From Clostridia bacterium (lineage in GTDB: Bacteria > Bacillota > Clostridia > Oscillospirales > Acutalibacteraceae), in the NCBI GenBank assembly GCA_017517135.1, contig JAFXAK010000027.1, positions 1 to 61,819 on the forward strand: a DNA stretch of 61,819 bases. The letters run 5' to 3'. A program made the position numbers and the translations under genes. The notes under the pieces are model-generated. The model saw only the letters and a program-made list of their open reading frames with translations, did no database searches and had not been told where the DNA came from. Position 1 is the stretch's first letter. Each line of letters begins with the position of its first letter. Positions 1-61,819 of the stretch are shown here, piece after piece.

Positions 1-2
1 CA

Positions 3-141
3 GAATGAGTAAACCGAGCAAAAACAACACATTTGTGTTGTTTTTGGTTTCCCCGACAGCGTACAAAGGTACGCCGAGGGCGAGGTTTGCTTATAGCATA
101 AAACTTGTTTTATGCGGTCTGCACTTTTTTTACAACCCCTT
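3..141. repeat. Hairpin-rich dispersed repeat, left copy
   Basis: This 139-base block recurs in inverted orientation at 61681-61819. I count three mismatches, all in one hairpin loop (ATTT here, AAAA there). It contains three perfect hairpins: AAAAACAACAC with its complement, GCGTAC-aaag-GTACGC, and GCATAAAAC-tt-GTTTTATGC. A 63-codon reading frame across it has no ribosome binding site and reads repeat sequence, so I do not call a gene. A contig that starts and stops in copies of the same element most likely broke at a multi-copy repeat. Confidence 0.85.
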
Positions 142-167
142 GATTTATACTGTTGTTTTGTTAAAGC

Positions 168-1598
168 TTAAAAAAGAATACCGAGGTAAGACTTAATCAT
201 ATCTATAATAGCATAGAAAAGATTGTACAGATAGTTGAAGAATGATGTTGCCATTGATTCGTCAAGCTCTGAATCCTGAACCTCGTTTTTATCTGTTTTC
301 TTTATAGCATATGTATCAATCTGTGTGATTTCCTGAGTTTCGTCATCAACAACATAAGCTGTGTAGATAAGATAATCACCGTCAATAGTTGTTGTTGCGA
401 AGCAACCGCCGAGGTCTGATGTGGAGAGTGCAATTTCTGCAACATCCATAATGGGAGCAATTGCATCCTCGTTTACTGAATATCTCTTTGTGCCTGCTGT
501 TGAGGGAAGAACATGAACAGCACCTTCGGGATTGAGAGCAAAGGTTGTGGAAACACCGTTATAGCTTTCTGTTACGGTTGTAACCTCTGTTCTTGCATCA
601 GCGTAAACAGGAGCAGTTCTCATATACATATGGTCGTGACCTGCCATAACAAAGTCGATGTCAATTTCATCAAAGATGGGGATAAGAGTGTTTCTGAGAA
701 TGATGGTGTCGGGCTTGTTGATGTTCTTACCTGCGGAATAGAGAGCACGGTGCATGAAAACGAGCTTCCATTTAGCGTCTGAGGTCTTCATATCGTTGAT
801 AAGCCAGTTCTTCTGAGCCTGTGACATAGGATACATATCATTTGTGTTAAGCACTGCAATGTGAGCATCGCCGTAATCGAATGAATAGTAAACACCCTCA
901 AGTGACTGATTGTCGGACTCGTCAAGGCAGAATGTATTTTGGAAAACATATGTATTGAGCTTGTTTGTGATATTACCGTCGTGGTTGCCTGCAACGGGAA
1001 CAAGAGTTGTGTTGTTGTTTGCAAATGCAAAATTCTTGAAATACCAATCCCACTCATCATTTGTGTTGTCGTTGACAAAGTCACCGAGAGTAACAACAAA
1101 TTCAGCCTCGGGCATTGTATCCATAGCTGCCTTCATAACCTTTGCAGCCTGTGCAAAGTTTTCATTGCTGCTTGCCTGAACGTCTGCAATAGTGATGAAT
1201 GAGAATGCATTGTCACCGTCGTCTGTTGTGAATGAACAGGTGTCACTCCACATATTCTTCTCAGCATCGCCCACACGGTAGCAGTAGCTTGTGCCTGCTG
1301 TGAGGTCTTCAACAACAACCTTGTGTGCGAACTGATCTCTGAATTCTTCTGTTTTGCCCACATAGCTTACGGCATTGCTGAAGCCTGAAACGAGATATTC
1401 TGCTTCTGTAACAAGCTGAAGGTCGGAGTTGCCGTCTTCAAGTGTGTACCAGCAGAAGCCTCTTGAAGTTGCACCGTCTGCATACATTGAGCAGCTGATT
1501 CTCTTTACCTCGTCGGCCGATGCACCGACAGCCATACAGCCGAAAAGCATAAGGCATGCAAGAACCATACAAAGTGACTTTTTGAGTAAAGTTTTCAT
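168..1598 (-). CDS. Secreted metallophosphoesterase, purple-acid-phosphatase-like
   Basis: 476 residues. The N-terminus is a signal peptide; cleavage could be by signal peptidase I after GASA (residue 28), or the Cys21 in LFGC could be a lipoprotein site. Residues about 32-125 resemble the fibronectin-like N-terminal domain of purple acid phosphatases. The calcineurin-type metal motifs follow in order: ITIADV (Asp139), GD (172-173), GNHD (204-207), His283 and GHDH (320-323). The family hydrolyses phosphate esters or nucleotides at a binuclear metal site; the substrate here is unknown. The last 25 residues are hydrophobic and aromatic and could sit against the membrane. It is divergent from the glycogen operon and appears monocistronic. 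Confidence 0.85.
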   Translation of the reverse strand: MKTLLKKSLCMVLACLMLFGCMAVGASADEVKRISCSMYADGATSRGFCWYTLEDGNSDLQLVTEAEYLVSGFSNAVSYVGKTEEFRDQFAHKVVVEDLTAGTSYCYRVGDAEKNMWSDTCSFTTDDGDNAFSFITIADVQASSNENFAQAAKVMKAAMDTMPEAEFVVTLGDFVNDNTNDEWDWYFKNFAFANNNTTLVPVAGNHDGNITNKLNTYVFQNTFCLDESDNQSLEGVYYSFDYGDAHIAVLNTNDMYPMSQAQKNWLINDMKTSDAKWKLVFMHRALYSAGKNINKPDTIILRNTLIPIFDEIDIDFVMAGHDHMYMRTAPVYADARTEVTTVTESYNGVSTTFALNPEGAVHVLPSTAGTKRYSVNEDAIAPIMDVAEIALSTSDLGGCFATTTIDGDYLIYTAYVVDDETQEITQIDTYAIKKTDKNEVQDSELDESMATSFFNYLYNLFYAIIDMIKSYLGILF

Positions 1599-1825
1599 AA
1601 TACTTTTCCTTCCGTATTAAAAATAATAGCACTAAAAGTATACCACGCTCAGGAGAAATTTGTCAATATAATACTTTCAGTTCTTATGACAGTTTTTGAC
1701 TGTAATTTTATTTTACCTGTTGTATTATAGGCGGGTGGCTAAATATGTGCCAAAGTCTTTGTGCATATTGTACAGTTTTTGGAAAAATTTTGTAATAGCA
1801 CTTCTAACAAAATAGTCAAAACTAC

Positions 1826-1854
1826 TTGCAAAAATGTTTCGGGTTTGTTAAAAT
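1826..1854 (+). promoter_or_regulatory. Probable sigma-A promoter of the glycogen operon
   Basis: TTGCAA (1826-1831), a 17-base spacer and TAAAAT (1849-1854). Transcription would start near 1861, just before the GGAGGTG ribosome binding site at 1862, giving a very short leader. Confidence 0.5.
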
Positions 1855-1869
1855 GGAGAGTGGAGGTGA

Positions 1870-3789
1870 ATGCCTTTGAGAAAAGAAGTACACAACAGCG
1901 CAGAGATTCCCGTCTATCTGTTCAAGGAGGGGAATAATGCAAAGGCCTATGAATTTTTCGGTGCACACCCTACTGAAAGCGGAGCGGTTTTCAGAGTATG
2001 GGCACCGAAGGCAAAAAGTGTCAGCGTAACAGGCGAATTCAACGGCTGGAACGGAGAAAGCCATCCTATGCACCTGATTGCTGACGGAATATGGGAAACG
2101 GAGATTGACGGCATAAAGCAGTTTGATGTCTATAAATATGCCGTAAGAGGGGCGGATGATACTGTCAGACTAAAAAGCGATCCTTATGCTTTTCATTCTG
2201 AAACAAGACCTGCCAATGCTTCCAAGTTTTTTGATATTGAGGGCTTTAAGTGGAGTGACTCGAAATATTTTGAAAAACTTAAGGCTAAGAACATATATGC
2301 CTCTCCTATGAATATCTACGAACTTCACGCGGGCAGCTGGAGAATGTATGAAAACGGTGAGCCGTATTCCTACCGTGCGCTTGCAGATGAATTAGCACCC
2401 TATCTCAAGGAGATGAACTACACTCATATTGAGCTGCTCCCCGTTATGGAGCATCCGTTTGACGGCTCATGGGGGTATCAGGTAACAGGATATTTCAGTG
2501 TTACCTCTCGTTACGGCACACCGCACGATTTTATGTATTTTGTTGACAAGCTGCATCAGTACGGAATCGGTGTTATTCTTGACTGGGTGCCTGCTCATTT
2601 CCCCAGAGATGCTCACGGACTTTTCGAGTTTGACGGCTCTTTCTGCTACGAATATTCCGATCCTCTTAAAATGGACCATAAGGACTGGGGAACAAGAATT
2701 TTTGATTTCGGCAAAAATGAGGTCAGAAGCTTTCTTGTTTCAAGTGCACAGTTTTTCTTTGACAAATATCATGTGGACGGTCTGAGAGTTGACGCTGTAG
2801 CATCAATGCTTTATCTTGACTACGGCAGACGCGACGGCGAGTGGAGAGCCAATATATACGGCGGCAGAGAAAATCTTGAGGCTGTATCATTTCTGAGACA
2901 TCTCAATGAAAGTATTTTCAGAGATTACCCCTATGCCATTATGGCGGCAGAGGAAAGCACAGCATGGCCTATGGTTTCAAGACCTGTATCTGACGGAGGA
3001 CTGGGCTTCAATTTCAAATGGAATATGGGCTGGATGAACGATATACTGAGATACTGCTCGCTTGACGGTCTTTCAAGAAAGTTCAACCACGACCTTATAA
3101 CATTTTCATTCTTCTATGCTTTTTCCGAGAACTTTGTGCTTCCCATTTCGCACGATGAGGTAGTGCACGGCAAATGCTCACTTCTCAATAAAATGCCCGG
3201 AGAATATGCCGACAAATTTGCAGGAGACAAGGCATTTTTAGGCTATATGTATTCACATCCGGGAAAGAAGCTGCTCTTTATGGGGCAGGAGTTCGGGCAG
3301 TTTATTGAGTGGAATGAGAAAAAGCCTCTTGACTGGTTCCTGCTTGACTACGATGCTCACAGAGACTTCCATAACTTTGTAAAAGAACTCAACCGTGTGT
3401 ATAAGCAAAATCCCGAGCTTTGGGAGATTGACTATTCCTGGGAGGGCTTCGAGTGGCTTGTGAGTGACGATAACACAAACTCCGTGGTTGCATTCCAGCG
3501 AAAAGACAAAGAGGGAAATGTTTTAGTTTCAATATGTAATTTCACACCCGTAACGAGAGAGAACTATAAAATAGGCGTGCCGCAGAGAGGCAGTCTGACT
3601 GTTCTTCTCAATTCGGATGATGCAGCCTTCGGCGGTCAGGGAATACTCGGTAATTCAAGGATTTACACCAAAAAAGAGCCTATGCACGGCAAGGAGCATT
3701 CATTTGAAATCACCTTACCCGGGCTTTCAAGTGTATATCTTAAGTACAAGCCCTATGCCGTACGCGGTGAAAAAAAAGCAAAAAAATAA
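1870..3789 (+). CDS. glgB: 1,4-alpha-glucan (glycogen) branching enzyme
   Basis: 639 residues, a normal length. It transfers alpha-1,4-glucan segments to make alpha-1,6 branches in glycogen. An N-terminal CBM48-like domain (about residues 24-110, with [18 protein letters not shown]) precedes a GH13 barrel. The catalytic residues are present: nucleophile Asp308 in DGLRVDA, acid/base Glu361 in AAEEST, and Asp429 in SHDEV. GGAGGTG at 1862-1868 lies only 2-3 bases before the ATG at 1870 but about 8 bases before an in-frame TTG at 1876, so the true start may be that TTG (protein then begins MRKEVHN). It is the first gene of a glgB-glgC-glgD-glgA operon. Function is very likely; only the start is uncertain. 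Confidence 0.95.
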
Positions 3790-3817
3790 AATTAACATAA
3801 ATGAAAGGACGATTATC

Positions 3818-5038
3818 TTGGCAAGAAAAACAGAATGTATAGCAATGCTGCTTGCAGGTGGTCAGGGCAGCAGACTCGGTATTCTCACAAAGAACATTGC
3901 AAAACCCGCAGTTCCCTATGGCGGTAAGTACAGAATTATTGACTTCCCGCTTTCAAACTGTGTAAACTCAGGTATTTCAACCGTCGGTGTTCTCACACAG
4001 TATCAGCCTCTTGAGCTCAACGACTATATCGGTAACGGACAGCCCTGGGACCTTGACAGAAACGAGGGCGGTGTTCATATCCTTTCACCCTATCAGCAGA
4101 TAAGCGGCACACAGTGGTACAAGGGTACTGCAAATGCAATTTATCAGAACATCAATTTCATTGACAGATATAATCCCGAGTATGTTGCCATTCTTTCAGG
4201 TGACCATATCTACAAAATGGATTATAATGAAATGCTCAAATATCACAAGGAAAAGAATGCGGCTTGTACTATAGCAATGCTTGAGGTACCGTGGGAAGAG
4301 GCTTCCCGTTTCGGACTTATGTTCGTTGATGATGACGGTGCAATAACCGCATTCGAGGAAAAGCCCAAGAATCCCAAGAGCAATAAGGCTTCAATGGGTG
4401 TTTATATCTTCACCTGGAGCAAGCTCAGAGAGTATCTTATTGCAGACGAAGCAAAGGAAGGCTCCTCAAACGACTTCGGTAAGGATGTTATCCCCGCAAT
4501 GTTCAATGCAGGCGAGGGAATGTATGCCTTCCGCTTTGACGGCTACTGGAAGGATGTAGGAACAATAGACAGCCTTTGGGAAGCAAACCTTGACCTTCTT
4601 AATCCCACAGTAAATATTGACCTTGATGACGATAACTGGAAAATCTACTGCAAGAACTCTGCATTGCCTCCTCACTTTGTTTCCCCCAAGGCGAATGTGC
4701 AGAACTCTCTTGTTGCGGGCGGCTGTATGGTTGAGGGCGATGTTGACTATTCTGTACTCTTCTCCAATGTTACCGTTGAAGAGGGGGCAAAGGTTGAATA
4801 TTCAATAATTATGCCCGGAACAACAATTAAATCGGGTGCTACCGTAAGATATGCTATGATAGCAGAAAATGCTGTTATCGAAAGCGGTGCGGTTGTAGGC
4901 GAGGATCCTCAGAAGACCGAAAATAAAGAAGGCTGGGGAGTTACCGTTGTGGGTGCTGATGTGAAGGTCGGAAAATCAGCAGTTGTTACCGCAAACAAAA
5001 TGGTTGCTGAGAATGTAAAGGAGGGTGAAACCGTATGA
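3818..5038 (+). CDS. glgC: Glucose-1-phosphate adenylyltransferase, catalytic subunit
   Basis: 406 residues from a TTG start at 3818. GAAAGGA at 3803-3809 sits 8 bases upstream and the protein then begins [15 protein letters not shown], as expected for GlgC; the frame is open further upstream only because it overlaps the end of glgB. It makes ADP-glucose from glucose-1-phosphate and ATP, the committed step of glycogen synthesis. The nucleotidyltransferase motif GGQGSRL and the [15 protein letters not shown] block are near the N-terminus, and a left-handed beta-helix of hexapeptide repeats forms the C-terminal third. The stop overlaps the glgD start as ATGA (5035-5038), which implies translational coupling of the two subunits. 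Confidence 0.95.
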
Positions 5039-6153
5039 GAGCAAATAATGTTTTAGGCTTGGTTTTTGCCAATGTTGACGATAGTGTTTTAAGTGAAGTT
5101 ACAGGTGTGCGTTCAATGGCTTCCGTTCCCTTCGGCGGCGGCTACAGACTTATTGACTTCGTTCTTTCAAATATGGTAAATGCAGGTATGACCAAGGTTG
5201 GTGTTATTACAAACAATAATTATCAGTCGCTTATGGACCACATAGGCGGCGGTAAGCCCTGGGATCTTGCAAGAAAGAATGAGGGCTTGTATCTTCTGCC
5301 TCCCTTCAATGCACAGGCTATTGATAACTACAATGCAGGCAGAATAGGTGCACTCAAAAATATTATGCGCTTCCTTGAGCGTTCAACAGAGGAATATGTG
5401 CTTCTCACAGACTGCACATATGTTGCAAATCTTGATTTCAATGATATCTTTAAGTATCATCAGGAAACAGAGGCGGATATAACAATTCTTTGTCAGAAAG
5501 GCAAGCTTCCCGTTCTTGACAGCGTTTTAGTCGTTGATAAACGAGATGACGAAAGAATAACAAAGCTTCATATGGGTGATACCTCGGGCAAAAAGGCTGA
5601 ATACTGCCTTAAATGTGCCGTTATGAAAAAATCTCTTCTTGAACGCCTTGTAAACGATGCTTTTGCAAAGGGACATTCCTCCTTTGAAAAGGAAGTTTTC
5701 CTTAAAAATGTTTCAAAGCTTAAAATCAACGGATATAAGGTTGATACCTTCTGTCCCGTTATCGATTCACTCGAAAGCTATTATGAAGCAAACTTCTCTC
5801 TGCTTGATGTCAATAACTATAAGCAGCTTTTCAATACCGAAAGACCTGTTTATACAAAGGTTTATGAGGATATGCCCGTTGTATACGGACTTGAAAGCTG
5901 CGTAAAAGCTTCTCTTGTTGCCGACGGCTCGGTTATTGACGGTACTGTTGAAAACTGCATCATTTTCAGAGACTGTCACATTGAAAAGGGTGCGGTTGTC
6001 AAAAACTCAATCCTTATGCCTCACAGCTTTGTCGGTGAAAATGCAAAGCTTAATTACTGTATAACAGATAAGGGTGTTTCCGTAAGAAGCGGTAAAAACC
6101 TTTCGGGTGCAGATTCATTTCCCGTATATATCGGAAAAAATATTCATATCTAA
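5035..6153 (+). CDS. glgD: ADP-glucose pyrophosphorylase regulatory subunit GlgD
   Basis: 372 residues. It is a GlgC homologue that keeps the fold ([13 protein letters not shown], then GGKPWDL) but lacks the canonical GGxGxRL nucleotide loop: the corresponding N-terminus reads [13 protein letters not shown]. This is typical of GlgD, which in Firmicutes forms hetero-oligomers with GlgC and raises its activity while being inactive or weak alone. Translation is coupled to glgC by a four-base overlap, and GGAGGG at 5021-5026 lies upstream of the start. The C-terminal hexapeptide-repeat domain is kept. Confidence 0.93.
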
Positions 6154-6164
6154 GGAGTTAATAA

Positions 6165-7589
6165 ATGAAAGTTCTTTATGCTGTAAGCGAAGCAAAGCCT
6201 TTTATAGCAAGCGGCGGACTCGGTGATGTGGGCGGTTCTCTTCCCATAGCACTCAGAAAGCGTCTTATAGGCTGCAGAGTTGTTATGCCCTTGTATGATA
6301 AAATCCCGCAGGAATTCAAGGACAATATGAAGTTTATAACTCATATAACCGTTCCCGTTGCCTGGAGAAGACAGTACTGCGGTATCTTTGAAGCAAAATA
6401 TAACGGTGTTATATACTATTTTCTTGACAATCAGTATTATTTCAAACGCGATGCCCTTTACGGCTATTATGACGATGCAGAGAGATTTGCTTTCTTCTCC
6501 CGCGCGGTGCTTGAAATTATCCCTTATATTGATTTCAAGCCCGATGTAATAAACTGTAATGACTGGCAGACAGCCCTTGTGCCTGTTTACTATTCCGCAT
6601 ATTATGCAAATTCACCCGGCTTTGAAAACATCAAGACGGTGTTTACGATTCATAATATCCAGTATCAGGGCAAGTACGGTACCGAGATTCTGCAGGATGT
6701 TGTGGGACTGGGTGACGCGCACGCTTCCTTGCTCGAATATGATGATTGCGTAAACTTTATGAAGGGTGCTATTGAGTGTGCAAACTCCGTAACAACGGTA
6801 AGCCCCACATATGCACAGGAAATTCTCGATCCGTATTATTCACACGGACTTGATCCCATTCTTAAAGCAAGAAGCTGGAAGCTCAAGGGTATTCTCAACG
6901 GTATTGATATGGTTGCAAACGATCCCGAAACCGACAAGGCATTACCGGCTCACTTCTCTGTTGAGCATCCCGAAAATAAGGCAATCTGTAAGGCTGAGCT
7001 TCAGAAGGAAATGGGACTTCCCGTAAGAGAAGATGTTCCCGTTATCGGTATGGTAAGCCGTCTTGTTTCCCACAAGGGCTTTGATCTTGTCAAGTGTGTA
7101 CTCGAGGAGCTGCTTGCAACAGAGGATGTTCAGGTTGTTGTTTTAGGCTCGGGTGATTGGCAGTATGAAAGCTTCTTCCTTGAAATGGCTTCAACTTATC
7201 CCGAAAAGATGGCTGTAAAGATAGGCTTTATTCCCGCACTTGCAAGCCGTATTTACGGCGGTGCCGATATCTTCCTTATGCCCTCACAGAGTGAGCCCTG
7301 CGGTCTTGCACAGATGTTCTCACTTCGTTACGGCACAATCCCGATAGTAAGAGCAACAGGCGGTCTTCGTGACTCTGTTACCGATTCGGGTGACAACGAG
7401 GGTAACGGCTTCGTATTCGAGGACTATAATGCTCACGATATGCTTCACACCATCCGCAGAGCTGTTCACGGCTTCGCAGATAAGGAAGGCTGGCAGATTC
7501 TGAGAAAGCGTGCAATGGAATGTGACTACAGCTGGGGCCGTTCCGCTAACGAATATATAAAGCTTTATAAGGCTCTGATTAAGGAATAA
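6165..7589 (+). CDS. glgA: Glycogen synthase (ADP-glucose type, GT5)
   Basis: 474 residues, a typical GT5 length. It elongates alpha-1,4-glucan from ADP-glucose. The N-terminal glucan-synthase domain carries ASGGLGDVGGSLP; the Lys of the textbook KTGGL motif is replaced here, a change seen in other clostridial enzymes. The C-terminal Rossmann domain has VSRLVSHKGFDL and the sugar-nucleotide site PSQSEPCGLAQMFSLRYG followed by TGGLRDSV. The start is supported by AAGGAG eleven bases after glgD, and the gene is followed eleven bases later by the isomerase-like gene of the same operon. Confidence 0.95.
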   Translation: MKVLYAVSEAKPFIASGGLGDVGGSLPIALRKRLIGCRVVMPLYDKIPQEFKDNMKFITHITVPVAWRRQYCGIFEAKYNGVIYYFLDNQYYFKRDALYGYYDDAERFAFFSRAVLEIIPYIDFKPDVINCNDWQTALVPVYYSAYYANSPGFENIKTVFTIHNIQYQGKYGTEILQDVVGLGDAHASLLEYDDCVNFMKGAIECANSVTTVSPTYAQEILDPYYSHGLDPILKARSWKLKGILNGIDMVANDPETDKALPAHFSVEHPENKAICKAELQKEMGLPVREDVPVIGMVSRLVSHKGFDLVKCVLEELLATEDVQVVVLGSGDWQYESFFLEMASTYPEKMAVKIGFIPALASRIYGGADIFLMPSQSEPCGLAQMFSLRYGTIPIVRATGGLRDSVTDSGDNEGNGFVFEDYNAHDMLHTIRRAVHGFADKEGWQILRKRAMECDYSWGRSANEYIKLYKALIKE

Positions 7590-7600
7590 GAGGAAAAACA

Positions 7601-8467
7601 ATGGCAGAATTTATTTTATCCGCCTTTGCAGATGAGGCAGGCGGCGGCTTATTAAGTCAGATTGATGCGCTTAAAGCAAACGGTCTTACTCATATTGAGC
7701 CCAGAGGACTTGACGAGGGTAATATTTCAACCTTTACAGCCGAACAGGCAAGGAATGTGAAAAAGATACTTGACGAATACGGAATAGGTGTTTCTGCAGT
7801 AGGCTCACATTTCGGTAAAATCAATATAAAGGATGATTTTGCACCGCATTTTGAGTCCTTCAAGCAGTGTGTTGAAAATGCCGCAATACTCGACACGGAA
7901 AATATCCGTATGTTCAGCTTCTTTATTTCAGAGGGCGAAAATCCCGATGTGTACAGAGATGAGGTTTTCGAGCGTCTTGAAAAGATGTGCGATTATGCGG
8001 TAGCCCACGGCATATGGTGCTGTCACGAAAACGAAAAGGGTATTTACGGTGACAACGATATAAGATGTCTTGATATTCTTCGGACCTTAAAGGGCAAGAT
8101 AAAGGGTGTTTTCGATCCTGCAAACTTTATACAGTGCAAGGTGGAAATTCTTCCCGCATATGAAAAGCTCAAAGAATATATTGAGTATATGCACATAAAG
8201 GATTGCCGTTTGTCTGACGGATTTGTTGTCCCCTGCGGCAGCGGTGACGGTAACTTAGAGGAGCTTCTCAGACGCTTCAATGAAAAGGACGGCAAGCGCT
8301 TCCTTACTCTTGAGCCGCACCTTAAGGTCTTTGCAGGACTTGAAAATTTAGAGGAAGACGGCGGAAAGTCCTCCGTAAGCGAGGAGTTTACCTACCCCAC
8401 AAACCGCGATGCCTTCAATGCAGCGTGCGATGCCTTCCATAAGATATTAAAGGCAGCAACTGAATAA
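7601..8467 (+). CDS. Sugar phosphate isomerase/epimerase family protein (xylose isomerase-like TIM barrel)
   Basis: 288 residues. The AP-endonuclease-2/xylose-isomerase-like barrel is recognisable from SAFADEAGGGLLSQIDALKANGLTHIE at the start, CCHENEKGIYGD mid-protein, GVFDPANFIQC, and EYMHIKDCR with metal-ligand Glu, Asp and His positions. Members isomerise or epimerise sugars or inositols, but the substrate cannot be read from sequence. It is the last gene of the glycogen operon (11-base gap from glgA, then a strong terminator), suggesting a link to storage-carbohydrate or hexose metabolism, though co-transcription is an inference. Confidence 0.8.
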   Translation: MAEFILSAFADEAGGGLLSQIDALKANGLTHIEPRGLDEGNISTFTAEQARNVKKILDEYGIGVSAVGSHFGKINIKDDFAPHFESFKQCVENAAILDTENIRMFSFFISEGENPDVYRDEVFERLEKMCDYAVAHGIWCCHENEKGIYGDNDIRCLDILRTLKGKIKGVFDPANFIQCKVEILPAYEKLKEYIEYMHIKDCRLSDGFVVPCGSGDGNLEELLRRFNEKDGKRFLTLEPHLKVFAGLENLEEDGGKSSVSEEFTYPTNRDAFNAACDAFHKILKAATE

Positions 8468-8478
8468 TTAAATTTTTA

Positions 8479-8513
8479 AACAGCGGTGTCGGCGTTATAC
8501 CGCTGTTTTTTTT
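8479..8513 (+). terminator. Rho-independent terminator of the glycogen operon
   Basis: AACAGCGGT pairs with ACCGCTGTT around an 11-base loop, followed by eight T. The T-tract overlaps the stop codon of the converging gene at 8512. Confidence 0.9.
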
Positions 8514-8850
8514 ATTCATCGCTTTTTTCGGGTGAATCCTGATATTTTGAATAATTCACAACCCTTATCACCTGATATTTATTGTATACCTTTCGTTTTA
8601 TTTCTCCCGTTGCCTCTAAATGCTGAATTGCCGTGCGGACTTGTTTTTCGCTTAAACGCAGCTTTTCGGCAATGCTGAAATATGATGTGACAAGCTCTCC
8701 GCGGTGTACGGTTATTTTCCCGAAAGCGTGATCCTTTATGTTTGCCTTCAGAATTAAATAGGTGAACACACGGTAGGTGTTAGGCTCAGTAAACCAGCCC
8801 CAGTCGAGTATGCTTCTGTTGAGCTTTATGTATGTGTCTGCTTTGTTCAT
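8512..8850 (-). CDS. Small winged-helix protein resembling the N-terminal domain of phage replication initiators
   Basis: 112 residues. The pattern MNKADTYIKLNRSILDWGWF, then a HTH segment with FSIAEKLRLSEKQVRTAIQHLEATGEI, and KYQVIRVVNYSKYQ at the end matches the DNA-binding N-terminal domain of DnaD/replisome-organizer-like proteins of phages and integrative elements. Full-length members continue into a Gln/Asn-rich linker and a second domain, both absent here, so this may be a truncated remnant or a stand-alone regulator. Linker-like sequence is found nearby at about 9015-9160 but on the opposite strand. The AGGAGA-like ribosome site upstream of the start supports translation. Confidence 0.65.
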   Translation of the reverse strand: MNKADTYIKLNRSILDWGWFTEPNTYRVFTYLILKANIKDHAFGKITVHRGELVTSYFSIAEKLRLSEKQVRTAIQHLEATGEIKRKVYNKYQVIRVVNYSKYQDSPEKSDE

Positions 8851-9299
8851 ATGCTTTCTCCTTTTTGCTGTATTTTGCTTGCATTATAGATGATATAAAT
8901 AAAGATTTCTCCCCAGAAGCGCGGAAAATACAAAAAAATTTTTGTTGTTTCAGAAAGGTGAAAAACCGACATAGTTTTGTGATTACAAAAAACCTTGATA
9001 TATCAACAGATTTTAGGATTTTGTGTCGGGCAGTCAACAGGCAACCAGCAGGCAATCAACAATCTCTCGGCAAGCAAGGGGCAGGCTGTGGGCACTCAAA
9101 GGGCAACTATTAAAGAATGATAAGAAAGAAGAGAATGAGAAGAATGGAATAATTCAATAATTTAAGAAATAATCAAATAACCCCCTTGCGGGGGTGTTTA
9201 AATAAACTTAAATTAAAGATAATAGTTATTTTTATTTTAATCAAATAACGCTTCGCGCCCCCACGCGATAAAAGGGGATTATTAAAAAACATTTTTTTG
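8851..9299. other. Intergenic region with decayed replication-protein linker and hairpins
   Basis: No intact gene is seen. On the plus strand 9015-9110 is built from CAACAGGCAACCAGCAGGCA-type words that, in all three frames, give Gln/Asn/Ser/Arg-rich peptides (for example STGNQQAINN) like the linkers of replisome-organizer proteins; each frame then stops. Two AATCAAATAAC words (9172-9182 and 9240-9250 region) each precede a hairpin: CCCCC-ttgc-GGGGG and CGC-ttc-GCG. The interpretation as a gene remnant is an inference. Confidence 0.4.
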
Positions 9300-9338
9300 C
9301 AAAAAAAGAAAGGCGCTGTATTTTGTATACAACGCCTT
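9300..9338 (-). terminator. Rho-independent terminator of the 9.4-kb symporter gene
   Basis: On the minus strand AAGGCGTTGTATAC pairs with GTATxCAGCGCCTT-like sequence (9311-9338) and is followed by a T-rich run, about 19 bases after the stop codon. Confidence 0.8.
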
Positions 9339-9356
9339 AAACTTATTAAACTGAAA

Positions 9357-10937
9357 TTATTTGAATGTTCTGCTTTCCTTGAGCTTCTGTTCCATTTCGA
9401 GGACCGCTTCAAGGTCACCGTCAGATGCTGCAAGGGAGGCTTCTTTTCTTCTTGCAAGAAGCTCTGCATACATCTGCTCCTTCTTTTTGCCGTGAAGGTC
9501 ATAGAAGAGCATGGGGATAATGCCGAGAGTTCCTGTCATAGCGGGAACAATGGTGAACATAGCAAAGAGATAGAACTTAACATAGTCAGGCTGTTCCTCG
9601 CCCTTGGTGTATGCACCCTGGTCGTAGCCTACCATCTTTTTGAGTGCTGTTGTAACAACACCGCTGACAGCACCCGAAACCTTTGATGCAAGTCCCTTTG
9701 CAACCGAGGTCATAGCCTCTGTGCGGTAGCCGTTCTTCCATTCGCAGTAGTCCATTGACTCGTTGTAAAGCTCTGTTCCGATAACGGACATAAGGCCGTA
9801 GAAGATAGTCCAGATGAGCTCCCACAGAGCCATAGCAAAGAACATCGGGAGCTTCTTCCTGTAAAGACCGCCCTTGAAGGTCTTGGGATTGAAGCCGATA
9901 CATCCGAAAAGGAATACGAAGATGTGCAGGAAGTGGGAAATGTTACGGCTTACAATATAAAGCAGACGGGAGGAGAACTTTCTTCTGAACCAGGGGACGA
10001 ATGAATAGGAAACAGGGGATAGGGGAGCTGCGGGAAGTCCTGCAACGAGTGTCATTGAAGCGAAATGCAGAACATCTATGTAGTAGTCCTGCTTGCTTCC
10101 CGAAATACCGAAGTTCGCAAGGAAATCGGAAACGGTGAGAAGAAGCATCGGCTTGTTGTTTGCAATAGAACGCAAAGAATCTCTTATGCTCGGTGTTTTG
10201 ACCGACTGCATAATTCTTTCCTTTGAATTCATAAAGAACCAGAACGACATACCCGAGGAAATGAGCGTTGTTGCGGCACCCATACCCACGAAAGCCCCCA
10301 TAAGCTGTTTTTCGTGCGACATCGAGGTCTTGAAAACCTTGTTGTCTATAAGGTCAAGAACAATTGTCATTGCGTGCTCGGGTAGCTTTTCACCGAAGAA
10401 GCCCGATGCAAAGTTTGCTATTGTTATAAGCCTCGTTCTGTCAACGGGGTGCGGCGTTATTGTTGCTAAAAGTCCCGTTCTTGCAATGCTCTGGAAGGTG
10501 CCAACACCCTCTCGTAAAATTTCAAGTGCAAGATAGAATACAAATTTAGAAACAGACATTGCTGTTTTGCCCTGAAAGAGAATAGGCATAAACCAGTAAA
10601 GCAGAGTTGCGATACAGCCGGGAATTGCAAGACCTAAGAGGTAAGGTCTGAATTTACCCCAACGGGTTCTTGTTTTTTCAACAATAGCCGCCGTGAAAAT
10701 ATCGTTCACAATATCCCATATACTGTTTACTGATTTTACTATAGTCTGATAACCGAGGTCGATTTTTACAATGTTTGTGATGAATCTTGTTGAATAGGTG
10801 TTTATGTTAAGACTTTGTGCGGCATCCCACAGAACAAAGCCTGCGGTTTCTTTCTTACCTACATAGCGTCTGTTTTCGTAAACATAACCTAATTGTTCAT
10901 CGGTATAAGCATCATTGAGATTTTTTTTCTCCGCCAA
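9357..10937 (-). CDS. GPH-type sugar:cation symporter (MFS_2)
   Basis: 526 residues with about twelve hydrophobic segments. The signature WDIVNDIFTAAIVEKTRTRWGKFRPYLL matches the loop 2-3 region (NDPxxGxxxDxxRxRxGxxRP) of the glycoside-pentoside-hexuronide family, which imports sugars or glycosides with Na+ or H+. A second member is encoded at 17537-19078 and shares YCEWKNGYRTEA and the FYDLHGKKKEQMYAELL-type tail. The start is TTG at 10937 with GGAGATGA nine bases upstream. It lies beside the mannosidase operon, so mannosides or mannose-containing oligosaccharides are plausible substrates, but this is inferred from position only. Confidence 0.85.
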   Translation of the reverse strand: MAEKKNLNDAYTDEQLGYVYENRRYVGKKETAGFVLWDAAQSLNINTYSTRFITNIVKIDLGYQTIVKSVNSIWDIVNDIFTAAIVEKTRTRWGKFRPYLLGLAIPGCIATLLYWFMPILFQGKTAMSVSKFVFYLALEILREGVGTFQSIARTGLLATITPHPVDRTRLITIANFASGFFGEKLPEHAMTIVLDLIDNKVFKTSMSHEKQLMGAFVGMGAATTLISSGMSFWFFMNSKERIMQSVKTPSIRDSLRSIANNKPMLLLTVSDFLANFGISGSKQDYYIDVLHFASMTLVAGLPAAPLSPVSYSFVPWFRRKFSSRLLYIVSRNISHFLHIFVFLFGCIGFNPKTFKGGLYRKKLPMFFAMALWELIWTIFYGLMSVIGTELYNESMDYCEWKNGYRTEAMTSVAKGLASKVSGAVSGVVTTALKKMVGYDQGAYTKGEEQPDYVKFYLFAMFTIVPAMTGTLGIIPMLFYDLHGKKKEQMYAELLARRKEASLAASDGDLEAVLEMEQKLKESRTFK

Positions 10938-11164
10938 AAAAAATCATCTCCTTTGTTTTGCACTCAAAGTGCCTTATATAATAAATATTAACATATTGTG
11001 AGTATTTCTTCAATACGGCTTTTTTAACAAAAAATTTGTCTGTTTATTGACACAATGAAAAGTATTTTTAATTTTCTCTGTTTTCGGGGAGAATTAATAT
11101 TTATGCTCTGATAATATTAACGCAAACAACTTAATAAATTTGCTGCAAATTTTTGTCCTTGAAT

Positions 11165-11309
11165 GGTAGGGAACGATGCCCACATCGTTCCGCCTGATGG
11201 GAAAGTAATTTTAAATTTGTCTAAATCTTTTTGTTTGAAATAATGCTGAATTCCTGCAAAAAAGTTAGAATTTGCTTAATACGGAACGATGTGGGCATCG
11301 TTCCCTACC
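11165..11309. repeat. MITE-like element with 28-base perfect inverted arms
   Basis: The arms at 11165-11192 and 11282-11309 are exact reverse complements, separated by 89 AT-rich bases. Each arm is itself a hairpin: GGAACGATG-ccca-CATCGTTCC. No coding capacity is seen. The size and structure fit a miniature inverted-repeat element or a large RNA hairpin. Confidence 0.75.
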
Positions 11310-11373
11310 GGTACAGCCCTCTGGTCGCATTGCAAAATCAAGTTTTTATCTGCCTTCGATAAGGCTAAGTATG

Positions 11374-11402
11374 AAAAAAGCCCTGAACCGAAATTCAGGA
11401 CT
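11374..11402 (-). terminator. Rho-independent terminator of the mannosidase operon
   Basis: On the minus strand AGTCCTGAA and TTCAGGGCT pair around a short loop and are followed by six T, 26 bases after the stop codon. Confidence 0.8.
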
Positions 11403-11427
11403 TTTTGTTAAACTATTTGAAAATAAA

Positions 11428-13890
11428 TCAGCAGCAGCCCTCTAAGAAGTTGACCTGAGAAACCTTGCCGTCTGCTTCAATTCTGAAGGTTTTGATTTCG
11501 TGGGGGAGGAAATCAACTCTGAAGGAGCAATCGAGCATATCGCAGGTGATATAGCCTCTTGTTTCAACGCCCTTTGATTCATAAAGTCTCAGTACAGCAG
11601 CACCGCTTTCGTCCTCTGCGAATTTGAATGCCGTTACAATGAGATTATCGTGGCTTACCTTGAGGAAGGATTTTTTCTGCTTTTCTTCACCCTTGTGATA
11701 GCCCTCGGGGATAGCAACGGGACGGATGTTGAATATAGCCGCCTCATTTGTAACACCCGATGTTTCCGGCTCGTTTTCGTGCAGGAAAATACCGTATTCA
11801 AAACGCTGAATTCCCTCGTCCGTGAAGTTGAACTCTGCTGCGGGACGGTGTGAATAGTGGTCTGCAAAAATAACATTACGGATAAGAGTAATTCTCATAT
11901 CGTTGTCGGGACAGTCATAGCTGTACTTTGAATCGTTGAGAATCTGCAAGCCGTATCTCTTGCCTGAATTTGTAAAGGAGATACCGCCCCAACGCTGTGC
12001 GGGCTCTTCCTCGCCGTTTGCGGGACGCTTTATGTAGCCTGCGGGGATTTCGTAGGTGTTCACAAAATCTGTACCGTCAACGGGGAAGGACATCTTGAGC
12101 ATTGTGAACTTTTCGCTCCAGTTAGCCTTGCACTTAACTCTGAGTGTTTTCTGACCTGATGCGAGAATAAAGTCCTGAGTGAGAACGGAAGAGCCGAAGG
12201 TGTGATGAGTTCTGATAACAGCTCTTGCGGGGCCGTTTTCAACAAGCTCAATGTCGCTTAAATCCATAACACCCTTTTTGTTATGGAACTTGAACACCAT
12301 ATGTGCCCAGGTGTCTGTTTCGTGATCGTCGATAACGGTGGGGACAGCAAGCCGTCTGTCCTTTGAAGCATAATCAAAGCCGTTTTCCTTGCTGATAAGG
12401 CTTTCAATAGTACCTGTTTCCTTGTTGAAGGTAACGGAAATATATTCGTTTTCCATTGTAAGACCGGCAGCCTTTACATCGCTTTCGGATACGGTGATTA
12501 CGCTGTCTTCGTTCTCTCTCATTGTGAGCCAATAGGTGTTATAGCCCATTGCGGGAACTGAAGCTATAAAGCAGGTGTCAAGATGTGAGTCGTTTGAACG
12601 CGAGGAACGGACATTCTGGAAAATAACAGCATTACCGTCTGAATCAACAACCTTCATTGAGGGGTGATATGTTCTGACGGGCACCTTTATATCAAAGGAG
12701 AGGGGATTGAATACTATCACGGGACGGGGGTATTTACCGCAGGAGTGATGACGGGCATCCGATACACCGTCAACCCAGGTATCAATATGCTTTGCAATAC
12801 GAAGCACGGCTTCATTGTATGCTTTTGAAGCCAGGTTCATAGCGTGTCCCATAGAAAGCTTTACATCCTCATAAGCCTCCATTATTGAACAGCCGCAGAG
12901 AATATCGTGGAACTGATTGAAGCATACCTCTTCCCAGGCAGATTCAAAATCCTTTGTTTTTTCTTTCATACCCGCTTGTTTGCTTGCAATAGTTGAGAAT
13001 GCTTCTGAAGCATAGAGCAGATTTTCTGCCTGACGGTTAAGCTGCTTTACAAGTGATGTTGCAGAATAGCAGCCGCTTGCGTGGTGCTGTAAATCGTCTC
13101 TCCATATAGGCAGATCGGGCATTTCAAGGCACAGAGAATTGAAAAATTCGTCGGGGGAGGAGAACTTGAGCTGCGGCTTACCCTCACGCTTTTTAAGGGA
13201 AGTAAGATATTCTATATCCGCCTTTGTGGGGCCGCCGCCGTGGTTACCCACACCGTAGAACAGCATCATACTGCTGCCCGATTCTTCGGCTGAATTATCA
13301 AGCTTTTCGAGTGCTCTGTCGAGGGAAGCCTTGCCGTTTTCGGCATAGCCTGTGGGAATACGGTAGGTGATAACCTTTGAGCCGTCCTGACTTTCCCAGA
13401 GGAATTTTTCGGGGACCTCGGAATTTTCGTGTGTGCCGGGACGCATCATTACATAATTTGTCATACCGCCCTGACGAAGAAGCTGAGGCAGATTGCCGTT
13501 GTGACCGAATGAGTCAACATTATAGCCTGAACGGCAGATTTTGCCGAATTTTTTATAGTAGAAATACTGTGAATAGAGAGCCTGTCTTGCAAAGGATTCG
13601 CCTGAGGGCATATTGCAGTCGGGCTGTACCCACCAGCCGTTTACGGGTACCCATCTGCCTTTCTTTACCATCTCAACTATCTCTTCAAACATATCGGGAT
13701 CGATTTCGCTTACCCATTTATAGTATGCGGCGGAAGAACAGGTGAAAACAAGCTCGGGGTATTCATTAAGTCTGTCAAGTGCACTGCGGAATGTCTGCAG
13801 AACCTCTCCGCAGCCCTCCTGCCAACGCCAAAGCCAGATAGGATCAAGATGTGCATTGCCTATAAGATGTATTTTAGGATTTAATTTCAT
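11428..13890 (-). CDS. Alpha-mannosidase, GH38 family
   Basis: 820 residues. It removes alpha-linked mannose from mannosides or glycan ends. HLIGNAHLDPIWLWRW holds the zinc ligands His14 and Asp16, and NVDSFGHNGNLPQ holds the probable nucleophile Asp126; FHDILCG near residue 330 and the C-terminal beta-domain follow. No signal peptide is present, so it acts in the cytoplasm on imported oligosaccharides. It begins only three bases after the stop of the upstream 596-residue gene, with AGGAGG before the ATG, so the two form an operon. Two GPH symporters lie on either side of this pair, consistent with uptake followed by intracellular hydrolysis. Confidence 0.92.
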   Translation of the reverse strand: MKLNPKIHLIGNAHLDPIWLWRWQEGCGEVLQTFRSALDRLNEYPELVFTCSSAAYYKWVSEIDPDMFEEIVEMVKKGRWVPVNGWWVQPDCNMPSGESFARQALYSQYFYYKKFGKICRSGYNVDSFGHNGNLPQLLRQGGMTNYVMMRPGTHENSEVPEKFLWESQDGSKVITYRIPTGYAENGKASLDRALEKLDNSAEESGSSMMLFYGVGNHGGGPTKADIEYLTSLKKREGKPQLKFSSPDEFFNSLCLEMPDLPIWRDDLQHHASGCYSATSLVKQLNRQAENLLYASEAFSTIASKQAGMKEKTKDFESAWEEVCFNQFHDILCGCSIMEAYEDVKLSMGHAMNLASKAYNEAVLRIAKHIDTWVDGVSDARHHSCGKYPRPVIVFNPLSFDIKVPVRTYHPSMKVVDSDGNAVIFQNVRSSRSNDSHLDTCFIASVPAMGYNTYWLTMRENEDSVITVSESDVKAAGLTMENEYISVTFNKETGTIESLISKENGFDYASKDRRLAVPTVIDDHETDTWAHMVFKFHNKKGVMDLSDIELVENGPARAVIRTHHTFGSSVLTQDFILASGQKTLRVKCKANWSEKFTMLKMSFPVDGTDFVNTYEIPAGYIKRPANGEEEPAQRWGGISFTNSGKRYGLQILNDSKYSYDCPDNDMRITLIRNVIFADHYSHRPAAEFNFTDEGIQRFEYGIFLHENEPETSGVTNEAAIFNIRPVAIPEGYHKGEEKQKKSFLKVSHDNLIVTAFKFAEDESGAAVLRLYESKGVETRGYITCDMLDCSFRVDFLPHEIKTFRIEADGKVSQVNFLEGCC

Positions 13891-13893
13891 TTT

Positions 13894-15684
13894 TTAATCC
13901 TCCTGAATTATTCCGTAGTATCTGCCGAGCCAATAAGCGAAGGTATAAACATATGCGCTTTCAACAACAAGGCAGTCTTCACACTCAATGTCATTATAGT
14001 TATAGGGATTACGGTCATATTTTGTTATAGGAAGCTCGTCGGGTTCAATAAGCCAGGTTGTTTCCTTTTCGCCGCCGAAACGGTAACGCACGGGAGCATC
14101 AAGTCTTTTTGAGATACCGCAGGAGGTAATAAGTCTTGTGATAGAGTTTCTTCTGAACCAGTCAATATGTCTTGATGTGTCAAGCTTTTCTTCGGGGAGG
14201 GAAAGCATATAGGGGAAATCGTATATGGGATTATGCTCTCTTCTGAATGTTCCGTTCCAGCCCTTGTAGCCTGCTTTGTACATCTCTCTGAGTGTTTCGT
14301 CCTTTTCAAGCTGAATGAGAACAAAGTATGCGGCGGTTGCAAGGAAGTGGTCGCCGTACATAAGTCCTTCAACCGGCTCGCCGCCCTCCATCATAGCGCT
14401 TATATGGAAGCGTGCCTCGTGCATAGTTGAAAGCTTTGCATAGCCGTGGTTTTCAATAAGGTCATTGTAGGCCTCAAGCCATCTGCCCGTCTCACCCGTG
14501 ATGTGCATAACAACCTTTAAGTACATAAGCAGCTCTGCGGAGTTAAGACAGCCGTCTGACCAGCCGAGGAAGCTGTTGAAATAATTTTCGCTCCACTTAG
14601 CCCAGGTCGTGGGCTTGCCGTTACATTCAATGAACTCGTTGCCGTTATCAAGAATGTGTGCAACGGTTGCCTTTGCGGCACTTGTCATAAGGTCGTGCAG
14701 CTCCTTGTCCTCGTCGCCTAAAATTTCGTGGAAGAAATACATAAGCATATAGTGAGAGGTAATTTCGTCGCTGCTGGTGTCTCCCTTGTAGGTGATATCG
14801 TTGTCCGTGTAGCCGAGGTCTGTGTAGAGCCGGGCCAGTCTTTCAGGTACGGGGTGAGATGCATCAATCACCATACCGTTCATTTTTCTGCTCTTAGCCC
14901 CCGATGTGTTAAGACAAACAGCCTTGCCGTTCTGCTTGCGGAAGAACAGACCGTCATTCGGAAGAGGCTCAGTTGAGACAATATATGTTCTTGCAATGAA
15001 GCCGTCGCCTCTGCCGTGGATATACATTAAAAGCAGACAAGCCTCTGTTGCTCTTATGGCGGAAGCCTTCGCAGCAACTGTTTTGGGATGCTCTTCACCC
15101 AATTCTCTCTTGTATACTGCATATTTGCACAGTTCACCTATAGCATAGCCGGCTGTGAAGGTGCCTGAGTTGTCAGAGTGTCCGTAGGGGACAACCGTGT
15201 CAAGCTCGCGTGCAACGGAGAGATGTCTCTGAGTTATCATGCCTCTTCTGGAAACATATTTTTCAGATTCCTCATGAAGCCGCTGTGCCTTTTCTTCTGC
15301 GGAGATGATTTCGAGTGTTATGTGCGATACACCCTTGTCTGTAAGCACCCACACGCTTTCGGGGGCGGATGAATCACAGTAAACAGATTTTACATTATCG
15401 TCTGCAAGAAATCTTGAGGCGCTGAAATACATAACTCTGTCTGTTTCAAATTCGGGATTTGCTTCATATCTTGTAAGACCGTTGGCAGCCCCCAGCCACA
15501 AAGCCTTTTCTGATTTTGCAAAGCAGGTATAGTCCCTTTTCTTTGAGGGCAGAGGGAAATCAATGTCCTCCAGGTCAGGCTTGCCGCTTTTGACGGAGAA
15601 AAGCTCCTTGGGTACCTCGGGAGCAAAGCGGTCGTATATTTTTACAACTCGTGCAAGTGTATTGGGTATTGAAAATGTCTGCAT
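13894..15684 (-). CDS. Uncharacterised protein, propeller-motif N-terminus with helical (alpha/alpha)-type domain
   Basis: 596 residues from the ATG at 15684, chosen because GAAAGGAGA lies seven bases upstream; the longer frame from 15711 has no ribosome site. The N-terminal 110 residues carry repeats such as ALWLGAANGLTRYE and SVWVLTDKGVSHI, resembling two-component-regulator-propeller motifs. The rest is mostly helical with conserved-looking blocks HSDNSGTFTAGYAIGELCKYAV, GDGFIARTYI, KGDTSSDEITSHYMLMYFF and KPTTWAKW. I recall similar blocks in uncharacterised proteins of polysaccharide-degrading bacteria but know of no assigned reaction. Acidic pairs and Trp residues fit a sugar-binding toroid. 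It is co-transcribed with the GH38 mannosidase, so a role in glycan breakdown is inferred. No signal peptide. Confidence 0.7.
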   Translation of the reverse strand: MQTFSIPNTLARVVKIYDRFAPEVPKELFSVKSGKPDLEDIDFPLPSKKRDYTCFAKSEKALWLGAANGLTRYEANPEFETDRVMYFSASRFLADDNVKSVYCDSSAPESVWVLTDKGVSHITLEIISAEEKAQRLHEESEKYVSRRGMITQRHLSVARELDTVVPYGHSDNSGTFTAGYAIGELCKYAVYKRELGEEHPKTVAAKASAIRATEACLLLMYIHGRGDGFIARTYIVSTEPLPNDGLFFRKQNGKAVCLNTSGAKSRKMNGMVIDASHPVPERLARLYTDLGYTDNDITYKGDTSSDEITSHYMLMYFFHEILGDEDKELHDLMTSAAKATVAHILDNGNEFIECNGKPTTWAKWSENYFNSFLGWSDGCLNSAELLMYLKVVMHITGETGRWLEAYNDLIENHGYAKLSTMHEARFHISAMMEGGEPVEGLMYGDHFLATAAYFVLIQLEKDETLREMYKAGYKGWNGTFRREHNPIYDFPYMLSLPEEKLDTSRHIDWFRRNSITRLITSCGISKRLDAPVRYRFGGEKETTWLIEPDELPITKYDRNPYNYNDIECEDCLVVESAYVYTFAYWLGRYYGIIQED

Positions 15685-15803
15685 CGGAAATCTCCTTTCA
15701 ATCTCTTTCATTATATTTTATCTGTTATCGGAAGAAAAAGCAATAGTTTTATATATTTTATATTGAAACGAAAATGATAATAATGTAATATATATAATGT
15801 AAT

Positions 15804-15815
15804 TAATAATTATTA
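15804..15815. promoter_or_regulatory. AT-rich palindromic upstream region of tcdA
   Basis: TAATAATTATTA is a perfect palindrome inside a longer AT block (15787-15825) with two TATAAT words. The same block, with a perfect 20-base palindrome, precedes bioY at 20034-20053. It could be an AT-rich promoter or an operator shared by the two genes. Confidence 0.4.
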
Positions 15816-15834
15816 TATATAATGTAGGTGTGCT

Positions 15835-16539
15835 ATGAAAGAGGAACTGTGCCGTACGGCAATGCTTATCGGCGAGGAAAATGTAAAAAAGCTTGAAAAC
15901 AGCCATATCTGTGTTTTCGGGCTGGGAGGTGTCGGCTCGTATACCGTTGAGGCTCTTGCAAGAAGCGGTGTAGGGGAGCTGACACTCGTTGACGGTGACA
16001 CGGTATCTTTGTCAAACATAAACCGTCAGCTTTATGCATTGCACTCAACCGTGGGGCTCAAAAAAACAGAAGTTGCAAGGCAGAGAATATATGACATCAA
16101 CCCCGATTGCAGGGTGAATATAATTTCGGAATTTGTGACGGAAGAGAATGTTGATATATTCTTTTCCTCTCAGTATGATTTCTGTGTTGATGCTATTGAC
16201 GATACAAAAGCCAAAACCGCCATTGCCGTCAGGTGCGGTGAAAAAAATATTCCTTTTATAGCTTCAATGGGAACGGGGAGTAAATTATGTCCCGAAAAAT
16301 TTGTTATTACGGATATTTTCAAGACCGAAAACTGCCCGTTGTGCAGAGTTATGAGAAAAAAATACAAGGATGCGGGTGTAAAAAAGGTGACTGTTCTGTA
16401 TTCCCCCGAGCTGCCCTGCGGGAATAAGTATTCCTGTGAAGAAAATGCACAAAAAAGGGTGCCGTCAAGCATAAGCTTTGTGCCGTCGGTTGCGGGACTG
16501 AGAATTGCAGGATATGTTATAAACACCTTAACAAAGTGA
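15835..16539 (+). CDS. tcdA: tRNA threonylcarbamoyladenosine dehydratase (TcdA/CsdL), ThiF superfamily
   Basis: 234 residues. It is an E1-like ATP-dependent enzyme that dehydrates t6A37 to the cyclic form in ANN-decoding tRNAs. The nucleotide site CVFGLGGVGSYTVEALARSGVG is near the N-terminus, followed by LVDGDTVSLSNINRQ, which is diagnostic of the family, and Cys pairs in ENCPLCRVMRKK. Length agrees with TcdA and is shorter than MoeB or ThiF plus extensions. It is divergent from the mannosidase operon, with an AGGTG ribosome site close to the ATG, and is followed by a hairpin terminator. Confidence 0.88.
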   Translation: MKEELCRTAMLIGEENVKKLENSHICVFGLGGVGSYTVEALARSGVGELTLVDGDTVSLSNINRQLYALHSTVGLKKTEVARQRIYDINPDCRVNIISEFVTEENVDIFFSSQYDFCVDAIDDTKAKTAIAVRCGEKNIPFIASMGTGSKLCPEKFVITDIFKTENCPLCRVMRKKYKDAGVKKVTVLYSPELPCGNKYSCEENAQKRVPSSISFVPSVAGLRIAGYVINTLTK

Positions 16540-16589
16540 AATATTTTTAACAATTTATACAAAATTTATTGAAATAGCATAAAAATTAT

Positions 16590-16635
16590 GGTATTATTAC
16601 AGAAAAGAGGTATTTCGGTAATAATACCTTTTATT
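16590..16635 (+). terminator. Terminator after tcdA, possibly an attenuator for the next gene
   Basis: GGTATTATTAC pairs with GTAATAATACC around a 17-base loop (16590-16628), followed by TTTTATTTCTTTT. It ends about 13 bases before the ribosome site of the next gene, so partial read-through could feed that gene. Confidence 0.7.
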
Positions 16636-16656
16636 TCTTTTGGAGGTGCAAAAAAA

Positions 16657-17544
16657 ATGGCTCAGTGTCCTAAATGCGGTAAGGCCTTGAAGCTTAGCGA
16701 CTGGCGGCAGGCTTGTCCGTACTGCTCCACGAATATGGTTATTTATGACCTTCAGGAAAGGCTTATGCTTGATGCGGATAAGGCAGAGGTGCAGAACTAC
16801 TATTTTCAGAAGAAGATAGACAGGCTCAAAGGTTCCTTTGCCGGAAGCAGACTTGCTATCGTGAGAATTTTTACTTCACTTTTACCTATAGCAGCTTTGT
16901 TCCTGCCTGTATTCAGATTGACTTTATCTGCACCGTTTGAAGCCTTTGACGGTAATTTTACTGCAATAAGCTTATATAATATGGTATCATCGCTCGACTT
17001 CGGAAAGGTGCTTGAGCTTCTTTCGTCGCCCGAAACACAGACAGCGGCAATTATGTTTGTCGGTTCGCTTTTGTGCTTGCTGCTGTCGGTTGTTATTATG
17101 CTTGTGCATCTTCTGTGCCTTATGATGGCTTTAGGGCCTAAGGGTAAATTGAGAAACTATGCACTTGACACCGTTTTTCTGCTTTTGTCCGTTGCAAGTG
17201 TTGTGCTGTTCTTCTCTATTCCCGAAAACTCCTTTGCTTCGGGTACGGTAGGAATAGGCTCATATCTGTATATTGTGCTTGTTATTGTAAATTTTGCAGT
17301 TGACATTGCTGTTTTTAAGCAGGGAATTGAAGTAAAGCACAAGCAATGCTATGTGGGCGGTATTCCCATAGAGGAATATTTCGAGATGCTCGAAAACGGC
17401 AGACCGCACGAGGAAATAAGAGCCGATATGTATGAAAGGCTCACGGCAATACAGAGAGAAAAGGATGAAAAATTAGCTGCAGAGTTAAAGGAACAGGAAG
17501 AAGCGGAAAAAAGAGAAAAGGAGGCGCAGATGAAGAATGAGTGA
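16657..17544 (+). CDS. Zinc-ribbon membrane protein of unknown function
   Basis: 295 residues from ATG 16657, chosen for the TTTTGGAGGTG site eight bases upstream. The N-terminus is a zinc ribbon (CPKCGK and, 17 residues on, CPYC). Four membrane segments follow in the middle, and the last 50 residues are a highly charged Glu/Lys helix that is likely coiled-coil and cytoplasmic. The two metal-binding CxxC pairs suggest nucleic-acid or protein contacts on the cytoplasmic side. It overlaps the next gene (a GPH symporter) by eight bases, so the two are translationally coupled and may work together. I do not recognise a named family. Confidence 0.75.
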   Translation: MAQCPKCGKALKLSDWRQACPYCSTNMVIYDLQERLMLDADKAEVQNYYFQKKIDRLKGSFAGSRLAIVRIFTSLLPIAALFLPVFRLTLSAPFEAFDGNFTAISLYNMVSSLDFGKVLELLSSPETQTAAIMFVGSLLCLLLSVVIMLVHLLCLMMALGPKGKLRNYALDTVFLLLSVASVVLFFSIPENSFASGTVGIGSYLYIVLVIVNFAVDIAVFKQGIEVKHKQCYVGGIPIEEYFEMLENGRPHEEIRADMYERLTAIQREKDEKLAAELKEQEEAEKREKEAQMKNE

Positions 17545-19078
17545 AAATAAAAACACCGCATTGAAGGAAAACGATATTCCTCAGCAAAGCTTCAACAGCG
17601 AGTCGCTGAATGCTCCCGCGTATATGAACAGAATGTTCTGTTCAACAAAGGAACGAATTGCGTATGTTCTCAAATGCACTCTGGGCGGTATAGGTCTGGG
17701 AAAATACGACATCGGCTCAGACCTTTATATGTACACCATCTACGGTGTTGAGCCTACCGCACTTGCAAAGGCTCAGTCTTTTCTTGTTATTTACGATATT
17801 ATAAACGATCCTCTTTCAGCAACGATTATTGACCGTATGCGTTCTCGTTGGGGAAAGTTCAAGCCCTTCCAGTATCTGTCTTTGATGCCGAGCCTGATTT
17901 TAGGATTTTTCAATATCATTCTTCCCTTTATTGCAGATGCAAACGGCTCGGATGCAAGTGAGAGACTGTGGATGTATATGGCGATTTCCTTTATGAGTGA
18001 AACAGTCGGTGCCATTGTGGGCGGCGGCGGATACATAGACAAGGTATTTACCCCAAATCCGAATGAACGAACCTCGCTCATTGTGGCGGCAAACTTTGTG
18101 AGTGAGTTTATTGCAAGACTGCCCGAACAGATAGTGGGTATATTGTATGACCTTGTTGCAAACGGTGTTATAAAAATGAGTATCGTGAAGCTCATTGTTT
18201 ATATGAAGATGTTCTGGTGGATAGTTTCAAATGTTCCCAATATTATGTGGGTGTTTGTGAGCAAGGAGAGAGTACCGCAATCCAACAAGCCGCCTCAGGT
18301 AACAAAGGGACTGCTTTCTGTTTTTAAGAACAGACCGTTGCTTATCAATATGCTTTCGGGCTTTGTGGGCGGAATTGATATAGGCACATCGGAATCGCTG
18401 TATTATGCGAATGTTCTTAATTTCTCAATGCTTCCCACTATTGCGGGTATTCCGGGCTCACCGATTTCGTATGCAAGCTACCCTCTGGCAACGAAGCTGA
18501 GAAAGAAATTCTCAACCAAGGCACTTTATATGATGTCTAATCTGTCTATTTCATTCTCCGAGACACTGTTCTTTGCCGTAGGATTGATAGGCGGTAAGGA
18601 AAACGGCTTCTATCTCAAAAAGGTGCCTATGACCATAGCTGCCTGTATCGGTAACTGTGTTGAGATGCTGTTCTATGCAACAAAGAAGATAGTGGGCAAC
18701 GAAATTGACTTTGAAATTCTCGACTACTGCGAATGGAAAAACGGCTACAGGGTTGAGGCTACAATAAATCTTATCAGAGGATATTTCGACAAGGTAAAGA
18801 GCATTGCCCTTCGTATCATCAATGCATATCTTCTTGAAAAGTGGGCAGGCTTCCAGATAGGTGCGGATGCTATACAGACCATTGATACAAAGTGGAGAGT
18901 GTTCCTCACCGCCTGCGGACCGAAGCTCATATTTGACCTTCTGGGACTTGTGCCTATGATGTTCTATAACATAGATGCGAAAATGCGTGAGAGAATGTAT
19001 CTTGAGCTTGAGCACTCAAGAGCACTCACAGCCGCAAGAGTAAAGAGAAATGCCGACGAGGGCGTTGTTGCAGAATAA
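17537..19078 (+). CDS. GPH-type sugar:cation symporter (MFS_2), second copy
   Basis: 513 residues, about twelve membrane segments. YDIINDPLSATIIDRMRSRWGKFKPFQYL is the family signature, here closer to the consensus NDP than in the 9357-10937 paralogue. The shared YCEWKNGYRVEA block and the tail FYNIDAKMRERMYLELE confirm that the two are paralogues, though they are well diverged. Members import sugars or glycosides with a cation. It overlaps the zinc-ribbon membrane protein gene by eight bases; GGAGG lies 12 bases before the ATG inside that gene. Confidence 0.85.
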   Translation: MSENKNTALKENDIPQQSFNSESLNAPAYMNRMFCSTKERIAYVLKCTLGGIGLGKYDIGSDLYMYTIYGVEPTALAKAQSFLVIYDIINDPLSATIIDRMRSRWGKFKPFQYLSLMPSLILGFFNIILPFIADANGSDASERLWMYMAISFMSETVGAIVGGGGYIDKVFTPNPNERTSLIVAANFVSEFIARLPEQIVGILYDLVANGVIKMSIVKLIVYMKMFWWIVSNVPNIMWVFVSKERVPQSNKPPQVTKGLLSVFKNRPLLINMLSGFVGGIDIGTSESLYYANVLNFSMLPTIAGIPGSPISYASYPLATKLRKKFSTKALYMMSNLSISFSETLFFAVGLIGGKENGFYLKKVPMTIAACIGNCVEMLFYATKKIVGNEIDFEILDYCEWKNGYRVEATINLIRGYFDKVKSIALRIINAYLLEKWAGFQIGADAIQTIDTKWRVFLTACGPKLIFDLLGLVPMMFYNIDAKMRERMYLELEHSRALTAARVKRNADEGVVAE

Positions 19079-19091
19079 AATATTGATTATA

Positions 19092-19130
19092 TTAAAAACG
19101 GAGCTGTGTACCGCCCGGTTACAGCTCCGT
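19092..19130 (-). terminator. Bidirectional terminator between symporter and PHP genes
   Basis: ACGGAGCTGT pairs with ACAGCTCCGT. On the minus strand it is followed by five T, so it mainly serves the PHP gene ending at 19146. Confidence 0.8.
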
Positions 19131-19145
19131 TAAACATTCTTATGC

Positions 19146-19934
19146 TTATTTTACAAAATCCTCAAAATCAAGAATCTCTATTCCCTTATATATTTCCTTT
19201 ACCTTGTCAAACGCACAAAGAAGCATATCCTTGTGGTGGCAGTCGGATGTAAGAATAAACTTACCGCCGTTTTCAACTATGAAATCTGCAATTTCGCGTC
19301 TGGGGTAGGGGGTTACTCTTGCACCTCTTGAGATTGCACCTGTGTTGATTTCAAAGGGGATGCCCATTTTTATGAGATGCAGTGCGGCATCCTGCCATGC
19401 CTTTACATATCGCGGATGCTTTTCGTCAAACAGCTCGCCGTTTTCGTTGAACTTTGTAACAAGGTCGAAGTGTGCGATAAAGCCTGCATTCTTGAAATCG
19501 GCTATTTTCTTTACTGTTTCATAATAAGCCTCGCAGTAGCTTAAAATGTCTCCGTCAAAATATTTGTCGGTATCTGAAAGCTGTTCCTTTGCGCTGCCGT
19601 CAACCGTGAGAAGCTTGCCGTCTTTTTCAATATAGTGTACGGCTGAGAGGAAGTATTCAAAGCCGTCTAAATCCATATCCGAAAAAACATCAAGCTCCGT
19701 TCCGCAGTAGATGTTTATTTTATCCTTGTATTTCTCCTTGAGAGCATTTATCTCTTTTATGTAATCTGCAATTTTGTCTTTTTTTATGCAGTAGCTCAAA
19801 TCTCTTGATGTATAGGAATGAACGGAAAAGCCGATAGCTGTCATTTTGTTTTCAATAGCAGACAAAACCATCTCCTCGGGGGAATGCTTACCGTCGCAGT
19901 ATGTTGTGTGAGTGTGAAAATTGCTTAAACCCAT
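19146..19934 (-). CDS. PHP-domain phosphatase, histidinol-phosphatase-like
   Basis: 262 residues. The polymerase-and-histidinol-phosphatase fold is clear: NFHTHTTYCDGKHSPEEMV at the start (metal-binding HTH), GTELD, AVHYI, and TSDCHHKDML near the end. The family uses two or three metals to hydrolyse phosphomonoesters; monofunctional HisK-type histidinol phosphatases have this length and layout. No other his genes are in the window, so histidine synthesis is possible but not shown. Divergent from bioY. Confidence 0.8.
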   Translation of the reverse strand: MGLSNFHTHTTYCDGKHSPEEMVLSAIENKMTAIGFSVHSYTSRDLSYCIKKDKIADYIKEINALKEKYKDKINIYCGTELDVFSDMDLDGFEYFLSAVHYIEKDGKLLTVDGSAKEQLSDTDKYFDGDILSYCEAYYETVKKIADFKNAGFIAHFDLVTKFNENGELFDEKHPRYVKAWQDAALHLIKMGIPFEINTGAISRGARVTPYPRREIADFIVENGGKFILTSDCHHKDMLLCAFDKVKEIYKGIEILDFEDFVK

Positions 19935-20033
19935 TTTTCATCTTCCTTAAATTTTTTTTCGCTAAAAAGTATAGCACTATAATGTAAATGTGTCAATTCA
20001 ATATTGTGTTGAGAGAAAAAGTTATATATAATG

Positions 20034-20053
20034 TATATAATAATTATTATATA
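20034..20053. promoter_or_regulatory. 20-base perfect AT palindrome upstream of bioY
   Basis: TATATAATAATTATTATATA, centred between 20043 and 20044, lies directly before the AAAGGA ribosome site of bioY. It resembles the block in front of tcdA. It does not look like a classical BirA operator. Confidence 0.45.
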
Positions 20054-20069
20054 TAAAGGAATACATATT

Positions 20070-20630
20070 TTGAAGCAGAGCTCTCACAAAACACTTGATA
20101 TGATACTCGTCGCGCTCTTTTCGGCTGTGATAGCCGCAGGAGCGTTTGTAAGCATACCCTTTGCTGTCCCCTTTACAATGCAGAGCTTTGGGATATTCTG
20201 TGCCTTGCTGATTTTGGGAGGAAAACGCGGATTTCTGAGCGTGCTTATATATGTTATCTTAGGATTTGCCGGTGTCCCCGTTTTTTCGGGCTTCAAGGGG
20301 GGAGTGGGTGTACTCGGGGAGATTACGGGCGGATATATAATCGGCTTTGTTGTCGCTTCTGCAGTTTTTGTGCTTTGTGAAAAATTATATAAGGGAAGAA
20401 AAGGGAAGACAGCAAATGCAATTCTTCTGCTTATATGGCTTTTTGTATGCTACGCCGTCGCGGTGCTGTGGTATTGCTTTGTTTATTCCGCCGAGGGGCT
20501 GATTTCGGCTGTGAGCGTGTGTGTTCTGCCGTTCATTTTGCCCGATATTGCCAAGCTGCTTGTTGCTGTTATCTTTTCTGAGAAAATTGTCAATATTTTG
20601 AAAATAACTATTGACAAAATGAATATGTAG
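20070..20630 (+). CDS. bioY: Biotin transporter BioY (ECF S component)
   Basis: 186 residues from a TTG start at 20070, chosen for AAAGGA nine bases upstream; the longer frame runs through the AT palindrome. Six membrane segments. The BioY pattern is clear: AAGAFVSIPFAVPFTMQSFGIF, GFLSVLIYVILGFAGVPVF, GGVGVLGEITGGYIIGF. It binds biotin and works with an ECF energising module not seen in this window. The stop is TAG (20628-20630), one of only two amber stops I find here, which is relevant to the in-frame amber at 22644. The promoter of the next gene overlaps its last codons. Confidence 0.9.
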   Translation: MKQSSHKTLDMILVALFSAVIAAGAFVSIPFAVPFTMQSFGIFCALLILGGKRGFLSVLIYVILGFAGVPVFSGFKGGVGVLGEITGGYIIGFVVASAVFVLCEKLYKGRKGKTANAILLLIWLFVCYAVAVLWYCFVYSAEGLISAVSVCVLPFILPDIAKLLVAVIFSEKIVNILKITIDKMNM

Positions 20631-20639
20631 TGCTAATAT
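20611..20639 (+). promoter_or_regulatory. Sigma-A promoter of the amino-acid ABC transporter operon
   Basis: TTGACA (20611-20616), 17-base spacer, TAATAT (20634-20639). It overlaps the 3' end of bioY and would give a leader of about 65 bases. Confidence 0.6.
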
Positions 20640-20710
20640 ATGTCTATGCTTTATTGTAGTAAAGTGATAAAACGGCTTTGAGCCAAAAAATTTAAGTGAG
20701 GTAAACTAAA

Positions 20711-21538
20711 ATGAAAAAGACTATTTCCGTACTTCTTGCAGTACTTCTTGTTCTCGGTGCAGTTTTTGCATTTGCAGCCTGCTCAGACAAGACAGACGAA
20801 ACCACCACAGCTGCTAACACAGAAGAAACCACAGCTGCTGAAAGCGACCTTCAGTACATAACCGATAAGGGTGTGCTTGTTGTTGGTATCACAGAATATC
20901 CTCCTATGGACTATCTTGATGAAAACAACGAATGGACAGGCTTTGACGCTGAATATGCCAAGTTAGTTGCAGAAAAAATCGGTGTAGATGTTGAATTCGT
21001 TGAAATCACATGGAGCCAGAAGGTATTTGAGCTTGATGCTAAGAAAATTGATGTTGTCTGGAACGGTATGACAATCAATGATGACCTCAAGAAGTCTATG
21101 AGCATTACAGATCCTTATGTAAAGAATGCACAGGTAATCGTTATGGCTGCTGACAAGGCAGAACAGTACAAAACTATCGAATCAATGGCTGAGCTCAACT
21201 TTGCAGTTGAAGAAGGCTCTGCAGGTAAGGATGTTGCAGAAGAAAACAGCTTCAGCTACACAGGACTTCCAACTCAGGCAGATGCTCTTCTCGAAGTAAG
21301 CACAGGCAAGGCAGATGCTTGCATCATCGACCTTACAATGGCTGATGCTACAACAGGCGAAGGCTCAAGCTATGAAAACCTTGTTCAGGTTATGGCTGTT
21401 AATGAAGAAGAATACGGTGTTGGCTGCCGTACAGGCTCCGACCTTTGCGATAAGATCAACGAAATCACAGATGAACTCATCGCTGACGGTACTCTCACAG
21501 CACTTGCTGAAAAGTATGAGCTTACACTTGTTGACTAA
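20711..21538 (+). CDS. Polar amino-acid ABC transporter, substrate-binding lipoprotein
   Basis: 275 residues. A lipoprotein signal peptide ends in AFAAC (Cys24), followed by a Thr/Glu-rich linker to about residue 48. The periplasmic-binding fold of family 3 (SBP_bac_3) follows: LVVGITEYPPMDYLDENNEWTGFDAEYAKLVAEKIGV, then WNGMTINDDLKKSMSITDPY. The acidic specificity residues do not allow the ligand to be named beyond a polar or charged amino acid. It is followed by a terminator-like hairpin and then the permease and ATPase genes, which suggests that it is made in excess over them. Confidence 0.9.
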   Translation: MKKTISVLLAVLLVLGAVFAFAACSDKTDETTTAANTEETTAAESDLQYITDKGVLVVGITEYPPMDYLDENNEWTGFDAEYAKLVAEKIGVDVEFVEITWSQKVFELDAKKIDVVWNGMTINDDLKKSMSITDPYVKNAQVIVMAADKAEQYKTIESMAELNFAVEEGSAGKDVAEENSFSYTGLPTQADALLEVSTGKADACIIDLTMADATTGEGSSYENLVQVMAVNEEEYGVGCRTGSDLCDKINEITDELIADGTLTALAEKYELTLVD

Positions 21539-21584
21539 TTAAAAAAGAATTTTTTTCAGGTTGTTTCTCCAAATAAACCAAACA

Positions 21585-21613
21585 GGCAGAGGGTTTTGTG
21601 CCCTCTGCCTTTT
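21585..21613 (+). terminator. Intra-operon terminator/attenuator after the binding protein
   Basis: GGCAGAGGG pairs with CCCTCTGCC, followed by four T. It lies between the binding-protein gene and the permease gene, a position typical of partial terminators in ABC importer operons. Confidence 0.8.
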
Positions 21614-21647
21614 GGTGACTTAATAAGGATGCCGTAAATACGGCGGA

Positions 21648-22361
21648 TTGGATAAATTTATGTTCTGGACTGTAACTCAGAGCCTTTTAGAGGGCTTTTC
21701 AAAAACCGTTGAAATATTTGTTGTAACCTTGGCTTTCGCTATTCCGTTGGGACTTATCATAAGCTTCGGCTCTATGAGTAAAATAGCTCCCGTAAAATGG
21801 CTGTGCAAGACCTTTGTGTGGATAATCCGAGGCACTCCGCTTATGCTTCAGCTTATTGCCGTTTTCTACGGCCCGGGCTTGATGCTTTCGTGGATAACAA
21901 AGATGTCACTCGACCTGCCCGCAGCTGTTATGGGAGTTATAAATGCTCTGGCGGCGATGGACAGAATAACTGCCGTGTTTATTGCATTTATTGTCAACTA
22001 TTCCTGCTATTTCTCCGAAATTTACCGCGGCGGTATAGAGGCAATTCCCAAAGGTCAGTATGAGGCTTGCCAGGTACTCGGTATGACAAAGTCTCAGACC
22101 TTTTTCAAGGTTGTACTTTTACAGGTTATAAAACGCATTGTGCCTCCTATGGGCAATGAAATCATCACTCTTGTTAAGGACACATCTCTTGCAAGAATAA
22201 TTGCCGTTTATGAAATCATCTATAATGCAGAAAAGTTTATAAAGCTTGAGGGTATTATATGGCCCTTGTTCTACACAGGTGCATTCTACCTTATTTTCTG
22301 CGGTGTTCTCACCGTTTTGTTCGGCAGAATTGAAAAGAAAATGGATTATTTCAGAGGTTAA
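21648..22361 (+). CDS. Polar amino-acid ABC transporter, permease (HEQRo type)
   Basis: 237 residues from TTG 21648; an in-frame ATG at 21660 is an equally possible start because neither has an ideal ribosome site. Five membrane segments. The EAA loop, EAIPKGQYEACQVLGMTKSQTFFKVVLLQ, sits near residue 130, and IIRGTPLMLQL is the typical N-terminal motif of glutamine/arginine/cystine-type permeases. The downstream ATPase gene starts four bases after its stop codon. Confidence 0.9.
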   Translation: MDKFMFWTVTQSLLEGFSKTVEIFVVTLAFAIPLGLIISFGSMSKIAPVKWLCKTFVWIIRGTPLMLQLIAVFYGPGLMLSWITKMSLDLPAAVMGVINALAAMDRITAVFIAFIVNYSCYFSEIYRGGIEAIPKGQYEACQVLGMTKSQTFFKVVLLQVIKRIVPPMGNEIITLVKDTSLARIIAVYEIIYNAEKFIKLEGIIWPLFYTGAFYLIFCGVLTVLFGRIEKKMDYFRG

Positions 22362-22364
22362 GCT

Positions 22365-23147
22365 ATGGCAATATTGGAAGTTACAAATCTTAAAAAAAGC
22401 TTCGGTAAAACCGAGGTACTCAAGGGTATCAGCTTCTCTCTTGAAGAGGGACAGGTGCTTTCCGTTATAGGCTCTTCAGGCTCGGGTAAAACAACACTGC
22501 TCAGATGTATAAACTCGCTCGAGGAATCAGACGAGGGTAAGATAGTTGCCGCAGGCAGCACGATTTTTGATTCGTCCTCAGACAAGCAGCTGTCAAAGGA
22601 AGAAAAGAGAAAAAATCAGCTCAATGTTGGTCTTGTTTTTCAGTAGTTCAATCTGTTTCCGCAGTACAATGTCTTGCAGAATGTAAGCCTTGCCATGCAG
22701 CTGCAGGCAAAAAACCGACCTGATTACAAGAAAAACAAAAAGAAAATCCTTGAAGAAATTGACACTCTTGCAAGGGAATATATCGATAAGGTAAATCTTA
22801 TCGATAAGGTTGACAATTACCCCTGTCAGCTTTCGGGCGGTCAGCAGCAGCGTGTTGCAATAGCAAGAGCGCTTGCATTAAATCCTAAAATCCTATTCTT
22901 TGACGAGCCCACCTCCGCACTCGATCCCGAATTGACAATCGAGGTGTTAAAGGTAATAAAATCCCTTAAAAATATGGGCAGAACAATGGTTGTTGTTACC
23001 CACGAAATGGAATTTGCCAGAAATGTTTCCGATAAGGTAATTTTTATGGCAGACGGTGTTATAGAAGAAGAGGGAACACCCGAAGAGGTATTCAATAATC
23101 CCAAGTCCGAAAAAACAAAAGCATTCCTTATGAAGTCATATGATTAA
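22365..23147 (+). pseudogene. Polar amino-acid ABC transporter ATPase with an in-frame amber codon
   Basis: Read through, this is 260 codons with every ABC motif in one frame: Walker [10 protein letters not shown] (36-44), Q-loop Gln93, [15 protein letters not shown], Walker [15 protein letters not shown] and H-loop VVTHEME. Codon 94 (22644-22646) is TAG where relatives usually have Gln, His or Ser (VFQ-x-FNLFP). The two pieces, 22365-22646 and 22671-23147, are otherwise undamaged. CAG to TAG is a single transition. Possible causes are a recent nonsense mutation, a sequencing or strain variant, or read-through. TAG serves as an ordinary stop in bioY and in the SpoIVFA-like gene, which argues against recoding. 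Without read-through the importer would lack a working ATPase. Confidence 0.8.
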
Positions 23148-23213
23148 GCCGGTGCAAAAAAACTCTCAAAGCCTTGATATATAAAGGTTTTTCTTGAAAA
23201 TACACATGTTGAA

Positions 23214-23252
23214 AAGACACTTTTTCCGTGCGGAGTAAGTGTCTTTTTTTTC
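23214..23252 (+). terminator. Terminator of the ABC transporter operon
   Basis: AAGACACTT pairs with AAGTGTCTT around a 14-base loop, followed by a run of T. Confidence 0.85.
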
Positions 23253-23542
23253 TTTTGAGTGATTACATTTTTGCTTTTATTTGTGCAATCTGTTCTTATG
23301 TGCTGTTGTAGTAAAATTGCTCAAAAAACGACAGAAAAAAGCGACAAAACACAGAAAAATAATTACAATTTGTAATCATTCTGTTACGCCTTGTTAAGTT
23401 TATGAAGTTTTCACAAATTTTCGCGGGTTAAAAATTTTAAAAAATATGAAAAAAATGCGAAACCACTCTTTATTGCGGTTATTTTGAAGATAAGACACAA
23501 GAGGCTTTGTGCAAAGTATACAAAAAAATTTTTCTCGGTGAT

Positions 23543-23571
23543 TTGACATTTGAAAAATGTTTGAATATAAT
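23543..23571 (+). promoter_or_regulatory. Consensus sigma-A promoter of the 3D-domain protein
   Basis: TTGACA (23543-23548), exactly 17 bases, TATAAT (23566-23571). The leader is about 80 bases. The 290 bases between the preceding terminator and this promoter hold nothing I recognise. Confidence 0.8.
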
Positions 23572-23659
23572 GTCCCCGTTCTTCCCCTATAAATGTATTG
23601 AGCCACAAAAAACTATAAAAATCAGGCTCGATATTTTAACGGACAGGAGTAATATTATT

Positions 23660-24472
23660 ATGAGTAAGCAAAAAAAGAGAAACAGATCGGGAGGCCAGAA
23701 ACAGGTCTACAAGATAATTTCTCACCCTACCAAAGGCAGATACGGCTTCAAGGCTTGTGCGCTGATGGCAGCTGCAGGACTCTCTTTATCAGCAGTACTT
23801 ACAACAATGCCCGAAACAGTTGTCAGCGTTATGGCTGTTTCAAATCCGGATGCACAGCCCGCAGCTATCGTTCGTGAAGTCCCCGATATGAGTGCGTTTT
23901 ATTCTGATACTGATTTAATCAGTGTTGAAATTCCCTCTATTGTAGAAGAGTTTGCTTCAGAAGAGGAAAAGCTGAAAGCTGAAGATGCCCCCGGTGACTT
24001 TGAATGTTACGCAACATCTCTTTCACAGGAAGATGCACAGACAAAGCTTCTTGAGGCGCAGGTTACCTCAAAACACGGTTATGTCAGACTTAACAAGCAC
24101 GGTATACCGATGTCGGAAAAAGAAGTTCCCGAATGGCTGGAGCTTGATGAGAACGGAATCCCCACAAACTATGCATATACAATAAGCGGTAAGTCCACAG
24201 CATATCACACGGGCTCAATAACTGCAACAGGCACAAGACCTCAGCAGGGTACGGTTGCAGTAAACCCCAGACAGATTCCCTACGGAACGGAAATGTGGAT
24301 TGTATCCCTTGACGGTAAATATGTTTACGGATATGCAAAGGCGGAAGACACAGGCGGATTTGTTCATTTCAGAAACGGTGCAACCGTAGACTTATATATG
24401 TATTCAGGCGAGGATGCCACAAACTGGGGCTGGAGAGGCGTAGTTATCTACATTCTTGACTCAGGAAAATAA
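23660..24472 (+). CDS. Secreted 3D-domain protein (RpfB/YocH-like cell-wall protein)
   Basis: 270 residues from ATG 23660 with GGACAGGAG upstream. A basic N-terminus and one membrane segment (about residues 30-50, ACALMAAAGLSLSAVLTTM) act as signal or anchor. A spacer rich in acidic residues follows, then the C-terminal 3D domain with GKSTAYHTGSITATGTRP, GTVAVNPRQIPYGT and AEDTGGFVHFRNGATVDLY; the Asp residues of the domain are kept. Related domains occur in resuscitation-promoting factors and lytic transglycosylase-like proteins acting on peptidoglycan. It has its own strong promoter and terminator. Confidence 0.85.
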   Translation: MSKQKKRNRSGGQKQVYKIISHPTKGRYGFKACALMAAAGLSLSAVLTTMPETVVSVMAVSNPDAQPAAIVREVPDMSAFYSDTDLISVEIPSIVEEFASEEEKLKAEDAPGDFECYATSLSQEDAQTKLLEAQVTSKHGYVRLNKHGIPMSEKEVPEWLELDENGIPTNYAYTISGKSTAYHTGSITATGTRPQQGTVAVNPRQIPYGTEMWIVSLDGKYVYGYAKAEDTGGFVHFRNGATVDLYMYSGEDATNWGWRGVVIYILDSGK

Positions 24473-24489
24473 TTTGCATAATAAAGAGA

Positions 24490-24525
24490 AAAGGAGCTGA
24501 GAAATCGGCTCCTTTCGTTTTTTTT
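24490..24525 (+). terminator. Terminator of the 3D-domain gene
   Basis: AAAGGAGC pairs with GCTCCTTT around a 10-base loop, followed by eight or more T. Confidence 0.9.
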
Positions 24526-24534
24526 AGTATTAAC

Positions 24535-24647
24535 TTTTGCCGAAGGCAAAAAAGCACTTTTTTAAGTGTTATTCGCCTGTCGCTGAGTGATATTGTGCTT
24601 CGCACAGAGGTATTTGCCTTACGGCAAGTGATATTTTCTTCGCAGGT
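24535..24647. repeat. Hairpin array B (constant word GTGATATT)
   Basis: Short perfect hairpins of different sequence: TTTTGCC-gaa-GGCAAAA (24535-24551), CACTT-tttt-AAGTG (24555-24568), TGTGC-ttc-GCACA (24594-24606) and TTGCC-ttac-GGCAA (24614-24627). Between them recur GTGTTATT, GTGATATT, AGGTATT and GTGATATT. Two further units (about 24574-24587 and 24636-24646) are degenerate. The array stops at the stop codon of the DapF-like gene. It differs from array A in its constant word but shares the plan. Confidence 0.75.
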
Positions 24648-25460
24648 TTATATTTTTCCCGTGAAAACTATTTGTGCCTTAGTGTTTATAAGCACCGAGT
24701 TATTCTTTTTGCATAAAGCATAAATTTCTCCGCCGTCGCTTGTTACGGTGATTTCTCTGCCGTGTTCGGTTTTTCCGTTTCTGCAAAGTGAAAGTGCGGC
24801 AGCTGCGGCGGCTGAGGCATCCGACAAAACAGTACCTGTTCCGTTTATGTAGGAACGGATAAAAAGAGCTGAGTCGGATTTCAGTTCGCAGAAAACGGCA
24901 CTTGCTTTTTTGTTGAAAAGAGAGTGCTTTGTTATCTGCTCTCCGAGAGTGATGAAATTTAACGATGACGGAAAATGTGTTTCGTGTACCGCGAAGATAT
25001 TTCCGATTTTCAATGCCGTCATATCAAGTATTCTGTTGCCCACCTCAACACGGCGGTTGATAACGGGAGTTTTTGATGCAAGAGGAATTTCGTCGGGCAG
25101 GAAAGTACCCTTGCCGAGGTCAGCTGTAACATCAAAGCCGTTCTCCTGCTTTACTGTCATAATATCCGTTGTGCCGGAGCTTTGTTTTATTCCCGTATGA
25201 GAAATATTTCGTTTTTCGCACAGGTATACCGCCGTACATATCGCCGCCGATAAATCAAAATCCGTTCTGATTCCCTTATGTGTGAAAACATCAACATAGA
25301 AATTTTCTTCTCTCATAATAATAAGTCCGCTTGCCCCCGCCCCCGAATATCTGTTGCAAAGCTGTGTTGCAAGTGACGGTAAATGAGTGTCACGGGAAAG
25401 ACAGGTGTGTTCAATAAGAATATAATCTCTGCCGGCATACTGTATTTTTGTAAATTCCAT
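24648..25460 (-). CDS. Diaminopimelate-epimerase-like protein lacking both catalytic cysteines
   Basis: 270 residues from ATG 25460, chosen for AAAGGA nine bases upstream. The two-lobed DapF fold is recognisable from FTKIQYAGRDYILIE, CNRYSGAGASGLIIM and VDVFTHKG at the start and the mirrored second half. DapF uses two Cys as acid and base. Aligned by eye, the first (in CGNG) is Asp69 (FDLSAAIC) and the second (in ACGTG) is Asp214 (VLSDASAAAAAA), and the Glu before the second motif is also lost. It therefore cannot be an ordinary DapF; it may be a PhzF-like isomerase, a binding protein or an enzyme with new chemistry. It sits between hairpin arrays and is divergent from tRNA-Arg. Confidence 0.7.
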   Translation of the reverse strand: MEFTKIQYAGRDYILIEHTCLSRDTHLPSLATQLCNRYSGAGASGLIIMREENFYVDVFTHKGIRTDFDLSAAICTAVYLCEKRNISHTGIKQSSGTTDIMTVKQENGFDVTADLGKGTFLPDEIPLASKTPVINRRVEVGNRILDMTALKIGNIFAVHETHFPSSLNFITLGEQITKHSLFNKKASAVFCELKSDSALFIRSYINGTGTVLSDASAAAAAALSLCRNGKTEHGREITVTSDGGEIYALCKKNNSVLINTKAQIVFTGKI

Positions 25461-25588
25461 AATGTTTGTCCTTTCATAAAAGCTTCTTAATATGTATATG
25501 TGAATAAAAACAGAGAATATAATTTTTTTATAAAAAAAGAGTTGACTTTTTTGTTTTGTAGTGGTAATATATTTAGGCAATAGCGAAT

Positions 25589-25665
25589 GCGCCGGTAGCT
25601 CAGTTGGATAGAGTGACTGGCTACGAACCAGTAGGTCAGGGGTTCGAGTCCCTTCCGGCGCGCCA
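25589..25665 (+). tRNA. tRNA-Arg (anticodon ACG)
   Basis: 77 bases. Acceptor GCGCCGG pairs with CCGGCGC, discriminator G, and CCA is encoded. The D arm GCTCAGTTGGATAGAGT, anticodon arm with CTACGAA (anticodon ACG, decoding CGN after A34-to-inosine editing) and T loop GGTTCGAGTCC are all present. A terminator follows at once. Confidence 0.97.
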
Positions 25666-25670
25666 AAAAA

Positions 25671-25705
25671 ATCGACAATCTTCGATAGAAGGTTGTCGAT
25701 TTTTT
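25671..25705 (+). terminator. Terminator of tRNA-Arg
   Basis: ATCGACAA and TTGTCGAT form the outer stem (25671-25700) with CTT/AAG inside, followed by TTTTT. Confidence 0.85.
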
Positions 25706-25707
25706 AT

Positions 25708-25892
25708 CCAATCCGAAGGATTGGTATGTAATCTCGCGTAGCGAGCATGTAATCGCCGAAGGCGTATGTAATCACGCGTCAGCGTGTATTTCCTTCGGAT
25801 TGATTACATACATTTCTGCGAAATGATTACATACACAACTTCGTTGTGATTACATTCCGTCTTCGACGGATTTCATACAATGCTTCGCATTG
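25708..25892. repeat. Hairpin array A (constant word ATGTAAT, reversed to ATTACAT in the second half)
   Basis: Nine small hairpins of different sequence: 25708-25724 (CCAATCC-gaa-GGATTGG), 25733-25745 (CTCGC-gta-GCGAG), 25754-25764 (CGCC-gaa-GGCG), 25773-25786 (CACGC-gtca-GCGTG), 25791-25799 (TCC-ttc-GGA), 25811-25825 (CATTTC-tgc-GAAATG), 25834-25848 (CACAAC-ttc-GTTGTG), 25856-25870 (TCCGTC-ttc-GACGGA) and 25878-25892 (CAATGC-ttc-GCATTG). Units 1-4 are followed by TATGTAAT or CATGTAAT; units 5-9 are linked by GATTACATA-type words, the reverse complement. GAA loops in the first half become TTC loops in the second, so the unit orientation flips in the middle. Confidence 0.85.
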
Positions 25893-25899
25893 ATTTTCG

Positions 25900-25927
25900 T
25901 TGCTTGAATTTGCTATGTCTTTATGAT
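25900..25927 (+). promoter_or_regulatory. Possible promoter of the four-helix-bundle gene
   Basis: TTGCTT (25900-25905), 16 bases, TATGAT (25922-25927), immediately after the last hairpin of array A. Confidence 0.35.
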
Positions 25928-25951
25928 ATATTATTTGCAGGAGGTGAGCTT

Positions 25952-26302
25952 ATGAAAGATAATCCTTTAATGAAATATTCCGAGCAATTAGCATCGGAGA
26001 TTGACAAATTGTGTAAATCATTAGAGAAAAAAGATAATTCAAATGCAATATTTCAGATTCGGAAATCTTCATCAAGTGTTTTTGCTAATATTTCAGAAGC
26101 TCAATACCCCCAAAGTCTTCCTGATATGTTGTCTAAATTTAAAATAGCACGAAAAGAATGTGTTGAAACTGAAAGCTGGCTGAAGTTATTATATTCAGTA
26201 AACGCTATTGATGAAGCAACATTCAAAAAATACAGAAATCTTTGTGGCAGAATACAAAGAATGTTAACATCGTCTTGTATAACTATTGAAAAGAAAATTT
26301 AA
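25952..26302 (+). CDS. Four-helix-bundle protein (S23/IVP family, related to Avd of diversity-generating retroelements)
   Basis: 116 residues from ATG 25952 with the strong site GGAGGTGAG upstream. The family signature is present: FQIRKSSSSVFANISEAQ, then KIARKECVETESWLKLL and a C-terminal helix. The family (PF05635-type) was first seen as proteins encoded inside 23S rRNA intervening sequences; the retroelement accessory protein Avd is a structural relative that binds nucleic acid and reverse transcriptase. No rRNA or reverse transcriptase is in the window. The gene directly follows hairpin array A, which suggests, without proof, that the array or its RNA is its target. It converges on an XRE repressor. 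Confidence 0.8.
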   Translation: MKDNPLMKYSEQLASEIDKLCKSLEKKDNSNAIFQIRKSSSSVFANISEAQYPQSLPDMLSKFKIARKECVETESWLKLLYSVNAIDEATFKKYRNLCGRIQRMLTSSCITIEKKI

Positions 26303-26337
26303 ATGTTTTTTATTCGTGTCTTTATGCTTTTATTACA

Positions 26338-26383
26338 AAATAACCGCACTTCGTATTTTAAGAATACGCAGGTGCGGTTATTT
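26338..26383. terminator. Bidirectional terminator between four-helix-bundle and XRE genes
   Basis: AAATAACCGCAC pairs with GTGCGGTTATTT, with CGTATT/AATACG inside. It overlaps the stop codon of the XRE gene. Confidence 0.8.
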
Positions 26384-26599
26384 GTAATCTTTTTTAGTGT
26401 CAGTCAGTCCGATGATGTAGTCTGCAGATAAATTATAAAATTGGCAGAGCTTTATTAAATCGTCAATTTTAAGTTCTGCACGTCCTGCTTCTATGTGGTT
26501 ATAGCCTTGCTGTGACTTGTTTAATAATTTGCCAAGCTCGGATTGAGTTAAGTCACTGTCTTCCCGCAGGTTTCGCATACGCTCTCTGTAATCAGTCAT
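26378..26599 (-). CDS. XRE-family transcriptional repressor
   Basis: 73 residues from ATG 26599, chosen for GGAGGG eight bases upstream. A single HTH_3 domain: RMRNLREDSDLTQSELGKLLNKSQQGYNHIEAGRAELKIDDLIKLC, then NLSADYIIGLTD. It is similar in length and layout to the protein at 56764-56964 (both end LSADYIIGL or VSADFILGL). It is divergent from the lipoprotein gene, and two copies of a palindromic operator lie between them, so it probably represses that gene and itself. Confidence 0.88.
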   Translation of the reverse strand: MTDYRERMRNLREDSDLTQSELGKLLNKSQQGYNHIEAGRAELKIDDLIKLCQFYNLSADYIIGLTDTKKDYK

Positions 26600-26635
26600 T
26601 GTAAAGCCCTCCTTCCAATGTTTATATGCTACCAC

Positions 26636-26680
26636 ACTCAAATATTGAGTATTGACAATTACTCAATATTTGAGTATTAT
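26636..26680 (+). promoter_or_regulatory. Promoter and paired operators of the lipoprotein gene
   Basis: ACTCAAATATTGAGT (26636-26650) and ACTCAATATTTGAGT (26661-26675) are exact reverse complements, and each is itself palindromic (ACTCAA/TTGAGT). Between and over them lie TTGACA (26652-26657), a 17-base spacer that contains the second operator, and TATTAT (26675-26680). A repressor bound here would cover the whole promoter. The divergent XRE protein is the obvious candidate. Confidence 0.8.
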
Positions 26681-26760
26681 TGTTAGTGCAGTATGTTATT
26701 TGTTTTGATATGAATAACAGTCTGACAATAATTTTTAAGAAGAAAGAATGAGGGTTTGAA

Positions 26761-27879
26761 ATGAAAAGAATTGTTGCATTGTCACTGATACTTGTTATGG
26801 CTTTGTCGCTTTTCGGTTGCGGAAAGAGTAAGGCTGCAGGTGCATTTGATGATCTTGTTAAGGCGATAGGTACTGTTTCTCTTGAATCAGAAGCTGCAAT
26901 TGTTGAAGCTGAAAATGCTTACAATGCACTTACTGATGAAGAAAAGGAATCTGTAGCAAAAAGCAATACCAGTCTTGCAGAAATGCGTGCGGAATATGAA
27001 CGCCTGGTTGAGCAGGATGCAAAAATCAAAGCAGTAGTTGCTCTTGTTGATGCAATCGGTGAAGTTACTGTAGATTCAAACGAGGCAATTTCAGCTGCTG
27101 AGGCAGCATATGAAGCTCTTTCCGAAGAAGAAAAGGGTATGGTTGCAGATGTTGCACAAAAGCTTGCTGAATACAGAGAGAAATACGATACAGAAATGGT
27201 CGCTGCCCGTGTTGAGGAAGTTACTAATGCAATTGATGCTATCGGAACTGTCAGTGTTGCAGGAAAAGAAAAAGTAACAACAGCAAGAGAACTGTATGAC
27301 GCTCTCTCTGATGCAGAGAAAAAGCTTGTAACCAACTTCAGTGCCCTTGAGGATGCTGAGGCAGAGTTAGAGAAGCTTTGGGAAGCAGAAAAGCAGAAAA
27401 TTGTTGATACATATAGTAAAAAATTTGGTATTGACAAGGATCCTGTTGAAGGAATTTCTTGGTATATGCACGATAATATGCCCAATTACATTGATACCAG
27501 ATGTTATATCATTCCCTATATCGGTGTAAAAGGAAATAATAAATGGATTTGTATAAGATATAACTATACTGCTGATAGCTGGATTTTCTGGGAAACACTT
27601 ACCATTATGGTTGATGGTGAAAAATACTTTAAGAATGTCGGATATTATAATACGGTAAGAGACAATGATACAGAAGTTTGGGAATATTATGACGAATGTC
27701 TTAATTATAACCAGGCTATGGATTCATCTGAAATAAAAATGCTGAAAGCAATTGCTGAATCAGATGAAACAATCATCCGTTTCCAGGGGGACGATTATTA
27801 TCATGATTTATATGTTTCTCAAAAGGATAAACAGATGATTAAGGATACTCTTACTCTCTATGAGGCAATGATTGGCTGA
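26761..27879 (+). CDS. Lipoprotein with three helical repeats and a unique C-terminal domain
   Basis: 372 residues. The lipobox LSLFGC gives Cys20. Three tandem repeats of about 60-65 residues follow, each with the pattern V-x-x-I-x-x-IG-x-V, then AEAAYEAL-S-EEEK, then a Leu/Glu helix; the best conserved cores are AYNALTDEEK, AYEALSEEEK and LYDALSDAEK. Such repeats resemble extracellular helical spacer modules. Residues about 220-372 are a globular domain rich in Tyr and Trp with no family I recognise. The gene is divergent from, and probably repressed by, an XRE regulator, and it has its own terminator. Confidence 0.8.
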   Translation: MKRIVALSLILVMALSLFGCGKSKAAGAFDDLVKAIGTVSLESEAAIVEAENAYNALTDEEKESVAKSNTSLAEMRAEYERLVEQDAKIKAVVALVDAIGEVTVDSNEAISAAEAAYEALSEEEKGMVADVAQKLAEYREKYDTEMVAARVEEVTNAIDAIGTVSVAGKEKVTTARELYDALSDAEKKLVTNFSALEDAEAELEKLWEAEKQKIVDTYSKKFGIDKDPVEGISWYMHDNMPNYIDTRCYIIPYIGVKGNNKWICIRYNYTADSWIFWETLTIMVDGEKYFKNVGYYNTVRDNDTEVWEYYDECLNYNQAMDSSEIKMLKAIAESDETIIRFQGDDYYHDLYVSQKDKQMIKDTLTLYEAMIG

Positions 27880-27890
27880 TGTAATTTGCA

Positions 27891-27925
27891 GATGGAGCAG
27901 TTTTTGCTGCTCCGTCTTTTTTTTT
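27891..27925 (+). terminator. Terminator of the repeat lipoprotein gene
   Basis: GATGGAGCAG pairs with CTGCTCCGTC and is followed by nine T. Confidence 0.9.
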
Positions 27926-27994
27926 GTTGTTGCAATTCCCCCGAAAAAGTGTATAATAAAACTCTGTATCAATAACAAGCAAAGGAAAAAAGCC

Positions 27995-28549
27995 ATGTAC
28001 GAATTTTTTACCCAATACCGTGAAATAATTGCCCAGGCACTCGGATTTATCGCGATGGGGATTGCTGTTGCGATGTATCAGTTCAAGAAGCACCGCACTA
28101 TATTGATTCTTTTATCGCTTTGTTCCTTTGTATGGAGTCTGCATTTTGCCGCACTCGGACTTTTTACTCCCGTCGGGCTTAATATGCTCAATGTTTTCCG
28201 TGGGATTGCGTACAGCTTCCGTGACAGAAAGTGGGCACAGAATAATATTATCCCTGCCGTGTTCGTTGTTCTTTGTGCGGGAAGCGTTATTCTCACTTGG
28301 GAAAACTATCTGAGTATTTTTCCGTTTATAGGCTCTGTTTTTGCAACAATCGGTAACTGGCAGAAAAATACAAGGGTGCTTAAATACCTCACAATACCCG
28401 TCTGTGCGTGCTGGTTTGTGTATAACACAATCAACGGCTCAATAGCGGGAATGTGCAATGAAATCCTCGCTTTTACCTCTATTGTGATTTATCTTGTAAG
28501 AACAAGAAAAGAAGCAAAAAATATCCCCGAAGCAGCCGAAAAAGTGTAA
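27995..28549 (+). CDS. YgjV-family inner-membrane protein
   Basis: 184 residues from ATG 27995; AAAGGAAAA lies upstream and the frame before it runs through the preceding terminator. Five to six membrane segments. IAQALGFIAMGIAVAMYQFKKHRTILIL, then SFVWSLHFAALG and NVFRGIAY near the N-terminal half match the Imp-YgjV family, whose function is unknown. The C-terminal tail is charged and cytoplasmic. Appears monocistronic. Confidence 0.75.
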   Translation: MYEFFTQYREIIAQALGFIAMGIAVAMYQFKKHRTILILLSLCSFVWSLHFAALGLFTPVGLNMLNVFRGIAYSFRDRKWAQNNIIPAVFVVLCAGSVILTWENYLSIFPFIGSVFATIGNWQKNTRVLKYLTIPVCACWFVYNTINGSIAGMCNEILAFTSIVIYLVRTRKEAKNIPEAAEKV

Positions 28550-28709
28550 AAATCAGCTCCGTTCGGGCTTTGAATGAAAAACTCAACGAAAATATTGTCA
28601 AAAACGGCTCAAAAATCAATTTGTTTTATAAAACGCCAAGTTATACGAGAAAAACGAAAAATTGATTTTAGGGCATATTTTGAGAAAAATTTAACAAAAT
28701 CGCAAAATC

Positions 28710-28752
28710 AAAGCGGTCGCAGTGTTTTTAAGACATCTGCAACCGCTTTTTT
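28710..28752 (+). terminator. Terminator after YgjV gene or possible small RNA
   Basis: AAAGCGGTcGCAG pairs with CTGCaACCGCTTT around 14 bases, followed by six T. Confidence 0.85.
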
Positions 28753-28857
28753 GTATACATTTTTAGTGATTTTCTTCAAGTAAAAAACTTTGTTTTTTTA
28801 TAATCAAGACGCTCCGCGTCTTCCATACTTTTTCACTATTACATCTTACTTTTTACC

Positions 28858-28897
28858 TAAAAAATCCCCCGTACCTCACGCAAATGAGATACGGGGG
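28858..28897 (-). terminator. Terminator of the PFOR gene
   Basis: On the minus strand CCCCCGTATCTCA pairs with TGAGGTACGGGGG around six bases, followed by a T-rich run. Confidence 0.9.
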
Positions 28898-28927
28898 AAA
28901 GCTTTATATTTAAGATATCAGACAGCC

Positions 28928-31900
28928 TTATTCAGCATCGGGAGCATAGAGAGCCTTGAGTCTGAGAAGGTGGTTGTATCTTTCAACTGACTTAGCTTCA
29001 GCATCAGCGAAGAGAGCTTCTGCTCTTTCGGGGAAGCTTCTTGTAAGAGAAGCATAACGGGCTTCGTTGAGAAGGAATGCCTTGAAGTCTTCTGTCTTAC
29101 CGGGCTTGGAATCAATTGTGAAGGGATTTTCATTCTTAGCCTTGAGAGCGGGGTTGTAGCGGAACATATTCCAGTAACCGCATTCAACAGCCTTCTTCAT
29201 TTCAGCCTGGCAGTTCTTCATACCGCCCTTGATTGAATGCATTTCGCAGGGAGCGTATGCAATGATGATTGAGGGACCGGGATAAGCTTCTGCTTCAGCA
29301 ATAGCCTTGATTGTCTGGTTCATATTAGCACCCATAGCAATCTGAGCAACATAAACATAGCCGTAGCTCATAGCGATTTCGGAAAGGCTCTTCTTAGCGA
29401 TAGCCTTACCTGCAGCAGCAAACTGAGCAACCTGACCGATCTGAGAAGCCTTGGAAGCCTGTCCGCCTGTGTTTGAGTAAACCTCTGTGTCGAATACCAT
29501 GATGTTTACATCTTCACCGGAAGCAAGAACATGGTCAACACCGCCGAAGCCGATGTCGTATGCCCAACCGTCACCACCGAAGATCCATACGGATTTCTTA
29601 GCGAGGAATTCTTTGTTTTCAAGGATGGAAGCGCAAAGCTCACAGCCGTTAACCTTTTCGAGTTCAGCAACGAGAGCCTTTGTAGCAGCACCGTTCTTTT
29701 CGCCGTCTGCCTTAGTTGCAAGGTATTCGTTAGCAGCAGCCTTGAGTTCATCGGAAGCCTTGTCGGAAGCAGCAACTTCTTCTACCTTAGCGATAAGGGA
29801 GTTACGAAGAGCGTTCTGACCGAGGAACATACCGAAGCCGTGTTCTGCGTTATCTTCAAAGAGGGAGTTTGCCCATGCAGGACCGTGACCGTCTTTATTT
29901 GTTGTGTAGGGTGATGTTGCAGCAGGTCCGCCCCAGATTGAAGAACAACCTGTTGCATTGGAGATATACATTCTGTCACCGAACATCTGAGTGATAAGAC
30001 GGGCATAAGCTGTTTCTGCACAACCTGCGCAGGAGCCTGAGAACTCGAGGAGAGGCTGCTTGTACTGGCTGGACTTAACAGATACGCCTGCAGTCATTTC
30101 GGGCTTTTCTGTAACATTGGCAACACAGTAATCAAATGAAGCCTGCTGAGCATCCTGGCTTTCACGGGATACCATTGTGAGAGAGTTTGTGGGACAAACA
30201 CCGACACAAACACCGCAACCCATACAATCCATGGGAGATACTGCGAGAGTATATGTGTAATCTGTTTTCTTGATTTCCTTTGTCTTTGTGATTGCGGGAG
30301 CAGCAGCTGCTTCTTCAGCTGTCATAGCAAAGGGACGGATTGTTGCGTGAGGACAAACATATGCACACTGGTTACACTGTACACACTTTGTGGGATCCCA
30401 TTCGGGAACGAGAACAGCAACGCCTCTCTTTTCGTAAGCGGAAGCACCCTGTTCAAAAGTACCGTCTGCATGATCCATAAATGCTGAAACGGGAAGAGCA
30501 TCACCGTTCATCATTCCAACGGGCTTCATGATGCTGTCAACCATCTTAACGAGCTTAGCGGGACCTTCGCTTACAGCAGCTTCTGCTGAATCAACAGCGT
30601 TTGCCCAGTCAGCAGGAACTTCAACCTTAACGAAAGCAGAAACACCTGCGTCGATAGCATCGTGGTTGCACTTAACAACCTCGGGGCCCTTCTTGGAGTA
30701 GGACTTGGTTGCAGCGTCCTTCATATACTGAACAGCTTCATCAATGGGCATAACCTTTGCAAGAGCAAAGAAAGCAGCCTGGAGAATTGTGTTTGTTCTC
30801 TTGCCCATGCCAACCTTTTCAGCAAGGTCAATAGCGTTTACGATATAGAGCTGAACATTGTTTTCTGCGATATACTTCTTTGTTTCAGCGTTAAGCTTTG
30901 TTGAAAGCTCATCAGCTGACCACTGGCAGTTGATAAGGAATACACCGCCGGGCTTAACGTCATTAACCATCTTGAAGCCTTTTTCAATGTATGAGGGGTT
31001 ATGGCAAGCAACGAAGTCTGCCTTGTTGATATAGTAGGGGCTCTTGATGGGCTTGTCACCGAAACGAAGGTGAGAAATTGTGATACCGCCGGTCTTCTTT
31101 GAGTCATACTGGAAGTATGCCTGAACGAACTTATCTGTGTGGTCACCGAGGATCTTGATGGAGTTCTTGTTTGCACCAACAGTACCGTCACCGCCGAGTC
31201 CCCAGAACTTACATTCGATTGTGCCTTCAGCAGCTGTGTTGGGAGCAGCCTTCTCGGGAAGAGAAAGGTTTGTTACATCGTCTGTGATGCCGAGAGTGAA
31301 GTTGTGACGGGGAGCATCCTTGGAAAGCTCTTCATATACTGCGAAGATGCTTGAGGGAGGTGTATCCTTAGAGCCGAGACCGTATCTGCCGCCAACAACC
31401 TTTGCATTTACACCGTTTGCTGCAAGAGCTGCAACAACATCAAGGTAGAGAGGTTCACCGAGTGAGCCGGGTTCCTTTGTTCTGTCAAGAACAGCAATCT
31501 TCTTTGCTGTTGCGGGGATAGCTTCAACAAGCTTTGCAGCGGAGAAAGGTCTGTAAAGACGAACCTTTACAAGGCCGACCTTTTCGCCCTGAGCTGTAAG
31601 ATAATCGATAACTTCTTCAGCAACATCGCAGATTGAACCCATAGCGATGATAACCTTTTCAGCATCGGGAGCACCGTAGTAGTTGAAGAGCTTGTAGTCA
31701 GTGCCGAGCTTGGCATTAACCTTATCCATATACTTTTCAACGATTTCGGGCATTGCATCATAATACTTATTGCAAGCCTCTCTGTGCTGGAAGAAGATAT
31801 CGCCGTTTTCGTGTGAGCCGCGCATTACGGGACGCTCGGGATTAAGAGCACGCTTACGGAATTCGTCAACAGCCTTCATATTGCACATTTCTTTAAGGTC

Positions 31901-32467
31901 TTCATAATCCCAGCATTCAACCTTCTGAATTTCGTGAGATGTACGGAAACCGTCAAAGAAGTTAATGAAGGGAACTCTGCCTTCGATTGAAGCTAAGTGT
32001 GCTACTGCACCGAGGTCCATAACCTCCTGGGTGTTTGTTTCAGCGAGCATTGCAAAGCCTGTCTGACGGCATGCATATACATCTGAATGGTCACCGAAGA
32101 TGTTAAGAGCGTGAGAAGCTACACAACGGGCTGAAACATGGAAAACTGAGGGGAGAAGCTCACCAGCAATTTTGTACATGTTGGGGATCATAAGAAGAAG
32201 TCCCTGAGAAGCTGTGTAGGTTGTTGTGAGTGCACCTGCTGCGAGTGAGCCGTGAACTGTACCTGCAGCACCTGCTTCGGACTGCATTTCAGCAACCTTT
32301 ACAGTTGTGCCGAAAATGTTTTTCTGACCTGCAGCGGACCACTGGTCAACATAGTCTGCCATGGGGCTTGAGGGAGTAATAGGATAAATACCTGCTACTT
32401 CTGTGAAAGCATAGGAAACATATGCGGCTGCATTGTTACCGTCCATGGTCTTTTTCATTCTTGCCAT
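28928..32467 (-). CDS. nifJ: Pyruvate:ferredoxin (flavodoxin) oxidoreductase, single-chain
   Basis: 1179 residues, the normal length of fused homodimeric PFOR. It oxidises pyruvate with CoA to acetyl-CoA and CO2 and reduces ferredoxin. GIYPITPSSPMADYVDQW is the N-terminal pyrimidine-binding domain; the gamma-type domain (GLGGDGTVGANK) lies near residue 420; two 4Fe-4S motifs CVQCNQCAYVCP and CMGCGVCVGVCP are near residues 690-750; CAGCAETAYARL and GGDGWAYDIGFGG mark the proximal cluster and thiamine-binding domain; DTEVYSNTGGQASK follows. AGGAGG lies before the ATG. It has its own promoter and terminator. Confidence 0.97.
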   Translation of the reverse strand: MARMKKTMDGNNAAAYVSYAFTEVAGIYPITPSSPMADYVDQWSAAGQKNIFGTTVKVAEMQSEAGAAGTVHGSLAAGALTTTYTASQGLLLMIPNMYKIAGELLPSVFHVSARCVASHALNIFGDHSDVYACRQTGFAMLAETNTQEVMDLGAVAHLASIEGRVPFINFFDGFRTSHEIQKVECWDYEDLKEMCNMKAVDEFRKRALNPERPVMRGSHENGDIFFQHREACNKYYDAMPEIVEKYMDKVNAKLGTDYKLFNYYGAPDAEKVIIAMGSICDVAEEVIDYLTAQGEKVGLVKVRLYRPFSAAKLVEAIPATAKKIAVLDRTKEPGSLGEPLYLDVVAALAANGVNAKVVGGRYGLGSKDTPPSSIFAVYEELSKDAPRHNFTLGITDDVTNLSLPEKAAPNTAAEGTIECKFWGLGGDGTVGANKNSIKILGDHTDKFVQAYFQYDSKKTGGITISHLRFGDKPIKSPYYINKADFVACHNPSYIEKGFKMVNDVKPGGVFLINCQWSADELSTKLNAETKKYIAENNVQLYIVNAIDLAEKVGMGKRTNTILQAAFFALAKVMPIDEAVQYMKDAATKSYSKKGPEVVKCNHDAIDAGVSAFVKVEVPADWANAVDSAEAAVSEGPAKLVKMVDSIMKPVGMMNGDALPVSAFMDHADGTFEQGASAYEKRGVAVLVPEWDPTKCVQCNQCAYVCPHATIRPFAMTAEEAAAAPAITKTKEIKKTDYTYTLAVSPMDCMGCGVCVGVCPTNSLTMVSRESQDAQQASFDYCVANVTEKPEMTAGVSVKSSQYKQPLLEFSGSCAGCAETAYARLITQMFGDRMYISNATGCSSIWGGPAATSPYTTNKDGHGPAWANSLFEDNAEHGFGMFLGQNALRNSLIAKVEEVAASDKASDELKAAANEYLATKADGEKNGAATKALVAELEKVNGCELCASILENKEFLAKKSVWIFGGDGWAYDIGFGGVDHVLASGEDVNIMVFDTEVYSNTGGQASKASQIGQVAQFAAAGKAIAKKSLSEIAMSYGYVYVAQIAMGANMNQTIKAIAEAEAYPGPSIIIAYAPCEMHSIKGGMKNCQAEMKKAVECGYWNMFRYNPALKAKNENPFTIDSKPGKTEDFKAFLLNEARYASLTRSFPERAEALFADAEAKSVERYNHLLRLKALYAPDAE

Positions 32468-32500
32468 AAGTATATCCTCCTAAAATTAATTACATTTAAA

Positions 32501-32551
32501 TGGTGCCATAACACCAACAGTTATTTTAGCACCAACAAAGCGAAAAGTAAA
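32501..32551 (-). promoter_or_regulatory. PFOR promoter with operator-like inverted repeat at the start site
   Basis: On the minus strand TTTACT (32546-32551), 17 bases, TAAAAT (32523-32528). TGGTG-ccataa-CACCA (32501-32516) covers the expected start of transcription, and another TTGGTG lies just upstream of the -10. A repressor site is plausible. Confidence 0.5.
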
Positions 32552-32653
32552 TATTTTTTTTTGATTTATAAGTAGAAAATTGTCACACTTTTAACTATCT
32601 TTTGTGTATCTTCTACAATCTTGGGTAAACTACCGTATAAAGTAAAAAAATAC

Positions 32654-32682
32654 TTTACATTTCGGAAAATGTATGCTATAAT
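32654..32682 (+). promoter_or_regulatory. Sigma-A promoter of rpsO
   Basis: TTTACA (32654-32659), 17 bases, TATAAT (32677-32682); start expected near 32689. Confidence 0.75.
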
Positions 32683-32688
32683 CGCCCT

Positions 32689-32786
32689 TGCCGAATTCTC
32701 GGAAACAGGAATTGCCCGGTATATTGCCGGTATTCACCTTGACCTGTTCTGGGATTTTCGGGAAATATTTAAATGAGGTGAAAAAA
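32689..32786 (+). promoter_or_regulatory. Structured rpsO leader, candidate S15 autoregulatory RNA
   Basis: About 98 bases between the promoter and the start codon. Several stems are possible: AATTC/GAATT (around 32709-32732), CCGG/CCGG near 32735-32750, and AACAGG with CCTGTT at longer range. S15 proteins repress their own translation through leader RNAs that differ between lineages. No strict match to a known class can be claimed. Confidence 0.35.
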
Positions 32787-33050
32787 ATGACACAGGCTGA
32801 AAAGCAGGCAATTATGGCAGAGTTTGCTACACACGAGGGTGACACAGGTTCACCTGAAGTACAGATCGCTGTTCTCACAAAGAGAATCAACGACCTTAAC
32901 GAGCATCTCAAGGTTCACAAAAAGGACCACCACTCCAGAAGAGGTCTTCTCAAGATGGTTGGTCACAGAAGAAACCTTCTCGGCTACCTTCAGAAGAACG
33001 ATATCGAAAGATACCGTGCTGTTGTTGCAAAGCTCGGACTTCGTAAATAA
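32787..33050 (+). CDS. rpsO: 30S ribosomal protein S15
   Basis: 87 residues from ATG 32787 with GAGGTG upstream. The complete S15 sequence is present: [47 protein letters not shown] and [15 protein letters not shown]. It binds the central domain of 16S rRNA early in assembly. rpsO followed by pnp is the ancestral order. A terminator separates the two genes, so pnp may be read through or have its own start. Confidence 0.98.
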
Positions 33051-33062
33051 TTGCAAAAGTGC

Positions 33063-33094
33063 GGGCGGCAAGTATTCTTGTCGCCCTGATTTTT
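33063..33094 (+). terminator. Terminator after rpsO
   Basis: GGGCGGCAAG pairs with CTTGTCGCCC (one G-T), loop TATT, followed by TGATTTTT. Confidence 0.75.
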
Positions 33095-33123
33095 AGGTAT
33101 GCATATATTCTCGGCTGTTGATG

Positions 33124-33176
33124 ATGTACAATTCAGAGTAAATGAAGATTTTTGTCATTTATTGTGAATTGTACAT
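33124..33176 (+). promoter_or_regulatory. Long hairpin in the pnp leader
   Basis: ATGTACAATTCA and AGTAAATGA pair with TCATTTATT and TGAATTGTACAT across a 9-base loop, giving about 21 base pairs with one internal mismatch. No T-run follows, so it is not a terminator. In E. coli the pnp leader has a double-stranded RNase III site used for autoregulation; this stem is in the equivalent place. Confidence 0.5.
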
Positions 33177-33236
33177 TAACAGTAAGAAGTATATAGGCAG
33201 ACCTTTCGAAAAAATGAACGAAAAGGAGAAAAAAAG

Positions 33237-35426
33237 ATGTTTAACGAATTCAGAAAATTTGAAACCACTCTTGCAGGCAGACCTCTGGTTGTTGAAACAG
33301 GCAAAATGGCACAGCTTGCAAACGGCGCAGTTTTAGTGCGTTACGGCGAAACAGAGGTTCTCTGTACTGCTACTATGGCAGACAAGCCCCGCGAGGGCGT
33401 TGATTTCTTCCCTATGTCTGTTGACTTTGAGGAAAAACTCTATTCAGTAGGTAAAATCCCCGGCTCATATCAGAGAAGAGAAGGAAAGGCAAGCGAAAAG
33501 GCAACACTCTGCTCCAGAGTTATTGACAGACCTATCCGTCCTCTTTTCCCCAAGGATATGAGAAACGATGTCGGCATTGTTGCAACAGTTATGTCTGTTG
33601 ATCCCGACTGCTTACCCGAAATCACCGCAATGATCGGTGTTTCCATTGCACTTTCAATCTCATCAATTCCGTGGGAGGGCCCCATCTCGGGTGTTTCTGT
33701 CGGTCTTGTTGACGGCAAGTTCGTTATCAACCCCACAGCTGAAGAGAGAGAAAGATCCGAAATGGCAGCAACAGTTGCTTCCACATCCGACCTTGTTGCA
33801 ATGATTGAAGCAGGTGCAAACGAGGTTGATAACGATACAATGTATGATGCAATTATGTTTGCTCACGCTGAAAACCAGAAGATTGTTGAATTCATCAAGG
33901 GTATTCAGGCACAAATCGGTAAGGAAAAGGTAACCTGTCCCTCCTGCGATCCCAGCGAGGAAATGTTTGAGGCTGTAAAGGAATTTGCTATTGACGATGT
34001 AAGAGTTGCTCTCGATACAGACGATAAGAGAATCCGTGATGAGAGACTTCTTCCCATCTACGATGCAGTTCACGCAAAATTTGACGAGGTTTATCCCGAA
34101 GAAACAGCAAAGCTTGATGACTGTCTGTATAAGCTTCAGAAGTTTGTTGTACGCCGCTGGCTTCTTGACGACAACAAGCGTGTTGACGGCAGAGGAATAA
34201 ACGATATGCGTCCTCTTGATGCTCAGATTGACCTTCTCAGCAGAGTTCACGGCTCAGGTATGTTCACAAGAGGTCAGACACAGGTTCTCACAGTTACCAC
34301 TCTCGGCACAATCGGTGAGGCTCAGACTCTTGACGGTATTGACGAAGAAGAATCAAAGAGATATATTCATCATTATAATTTCCCCTCATATTCTGTTGGT
34401 GAAACAAAGCCCTCAAGAGGCCCCGGCAGAAGAGAAATCGGTCACGGTGCACTTGCAGAAAGAGCACTTGTTCCCGTAATTCCCTCAGTTGAAGAATTCC
34501 CCTACACCATAAGACTTGTTTCCGAGGTTCTTTCCTCCAACGGTTCAACCTCTCAGGCTTCAATCTGCGGCTCAACACTTTCACTTATGGCAGCAGGTGT
34601 TCCCATCAAGGCTCCCGTTGCAGGTATTTCCTGCGGTCTTATCACAGAGGGTGACCGCTTTATGACAATGGTAGACATTCAGGGACTTGAAGACTTCTAC
34701 GGCGATATGGACTTCAAGGTTGCAGGTACAAAGAAGGGTATCACAGCTATTCAGATGGACCTCAAGGTACACGGTCTTACTCCCGCTATCATCCGTGAGG
34801 CTCTCACAAAGACATACGATGCAAGATGCAAGATTCTTGACGAGGTTATGCTTCCCTGTATCGCTGAGCCCAGAGCCGAGCTTTCAAAGTATGCTCCCAA
34901 GATGCTTTCCACAAAGATTGATCCCGAAAAGATCGGTGATGTTATCGGTAAGCAGGGTAAGGTTATCCAGAAAATCTGTGCTGAATGTAACTGTAAGATT
35001 GATATTGAGGACGACGGCAGCGTATTCATTTCCTCAACAGATATTGACGATGCAAACAAGGCTCTCACAATGATTGAAACAATCGTTAACGATCCCGAAG
35101 AGGGCGCAATCTACAAGGGTGTTGTTACAAGACTTATGAGCTTCGGTGCATTCGTTGAAATCGCACCCGGCAGAGAAGGTATGGTACACATCAGCCACCT
35201 TGATGTAAAGAGAACAGAAAAGGTTGAAGATGTTGTTAATGTAGGCGATGAAATTATCGTTCAGGTGCTTCCCACAGACGAGCAGGGCAGACTTAATCTC
35301 TCCAGAAGAAACGCTCTTATTGCTGTTGAAGGGCTTACTCCCGAAAACGAACTCAGCGATGCTCCCAGAAAGCCCAGAAAGGACTTCAAGGGCGGCAACC
35401 GCGGTCCCAGAAGAAACGACAGATAA
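33237..35426 (+). CDS. pnp: Polyribonucleotide nucleotidyltransferase (PNPase)
   Basis: 729 residues, normal length. It degrades RNA 3' to 5' with phosphate. Two RNase PH domains flank a helical linker: GRPLVVETGKMAQLANGAVLVRYGETEVL at the start and GRGINDMRPLDAQIDLLSRVHGSGMFTRGQTQVL mid-protein; a KH domain (IGDVIGKQGKVIQKI) and an S1 domain (GVVTRLMSFGAFVEIAPGREGMVHISHL) follow. The catalytic Asp region DFYGDMDFKVAGT is intact. AAAGGAG precedes the ATG. A basic Arg/Lys/Gly tail ends the protein. Confidence 0.98.
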   Translation: MFNEFRKFETTLAGRPLVVETGKMAQLANGAVLVRYGETEVLCTATMADKPREGVDFFPMSVDFEEKLYSVGKIPGSYQRREGKASEKATLCSRVIDRPIRPLFPKDMRNDVGIVATVMSVDPDCLPEITAMIGVSIALSISSIPWEGPISGVSVGLVDGKFVINPTAEERERSEMAATVASTSDLVAMIEAGANEVDNDTMYDAIMFAHAENQKIVEFIKGIQAQIGKEKVTCPSCDPSEEMFEAVKEFAIDDVRVALDTDDKRIRDERLLPIYDAVHAKFDEVYPEETAKLDDCLYKLQKFVVRRWLLDDNKRVDGRGINDMRPLDAQIDLLSRVHGSGMFTRGQTQVLTVTTLGTIGEAQTLDGIDEEESKRYIHHYNFPSYSVGETKPSRGPGRREIGHGALAERALVPVIPSVEEFPYTIRLVSEVLSSNGSTSQASICGSTLSLMAAGVPIKAPVAGISCGLITEGDRFMTMVDIQGLEDFYGDMDFKVAGTKKGITAIQMDLKVHGLTPAIIREALTKTYDARCKILDEVMLPCIAEPRAELSKYAPKMLSTKIDPEKIGDVIGKQGKVIQKICAECNCKIDIEDDGSVFISSTDIDDANKALTMIETIVNDPEEGAIYKGVVTRLMSFGAFVEIAPGREGMVHISHLDVKRTEKVEDVVNVGDEIIVQVLPTDEQGRLNLSRRNALIAVEGLTPENELSDAPRKPRKDFKGGNRGPRRNDR

Positions 35427-35444
35427 TCTGAAATCATAATTTTC

Positions 35445-35482
35445 GCAGTGACTGAATATTTTTCAGTCACTGCATTTTTTTT
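35445..35482 (+). terminator. Terminator of pnp
   Basis: GCAGTGACTGAA pairs perfectly with TTCAGTCACTGC, followed by eight T. Confidence 0.95.
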
Positions 35483-35808
35483 GTGCGGAAAAACATTCGC
35501 ATTATTATTTGCAATATACAAATAAATATACATTTAGTTCTCAAAAGGAAATAAAAACTGTATTTTTTAAGCTTTAGAATGTATATAAAAGGTAAAGGTA
35601 AACTGCTTTACTTTGTTGAAAACTTTGTTCATTTTGTTGAAAAGTTAAAATAAATGTTAAGAAATTGACATTGTTAAAAAAATAACACGGCAAAAATGTA
35701 AAGAGACTGACTTTATTTTGACAAAGTTTTGAACATTTTTGCGATTTTTGAAAAATGTATATACAAAAGTGTATTCAGATGTTAAAATAGAAAGGCGAGG
35801 TGAGAATA
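35483..35808. other. AT-rich intergenic region upstream of ispE
   Basis: About 320 bases without a gene. TTGTTGAAAACTT and TTGTTGAAAAGTT (35612-35646 area) form a near-direct repeat, and two TTGACA words occur (near 35666 and 35718), but neither has a good -10 at the right distance. No clear promoter or RNA is identified. Confidence 0.5.
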
Positions 35809-36657
35809 ATGCTTAAAACAAAAAAAGCGTATGCCAAAATCAATCTTACACTTGACCTTACGGGTGTGCTTCCTAACGGCTATCATCCTATTTTCACGCT
35901 TATGCAGACGGTGAGTCTTTGCGATGAAATAGGAGTGGAAATTACCGGCACGGGCGTGATTGAAATTGAATCCGAGGAGAAGAATATCCCGCTTGATATG
36001 TCCAACACGGCATATAAGGCGGCGGCACTTTTTCTTGAAAAAATCGGAAAAAGCGATGTGGGTGTTAAAATTTATATTGATAAAAATATCCCGTCTCAGG
36101 CAGGTCTTGCAGGAGGAAGTGCAGATGCTGCCGCAGTGCTTAATTTACTCAATGAGCATTTTTCTTTCCCGTTGAGCGAAAAAGAATTGCTCGCACTTGC
36201 CCTTAAAGTGGGTGCCGATGTGCCGTTTTGTGTGAAAGGAAAAACACAGCTTTGTCAGAATATCGGTGAGGTTATGAGTGAGCTTCCCGCATTTTGGGCC
36301 TTTGTTGTTATAGCAAAGCCCGAGGAGGGTGTTTCCACAAAGGAGGCTTTTGCCCGCTTTGATAAGAGCGAAAATATCTCTCATCCGGATAACGATAATT
36401 TCCTTTTCTATGCCGCAAGGGGAGAATACAAAAAGGCACTTGAAAACGCGTTCAATATATTTGAATTACTTTCTGTTGTAGAGCAAGGGGAGTATATAAA
36501 GGAAACTATGAAAAAATACGGTGCATATTATGCATCGATGTCGGGCAGCGGCTCTGCCTTTTTCGGTCTGTTTGATTCTTACGAAGACGCTCAGAAATGC
36601 GAAAAAGCGCTCAGCGACAAAGTATATTTCACCTGTGTGTGTGAAACTGTAAATTAA
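35809..36657 (+). CDS. ispE: 4-diphosphocytidyl-2-C-methyl-D-erythritol kinase
   Basis: 282 residues from ATG 35809; GAGGTG at 35797-35802 is seven bases upstream, whereas an upstream GTG at 35800 lies within that site. GHMP kinase of the MEP isoprenoid pathway: KAYAKINLTLDLTGVLPNGYHPI at the start, the ATP loop IPSQAGLAGGSADAAAVL near residue 95, and the third motif MSGSGSAFFGLF near the C-terminus. It phosphorylates the 2-OH of CDP-methylerythritol. A terminator directly follows. Confidence 0.95.
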   Translation: MLKTKKAYAKINLTLDLTGVLPNGYHPIFTLMQTVSLCDEIGVEITGTGVIEIESEEKNIPLDMSNTAYKAAALFLEKIGKSDVGVKIYIDKNIPSQAGLAGGSADAAAVLNLLNEHFSFPLSEKELLALALKVGADVPFCVKGKTQLCQNIGEVMSELPAFWAFVVIAKPEEGVSTKEAFARFDKSENISHPDNDNFLFYAARGEYKKALENAFNIFELLSVVEQGEYIKETMKKYGAYYASMSGSGSAFFGLFDSYEDAQKCEKALSDKVYFTCVCETVN

Positions 36658-36677
36658 CTGTATAAAAAAGGAAAAAG

Positions 36678-36716
36678 CCGTCCATACTCAGAGTAAATCT
36701 GAAACGGACGGTTTTT
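36678..36716 (+). terminator. Terminator of ispE, overlapping the spoIIR translation start region
   Basis: CCGTCC pairs with GGACGG and TCAGA with TCTGA inside, followed by TTTTT. It ends three bases before the spoIIR ATG. Confidence 0.8.
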
Positions 36717-36719
36717 ATT

Positions 36720-37343
36720 ATGAAAGAAACATATGTAAAAAAAGGTAAAAGTACATTTCTCTCAATTCTTATTTTGAGCTTTTCGCTTGTTTTGTTGTGT
36801 ATTATTGAGTACACAGCCGATTGCCGTGAGGTGCGGGACGGTGTTTTAAGACTGCACATTCTTGCTGATTCCGATTCCGAAGAAGATCAGAGCGTAAAGC
36901 TGCTTGTCAGAGATGCACTGCTTAGCAGCGGTGCGGCGATTTTTGACGGCAGCGTGTGTGCAGATGACGCTGTGGAAAAAATAAGCCCCGAAATTTCCTT
37001 TCTTGAAGAAACGGCAAATTCGGTGCTCAGAGAAAACGGCTTTGATTACAATGCAAAGGTCAGCATAACAAGGGAATATTTTGCAACCCGTCAGTATGAC
37101 AGCAAAACTCTGCCCGCAGGGGAATATACAGCCCTCAAGGTCATATTAGGCGAGGGTGACGGACACAACTGGTGGTGCGTTATGTTTCCGCCCTTGTGCC
37201 TTCCTGCCGCGAGTGATACTGAAGAAGAATACTGTGTGTTTGACGAAGACGGCAGGAGAGTTGTATCGGGAAGCGGACACTATGCAGTACGCTTTAAGAT
37301 AGCCGAATGGTGGGAAGAGATAAAAGAACGGCTCTTTAATTAA
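36720..37343 (+). CDS. spoIIR: Stage II sporulation protein R
   Basis: 207 residues. In Bacillus the forespore secretes SpoIIR to trigger SpoIIGA processing of pro-sigma-E in the mother cell. One N-terminal membrane segment or signal (about residues 13-32) is followed by the family core: LRLHILADSDSEEDQSVKLLVRDALL, ITREYFATRQYDSKTLPAGEYTALKVILGEGDGHNWWCVMFPPLCLP. Length agrees with the family. The start has no clean ribosome site of its own: GGACGG, the 3' arm of the preceding terminator, lies where it should be. This gene shows that the organism belongs to a spore-forming lineage. Confidence 0.95.
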   Translation: MKETYVKKGKSTFLSILILSFSLVLLCIIEYTADCREVRDGVLRLHILADSDSEEDQSVKLLVRDALLSSGAAIFDGSVCADDAVEKISPEISFLEETANSVLRENGFDYNAKVSITREYFATRQYDSKTLPAGEYTALKVILGEGDGHNWWCVMFPPLCLPAASDTEEEYCVFDEDGRRVVSGSGHYAVRFKIAEWWEEIKERLFN

Positions 37344-37446
37344 TTTTTATAAAGTATATCAAAAATACTCTGAATGAATATTATCTTGCAGTTTTTGTCA
37401 AAAAGTGTTATACTTTCTGCAATTATTTTCATTCGGAGGTTTTTTT

Positions 37447-38976
37447 ATGAATTATCTTACATTGGGAGTAATCGGTGCATACCTCATTATGATGGTCATA
37501 ATCGGTGCATTGTTCTCCAAAAAATCAACAAATGCAAAGGGCTATTTCCTCGGGGACAGAAAATTAGGCCCCTTTGTAACCGCAATGAGTGCGGAAGCAT
37601 CCGATATGAGCAGCTGGCTTCTTATGGGACTTCCCGGAGTTGCGCTTGCAGCAGGTCTTGCGGAAGCCTCGTGGACAGCAATAGGTCTCGGTATCGGTAC
37701 TTATATAAACTGGCTTCTTGTTGCAAAGAGAATAAGAGTTTATTCTCAGAAGATTGACGCTGTTACAATTCCCGAATTTTTCAGCAAGCGCTTCGGTGAT
37801 AAATCGGGTATGCTTTCGGTTATTTCCGCTCTGGTTATCGTTATTTTCTTCATTCCCTACACAGCCTCGGGCTTTAATGCCTGCGGAACACTTTTCAATT
37901 CTCTTTCGGGCGGAGAAATTCCCTATTTCACCGCAATGGTTGTGTCTGCAATAGTTATTGTGGCATACACGGCTCTCGGCGGCTTCCTTGCCGCTTCAAC
38001 AACAGACTTTATTCAGTCAATAGTTATGTCTGTTGCACTTATAGTTGTTGTTGTGTGCGGAATAAATTATGCCGGCGGCTGGGAAAATGTTGTTACAAAC
38101 GCGCAGAGTATGCCCTCATATCTTGAAATGTTCACAACATATGACTACACAACAGGCGGCACAAAGGATTACGGACTTCTTACCGTTGTTTCAACCCTTG
38201 CGTGGGGCCTGGGCTACTTCGGTATGCCGCACATTCTTCTCAGATTTATGGCTATTGAAGACAAATCAAAGTTAAAGCTTTCGAGAAGAATAGGCACAAT
38301 ATGGGTATTCATTGCAATGGCAGTTGCTATTGTTATCGGTATTATAGGCTCGGGTATTATTGCAAACGGTGCAATTGATATTTCTCCCGGAGACGGTCAG
38401 AGAATTATTGTTGAGATTGCAAAGCTTATGAGCTCCAACGGCGTGCTTCTTGCTGTTTTCGCAGGTCTTATCCTTTCGGGTATTCTTGCTTCAACAATGT
38501 CTACCTCCGACTCACAGCTTCTTGCAGCATCCTCAAGTATTTCTCAGGACTTGTTTGTAAATGTATTCAGGCTTAAGATAGACAACAAGAAATCCCTTCT
38601 TATTTCAAGACTTACAATAGTTGTTATTGCAGTTATTGCAGTTTTCTGGGCAAGAAAGGAAAACTCCGTATTCACAATAGTTTCCTTTGCCTGGGCAGGC
38701 TTCGGTGCAGCCTTCGGCCCCGTAATTTTAGCAGGTCTTTTCTGGAAAAAAACAACAAAATGGGGTGCCGTTGCAGGTATGGTTACAGGCGGTGCTATGG
38801 TATTTATCTGGAAATACGGCATTGCAAAGCTCGGCGGTATATTCACAATCTATGAGCTTCTTCCCGCATTTGTATGTGCTCTTATAGCAATAATTGCTGT
38901 AAGCCTTCTCACAAAGAACAAGGACAAGGAAATTGAAGAAACCTTTGATGAGGTTAAAAAAGAGCTCAACGCATAA
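37447..38976 (+). CDS. putP: Sodium/proline symporter
   Basis: 509 residues from ATG 37447 with CGGAGG upstream. Sodium:solute symporter family with about 13 membrane segments. The PutP pattern is clear: GYFLGDRKLGPFVTAMSAEASDMSSWLLMGLPG, FFIPYTASGFNACGTLF, GILASTMSTSDSQLLAASSSISQDLF. It imports proline with Na+. Appears monocistronic, with a hairpin terminator shared with the converging esterase gene. Confidence 0.93.
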   Translation: MNYLTLGVIGAYLIMMVIIGALFSKKSTNAKGYFLGDRKLGPFVTAMSAEASDMSSWLLMGLPGVALAAGLAEASWTAIGLGIGTYINWLLVAKRIRVYSQKIDAVTIPEFFSKRFGDKSGMLSVISALVIVIFFIPYTASGFNACGTLFNSLSGGEIPYFTAMVVSAIVIVAYTALGGFLAASTTDFIQSIVMSVALIVVVVCGINYAGGWENVVTNAQSMPSYLEMFTTYDYTTGGTKDYGLLTVVSTLAWGLGYFGMPHILLRFMAIEDKSKLKLSRRIGTIWVFIAMAVAIVIGIIGSGIIANGAIDISPGDGQRIIVEIAKLMSSNGVLLAVFAGLILSGILASTMSTSDSQLLAASSSISQDLFVNVFRLKIDNKKSLLISRLTIVVIAVIAVFWARKENSVFTIVSFAWAGFGAAFGPVILAGLFWKKTTKWGAVAGMVTGGAMVFIWKYGIAKLGGIFTIYELLPAFVCALIAIIAVSLLTKNKDKEIEETFDEVKKELNA

Positions 38977-38989
38977 TGTTGTATAAAGA

Positions 38990-39027
38990 ACAGAGGCTGT
39001 CCGGTTTGGTGTACCGACAGTCTCTGT
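38990..39027. terminator. Bidirectional terminator between putP and esterase genes
   Basis: A 12-bp stem, ACAGAGGCTGTC with GACAGTCTCTGT, with modest T-rich flanks on both sides. Confidence 0.7.
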
Positions 39028-39039
39028 TGTATTTTGTGT

Positions 39040-39921
39040 TTATTTGAGATAAGTGTTGATATATTCTCTGAACTGATTGTCTGTTTCTGAAGAAATTGCA
39101 TTGTCTGCATCAAGACCGTGTCCCGAATTGGGATAGGTGTTGAATATATATTCAGCTCCTGCTGCTTCAAAAGCAGCAGCCAGAGAAACAGCATTTGAAT
39201 AGGGAACTATCGTGTCTTTCTGACCGTGATTTATTATTGTGGGAACTGTGTTTTTGTTTACATAATAAAGGGGAGAAACCTCTTTTATCTGTTCTTCAAA
39301 GTTCCCTATAGTTGCCTGAGTTACTGTTTCACCTGTTGCCCAGGATAAAAGCATTTCAACATTCTGAACACCGAGGTCATTGTTTATAAAGAAGTTTTCG
39401 TCAAGCATATCGGTAGGCCCTGCATAGCTTACAACGGCTTTTACGGGAATAGCCGATACATCATTTCTTGCATACGCATAAAGCATTGAAAGATGACCGC
39501 CTGCCGAATGGCCCGTTGTTATGATTGCATTGATTGTAACTCCCTGAGAGAGTGCCGTTTCCTTTATGCATTTAACTGCAGCCTCGATATCGTCTAAAAT
39601 ATCGCTCATTGTTGTGTTTTCGGAAAGATATCTGTAGTTTATTGTTGCTGCGGCAATGCCCTGTTCCTTTGCAAGAGATTTTGCCATATCCGTGTAGCTT
39701 GATTTGTCACCGGCAACCCATGCACCGCCGTGAATTGAAAGCACAAGACCGATTTCACCGTCTGTTTCCTTGGGGAAGTACAGATCAAGCACCTGTCTTT
39801 CGTGTGTACCGTATTTCAGATCTTCGTATTTGTGTAAGCTGCTGTCAAATACCTCCACACCGAAAAGACCTGCAAAAAATGAAATAATTGACATAAAAAA
39901 CGCTATGATTTTTTCAAACAT
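39040..39921 (-). CDS. Alpha/beta-hydrolase esterase (HSL/BD-FAE-like)
   Basis: 293 residues from ATG 39921 with AAAGGAGC eight bases upstream. A hydrophobic N-terminal segment (about residues 2-22) may be a signal anchor. LSIHGGAWVAGDKSSY is the oxyanion motif, GHSAGGH the nucleophile elbow, and QKDTIVPYSNA and NSGHGLD supply the Asp and His of the triad. Relatives cleave acetyl, feruloyl or other short acyl esters, often from plant or host glycans. The substrate is not shown. Confidence 0.85.
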   Translation of the reverse strand: MFEKIIAFFMSIISFFAGLFGVEVFDSSLHKYEDLKYGTHERQVLDLYFPKETDGEIGLVLSIHGGAWVAGDKSSYTDMAKSLAKEQGIAAATINYRYLSENTTMSDILDDIEAAVKCIKETALSQGVTINAIITTGHSAGGHLSMLYAYARNDVSAIPVKAVVSYAGPTDMLDENFFINNDLGVQNVEMLLSWATGETVTQATIGNFEEQIKEVSPLYYVNKNTVPTIINHGQKDTIVPYSNAVSLAAAFEAAGAEYIFNTYPNSGHGLDADNAISSETDNQFREYINTYLK

Positions 39922-40039
39922 TTTGTTTGCTCCTTTCATTTTGATAATTTGATAATAGCATAATTTCGTGAATTTGTAAAGATTTTCTGTTCTTTGTCAT
40001 ATGCATATAAGGAAAAATTATTTTTTTCGGGAGAAGCTT

Positions 40040-40933
40040 ATGAAAAAGAAAAAAAGATACACCAATAAAGAGGATATGTTCTTAAAAATAACTCTTATTC
40101 AGGTAACTGTTGCTCTGATATTATTTGCCGTGTTTTTCGGGATATCTAAAATAAACAGCAATCTTTTTGCTGAAATGAAGCGTCAGTTTGCGGATTTGCT
40201 CGAGGACGATTTTGATTATAACGATTTTGTCCCTTTCGGTATGGACGAGGTCTTTTGGTTTTTCGGGGAAGAAAGCAGTGTAGTACAGGAAAGTGCTGTG
40301 CTGCCGGAAGAAATCCAAGCTGAAGAAACGGAAAGTGCAGAAAGAACTGAGGAAAGCACAGGCGAAGAGGAAATCACGGGCGAAGAGGAAATCACAGGCG
40401 AAGAAGAAAGCACAGGCGAAGAAGAAAGCATATCCGCATCGGGCGGAGAGGATCTCAGCGTTGACGAAGGGCTCGAAATTATGAATTTTGAGAAATATTA
40501 TGCGAGCGAGAGTGCCGTTTATCCCGTAAACGGAGTTGTTACAAGTGAATTCGGCTACAGAACGCACCCTATATACGGAACACAGGGGCTTCATTCGGGT
40601 AAGGACATTGCCGCAGATGAGGGTACGAGTATTTACTGTGTACTTGACGGAACGGTGCTTGAGACGGGAGTGGGTGAGAAAAGCGGTAATTACATAAAGG
40701 TAGAGCACGAGGACGGTGTGATTACACTTTATGCACATTGCAAGGAGGTTTTAGTCCGTGAGGGGATAAATGTTAGAAAAGGGGAGATTATTGCTCTTGT
40801 CGGCTCAACGGGACTCGTTACAGGGCCTCATCTGCATTTTGAGGTTATAATAAATTCAGAAAAGTGTGATCCCGATTTTCTTCTGGAGAATGCAATTATT
40901 ATGGATGAAGAGGCGTTATGTGTATCACAGTAG
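40040..40933 (+). CDS. Membrane-anchored LytM/M23-domain protein, SpoIVFA-like
   Basis: 297 residues from ATG 40040 with GGGAGAAG upstream. One membrane segment (residues 15-36) is followed by an acidic spacer with four exact-period GEEE(I/S)(T/S) repeats (40358-40429) and a C-terminal LytM domain with SEFGYRTHPIYGTQGLHSGKDIAA and TGPHLHFEV. Its stop overlaps by 16 bases the start of an M50 protease gene, the arrangement of spoIVFA-spoIVFB in Bacillus, where SpoIVFA anchors the protease. Here the M23 zinc ligands and catalytic His (His185, Asp189, His233, His264, His266) all look intact, so it may be an active peptidase. The stop is TAG. Confidence 0.8.
   Translation: MKKKKRYTNKEDMFLKITLIQVTVALILFAVFFGISKINSNLFAEMKRQFADLLEDDFDYNDFVPFGMDEVFWFFGEESSVVQESAVLPEEIQAEETESAERTEESTGEEEITGEEEITGEEESTGEEESISASGGEDLSVDEGLEIMNFEKYYASESAVYPVNGVVTSEFGYRTHPIYGTQGLHSGKDIAADEGTSIYCVLDGTVLETGVGEKSGNYIKVEHEDGVITLYAHCKEVLVREGINVRKGEIIALVGSTGLVTGPHLHFEVIINSEKCDPDFLLENAIIMDEEALCVSQ
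40358..40429 (+). repeat. 18-bp tandem repeat, four copies, within the SpoIVFA-like gene
   Basis: The unit is ACAGGCGAAGAGGAAATC and close variants, four times without gaps, encoding TGEEEI or TGEEES. A degenerate copy precedes it. In-frame changes in copy number would only change spacer length. Confidence 0.9.
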
Positions 40934-41526
40934 GCACGGTTAAAATACATATAGGCTTTCTTTTTGCAGCCGCCGTTTGTCTGTATCTGAATTCCTCGTA
41001 TTCTTCGGTTTTTATTGCAGCTTTCGTGAGTGCTATGCTTCACGAAATGATGCACCTTGCCTATCTTTTGAGCTACGGCTGTAAAAATATAGAGCTTACC
41101 TTGCTGCCCTCGGGGGCGAAAATCAGCGGTGCGGCACTTGAAAGCCTCAGCTACCGACACGCTATTGCCGTTACATTAAGTGCCCCCGTGCTTAATATCA
41201 TATTATCTGTATTACTGTTTTGCGTATACCGAATCGGCACTAATATGAATATACTGCAGGCGGCTCAGCTGAATTTCCTGTTGGGTGCGGTAAATCTTCT
41301 GCCGATGTCCTTTCTTGACGGTGGCAGAGCCTTGTTTTCTTTTGTTTGCATAAAAAAAGACCTTACGGCAGCCGAAAATATATCGCTTGTATGCGATATC
41401 GTAATATTACTGCTGTTATTGAGTGTTATTGTTTTCTTTATGTTTATAAAGCTTAAGTTTATGTCTTTGCTGATATTTTTCATATATGCCGTACTTAATA
41501 TGACAAAAAAACACTCCAAATCTTGA
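40918..41526 (+). CDS. M50-family intramembrane metalloprotease, SpoIVFB-like
   Basis: 202 residues, about six membrane segments. The zinc motif HEMMH (42-46) lies in the second segment and the third ligand in NLLPMSFLDGGRALF (Asp134), as in site-2 proteases. SpoIVFB cleaves pro-sigma-K in the mother cell during sporulation. Position after the SpoIVFA-like gene with a 16-base overlap, and before the radical SAM/DUF2344 pair, matches the order seen in clostridial genomes. The C-terminal CBS domain of Bacillus SpoIVFB is absent, as in many Clostridia. Confidence 0.85.
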   Translation: MCITVGTVKIHIGFLFAAAVCLYLNSSYSSVFIAAFVSAMLHEMMHLAYLLSYGCKNIELTLLPSGAKISGAALESLSYRHAIAVTLSAPVLNIILSVLLFCVYRIGTNMNILQAAQLNFLLGAVNLLPMSFLDGGRALFSFVCIKKDLTAAENISLVCDIVILLLLLSVIVFFMFIKLKFMSLLIFFIYAVLNMTKKHSKS

Positions 41527-41582
41527 AAAAGATGCGTAAAGATGTTAAAATATTATGTAATAAATTTTTAGGATGTGTTAAA

Positions 41583-43421
41583 TTGCAGGACTTTAAGCTT
41601 GATAAAATTTTACCGCTTGTTCAGAAGCCTGCCCGTTATGTGGGCGGCGAGCTTAACAGCGTCACCAAAGATAAAGATAAGGTGGATATCCGATATGCGT
41701 TCTGTTTCCCCGATTCGTATGAAATAGGAATGTCGCATCTCGGAATAAAAATTCTCTATTCCGTTGCAAACGCAAGGGAAGACACTTGGTGCGAAAGAGT
41801 TTTCGCGCCCTGGCCCGATATGGAGGAAAAAATGAGGGAGAACAATATCCCCTTGTTTGCCCTCGAAAGCGGGGATGCAATAAAGGATTTTGATTTTATA
41901 GGCTTTACATTGCAGTATGAGCTTTGCTATACAAATGTACTCAATATGCTTGACTTAGCGGGACTGCCCGTAAAGGCAAAAGACAGAAAAGGTCTGGCAC
42001 CTATTGTTATGGGCGGCGGTCCCTGTGCGTGTAACCCTGAGCCTATAGCCGAGTTTTTTGACCTGTTCAGTCTCGGTGAGGGTGAAGAGCTCAACAGCGA
42101 AATTATGGATTTATATAAGGAGCATAAGAAAAGAGGCTCAACAAAAGAGGAGTTTCTTGTTGATGCCGCAAAAATTGAGGGCGTGTATGTTCCGTCACTT
42201 TATGATATATCCTATAATGAGGACGGTACGGTAAAGGCTGTCACTCCCAAAAACGGTGCGCCCGAAAAGGTCACTAAGAGAATAATAAAAGACCTTGATT
42301 CTGTGTTTTATCCCGAGGATTTTGTTGTTCCCTTTATTGATGTTGTGCACGACAGAGTTACTCACGAAATATTCCGCGGCTGTATAAGAGGCTGCCGTTT
42401 CTGTCAGGCAGGCTTTTTATACCGTCCCATAAGAGAAAAAAGCCCCGAGGTTATAAACGAGCAATGCAAGAAGCTTTGTGAAACAACGGGCTATGATGAA
42501 ATTTCCCTTTGCTCACTTTCGAGCAGCGACTACACGAAAATGGAGGAGCTTCTCAATCTGCTTCTTGACTGGACAGGCGAAAAGAAGATAAATGTTGCTC
42601 TGCCGTCTCTCAGAGTTGACAATTTCTCCGAGGAGCTTATGAAGAAGCTTACGGGTGTCAGAAAATCGGGACTTACCTTTGCTCCCGAAGCCGGCACACA
42701 GCGTATGAGAGATGTTATAAATAAAAATGTAACAGAGGAAGAAATGCTCGAAACTGCCCGTATTGCTTTCTCGGGCGGCTATTGTGCCGTCAAGCTCTAC
42801 TTTATGTTAGGTCTTCCCACGGAAACAGACGAGGATGTTGAGGGAATAGGCAAGCTTGCAAAAAAGGTTGTTGACGAATTCTATAATAACCCCGACAGAC
42901 CTCAGGGTAAGGGTGTAACCGTCGGTGTGAGCGCTTCGTCCTTTGTGCCCAAGCCTTTCACTCCTTTCCAGTGGGAGCCGCAGGCAACTCAGGATGAACT
43001 CAAGGCAAAGCAGGAGCATCTTAAAGACACTCTGCCCTCAAAGAAAATAAATGTAAGCTTCCATCACATCCCCACAAGCTTTTTGGAGGGTGTTTTTGCC
43101 CGCGGTGACAGACGACTCTCAGAGGTTATAGAGCTTGCGTGGAGAAAGGGCTGTAAGTTTGACGGCTGGGGAGATATGTTCCTTTATGAAAAATGGCTTG
43201 AAGCCTTTGAGGAAACAAATGTAGCTCCCGAATTTTATGCAAACCGCAAAAGAGAATATGAGGAAATTTTACCTTGGGACCACCTTGATTACGGTGTTAG
43301 TAAGAAATTCCTTATAAACGAAAACAAAAAAGCACATAATGCCGAAACAACTGCACATTGCCGTCAGAAATGTGCAGGCTGCGGTGCAAATAAGCTGAAC
43401 GGAGGTCATTGCGATGTTTGA
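41583..43421 (+). CDS. B12-binding-domain radical SAM protein (TIGR03960-type)
   Basis: 612 residues from TTG 41583. The start is chosen because AGGA lies nine bases upstream and the protein then begins MQDFKLDKILPLVQKPARYVGGE, as in the family; an ATG at 41523 overlapping the upstream stop would add 20 unmatched residues. The N-terminal half resembles a cobalamin-binding fold, and the radical SAM motif is C267-x3-C271-x2-C274 (RGCIRGCRFCQ). A Cys-rich C-terminus (HCRQKCAGCGANKLNGGHC) may bind another cluster. Its partner DUF2344 gene overlaps by eight bases. The pair is widespread next to rng-rplU-rpmA genes; the reaction is unknown. Confidence 0.88.
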   Translation: MQDFKLDKILPLVQKPARYVGGELNSVTKDKDKVDIRYAFCFPDSYEIGMSHLGIKILYSVANAREDTWCERVFAPWPDMEEKMRENNIPLFALESGDAIKDFDFIGFTLQYELCYTNVLNMLDLAGLPVKAKDRKGLAPIVMGGGPCACNPEPIAEFFDLFSLGEGEELNSEIMDLYKEHKKRGSTKEEFLVDAAKIEGVYVPSLYDISYNEDGTVKAVTPKNGAPEKVTKRIIKDLDSVFYPEDFVVPFIDVVHDRVTHEIFRGCIRGCRFCQAGFLYRPIREKSPEVINEQCKKLCETTGYDEISLCSLSSSDYTKMEELLNLLLDWTGEKKINVALPSLRVDNFSEELMKKLTGVRKSGLTFAPEAGTQRMRDVINKNVTEEEMLETARIAFSGGYCAVKLYFMLGLPTETDEDVEGIGKLAKKVVDEFYNNPDRPQGKGVTVGVSASSFVPKPFTPFQWEPQATQDELKAKQEHLKDTLPSKKINVSFHHIPTSFLEGVFARGDRRLSEVIELAWRKGCKFDGWGDMFLYEKWLEAFEETNVAPEFYANRKREYEEILPWDHLDYGVSKKFLINENKKAHNAETTAHCRQKCAGCGANKLNGGHCDV

Positions 43422-44073
43422 GGTAAGACTCCGCCTTTCCAAAACGGGAAAGCTTAAATATGTTTCACATCTTGATATGTTCCGTATAATGCAAAGAGCA
43501 GTAAGAAGAGCAGATATTCCTCTCTGGTACACCGAAGGCTTCAACCCGCATCCGTATATATCATTTCTGCTTGCTCTGTCTTTGGGTGTTGAGGGTATAA
43601 ATGAGCCTGTTGATATAAGAATAGTCGGTGAAATGACAACTGCCGAAATAAAGGACAGACTCAATAATGTACTCCCCGCGGGACTTGAAATTACGGACTG
43701 CTCCTTACCTTTCAATAAGAGTGCCGAAATAACATACGGTGCGTATGATGTTTGGTACTCAAAAGAGGACATAAGCTCAGATAAGCTCTTTGAAGCCTTG
43801 TCCTCGGGGGAATTAAGCTGTCAGAAAAGCGGTAAATCGGGCAGAAAAAAGATAATGAAAACTGTCAATGTTTCAGAGCATATAAAGAAATTTTCACTCG
43901 AAGAGGCAGACGGTATGATTTTACTTAAGGTCATACTTCCCGCAGGCAGTACCTTTAATCTCAACCCCTTGCAGCTGACACAAAGCGTTGGGGACTACCT
44001 CGGAATTTCTCTTACCCCCGTAAGAGCCGTAAGAACAGCTCTTTTGTGCGAGGATTTAAGCGAGTTCAGATAA
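43414..44073 (+). CDS. DUF2344, radical SAM-linked protein (TIGR03936-type)
   Basis: 219 residues. The family start RLRLSKTGKLKYVSHLDMFRIMQRAVRRADIPLWYTEGFNPHPYISF is clear, with a conserved His-Leu-Asp. It overlaps the radical SAM gene by eight bases and starts after GGAGGTCATTGCG, so both are made together and probably work as one complex. In some bacteria the two are fused. Function unknown. The ribonuclease G gene that often follows is absent here; a patatin gene comes next. Confidence 0.88.
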   Translation: MFEVRLRLSKTGKLKYVSHLDMFRIMQRAVRRADIPLWYTEGFNPHPYISFLLALSLGVEGINEPVDIRIVGEMTTAEIKDRLNNVLPAGLEITDCSLPFNKSAEITYGAYDVWYSKEDISSDKLFEALSSGELSCQKSGKSGRKKIMKTVNVSEHIKKFSLEEADGMILLKVILPAGSTFNLNPLQLTQSVGDYLGISLTPVRAVRTALLCEDLSEFR

Positions 44074-44110
44074 AATAATATTAAACAATCGGCGAAAGGA
44101 GAAAAAGCAA

Positions 44111-45358
44111 ATGAAAAAGGCAATCTGTTTTGCGGGCGGCGGCTCAAAGGGCGCTTATCAGTTAGGCGCGTGGAAAGCTCTCGAGGAATTGGGCGAAAGC
44201 TTTGATATTGCAACGGGTACTTCGATAGGCTCAATAAATGCCGCCTTTTATGTTCAGCAGGACTTTCAAAAGGCTCAGGAAATGTGGTTCAATGTTGAAG
44301 CTGCAGCCGTTATGGTGAACGGCATAAACTTAGAAAAGTCATTCCAGTCTGTATATCATCAGCGTGAGCAGTTAGTCCCCTTTCTGAAAACATATATACA
44401 CTCAAAGGGTGCAGATGTTTCTCCTTTTCACAATAATATTCAGAAGTATTTTGATTCCGAAGTCTTTTTTGCATCCTCTGTTGATTTTGCTCTTATGACG
44501 GTTAAATTCCCGTCAGTTTCTCCCGTTGAAATAACAAAGGAGCAGATGCGTACGAGAGGGGAGTCTGCCTGGGAATGGCTTGCGGCATCTGCTGCCGCAT
44601 TCCCCGTTTTCCCCGTTATGACAATAGACGAAACAGACTATATCGACGGCGGATATTACGATAATCTCCCCATAGCCTCCGCCTTTAAGTTAGGTGCCGA
44701 AAGTGTTGTTGCAATAGATTTGTCTTACGATAACCGTGACGAGAGATATTATCAGCATCCGTCAGTAACCTATATAAGGCCCACAAAGGACCTCGGTGCC
44801 TTTCTTAATTTCGATAGAGAGGCAATAGAATTTTCATATAATCTCGGCTATTTTGACACAATGAAGGTATACGGAAAATACCTCGGAAATAAGTATACAT
44901 TCTCATTTAAAGATAAGAGCTTGTCTGAGGCGGCAGGTCAGGAGTTTATAAGGCTTCTCACCTCAATGGAGGCGGCTTTCGATTTTTCGTCTTCCGTACA
45001 TTTTCAGAGAATCAACAAGCAAAAGGGCTGTACGGCAATTCTTTGCGAAAGTCTGAGAAAAGAAAAATGCACTCCCGAGGAGCTGTTTATTGCCGCACTT
45101 GAGGAATATCTCACTCTCTTAGGACTTGACGACAGCGTGACATATGATTTTGAACAGCTGATGTACGACCTCAAATTTGAAGCAGACAGAATTTATCCTT
45201 TCCTTGAATACGATACAGACACCGCATTCACAACAAGCATTAAATTTATAAAGGAAAAAACCACTCTGAAGCCTAAAAGTATAAAAATAGAGGACGACAG
45301 AATGAAAATAATCATAATGTCTGTTATAAGAGCTTTGCAGCATATCAGAATAGTATAA
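44111..45358 (+). CDS. Patatin-like phospholipase
   Basis: 415 residues. The glycine-rich oxyanion loop FAGGGSKGAYQLGAW begins the protein, the nucleophile elbow is GTSIGS (Ser about 38) and the catalytic Asp lies in DGGYYDNLP. These form the Ser-Asp dyad of patatin lipases, which release fatty acids from phospholipids or other lipids. The C-terminal 200 residues are mostly helical and unassigned. No signal peptide, so it acts inside the cell. AAAGGAG precedes the ATG. Confidence 0.9.
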   Translation: MKKAICFAGGGSKGAYQLGAWKALEELGESFDIATGTSIGSINAAFYVQQDFQKAQEMWFNVEAAAVMVNGINLEKSFQSVYHQREQLVPFLKTYIHSKGADVSPFHNNIQKYFDSEVFFASSVDFALMTVKFPSVSPVEITKEQMRTRGESAWEWLAASAAAFPVFPVMTIDETDYIDGGYYDNLPIASAFKLGAESVVAIDLSYDNRDERYYQHPSVTYIRPTKDLGAFLNFDREAIEFSYNLGYFDTMKVYGKYLGNKYTFSFKDKSLSEAAGQEFIRLLTSMEAAFDFSSSVHFQRINKQKGCTAILCESLRKEKCTPEELFIAALEEYLTLLGLDDSVTYDFEQLMYDLKFEADRIYPFLEYDTDTAFTTSIKFIKEKTTLKPKSIKIEDDRMKIIIMSVIRALQHIRIV

Positions 45359-45371
45359 AAGTTAAGCTTCC

Positions 45372-45404
45372 AACCGTCCGTTTGCTTTCGGGCGGTTGAT
45401 TTTT
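45372..45404 (+). terminator. Terminator of the patatin gene
   Basis: AACCGTCC pairs with GGGCGGTT (one G-T), followed by a T-rich run. Confidence 0.8.
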
Positions 45405-45409
45405 GTGTT

Positions 45410-45483
45410 TTTAAAGCATTTTTGTCGCAGTTTAAAGCATTTTTGTCGGAAGTATTGAATTTTATAAAAAAAGGGTGTACACT
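45410..45483 (+). promoter_or_regulatory. Direct repeats and promoter of the first BspA-dockerin gene
   Basis: TTTAAAGCATTTTTGTCG occurs at 45410-45427 and again at 45431-45448, a 21-base period that places both copies on one face of the DNA. They lie just upstream of TTGAAT (45455-45460), 17 bases, TACACT (45478-45483). An activator pair or UP-like element is likely. Confidence 0.5.
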
Positions 45484-45512
45484 TTAGTTAAATAAAACAA
45501 GGAGGTTTTATT

Positions 45513-47243
45513 ATGAAAAAGACATTAAAAAGCTTACTGGCAGGCGTTTTAGCCGTGCTTCTTTTAGTTGCCGCTGTGCCGATGAATATTTCTGTTGAGG
45601 CAAATGCTCAGGAATTTACATCAGGCGATTATACATACACGGTAAAAGACGGTAATGCTACCATTACAAAGGTTGACAAATCTATCAGCGGAGATGTTGT
45701 AATTCCCGAAACAATTGGCGGACATGGATATACTGTTGTAGCAATAGGTGACAGTGCCTTTTATTATTGTGAAAATATTAAAAGCATAGAAATTCCTGCT
45801 ACGGTAAAGAAAATCGGCTATACAGCTTTTGCCGGCTGTTCTAAGCTTAAAAATGTAACCATTTCTGAGGGTGTAGCAGTTATTGATGCCAGTGCTTTTG
45901 AGGAATGCAGCAGCCTTCAGTCTGTTGAAATACCTGCAAGTGTAACCACTCTCGGTAATCAGGCTTTTGCACTTTGTTCTTCTCTTGAAAGTATAACTTT
46001 TTATAACCCTGAAACCGATATTAATGTGAGTAGTGGTACAATACCGTACGGCACTACTGTTTACGGTTATAAAAACTCAACCGCACAGGAATATGCACAC
46101 AGATATAATATGAACTTTGTTGAGATGGAAAATCCCAACAAGGTAACATCCGGTAAGTGCGGTAAAAATCTCACATGGGAATATGACGGTAACGGTACTG
46201 TTTATATCAGAGGTAAAGGTGAAATGTCTTTATCTGCTGATGAGCCTAACTGGAGAACAGATTTCAGAGAAGCTATCACAACAGTAGTTATAGAAAACGG
46301 TGTTACAAGCATCGATTATCTTGCTTTTTACGGTTGCGTAAACCTTAAAGATGTAACAATTCCCGAAAGTGTTACAAGTATCGGTGTCTCTGCTTTTGGA
46401 AGCTGTCGTAGTCTTACCAAAATAGCAATTCCCGATAGCGTTACCCAAATAGGCCCTGAGACATTTTCCGGTTGCTCAAAGCTTGAAGAAATTACGCTTC
46501 CTTCAGGACTCACAGAAGTTTCCGGCTGGATGTTTATGGATTGTACTTCATTGAAAAATATAGATATTCCTGATAGTGTTACCGTTATCGGCGGTGGTGT
46601 TTTTGAGTGCTGCACAAGCCTTAAAAATATAACAATTCCTGCTGCAGTAACAACTATTCACGGTGGTGCATTCAGAGGCTGCACAAGTCTTACAGATGTA
46701 TATTTCCTCGGCACTCAAAAGCAGTGGAATGCAATTACATGTAACGATTCCACAATGGGTAAGGAAAATATGTCCGGACTTACTGACCAGATAATTCATT
46801 TTACAAATGAAAATATCAAAACAAGTGATACTGCAAAGGATTGCATTTTTGCTCTTGAGGGACAGACTGCGGCTTCTCTTGGCAGTATTGTTTCCTGCAC
46901 AGTAAAGGTGCTTGACAAAAATTCAAAGGCAGTTTCCGACAAAGCAAAGCTTGCAACGGGTATGCATATTGTTCTCACAGACGAAAAAGGTAATGTGCTT
47001 GACACTGTAACAGTTGTTGTTCCCGGTGATGTTGACGGTGACGGTGAAGTTAAGTCTTCCGATGCAAGACAGGCTCTTCGTGCCGCAGTTAATCTTGAAA
47101 CACTTGTTTCTTATGAAAAATCTGCCGCAGACCTTGATAACACGAGCAAGAAGCAGAATATAAATTCAGCAGATGCAAGATATATTCTTCGTGCTGCAGT
47201 AGGTCTTGAAAATACAAAGGATTGGCTTGATACCCTTAATTAA
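45513..47243 (+). CDS. Secreted BspA-like leucine-rich-repeat protein with C-terminal dockerin
   Basis: 576 residues. A signal peptide (to about residue 33) is followed by LRR_5 (Treponema pallidum-type) repeats such as IKSIEIPATVKKIGYTAFAGCSKLKNVTI; a non-repeat segment with GKNLTWEYDGNGTVYIRGKGEM divides two LRR blocks. The C-terminus is a type I dockerin: PGDVDGDGEVKSSDARQALRAAV with all calcium ligands, and a looser second repeat SADARYILRAAV. BspA-like proteins mediate adhesion; a dockerin would attach it to a cohesin-bearing scaffold, none of which is in the window. It is collinear with the next gene over its last 1.4 kb. Confidence 0.9.
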   Translation: MKKTLKSLLAGVLAVLLLVAAVPMNISVEANAQEFTSGDYTYTVKDGNATITKVDKSISGDVVIPETIGGHGYTVVAIGDSAFYYCENIKSIEIPATVKKIGYTAFAGCSKLKNVTISEGVAVIDASAFEECSSLQSVEIPASVTTLGNQAFALCSSLESITFYNPETDINVSSGTIPYGTTVYGYKNSTAQEYAHRYNMNFVEMENPNKVTSGKCGKNLTWEYDGNGTVYIRGKGEMSLSADEPNWRTDFREAITTVVIENGVTSIDYLAFYGCVNLKDVTIPESVTSIGVSAFGSCRSLTKIAIPDSVTQIGPETFSGCSKLEEITLPSGLTEVSGWMFMDCTSLKNIDIPDSVTVIGGGVFECCTSLKNITIPAAVTTIHGGAFRGCTSLTDVYFLGTQKQWNAITCNDSTMGKENMSGLTDQIIHFTNENIKTSDTAKDCIFALEGQTAASLGSIVSCTVKVLDKNSKAVSDKAKLATGMHIVLTDEKGNVLDTVTVVVPGDVDGDGEVKSSDARQALRAAVNLETLVSYEKSAADLDNTSKKQNINSADARYILRAAVGLENTKDWLDTLN

Positions 47244-47256
47244 ACTGCAAATAAAG

Positions 47257-47292
47257 GAAAAGGGCGGAAGCAGAAATGTTTTCGCCTTTTTC
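47257..47292 (+). terminator. Terminator of the first BspA-dockerin gene
   Basis: A 15-bp stem (47257-47271 with 47278-47292), three pairs being G-T, with TTTTT in its 3' arm. Confidence 0.75.
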
Positions 47293-47371
47293 TGTATTTC
47301 TTGTAAAGGCTATTTAAGTTTATTAAAAGAATAGATATAAAAATTTCGTAAAAAACAAGGAGGTTTTTTTT

Positions 47372-50233
47372 ATGAAAAAGACATTGAAGAGCTTATTTGC
47401 AGGCGTTTTAGCCGTACTTCTTTTAGTTGCCGCCGTGCCGATGAATGTTTTACCTGTGTTTATTGAAGCAAATGCAACAACATTTACTTCAGGCGTATAT
47501 ACATATACGGTAGAAGACGGTAATGCTACGATTACAAAAGCAGATAAAAGCATAAGCGGCGAAGTTGTAATTCCCGAAACTCTTGGCGGCTATAATGTAA
47601 CCTGCATCGGAAAATCAGCTTTTTCTATTTGTGATAAAATAAAAAGTATAAAAGTTCCCGACAATGTGACAAGTATTGGTGGCAATGCGTTTTTTTGCTG
47701 TTTTAATCTTGAGGAAATAGAACTGCCCGATTCCATAACAAGCATAGGTGAGGGAGCGTTTGATTCAACCGCTTATTTTGCAGATAAAAATAACTGGGAA
47801 TATGGTGTTTTGTATATCGACCATTATCTTATTTATGCAGTAGCTGTTGGGGATAATTATGTAGTAAAAAAAGGTACGACGCTTATTGCTGATGATGCAT
47901 TTTTTGAGTGTGGCGGACTGCAAGAGATATATGTGCCGAGCAGTGTAAAATATTTAGGTGCTGAACTTTTTGACAATTGTATGTCCATAGAAAAGATAGT
48001 TATTTATAATCCTGATGCTGCTATCGGTAACTGGTTGCTTGAACAATATTCGGAAGCAGTGATTTGCGGTTATGCGGATTCATCTGCACAGGAATATGCA
48101 GAAAAGAATAATTTTAACTTTGTTTCACTTGGTGAATATTCATTGGATAAAGATTCTGAAAACTCAGCTTTGTTTGATGAAAATATTGTATGTTTTGGCA
48201 CACATAATAAAAATCTCACATGGAGATTTTATAAGGATGGCACATTATCAATTGACGGTAGTGGCGATATGAAGGCTGCCGGTTCTTATCCGTGGCTTTC
48301 TCTCAGAGATAAAACATTAAAAATAGTAATCGGTGAAGGTGTTGAAAGTATTGCAAAAGAAGCATTTCAAGGATTTGAAGCTGTTGAAGCTATAGAATTA
48401 CCTGATAGCCTTTTGAGTATCGGTGAATCTGCTTTTAATGGCTGTATTTCTCTTGAAGAGGTAGTTCTTCCTGATAATGTAGGAACTGTAGGCCGTGATG
48501 CTTTTTATATGTGCGAGAGCCTCAAAAAAGTTGAAATCGGCGCAAGTGTTAATTCTATAGGCTCACATGCTTTTTTGTCTACTCCTTCTCTTGAAAGTGT
48601 ATCTGTTGATAAAGAAAATGAAGATTATTCATCGGAAAACGGTGTGCTGTTTAATAAAGATAAAACAGAGCTTATTGTATTTCCTCGTGCCGGTTCAGTA
48701 ACAGAATATGTTGTTCCTGATGGTGTAACATCTATTGTCGGCAGTGCTTTTTATGGTTGCAGAAAGCTTGAAAGCATAAAATTACCAGATAGTTTATTAA
48801 AAATCGGTGAATCAGCTTTTGCCGGCTGTTCTAAACTTAAAAATGTAACCATTTCTGAGGGTGTAGCAGTTATTGATGCAAGTGCTTTTGAGGAATGTGA
48901 GAATCTTCATGCTGTTGAAATTCCTGCAAGTGTAACCACTATCGGTGATCATGCTTTTGCTTATTGCTCATCTCTTGAAAGTATAACTTTTTATAATCCC
49001 GAAACAGAGATTAATATGGGTGATGGCACAATACCATACAGTTCTACAATTTACGGTTATAAAAACTCAACCGCACAGGAATATGCACACAGATATAATA
49101 TGAACTTTGTTGAGATGGAAAATCCCAACAAGGTAACATCAGGCAAGTGCGGTGAAAATCTCACCTGGGAATATGACGGTAACGGTACTGTTTATATCAG
49201 AGGTAAAGGTGAAATGTCTTTATCTGCTGATGAGCCTAACTGGAGAACAGATTTCAGAGAAGCTATTACAAAAGTAGTTATAGCAGACGGAGTTACAAGC
49301 ATCGATTATCTTGCATTTTACGGTTGTGTAAATCTTAAAGATATAACAATTCCTGATAGTGTTACAAGTATCGGTGATTCAGCATTTAAAAGCTGTCACA
49401 GTCTTAAAAAAATGGCAATTCCCGAAAGTGTTACCAAAATAGGTGCTGAGGCATTTTTTGATTGTTCAAAGCTTGAAGAAATTACACTTCCTTCTGGAAT
49501 CACAAAAGTTGCCAGCTGGGCGTTTATGGATTGTGTTTCATTGAAAAATGTAGTTATTCCTGATGGTGTTACTGTTATAGGTGGCGCTGTTTTTGCCGGA
49601 TGCTCAAGACTTGAAAGTGTAACAATTCCTGCTACAGTAACAACTATTCACGGCAGTGCATTCAGCGGTTGCACAAGCCTTACTGATGTATATTTCCTCG
49701 GTACTGAAAAGCAGTGGAATGCAATTATATGTAACGATTCCACAATGGGTAAGGAAAATATGTCCGGACTTACTGACCAGATAATTCATTTTGCAAATGA
49801 AAATATCAAAACAAGTGACACTGCAAAGGATTGCATTTTTGCTCTCGAAGGACAGACTGCGGCTTCTCTTGGCAGTATTGTTTCCTGCACAGTAAAGGTG
49901 CTTGACAAAAACTCAAAGGCAGTTTCCGACAAAGCAAAGCTTGCAACGGGTATGCAGATGGTTCTCACAGACGAAAAGGGCAATGTGCTCGATACAGTAA
50001 CAGTTGTTGTCCCCGGTGATGTTAACGGTGACGGTGAGGTAAAGGCTGCCGATGCAAGAAGTGCACTTCGTGCCGCAGTTAAGCTTGACACCCTTTCCGA
50101 TTGTGAAAAAGCAGCAGCAGACCTTGATACAACATCTTCAGCTCACAGCGTAAATTCAGCCGACGCAAGACATATCCTTCGTATGTCTGTAAAGCTTGAA
50201 GATGCCAACGATTGGATAAAAGACCTTAAATAA
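47372..50233 (+). CDS. Secreted BspA-like leucine-rich-repeat protein with C-terminal dockerin, longer paralogue
   Basis: 953 residues. Same signal peptide, LRR_5 blocks, LTWEYDGNGTVYIRGKGEM separator and dockerin (PGDVNGDGEVKAADARSALRAAV and SADARHILRMSV) as the preceding gene. 48821-50233 matches 45831-47243 without insertions or deletions, so the two arose by tandem duplication or have been homogenised by gene conversion. The extra N-terminal part holds further LRR blocks, including NGVLFNKDKTELIVFPRAG, a common BspA insert. AAGGAGG precedes the ATG. It presumably serves the same adhesion or scaffold role. Confidence 0.9.
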   Translation: MKKTLKSLFAGVLAVLLLVAAVPMNVLPVFIEANATTFTSGVYTYTVEDGNATITKADKSISGEVVIPETLGGYNVTCIGKSAFSICDKIKSIKVPDNVTSIGGNAFFCCFNLEEIELPDSITSIGEGAFDSTAYFADKNNWEYGVLYIDHYLIYAVAVGDNYVVKKGTTLIADDAFFECGGLQEIYVPSSVKYLGAELFDNCMSIEKIVIYNPDAAIGNWLLEQYSEAVICGYADSSAQEYAEKNNFNFVSLGEYSLDKDSENSALFDENIVCFGTHNKNLTWRFYKDGTLSIDGSGDMKAAGSYPWLSLRDKTLKIVIGEGVESIAKEAFQGFEAVEAIELPDSLLSIGESAFNGCISLEEVVLPDNVGTVGRDAFYMCESLKKVEIGASVNSIGSHAFLSTPSLESVSVDKENEDYSSENGVLFNKDKTELIVFPRAGSVTEYVVPDGVTSIVGSAFYGCRKLESIKLPDSLLKIGESAFAGCSKLKNVTISEGVAVIDASAFEECENLHAVEIPASVTTIGDHAFAYCSSLESITFYNPETEINMGDGTIPYSSTIYGYKNSTAQEYAHRYNMNFVEMENPNKVTSGKCGENLTWEYDGNGTVYIRGKGEMSLSADEPNWRTDFREAITKVVIADGVTSIDYLAFYGCVNLKDITIPDSVTSIGDSAFKSCHSLKKMAIPESVTKIGAEAFFDCSKLEEITLPSGITKVASWAFMDCVSLKNVVIPDGVTVIGGAVFAGCSRLESVTIPATVTTIHGSAFSGCTSLTDVYFLGTEKQWNAIICNDSTMGKENMSGLTDQIIHFANENIKTSDTAKDCIFALEGQTAASLGSIVSCTVKVLDKNSKAVSDKAKLATGMQMVLTDEKGNVLDTVTVVVPGDVNGDGEVKAADARSALRAAVKLDTLSDCEKAAADLDTTSSAHSVNSADARHILRMSVKLEDANDWIKDLK

Positions 50234-50254
50234 AATTATAAAATTATGTAAAAA

Positions 50255-50293
50255 TACACCCCGTATTCTCTGTGTCAGGGAAAACGGGGTGTA
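50255..50293. terminator. Bidirectional terminator between the BspA-like and DUF4037 genes
   Basis: TACACCCCGT pairs with ACGGGGTGTA around a 19-base loop. Confidence 0.75.
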
Positions 50294-50307
50294 AATTATT
50301 ATTGCCG

Positions 50308-51249
50308 TCAAACAGCATATAATATATTCAGATTCCGTATGTCTGCATTTTTTATTCTGTCATTAACAGAATAAGCTTGTCTTTCAAGCTCCTGTGAGGA
50401 AATGTCCGTCAGTTTATGTTTTGTAAGCTCATCAACCACTTTTGCAGAAATCTCTTCAATAAGTGTCTGCTTTTTTATGATATTTTCACTTGTGTTGTCG
50501 CTTGAAATGAGATGTTCGAGTCCGCTGTATAAATCACTCAGAATATCAAGCTCTTTTAATGCACGGAAGGTCCATTTATAATACGGTATATATTTTCTGT
50601 TCAGAAGAAAAATTACCCTGAGCGCAGAATTTACAAATTCTCCTGCTGCGAGCTGTGCTGCGGCAGTTTCGTTTCTTTGTATGCATCGGCTGTAATTATA
50701 CTGCCCCGACTGTGCCATAAGAAGAATATTACCTGCAAGCTTTTTGAGCCGCACATCCTCGGGCATATATGCTATTTTTTCTCTGAATTGAGTCATAAGC
50801 CCGTAATTATCAAAAAACAGCTTGCCGTTTGTTGCCTCCGAGAGGAAATTTTCGGGAATGGCAAACCACGCACCGAGAGGAATATCTGCATTGGCATTGC
50901 TTGTTTTTTCGGTGAAAAATCTGCTTATTCTGATAACACCGTGACGGTTGCCGCCTACGGGATTCAAAGGACTTCGTTTATATCCCATAAATTCCTTGGG
51001 GAGCTTTGCATAGGCTCTTTCAAGCTGAAATTCAGTACGGGAATCAATTATATCCTCATTGGGAATAAAAATACAAAAGCCCGGCTCAAAATCGTGATCC
51101 TGCGAAAGCTCATCATCAAAGCCCGAGCATTCCGAGCCGCTTCCTATAAGTCCCACAGCCAGATATTTTTCAATATCGGCAAAGCTGTCTTTAAGCATTT
51201 TTTCGCCGTATTCATAATAAAATTTTTCAGAAAGTTCAAGCCCTTTCAT
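50308..51249 (-). CDS. DUF4037 protein, nucleotidyltransferase-like
   Basis: 313 residues. LIGSGSECSGFDDELSQDHDFEPGFCIF near residue 35 has the Gly-Ser and Asp-x-Asp arrangement of the polymerase-beta nucleotidyltransferase fold and matches DUF4037 proteins; the C-terminal half is helical. Substrate unknown. Its first 14 bases overlap the end of the TPR gene, so the two are translationally coupled. Such a pair of TPR protein and DUF4037 protein occurs in other clostridia. Confidence 0.8.
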   Translation of the reverse strand: MKGLELSEKFYYEYGEKMLKDSFADIEKYLAVGLIGSGSECSGFDDELSQDHDFEPGFCIFIPNEDIIDSRTEFQLERAYAKLPKEFMGYKRSPLNPVGGNRHGVIRISRFFTEKTSNANADIPLGAWFAIPENFLSEATNGKLFFDNYGLMTQFREKIAYMPEDVRLKKLAGNILLMAQSGQYNYSRCIQRNETAAAQLAAGEFVNSALRVIFLLNRKYIPYYKWTFRALKELDILSDLYSGLEHLISSDNTSENIIKKQTLIEEISAKVVDELTKHKLTDISSQELERQAYSVNDRIKNADIRNLNILYAV

Positions 51250-51985
51250 AAATATCCCTTGCCCTCTTCAATAAATCCTTTTCGTAAAGAAAATATCCGA
51301 AATATCCGAAAACCGAAGCACATTTTTCGCACACAAATGCATAATATCCGTCTCGCTTTTCGTGCTTATCGAAAATTTCCATAGCTTTTTCAATATATGA
51401 GCTTACCTCGGCTTCGCATTCAACTGCACCGAGCTCATTTTCCTTTGCACTTGCTATGTTGAGATATGTTATTGCCACCTCGAGATCTCCGTCGTCAACT
51501 GTCTGCATAACTGATATAGCCTGTTCATAAAGCTCATAGGCTTCCTTATACTTTTTAAGATCAACGAGCGCAAGAGCCATATTGTTGTAAAGACCGCCGA
51601 AGCGTTTGTCATTGTCGGGAAGCTCTTTTTCATATACGGCTTTTGCCTTTTCAAAGAGAGGTAAAGCCTCGTCAGCTTTTCCGAAAGCCTTATAAACCGT
51701 GGCGCAGTTTATATATGTTGTTCCTGCTCCGATGTTGTTTTCAATTCCCATAAGAGCAATTAAGTCAAGCAGCTCTGTAACAGTCTGAATTGCATCGTTT
51801 TCCTTTGCAAGCTTACGGTACAGTCCTGCAAGCTCATTTAAGAACAGAAGCTGACAACGATTATCATTGATAGCCCTTGCTTCATTTTTCCAATATAAAA
51901 GATGTCTTTCGGCAGATAAATAATCATTTCTGCTGAAATATTCATCGAGCTTATCCAGCACACGCTGAGTCTGAATCTGTGACAT
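51236..51985 (-). CDS. Tetratricopeptide-repeat protein
   Basis: 249 residues from ATG 51985 with AAGGAG upstream; the longer frame lacks a ribosome site. At least four TPR-type helix pairs are visible, for example NCATVYKAFGKADEALPLFEKAKAVYEKEL and NMALALVDLKKYKEAYELYEQAISV. No signal peptide; cytoplasmic scaffold. It overlaps the DUF4037 gene by 14 bases and is likely its partner. Divergent from yifB. Confidence 0.85.
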   Translation of the reverse strand: MSQIQTQRVLDKLDEYFSRNDYLSAERHLLYWKNEARAINDNRCQLLFLNELAGLYRKLAKENDAIQTVTELLDLIALMGIENNIGAGTTYINCATVYKAFGKADEALPLFEKAKAVYEKELPDNDKRFGGLYNNMALALVDLKKYKEAYELYEQAISVMQTVDDGDLEVAITYLNIASAKENELGAVECEAEVSSYIEKAMEIFDKHEKRDGYYAFVCEKCASVFGYFGYFLYEKDLLKRARDIYERA

Positions 51986-52088
51986 ATAATACTCCTTGTT
52001 ACTGATGTTATGTAAACATAATATCATAAAAGTGAAATTATCGCAACTTAAAAAACAGAACGGTATGCTTTGTGCGGCAGTATCTTGC

Positions 52089-52117
52089 TTGACATTTTTT
52101 GGTGTATATAATATAAT
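52089..52117 (+). promoter_or_regulatory. Consensus sigma-A promoter of yifB
   Basis: TTGACA (52089-52094), 17 bases, TATAAT (52112-52117). Confidence 0.8.
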
Positions 52118-52155
52118 GTGTGCAAACAAATGTTCATTTGAAAGACGGTGGGGAT

Positions 52156-53706
52156 ATGGTATCTAAAATTAAAAGTATGGGCATATTCGGTATGCAGTCT
52201 TTTATGGTAGATGTTGAAGCAGATGTAACGGGCGGAAAGTTCCGTTTTGATATGGTAGGGCTTCCCGATACTGCCGTAAGCGAAGCCCGTGAGAGAGTAC
52301 AGGCTGCCATAAGAAACAGCGGTTATTCTTTTTCCTACGGTCACATAACAGTAAACCTTGCTCCTGCCGATATCCGTAAGGAAGGCTCAACCTATGATTT
52401 ACCCATATTCATAGCCTTGCTTTTGTCTGCCCGTCAGATAAGCTTTGACCACTCGGGCTGTGCTTTTATCGGTGAGCTTTCGCTCTCGGGAGATGTAAAA
52501 AGAGTAAACGGTGTTCTGCCTATGGTGATTGAGGCGAAAAATGCGGGAATAAAGCGTGTTTTTGTTCCCAAGGAAAATGCAAACGAAGCAGCGGTAGTAA
52601 GCGATATTGATATTTATCCCGTTGAAAATGTTTGTCAGCTTCTCGATTTTCTGCTTGAAAAGCCAAACCCCGAAAAGCCCCTTACAAAAATAGAGAACTT
52701 TGTTTTTGAAAAGAATAAAACAGAAAATTATCTGCTTGATTTTGCAGATGTAAAAGGACAGCATAATGCAAAAAGAGCATTGGAGATAGCGGCGGCAGGC
52801 GGTCATAATTTCCTGATGATAGGCCCGCCCGGCTCGGGAAAAAGTATGCTCGCAAAACGCATACCCTCTATTCTCCCCGATATGACCTTTGAGGAATCTT
52901 TGGAAACCACCAAAATATATTCCGTTGCAGGTGCACTGAAAGACGGCGGCGGACTTGTTTCAACCCGTCCGTTCCGTTCACCGCATCACACAATTTCAGC
53001 CGCAGGACTTTCGGGCGGCGGTGCCGTTCCGAAGCCGGGTGAGCTCTCTTTAGCACATAACGGCGTTTTGTTCCTTGATGAAATGCCCGAATTTGCCCGA
53101 AGCTCAATGGAGGTTATGCGCCAGCCTATAGAAGACGGAAAAATCACCATTGCAAGAGTTGCGGGAACGCTCACTTTCCCGTGTTCCGTTATGCTTGTGT
53201 GTGCAATGAATCCGTGTCCGTGCGGTTTTTTGGGACATCCCACAAAGCAATGCACCTGTTCACCCGTAATGGCACAAAGATACCTGTCAAAGGTATCGGG
53301 ACCGCTTCTTGACAGAATTGATATTCAGGTCGAAGTGCCTCCCGTTGAGTTTGCCGACCTTGCCGCAAGAGAGCAAAAGGAAGAAACCTCTGCCGAGATA
53401 AAGCTGAGGGTAGACAAGGCAAGAGAAAAGCAGAGCAGACGATTTGAGGGAACTTCTGTTACCTGTAATGCAAAAATGCCTGCAAATATGGTAAGGGAAT
53501 ACTGTGTTATGGACGAGGGTGCAACAGCCATTCTCAAAAAGATTTTCGATAAGTTAGGTCTCTCCGCGAGAGCATACGATAAAATTCTCAAGGTTGCAAG
53601 AACTATAGCAGACCTTGAGGACAGCGAGATTATAACAGCCGTACATATTTCGGAAGCTATCCGCTACAGAAATCTTGACAGAAAAACATATACTAATTTA
53701 GGGTGA
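52156..53706 (+). CDS. YifB/ComM-type Mg-chelatase-like AAA+ ATPase
   Basis: 516 residues from ATG 52156. The N-terminal Lon-S16-like domain (GMQSFMVDVEADVTGGKFRFDMVGLPDTAVSEARERV) is followed by an AAA+ core with Walker A GPPGSGKSMLAKRIP, Walker B FLDEMPEF and the Cys-rich insert CAMNPCPCGFLGHPTKQCTC, then the C-terminal Mg-chelatase domain. ComM is a helicase that promotes branch migration during natural transformation; YifB homologues are near-universal in Firmicutes. It is followed six bases later by the EFR1 gene. Confidence 0.9.
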   Translation: MVSKIKSMGIFGMQSFMVDVEADVTGGKFRFDMVGLPDTAVSEARERVQAAIRNSGYSFSYGHITVNLAPADIRKEGSTYDLPIFIALLLSARQISFDHSGCAFIGELSLSGDVKRVNGVLPMVIEAKNAGIKRVFVPKENANEAAVVSDIDIYPVENVCQLLDFLLEKPNPEKPLTKIENFVFEKNKTENYLLDFADVKGQHNAKRALEIAAAGGHNFLMIGPPGSGKSMLAKRIPSILPDMTFEESLETTKIYSVAGALKDGGGLVSTRPFRSPHHTISAAGLSGGGAVPKPGELSLAHNGVLFLDEMPEFARSSMEVMRQPIEDGKITIARVAGTLTFPCSVMLVCAMNPCPCGFLGHPTKQCTCSPVMAQRYLSKVSGPLLDRIDIQVEVPPVEFADLAAREQKEETSAEIKLRVDKAREKQSRRFEGTSVTCNAKMPANMVREYCVMDEGATAILKKIFDKLGLSARAYDKILKVARTIADLEDSEIITAVHISEAIRYRNLDRKTYTNLG

Positions 53707-53712
53707 TTTATT

Positions 53713-54474
53713 ATGATTTTTTATTTCAGCGGTACGGGAAACAGCGAATTTGCCGCAAAGGAGCTGTCACAGCATATAAACGACGGTAATATAATTAATA
53801 TTACAGAATGTGTAAGAGAAAATAAATACAGCTTCACGCTTGAAAATAACGAGAAAATAGGCTTTGTATTTCTCGTTTTTTATGACGGCTTGCCGATTAT
53901 TGTTGCCGATTTTATAAAAAAGCTTGAAATAAAAACAACGCCCGAAACCTTTGTGTGGGCTGTTATTACTGCAGGTGCTAATATGGGCGGCAGTGCATAT
54001 GCTCTTAAAATGAGTTTATCTGCAAGATGGATATTTTTATCGGCAGCATACTCACTCACAATGCCCGATAACTATATAATAATGTATAACCCCTGCGAAA
54101 AAGAGCACGCAAAGGCAAAAATAAAAAATGCAAAGATAAAGCTTGAAGAGCTTGCTAATAAAATAAAAGCAAAAGAAAAAACCGAAATAGAAAGCTCACT
54201 TTTAGGGCAGACTAAGTATGATATAATGCAAAAAGCCTATAATTTTATGCGAGGCACAAAAAAGTTTTTTGCAGATGAAAATTGTGTTGCTTGCGGAAAA
54301 TGTGCCGCAGTCTGTCCTATAGGCTGTATTGAAATGAAAAACGGGAAGCCCTACTGGAACGAGAAAAAATGTGTGCATTGCACAGCGTGTATCAACCGCT
54401 GTCCTGTAAATGCCTTGCAGTACGGTAAAAAAACAAAAAAGAGAAACAGATATAATATCGAAATAACAGGGTGA
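53713..54474 (+). CDS. EFR1-family flavodoxin/ferredoxin protein
   Basis: 253 residues. An N-terminal flavodoxin-like domain with the FMN loop FSGTGNSEFAAKEL is fused to two 4Fe-4S motifs: CVACGKCAAVCPIGCIEM and CVHCTACINRCPVNAL. These EFRs pass electrons in anaerobes; the partner is unknown. It begins six bases after yifB and may be co-transcribed. Its stop codon lies inside the left arm of the inverted-repeat element at 54469-54741. Confidence 0.9.
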   Translation: MIFYFSGTGNSEFAAKELSQHINDGNIINITECVRENKYSFTLENNEKIGFVFLVFYDGLPIIVADFIKKLEIKTTPETFVWAVITAGANMGGSAYALKMSLSARWIFLSAAYSLTMPDNYIIMYNPCEKEHAKAKIKNAKIKLEELANKIKAKEKTEIESSLLGQTKYDIMQKAYNFMRGTKKFFADENCVACGKCAAVCPIGCIEMKNGKPYWNEKKCVHCTACINRCPVNALQYGKKTKKRNRYNIEITG

Positions 54475-54741
54475 CGGTAGTAATCCGAACCATGCCCGAA
54501 ATCAAGCCTTTTCAGCGCTTTTCGGCGTTTCGGCTTTGAAAGGCGTCAGCCTTTCGGCACCCTCAACATCCAAAAATCATCTGAAAAATCTTTGATTTCG
54601 GGTCGAAGATTTTTTATCGAGAGGATTTTTGGCAATTCAAGGCAAAAACGCAGCCAATCCTTGCGGATTGGCGAGTATTTTAACAAAGAAGTGGCGAAAA
54701 TCATCCGATAAAAAACACGGTTCGGATTATTACCGCCACCC
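54469..54741. mobile_element. 273-bp non-coding element with 26-base terminal inverted repeats
   Basis: 54469-54494 and 54716-54741 are inverted copies matching at 23 of 26 positions (GGGTGACGGTAGTAATCCG and its partner). Internal hairpins include AATCC-ttgc-GGATT (about 54657-54671), and the interior repeats segments such as CGAAATCA and TCGG in both orientations. It fills nearly the whole gap between two genes and supplies the stop codon of the upstream one. It has no gene; a MITE-like element moved by a transposase elsewhere is the best reading. Confidence 0.6.
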
Positions 54742-54754
54742 TAACGGAGGAAAT

Positions 54755-55318
54755 ATGGTAGTTTGTGTTTTCGGCGCTTCAAGTGCCGCTATTGATGAAA
54801 TATATATAAACAAAACCTATGATTTGGGTGTAGCCCTTGCTAAAAGAGGTCACACTCTTATGTTCGGAGGCGGCGGCAACGGACTTATGGGAGCCGCTGC
54901 AAGAGGCTTTTCTGATGTGGGACAGCACATAACAGGTGTTGCACCGTCTTTTTTCAATGTTGACGGAGTGCTCTACGAAAAGTGCGACGAAATGGTGTAT
55001 ACCGACACTATGAGGGACAGAAAAAAATATATGGAAGACAATTCCGATGCTTTCGTTGTAACCCCCGGCGGTATCGGGACATACGAGGAATTTTTCGAGG
55101 TCCTGACCTTAAAGCAGTTAGCCCAGCTGTCAGCCCCCATAGTGCTTTACAATGTAAACGGCTTTTTCGATAAGCTTGTGAAATTAATGGAAGAGGACGA
55201 CAAAAACGGCTTTATCCGCAAGGGAGTAAAAGACCTCTACACAGTAACCGACAGCATTGACGAGGTAATAAATCACATCGAAAATGCAGATACAAGTAAG
55301 AGAGAAATAATATTTTGA
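54755..55318 (+). CDS. LOG-family protein (TIGR00730), nucleoside 5'-monophosphate phosphoribohydrolase-like
   Basis: 187 residues from ATG 54755 with GGAGG just upstream; the longer frame runs into the inverted-repeat element. The family motifs are FGGGGNGLMGAAARG and PGGIGTYEEFFEVLTLKQL, with the Arg and Glu of the phosphoribohydrolase site (MRDRKKYM). Bacterial LOG proteins release the base from AMP or other nucleotides. Own terminator. Confidence 0.9.
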   Translation: MVVCVFGASSAAIDEIYINKTYDLGVALAKRGHTLMFGGGGNGLMGAAARGFSDVGQHITGVAPSFFNVDGVLYEKCDEMVYTDTMRDRKKYMEDNSDAFVVTPGGIGTYEEFFEVLTLKQLAQLSAPIVLYNVNGFFDKLVKLMEEDDKNGFIRKGVKDLYTVTDSIDEVINHIENADTSKREIIF

Positions 55319-55325
55319 CATACAA

Positions 55326-55365
55326 AAACAGGTGTACTTTTTGTCGGTACACCTGTTTTTTTGTT
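55326..55365 (+). terminator. Terminator of the LOG gene
   Basis: AAACAGGTGTAC pairs with GTACACCTGTTT, followed by more T. Confidence 0.95.
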
Positions 55366-55429
55366 TTACGGAAATTTAAGTATTTCTCATGGAACTTGCT
55401 GTTATAAATGGCAGGAAAGTAACATTTTA

Positions 55430-56626
55430 TCACCAAATTTCTCTTAAAAGAAAATCCGCAATATGTGTTATTTCAATTCCGTTATCATTACCGATTGCAA
55501 GTGTATCTCTGCAGACTACATATTTGTGGTAGTGGTCTTTGATTTCCATAAGGTTATCTGTTTCTCTTGTTGATTCAGAGGGTAGTTCAACACAAACCTG
55601 AACATAAATTTTTTCATCTCTGCGAACACCGATGAAATCTATTTCTTTTGTGCCGTTTTTGCCGATATAAACATCATAACCTCTGCGTTTCATTTCAAGA
55701 AAAACAATGTTTTCAAAAATAGCCGATAACATTTTTCTGTCAAAGCCTTGCAGACTGTATTTTATTGAAATATCGGAAAGATAATATTTTTCCTGAGTTT
55801 TCAAAATTGCTTTGCCCTGTAAATCATATCTTTTGCAGGGATATATTATAAATGCTTCACTGAGCCATTTGAGATAATTATATATAGCTTCAACAGAAAG
55901 ACTTCTGTTTTCACTTTTAAGAAATTTTACTATTGAAGATGCTGAGAAGGTCTGACCTACATTTTCAATAATATATCTTACAACTCTGTCAAACAAATCC
56001 TTGTTCCTTATTTTGTGTCTTTTGGAAATATCTCTCGTTATTACGGAAGCGTAAATTCCCTCAACTACCTGATATGCCGATTTTGTATCAAAATTGCTTA
56101 TTCCCACAATAGGAAATCCGCCGTATTGCACATATTCATCAAAAGCTTCACGAGCTTTTGTAATGTCCTTGTTTTTGAATGTCAGATACTCCTTGAAAGA
56201 AAGAGTGTAAACAGGAATAAGAATATATCTGCCTGTTAAATATGTTGATATTTCGCTTGACATCAGCTTTGAGTTTGAACCGGTAACATATATATCAACA
56301 TCAAAGTCTTCCATAAGAGTGTTAACTGTTTTTTCCCAACCGTTGATTTCCTGAAGCTCGTCAAGAAAAAGATAACATCTCCCTTTTTCTTTTATGGCAT
56401 CTTTTAAATCGGTATACATCTTTTTTGCCGTAAAGTCGTCATAGTCGGGATTGTTATATTTTCTTTCAATAATGTTATCGATGGGAACACCTTTGTTTTT
56501 AATTTCCTGTACCAACATTTCAAAAATTGTTGATTTACCGCATCGACGGACACCTGCAAGAATTTTTACAAGCGGGGCATCGATAAAAGGAGTAATTGCA
56601 TTAATATAGTCCGGTCTTAAAATCAT
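55430..56626 (-). CDS. AAA_14/DUF4143 ATPase
   Basis: 398 residues from ATG 56626 with GAGGTGAT upstream. Walker A is ILAGVRRCGKST (near residue 25), Walker B YLFLDELQEINGWE, and VYVTGSNS/LTGRY follow, as in AAA_14. The C-terminal DUF4143 part ends with EIDFIGVRRDEKIYVQVCVEL, a PDDEXK-nuclease-like pattern. The family is common in accessory regions of gut anaerobes and its function is unknown; roles in defence or DNA transactions have been suggested. The upstream region has an imperfect hairpin at about 56660-56690 and repeated TATACCG words. Confidence 0.85.
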   Translation of the reverse strand: MILRPDYINAITPFIDAPLVKILAGVRRCGKSTIFEMLVQEIKNKGVPIDNIIERKYNNPDYDDFTAKKMYTDLKDAIKEKGRCYLFLDELQEINGWEKTVNTLMEDFDVDIYVTGSNSKLMSSEISTYLTGRYILIPVYTLSFKEYLTFKNKDITKAREAFDEYVQYGGFPIVGISNFDTKSAYQVVEGIYASVITRDISKRHKIRNKDLFDRVVRYIIENVGQTFSASSIVKFLKSENRSLSVEAIYNYLKWLSEAFIIYPCKRYDLQGKAILKTQEKYYLSDISIKYSLQGFDRKMLSAIFENIVFLEMKRRGYDVYIGKNGTKEIDFIGVRRDEKIYVQVCVELPSESTRETDNLMEIKDHYHKYVVCRDTLAIGNDNGIEITHIADFLLREIW

Positions 56627-56763
56627 AATGATCACCTCTGTCAGTAAAAGTATACCGAAAAACTGTTGCGAAGTCAACGGTTTTTGCTGATATACCGATA
56701 AAAACTTTTGGTTTTGGTGTGGTTTTTCGGGTTGGTGTGATTGGATTGTTATTTTGTTCCCTT

Positions 56764-56964
56764 TTAATCTAATCCGAGAATAAAATCTGCCGATACATTA
56801 TAGTATCTGCAAAGTGCAATAATATGTCTTACAGGGATTTCGTTTTCTCCCTTTTCATACCTCGAATAAACCTGCTGTGTTGTGCCTAAATATTCTGCAA
56901 CCTCTTTTTGAGTTTTATCGTTATCCTCACGCAAATCTCTGATGATTTCAACATAATTTTTCAT
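56764..56964 (-). CDS. XRE-family transcriptional repressor
   Basis: 66 residues. Single HTH_3 domain: IIRDLREDNDKTQKEVAEYLGTTQQVYSRYEKGENEIPVRHIIALCRYYNVSADFILGL. AAGGAG precedes the ATG. It is paralogous in layout to the protein at 26378-26599, and it also faces a divergent gene across a promoter with an inverted operator, so autorepression and control of the SHOCT gene are inferred. Confidence 0.88.
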   Translation of the reverse strand: MKNYVEIIRDLREDNDKTQKEVAEYLGTTQQVYSRYEKGENEIPVRHIIALCRYYNVSADFILGLD

Positions 56965-57000
56965 AACTATCTCCTTGAAAATTGATAGTTAAATTTTACA

Positions 57001-57048
57001 TTACACCACATATGATGTATTGACTTTACGCCAGATGTGGTGTAAAAT
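57001..57048 (+). promoter_or_regulatory. Promoter and inverted operator of the SHOCT gene
   Basis: TTACACCACAT (57001-57011) and ATGTGGTGTAA (57035-57045) are exact reverse complements. Between them is TTGACT (57020-57025); after 17 bases TAAAAT (57043-57048) overlaps the right arm. This is the same plan as at 26636-26680 with a different operator sequence. Confidence 0.8.
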
Positions 57049-57129
57049 AATAGAGGCAAATGCATTTTTTTTCATATTTATAGTTTTTTTGTGTTTGCAG
57101 AGTAAATATTATTTTTGGAGGTTAAATGT

Positions 57130-57882
57130 ATGAACATTTCAGTCAAAGGTCCGGGATTGAACAAAAATTGGTGTGTAACAGATACATCAATCACAATAGG
57201 TAGCACAGAATACAAATTTAATGAATTGGAATCTTTTAAAATTATAACACCAGCATCAGCAGTTCTTCCCGGAACAGCACAAGGCCGTACAAAGGAAGGA
57301 AAATTGATACAATGTGCATTTAAATTTGCAGATAGAGTTTCTGCAACACAAGCAATAGCTTTTGTGCAGGAGAAAATAGAAGAAGCTCAAGGGACAAAGA
57401 AAGATTACAAGTATAAACTTACTGCACATACAGGCAGTTCTTTGGAAGTATATGACCAATATCTTATTATTAACCATATGCAAGTCGGATTTATGACTAA
57501 TGCAATGAATGGCGGTGCTTTGGGCGGCAAGAAAATTAATTTTAAAGATTTGACATCTGTTCAATTCAGAGAGCCTGCTGGCTTTACGGTCGGCTTTATC
57601 CAGTTTGCCTATCCGGGAAGTGTAGAGAGTAAGGGTGGAATTTCTGCAATGATAAATGATGAAAATTCAATTCCAATTCAGCCTTCAATGGTTGAACAGG
57701 CAAGAGAAATTGTCAATTTCATTGAAAAGCGCAGAGATGAATTAAATGTACAGCAGACAAGTACTGTAATTCAACAGACTTCTGCTGCCGATGAACTAAA
57801 GAAATTCAAAGAACTTCTCGATATGGGAGTTATCACACAGGAAGAGTTTGATGCAAAGAAAAAAGAAATTTTAGGTTTATAA
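57130..57882 (+). CDS. SHOCT-domain protein with DUF4429-like N-terminal part
   Basis: 250 residues from ATG 57130; GGAGG at 57117-57121 is eight bases upstream and rules out an in-frame TTG that overlaps it. The last 33 residues are a clear SHOCT motif (AADELKKFKELLDMGVITQEEFDAKKKEIL). The first 200 residues hold two PH-like beta-domains, the second beginning SSLEVYDQYLIINH, as in DUF4429 proteins. Function unknown; SHOCT proteins often assemble at membranes or with partners. Divergent from, and probably repressed by, an XRE protein. Confidence 0.8.
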   Translation: MNISVKGPGLNKNWCVTDTSITIGSTEYKFNELESFKIITPASAVLPGTAQGRTKEGKLIQCAFKFADRVSATQAIAFVQEKIEEAQGTKKDYKYKLTAHTGSSLEVYDQYLIINHMQVGFMTNAMNGGALGGKKINFKDLTSVQFREPAGFTVGFIQFAYPGSVESKGGISAMINDENSIPIQPSMVEQAREIVNFIEKRRDELNVQQTSTVIQQTSAADELKKFKELLDMGVITQEEFDAKKKEILGL

Positions 57883-57933
57883 ATAATAACAAACAGAGCG
57901 AACAGAAAAAAGTTCGCTCTGTTTGTTATTATT
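57882..57933. terminator. Terminator of the SHOCT gene
   Basis: A perfect 22-bp stem (57882-57903 with 57912-57933) around an 8-base loop, beginning in the stop codon. Confidence 0.85.
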
Positions 57934-57984
57934 GGCTTGCAGTTTTATATGAAGTTTTTATATTAAAATTATGCTGATATATGC

Positions 57985-58833
57985 TTAATTTTTTATACAA
58001 TACAACAACCCTATAGTATCTCTCCCGCAATGGGCGGTGACGGTGCAGCCTGCTTTGTAGCAATAGATTTTATCAAATATCCCCTCATTTTCCGCTTGTT
58101 CTTTTGCCTGAGTGACAAGTGCTTCGTCTGTTCCCTCGGTGTAGAGCAATAATGCATATGATGTATCTGCATTATCCCGAGCCGATGAGCAGATAAAATC
58201 TATATATTTATGCACGGATGAATTGAAGCTTCCTATAAATTTTTTGCTTACAACTAATTTCCCGTCACTCATCCCTATCATAGGCTTGATAGATAGCGCC
58301 TGAGTGGCAAATTTCTGTGCTGAGGTGCATCTGCCGCCGCGGTAGAGTGTTTCTGTTGAGTTGATGACAAAGCTTACCTGAAGGCGGTTTTTTGCGGCTT
58401 TTATCAGATTTTCCACATTGTCAATGTCAGTTCCCGTATCAATTGCCCTTTGTGCCGTAAGTGCGAGCAGAGCGATACCGCCCGAAAGGCTTCGGGTGTC
58501 AATAAGGCGTATGTCACGGTCGGTCAGCATATTTTTTGCTCTCAAAGCATTTGAATATGCTGCGGACAGCTCTTTTGACATACAAAGATGCACAAGTGAA
58601 TCTCCGTTTTCGGTCAAAGCCTTGAAAAAGTCAAGATATTCGCCCGTTGAGGGAGCGCTGGTCTGTGCTGTTTGTCGTGTTTTGTCGAAAAAGGACAAAA
58701 GAGAAGACGGTGTGATATTTACACCGTCTTCAAAAGAATCTTTATTTAATATGATGTGAAAGGGGATAACTGCAAAGTTTTCATTAAGCTGTGCTGCATC
58801 GCCTGTTGAGTCAACCGAGATGTTTATGCTCAT
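57985..58833 (-). CDS. DegV-family fatty-acid-binding protein
   Basis: 282 residues from ATG 58833 with CGGAGG upstream. DegV proteins bind fatty acids and present them to fatty-acid kinase (FakA) for phosphorylation. INISVDSTGD begins the protein; TSAPSTGEYLDFF, LIDTRSLSGG and the RGGRCTSAQK block are typical. It starts 13 bases after the DUF2238 gene and is co-transcribed with it. Confidence 0.9.
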   Translation of the reverse strand: MSINISVDSTGDAAQLNENFAVIPFHIILNKDSFEDGVNITPSSLLSFFDKTRQTAQTSAPSTGEYLDFFKALTENGDSLVHLCMSKELSAAYSNALRAKNMLTDRDIRLIDTRSLSGGIALLALTAQRAIDTGTDIDNVENLIKAAKNRLQVSFVINSTETLYRGGRCTSAQKFATQALSIKPMIGMSDGKLVVSKKFIGSFNSSVHKYIDFICSSARDNADTSYALLLYTEGTDEALVTQAKEQAENEGIFDKIYCYKAGCTVTAHCGRDTIGLLYCIKN

Positions 58834-58846
58834 AAAAAGCCTCCGA

Positions 58847-59563
58847 TTAATATTCCTCGGGGTGTTCGGCAATATATCTCAGCTCTGCTTCCTTATCAGC
58901 CTTTGAGCGTGCCTTTACTGCGGCTCTTATCTCTTTCTTGTTCTTGCCTATGATACCGTTTTTAACGAATGCAACCCAGAACATACCGAGCACCGAGCCG
59001 GCACCTGCCAAAATCATATCTATCATAGTGTCAACAAGTCCGTCTTCTGCGAGGATGGGGGACTTCTGAAGATCATAGCCGTAAAGTCTGTCCATTGTAA
59101 ACTCATAGAATTCCCAGCCTACAAGAATGAAAACAGAGAAGCACAAAGCGAACATTGAAGCAAGTCCGGGACTTAAATGACGCGATCTGCCTTGGAAAAC
59201 AACCGCGAAGTCATATGCAAAATAAGATGCTACAACACCCGACATAAAATGCTCTATAAGGTCTATATGCTGAAAATTTGTTTTTGTGTTGAGCACATAG
59301 CCCACAACAACGCCGAAGCAGATAAATATATTGAGAAGTGTCTGGGGGAAATATCCCACTCTTGTGATAAAGGATTTGCCGCCGAAAAGCTGCCACATAT
59401 CCCACATATGAGTGAAGGCTATTGCAAAAAGTCCCATCAGGAATTGAGTTACGGAGTTGTGAAGCAAGCCGTAAATTCCGAAAATCAGTAATGCCGCCCT
59501 TATAGCCCACCAGAGTATCTGCTGCCCCATAGGTACTGCTTTTAGTCTGTTCAGTTTTTTCAT
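58847..59563 (-). CDS. DUF2238-like (YjdF-type) membrane protein
   Basis: 238 residues, six or so membrane segments. FTHMWDMWQLFGGK, HFMSGVVASYFAYD and WEFYEFTMDRLYGYDLQ followed by DGLVDTMIDMILAGAGSVLG match the conserved His, Glu and Asp pattern of this family. Function unknown. A charged Lys/Glu tail is cytoplasmic. First gene of a two-gene operon with the DegV gene. Confidence 0.8.
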   Translation of the reverse strand: MKKLNRLKAVPMGQQILWWAIRAALLIFGIYGLLHNSVTQFLMGLFAIAFTHMWDMWQLFGGKSFITRVGYFPQTLLNIFICFGVVVGYVLNTKTNFQHIDLIEHFMSGVVASYFAYDFAVVFQGRSRHLSPGLASMFALCFSVFILVGWEFYEFTMDRLYGYDLQKSPILAEDGLVDTMIDMILAGAGSVLGMFWVAFVKNGIIGKNKKEIRAAVKARSKADKEAELRYIAEHPEEY

Positions 59564-59723
59564 TCTTATCCGCCTTTTATGGAAAATTCAGTTTATGATT
59601 TTAGTATATATACAAAAATAAAGTACATAATTGTAATTTTTAGCTTGAAAAGCGTAACAAAAAACGCTTGATTATGGTATCACAACTGTTTGCAAATTTC
59701 AATAGTAATTATTATCAAAAAAA

Positions 59724-59768
59724 CAAAAAAATCAAGGGTAACGGCAAAGCGGACTTGCTGTTACCCTT
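59724..59768 (-). terminator. Terminator of the acyl-CoA ligase gene
   Basis: On the minus strand AAGGGTAACAGCAA pairs with TTGCCGTTACCCTT, followed by a long T-rich run. Confidence 0.9.
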
Positions 59769-59785
59769 TAAGATATATGATTTTA

Positions 59786-61495
59786 TTAAGTCTTTGAGGT
59801 TTCTGTTCTTGTCTGTGTAAGCTTTAAGAAGTCTACCTTTTCAAGTCTTGTTCTGGGAAGGGCATCAATCACTCTGATATCTCTGGGAATTGAGAATCGG
59901 TCAAGAGTTGAGCACTTGTCCATAATTATCTGCTTGTATTCGTCGAGCTTATCGGCATCTGCATCGGGAGCTAAAACAATGTAAAGACGGACAATCGGCT
60001 TTTCGTCATCGTCATAGCCCTGAACCGCACAGCATTCTGCAAGGAAGGGAAGGGGCATAAGAAGATTTTCAATGTCTGCGGGGAAAACATTGTAGCCCGA
60101 GATAATGATAACTCTCTTCTGTCTTGCCATAAAGGTTACAAAGCCCTCTTCATCCATTTTGCCCAAATCGCCCGTAAGCACCCACTTTTTGCCGTCCTTA
60201 TCGGTGTAAACACCCTCACCGAGTCTGCCGTCGGGCATAAGATAACCCTTCATAAGTGTGTTGCCTGTGAACGCAATTTCACCGATTGTGCCGTAGGGCA
60301 CCTCGTTGTGGTTTTCGTCAAAGATTGCAGCCTTTGTTGTTTTGAGATGTCTGCCGACTGTGCCGGGCTTTGTATACCAGGGCATATTGATGCAGTTAAC
60401 GGCACCGCATTCTGTAAGTCCGTAGCCGGGCATAAGAGTTGCTTCAGAGCCGCATTCAGCCATAATATCGTTGAATTTCTTTAAGAAATCAAGCGGAACA
60501 TAGTCACCGCCTGCGAAAGCGTATCTTACATATTTGAGATGCTCACCCTTGAATTCGGGATGTGCGAGAAGCTTACGGTACATATTGGGTACACCGATAA
60601 CCTCATAACACTTGTTAGCCTTGAGATAGGTGATGTATTCATCAGCCTCGAAACGGGCCATGGGAACTGCCTTCCAGCCTGAGAAGAGTGTTGTAAGAAG
60701 ACCGCCGCAAAGACCGTATGCGTGGAAGAAGGGGAGAGCAAGGATTTTGCAAAGCTCGCCTGCCTTGTAGTCACAGGGAGTTGCGGCATTGAGTGCGTTT
60801 TTTGTTACGGCATTGAGAGCAGTTGAGGAGAGCATTATTGTTCTGCTTACACCCGTTGTGCCGCCGCCGTTCATATAAACTGCAACAAGGTCACCGCTTC
60901 TGAAAAGACCTTCTGTTTTCTGTCCCTGATACTTTTTAAGAATATCGCCAAAGAATTTAACGGTAAGGTTATTTGCTTGGGCTACAGTCATAGCCTTTTC
61001 ATCGGGACGGATAAAATATTTCTTTGCAACGGGAGCCGCATAGAGCACGGGAGTTGTTACAATGATATCAATATCCTTCATTTCAGCGAGAGCCTGAGCG
61101 TGCTGATGAATGAACATATCGTAAAGAAGAACACCCTTTGACTTGGTGTATTCAACTGAACCCTTCATAGCCTCGGGCGGGAAAAGGGGATGAATGAGGT
61201 TTGCAATACAGCCGATTTTGTTGAGAGCAAACAGCATAACAACCTCTTCAATTGAGTTGGGAATGAAAAGAGAATATGCATCTCCGGGCTCCATTTTAAG
61301 CTCTTCCTTGAAATAAACAGCCATAGCCTCAACATCTTCAAGGAACTCACTTCTCATATGGTCTGTGAGCTTGAACTGGAACATAGGATAGTCATCCTTG
61401 TGGAATGAAGTACATGCGAGCAGGAATTCATAGAGATTCATATCTGCATAATCGGGCAGAACTTCATCCATAGTAAAAAGGGGTAATTTTTCCAT
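59786..61495 (-). CDS. AMP-binding acyl-CoA synthetase/ligase
   Basis: 569 residues. The adenylation fold is complete: P-loop MNGGGTTGVSRT (the usual Lys is Arg), FHAYGLCGG, PGYGLTECG, TGDLGKMDEEGF, and the C-terminal hinge and lysine motif RTRLEKVDFLKL. It would activate a carboxylic acid, probably a fatty acid, as acyl-AMP and then acyl-CoA. No carrier-protein partner is nearby. GGAGG precedes the ATG; appears monocistronic. Confidence 0.88.
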   Translation of the reverse strand: MEKLPLFTMDEVLPDYADMNLYEFLLACTSFHKDDYPMFQFKLTDHMRSEFLEDVEAMAVYFKEELKMEPGDAYSLFIPNSIEEVVMLFALNKIGCIANLIHPLFPPEAMKGSVEYTKSKGVLLYDMFIHQHAQALAEMKDIDIIVTTPVLYAAPVAKKYFIRPDEKAMTVAQANNLTVKFFGDILKKYQGQKTEGLFRSGDLVAVYMNGGGTTGVSRTIMLSSTALNAVTKNALNAATPCDYKAGELCKILALPFFHAYGLCGGLLTTLFSGWKAVPMARFEADEYITYLKANKCYEVIGVPNMYRKLLAHPEFKGEHLKYVRYAFAGGDYVPLDFLKKFNDIMAECGSEATLMPGYGLTECGAVNCINMPWYTKPGTVGRHLKTTKAAIFDENHNEVPYGTIGEIAFTGNTLMKGYLMPDGRLGEGVYTDKDGKKWVLTGDLGKMDEEGFVTFMARQKRVIIISGYNVFPADIENLLMPLPFLAECCAVQGYDDDEKPIVRLYIVLAPDADADKLDEYKQIIMDKCSTLDRFSIPRDIRVIDALPRTRLEKVDFLKLTQTRTETSKT

Positions 61496-61680
61496 TATAG
61501 CCTCCGAAAAATATAATATTGCCGAAATTAATATTATAAGAAAATACTTTTTTCGTCAACCGACAGTTTCTCTGCATTTATTCAAAAACCGACAAAGTGT
61601 CGGTTTTTTGTTGCTTACTCAAAAAAGTTTGCTGTTTGTTAAAAGACGGTTAATATTTTTTGCTTTTACCGGAAAATGAA
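61496..61680. other. Upstream region of the acyl-CoA ligase, with a symmetric hairpin
   Basis: No gene is seen. AAAAACCGACA-aag-TGTCGGTTTTT (61584-61608) is a perfect 11-bp hairpin with T-runs on both strands and may terminate transcription entering from either side. Confidence 0.7.
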
Positions 61681-61819
61681 AAGGGGTTGTAAAAAAAGTG
61701 CAGACCGCATAAAACAAGTTTTATGCTATAAGCAAACCTCGCCCTCGGCGTACCTTTGTACGCTGTCGGGGAAACCAAAAACAACACTTTTGTGTTGTTT
61801 TTGCTCGGTTTACTCATTC
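61681..61819. repeat. Hairpin-rich dispersed repeat, right copy
   Basis: Reverse complement of 3-141 with three mismatches in one loop; same three hairpins. The contig ends here. Confidence 0.85.

Follow-up and report, generated by a model that had tools for sequence, protein, structure and literature searches.

What is a string of short, mutually different hairpins joined by a nearly constant word, and why does it lie between a tRNA gene and a small protein-coding gene? The question was raised by a 61,819-nucleotide stretch of DNA (hereafter the window) from a member of the Acutalibacteraceae (contig JAFXAK010000027.1), in which a sequence-only reading had described positions 25708–25892 as an array of nine hairpins that reverses orientation at its midpoint. 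The answer that we favor, with a probability of roughly 0.7, is that a small mobile element, lacking a transposase gene, has inserted directly behind a tRNA-Arg gene and that the array forms its folded left end. The locus comprises the following features.

25589–25665, plus strand: tRNA-Arg(ACG), the anchor gene (ARAGORN, Rfam tRNA)
25665–25705, plus strand: intrinsic terminator in the gap between tRNA and array, with 18-nt arms that are 94% complementary and a T-run
25708–25724, no strand assigned: hairpin 1, whose 5′ part (25709–25720) is also complementary to the centre
25726–25772, plus strand: forward words ATGTAAT, starting at 25726, 25747 and 25766, with hairpins 25733–25745 and 25754–25764 in between
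25773–25786, no strand assigned: GTCA-loop hairpin, the last in the forward half
25791–25802, no strand assigned: centre, TCCTTCGGATTG, the exact reverse complement of 25709–25720 in hairpin 1
25803–25876, minus strand: inverted words, ATTACAT at 25803, 25826 and 25849 and ATTTCAT at 25870
25811–25825, 25834–25848 and 25857–25869: hairpins among the inverted words
25878–25892, no strand assigned: terminal hairpin
25904–25932, plus strand: promoter-like TTGAAT – 17 nt – TATATT, a consensus match only
25952–26302, plus strand: PF05635 (23S_rRNA_IVP) gene, 116 aa, four-helix bundle (Pfam, 8.5e-23)
26378–27879: HTH gene (minus strand) and lipoprotein-like gene (plus strand), extra DNA at the window site

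The array proved real, with one correction: its perfect hairpins number eight, not nine (stems of 4–7 bp, loops of 3–4 nt, within 25708–25892), as the centre at 25791–25802 has no perfect hairpin of its own. Hairpins alternate with the near-constant word in the order ATGTAAT three times, centre, ATTACAT three times and ATTTCAT once. The loops read GAA, GTA, GAA and GTCA before the centre and TGC, TTC, TTC and TTC after it, a flip that bears out the reversal at the midpoint; GNA triloops are very stable in DNA. Also as first described, the array sits between the tRNA gene on its 5′ side and the gene for a four-helix bundle, here assigned to PF05635, on its 3′ side. It begins 2 nt past the tRNA terminator and ends 11 nt ahead of the promoter-like site. 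Predicted folds gave z-scores of −5.5 for the array RNA and −7.3 for the minus strand as DNA, and none of 200 shuffles was equally stable in either case. A two-word pattern matched 18 times in the source genome, which carries arrays at five places (the window and four more), and the reversed pattern matched 0 times. The fold scores and the absence of the reversed pattern together argue that the array exceeds chance. At Rfam gathering thresholds, the tRNA was the sole match in the window.

The sequence-only reading placed similar strings in other Clostridia, and they do occur there. A covariance model built from 39 arrays, which are near-palindromic so that one array can match on both strands, matched in 14 of the 27 genus genomes and in 11 of the 13 that are at least 90% complete. 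Scanning named genomes with an exact three-word pattern, which biases the sample to regular arrays and makes array numbers lower bounds, we found arrays in many metagenome-assembled genomes (MAGs) of rumen and gut Clostridia among the matches listed. Pattern matches in Prevotella, other Bacteroidetes and further groups appeared by eye to be plain tandem repeats without the array plan and were not used. In that plan a terminator and hairpin 1 lead into words with hairpins; then follow a centre that complements hairpin 1, the inverted words with their own hairpins, and a last hairpin. Hairpin 1 and the centre covary among relatives, reading CAATCC/GGATTG or CAAGCC/GGCTTG.

Pairing is retained throughout. 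Across 51 distinct arrays, among the matches listed, 470 of 481 arm positions in first halves (0.977) and 755 of 768 in second halves (0.983) were Watson-Crick, versus 0.826 and 0.593 when 3′ arms were swapped among segments of equal arm length. The 95 first-half segments held 24 distinct 5′ arms, and the 134 second-half segments 36. Stems thus vary with pairing kept while linkers stay nearly fixed, as the sequence-only reading proposed; it had allowed that the array might be chance sequence, found nowhere else and with stems that do not covary, and instead arrays occur elsewhere and covary. Loop type in the same arrays, again among the matches listed, follows the half in which a hairpin lies: 61 G..A, 1 T..C and 33 other loops before the centre, and 0 G..A, 105 T..C and 29 other loops after it. 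When six strict hairpins in a row were required, 41 sources yielded 6 clusters, with none from the window, and 20 shuffles yielded 0; these clusters were not used for counts. Two arrays (G009:C32 and G018:C103) have grown by repeated identical hairpin units (AATGCTTCGCATT and AAGGCTTACGCCTT, respectively), and at one locus a third array (L063:2521–2654) follows the same plan with another word, GTGAAAT/ATTTCAC.

Are the arrays always near tRNA or PF05635 genes, as the first reading asked? Both matter, and neither is invariable. Among the matches listed, 49 of the 51 arrays had at least 110 nt of upstream DNA; 30 of these had a tRNA within 400 nt upstream, 28 of them at 31–40 nt from the tRNA end, a gap wide enough to hold a terminator. 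Of 255 positions drawn at random from the same loci, 5 had a tRNA. The tRNAs are of many kinds. No tRNA was recognised within 400 nt upstream of the other 19 of the 49 arrays, some of which, by eye, follow decayed-looking tRNA 3′ ends. PF05635 is the first downstream ORF in 8 of the 51 TATGTAAT arrays among the matches listed, some of which have little downstream DNA.

PF05635 proteins are known by structure and from rRNA inserts; to our knowledge, none has a tested function. AlphaFold2, run on the window protein as a single sequence, gave a best pLDDT of 93.6, with three of five models above 90 and two below 60. Foldseek matched the model to 2rld (E 1.9e-5) and 2gsc (E 8.5e-4), the structures of which contain five chains each, and more weakly to Avd (4dwl; E 0.024, TM 0.77), which is a pentamer. 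Relative to its counterpart in G010:C9, the window gene has a dN of 0.095 and a dS of 1.09, pointing to purifying selection.

The association between protein and word is heritable. Each of the three PF05635 genes of the source genome stands behind a tRNA, what by eye is a terminator, and an array whose word differs from gene to gene: TATGTAAT (C21), TATATCAT (C17) and ATTATTCAT (C22). Among 78 PF05635 hits in the genus (from 79 rows, the second piece of one gene being dropped), inverted words were significant upstream of 40, and 23 had a tRNA. The nearest PF05635 neighbor belonged to the same word family for 53 of 58 proteins (shuffled mean 9.3, maximum 21), the remaining 20 of the 78 having been dropped for lack of a family, a doubtful one or a length below 85 aa; protein identity was 0.71 within and 0.40 between word families. 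The array word and the PF05635 clade are co-inherited. The promoter-like site, which recurs as TTGATT – 17 – TATATT in the G010:C9 copy, lies within 90 nt of the ORF in 12 of the 46 elements that have inverted words upstream and in 4 of the other 32, and the figure of 12 of 46 weakens it as part of a general element plan.

Many other PF05635 genes start right after the stop codon of an unrelated gene and are preceded by a short direct array with a period of exactly 7. At lag 7, at least 20 of 24 positions matched upstream of PF05635 in 26 of the 78 genus hits and 11 of the 30 best phylum hits; lags of 4–6 and 8–12 gave 0–1 regions each. The same test on other ORFs gave 25 of 740, an upper figure in that the controls were drawn from these loci and some of them lie near arrays. 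Where the upstream heptad was strong (32 of 108 hits, with two that contain runs of N excluded), its inverted copy, at least 10 nt long, lay behind the ORF in 21 of 32 elements, against a mean of 3.6% and a maximum of 13% with swapped partners, and direct copies did so in 3 of 32. In the other 11 no inverted partner of at least 10 nt was found within 220 nt behind the ORF. These loci thus take the form W – ORF – W′, in which W is the word array and W′ its reverse complement. Of 16 matched loci on named plasmids, 12 were read by eye: the form is plain in seven (five from Nostoc, and those of Dolichospermum and Euhalothece) and partial on plasmids of Bernardetia, Treponema, Monoglobus and Nostoc UHCC 0870, and in one, from Anabaena cylindrica, the repeats form no inverted pair. 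Two phylum relatives (L366 and L374) lie inside 23S rRNA genes, and at a third locus (L377, genome G071) an RNase P RNA gene, which the Rfam model matches end to end, holds a whole PF05635 gene within a heptad stem. On the A. cylindrica plasmid pANACY.01 (L389), the PF05635 gene lies between cas2 and cas1. A figure legend of a CRISPR survey names 23S rRNA IVP (PMC10910872), possibly on account of cas-neighboring genes such as this one.

Comparison of shared sites points to insertion. Genome G002 carries two copies, behind tRNA-Thr and tRNA-Ser, that share one block of 643 columns at 80% identity, beginning inside the terminator and ending at the PF05635 stop; no other match was found between the two 5-kb stretches. 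At the orthologous dapF – tRNA-Arg – DUF site, five species have five different contents:

Window: TATGTAAT array and PF05635, with the HTH and lipoprotein-like genes
G015: TGAAATA-type array and PF05635
G002: TATATCAT array without a gene
G010: TGATAT array and the last codons of PF05635 (by eye)
G013: short heptad-like remnant

The HTH and lipoprotein-like genes of the window (26378–27879) had no match at this site in the four syntenic species. A second site, the V-ATPase B–D junction, was surveyed in 16 of 17 genomes, one having no V-ATPase B gene in reach; by eye, nine species have full, ORF-less or remnant elements and seven are empty:

PF05635 with heptad edges: four species, the ORF being broken in G016
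W..W′ without an ORF: three species, two of them identical
Short heptad remnants: two species
No heptads, 3–63 nt: seven species

The heptads at this junction are CGGAAT/ATTCCG in G009 and CGTAAT/ATTACG in G012 and G025; both sides differ alike, as if one side had been copied from the other. Neither a transposition event nor a target duplication nor an intermediate was observed.

We propose that the window element is a member of a large PF05635 family edged by arrays of W and W′, in which the basic unit is a word of 7–8 nt, repeated directly and in inverse, and only some families have hairpins between the words. The plain form, W – ORF – W′, occupies sites behind stop codons or within genes for 23S rRNA or RNase P RNA. 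The tRNA form, to which the window copy belongs, may be written a – W – a′ – W′ – ORF, with a′ complementary to a; here a is hairpin 1, and where a family has no hairpins it is the 5′ arm of the terminator of the local tRNA. Its order would be terminator, array of words and hairpins, promoter and PF05635 ORF. W and W′ could pair on a single strand, with the hairpins extruded between the words, and the PF05635 protein, a putative ring, would bind the folded structure and so protect, process or copy the element. We infer this binding from the five-chain solved relatives and from the fold of Avd, which joins a reverse transcriptase in a ribonucleoprotein. If W and W′ repeatedly served as templates for each other, by copying or conversion, the words could stay alike and the palindromes perfect as the sequence drifts. 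No enzyme able to move the element is encoded between its ends. The insertion of a mobile element keeps part of the earlier reading, namely stem variation, spread among Clostridia and the tRNA and PF05635 neighbors, and departs from it in that the array is best seen as an insertion end rather than a free-standing object. Several observations sit poorly with it: the tRNA form has W′ before the ORF, so the simple picture of inverted repeats has to be modified for the window; among the matches listed, PF05635 comes first in a minority of arrays (8/51) and a tRNA is absent from others (19/49); and 11 of the 32 plain elements lack an inverted partner.

Other explanations draw on the same observations. 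It is possible, though in our judgment unlikely, that these are retroelements in which PF05635 is an Avd-like helper, a reverse transcriptase acting in trans copies the element, and heptads arise by its slippage. The fold of Avd and the ribonucleoprotein of diversity-generating retroelements are consistent with this, as are the repeat expansion and the joint change of repeats, and RVT_1 occurs in 40 of 61 sampled genomes with PF05635 and 106 of 238 without (by eye; genome size not controlled). However, the source genome (94% complete) has no match to RVT_1, a model that may miss distant reverse transcriptases, and a further 20 PF05635 genomes also lack one (21 of 61 in total), including the one-contig G079 with five PF05635 matches. 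Co-occurrence therefore does not support a reverse transcriptase as a requirement, and the mover would be a host function or a yet-to-be-found factor. An RNA switch strikes us as improbable. It would have a pair with either the terminator arm or a′ to control read-through from the tRNA into PF05635, whose product would act as an autoregulator by binding the words. Families of the tRNA form that differ in sequence do share the pseudoknot order a – W – a′ – W′, the predicted fold is strong, and in four of five hairpin-less cases the centre holds an inverted copy of 10–17 nt of the tRNA end or terminator arm (in the fifth, the longest inverted copy is of the words). Yet the window and G010 copies have a promoter-like site past the array, so transcription of the ORF could be independent of the tRNA, an argument itself countered by the 34 of 46 inverted-word elements without such a site. 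The strand with G..A loops switches at the midpoint, which is odd for one RNA, and many arrays are not followed by PF05635. We ranked a stand-alone structured RNA lower on similar grounds: the array lies between a terminator and a promoter-like site, and its loop type changes strand at the midpoint.

Three loci (L063, L118 and L144) have several arrays each with small genes in between. Pairs of barnase-like ribonuclease and Barstar genes lie between hairpin arrays on two MAG contigs (L118:4890–5690 and L113:386–1228); a lipoprotein-like gene and others of no assigned kind alternate with arrays at L063; at L118, the 3′ end of tRNA-Trp and the start of its terminator recur before the second array; and a membrane protein encoded beside arrays in two genomes is 76% identical over 85 aa. 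Such multiple arrays with intervening genes, the recurrence at L118 and the shared membrane gene are what one might expect of an integron-like cassette attachment site used by a site-specific recombinase at tRNA 3′ ends. We hold this to be highly improbable, in that the plain heptad elements that follow stop codons or sit in RNase P RNA do without a tRNA, and word and PF05635 are co-inherited. Finally, the palindromes and heptads could be functionless by-products of replication slippage and strand switching, slippage having been proposed for heptameric repeats (PMC4692102), and the expanded units in G009, in G018 and on plasmids would fit. The constant architecture, the co-inheritance with PF05635, the purifying selection and the repeated insertion at the same sites leave this explanation with hardly any probability.

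We are evenly divided on a broader proposition, that PF05635 elements are a distinct class of transposase-less mobile DNA, consisting of one ring-forming protein and edge arrays of 7–8 nt that evolve in concert. Such a class would explain much of the heptameric repeat content of bacteria that lacks an explanation; the 23S rRNA intervening sequence (IVS) would be one niche, and the window array a tRNA-adapted form with extrudable hairpins. The sequence of the word would be free, and its complementarity not. Heptad repeats were seen in Cyanobacteriota, Bacteroidota, Spirochaetota and Bacillota. If true, DNA would spread by an unusual route, as an element that has no transposase of its own and whose ends evolve jointly, with small genes of barnase-like and Barstar type lying between its arrays. 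The element would link three unexplained things: PF05635 proteins, heptameric repeats and the strings of hairpins that follow tRNA genes in Clostridia of gut and rumen. PF05635 in rRNA inserts and heptameric repeats are already known; what seems new is that a single mobile unit joins the two, and that a hairpin form exists at tRNA genes. Heptameric repeats were described as over-represented, with no detailed literature as of 2015 (PMC4692102). No link of PF05635 with heptads or hairpin arrays was found in titles and the starts of abstracts (bioRxiv and most subscription journals lay outside this scope, and a description elsewhere is possible) or in excerpts of works including PMC10910872, PMC11270868, PMC10053308, PMC4692102 and PMC3116915. 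Excerpts from the literature on the PF05635 protein do not mention word arrays.

How do these elements compare with known systems? CRISPR arrays have a constant repeat of at least about 20 nt with variable spacers; here the constant part is a 7–8-nt word and the variable part is palindromic. STRR repeats are tandem 7-mers in intergenic DNA. A 2008 study by Elhai of small dispersed repeats in Nostoc reportedly describes short hairpins among heptamers, a point of likeness to the arrays here. The heptameric or STRR repeats of cyanobacteria, Xanthomonas and Helicobacter are likewise intergenic tandem 7-mers, sometimes in inverted pairs (PMC4692102); excerpts of that paper make no link to PF05635 or to a mobile unit, whereas here the repeats flank PF05635, including on Nostoc plasmids. 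A period of 7, the STRR criterion, was found in 26/78 genus hits and 11/30 best phylum relatives; in the window a word has 7 nt and one variable base besides, and hairpins separate the words. The stems of REP sequences are conserved, whereas those of the arrays vary (24 and 36 distinct 5′ arms) on a near-constant linker. Common to REP, BIME and REPIN sequences with their RAYT and to our arrays are palindromes in inverted order over intergenic sites (PMC3116915). With the Avd of diversity-generating retroelements, the window protein shares its fold, and in contrast to such retroelements the source genome (94% complete) gave no match to an RVT_1 reverse transcriptase. IVSs of 23S rRNA have complementary ends that enclose an ORF, and are excised by RNase III. 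They involve the same protein family and are inserts carrying a PF05635 ORF, and two phylum relatives (L366 and L374) lie in 23S rRNA genes. The window copy differs from them in standing behind a tRNA terminator rather than in an rRNA gene and in having both W and W′ ahead of the ORF, so that no complementary ends enclose it, whereas 21 of the 32 plain relatives do have complementary ends that enclose the ORF.
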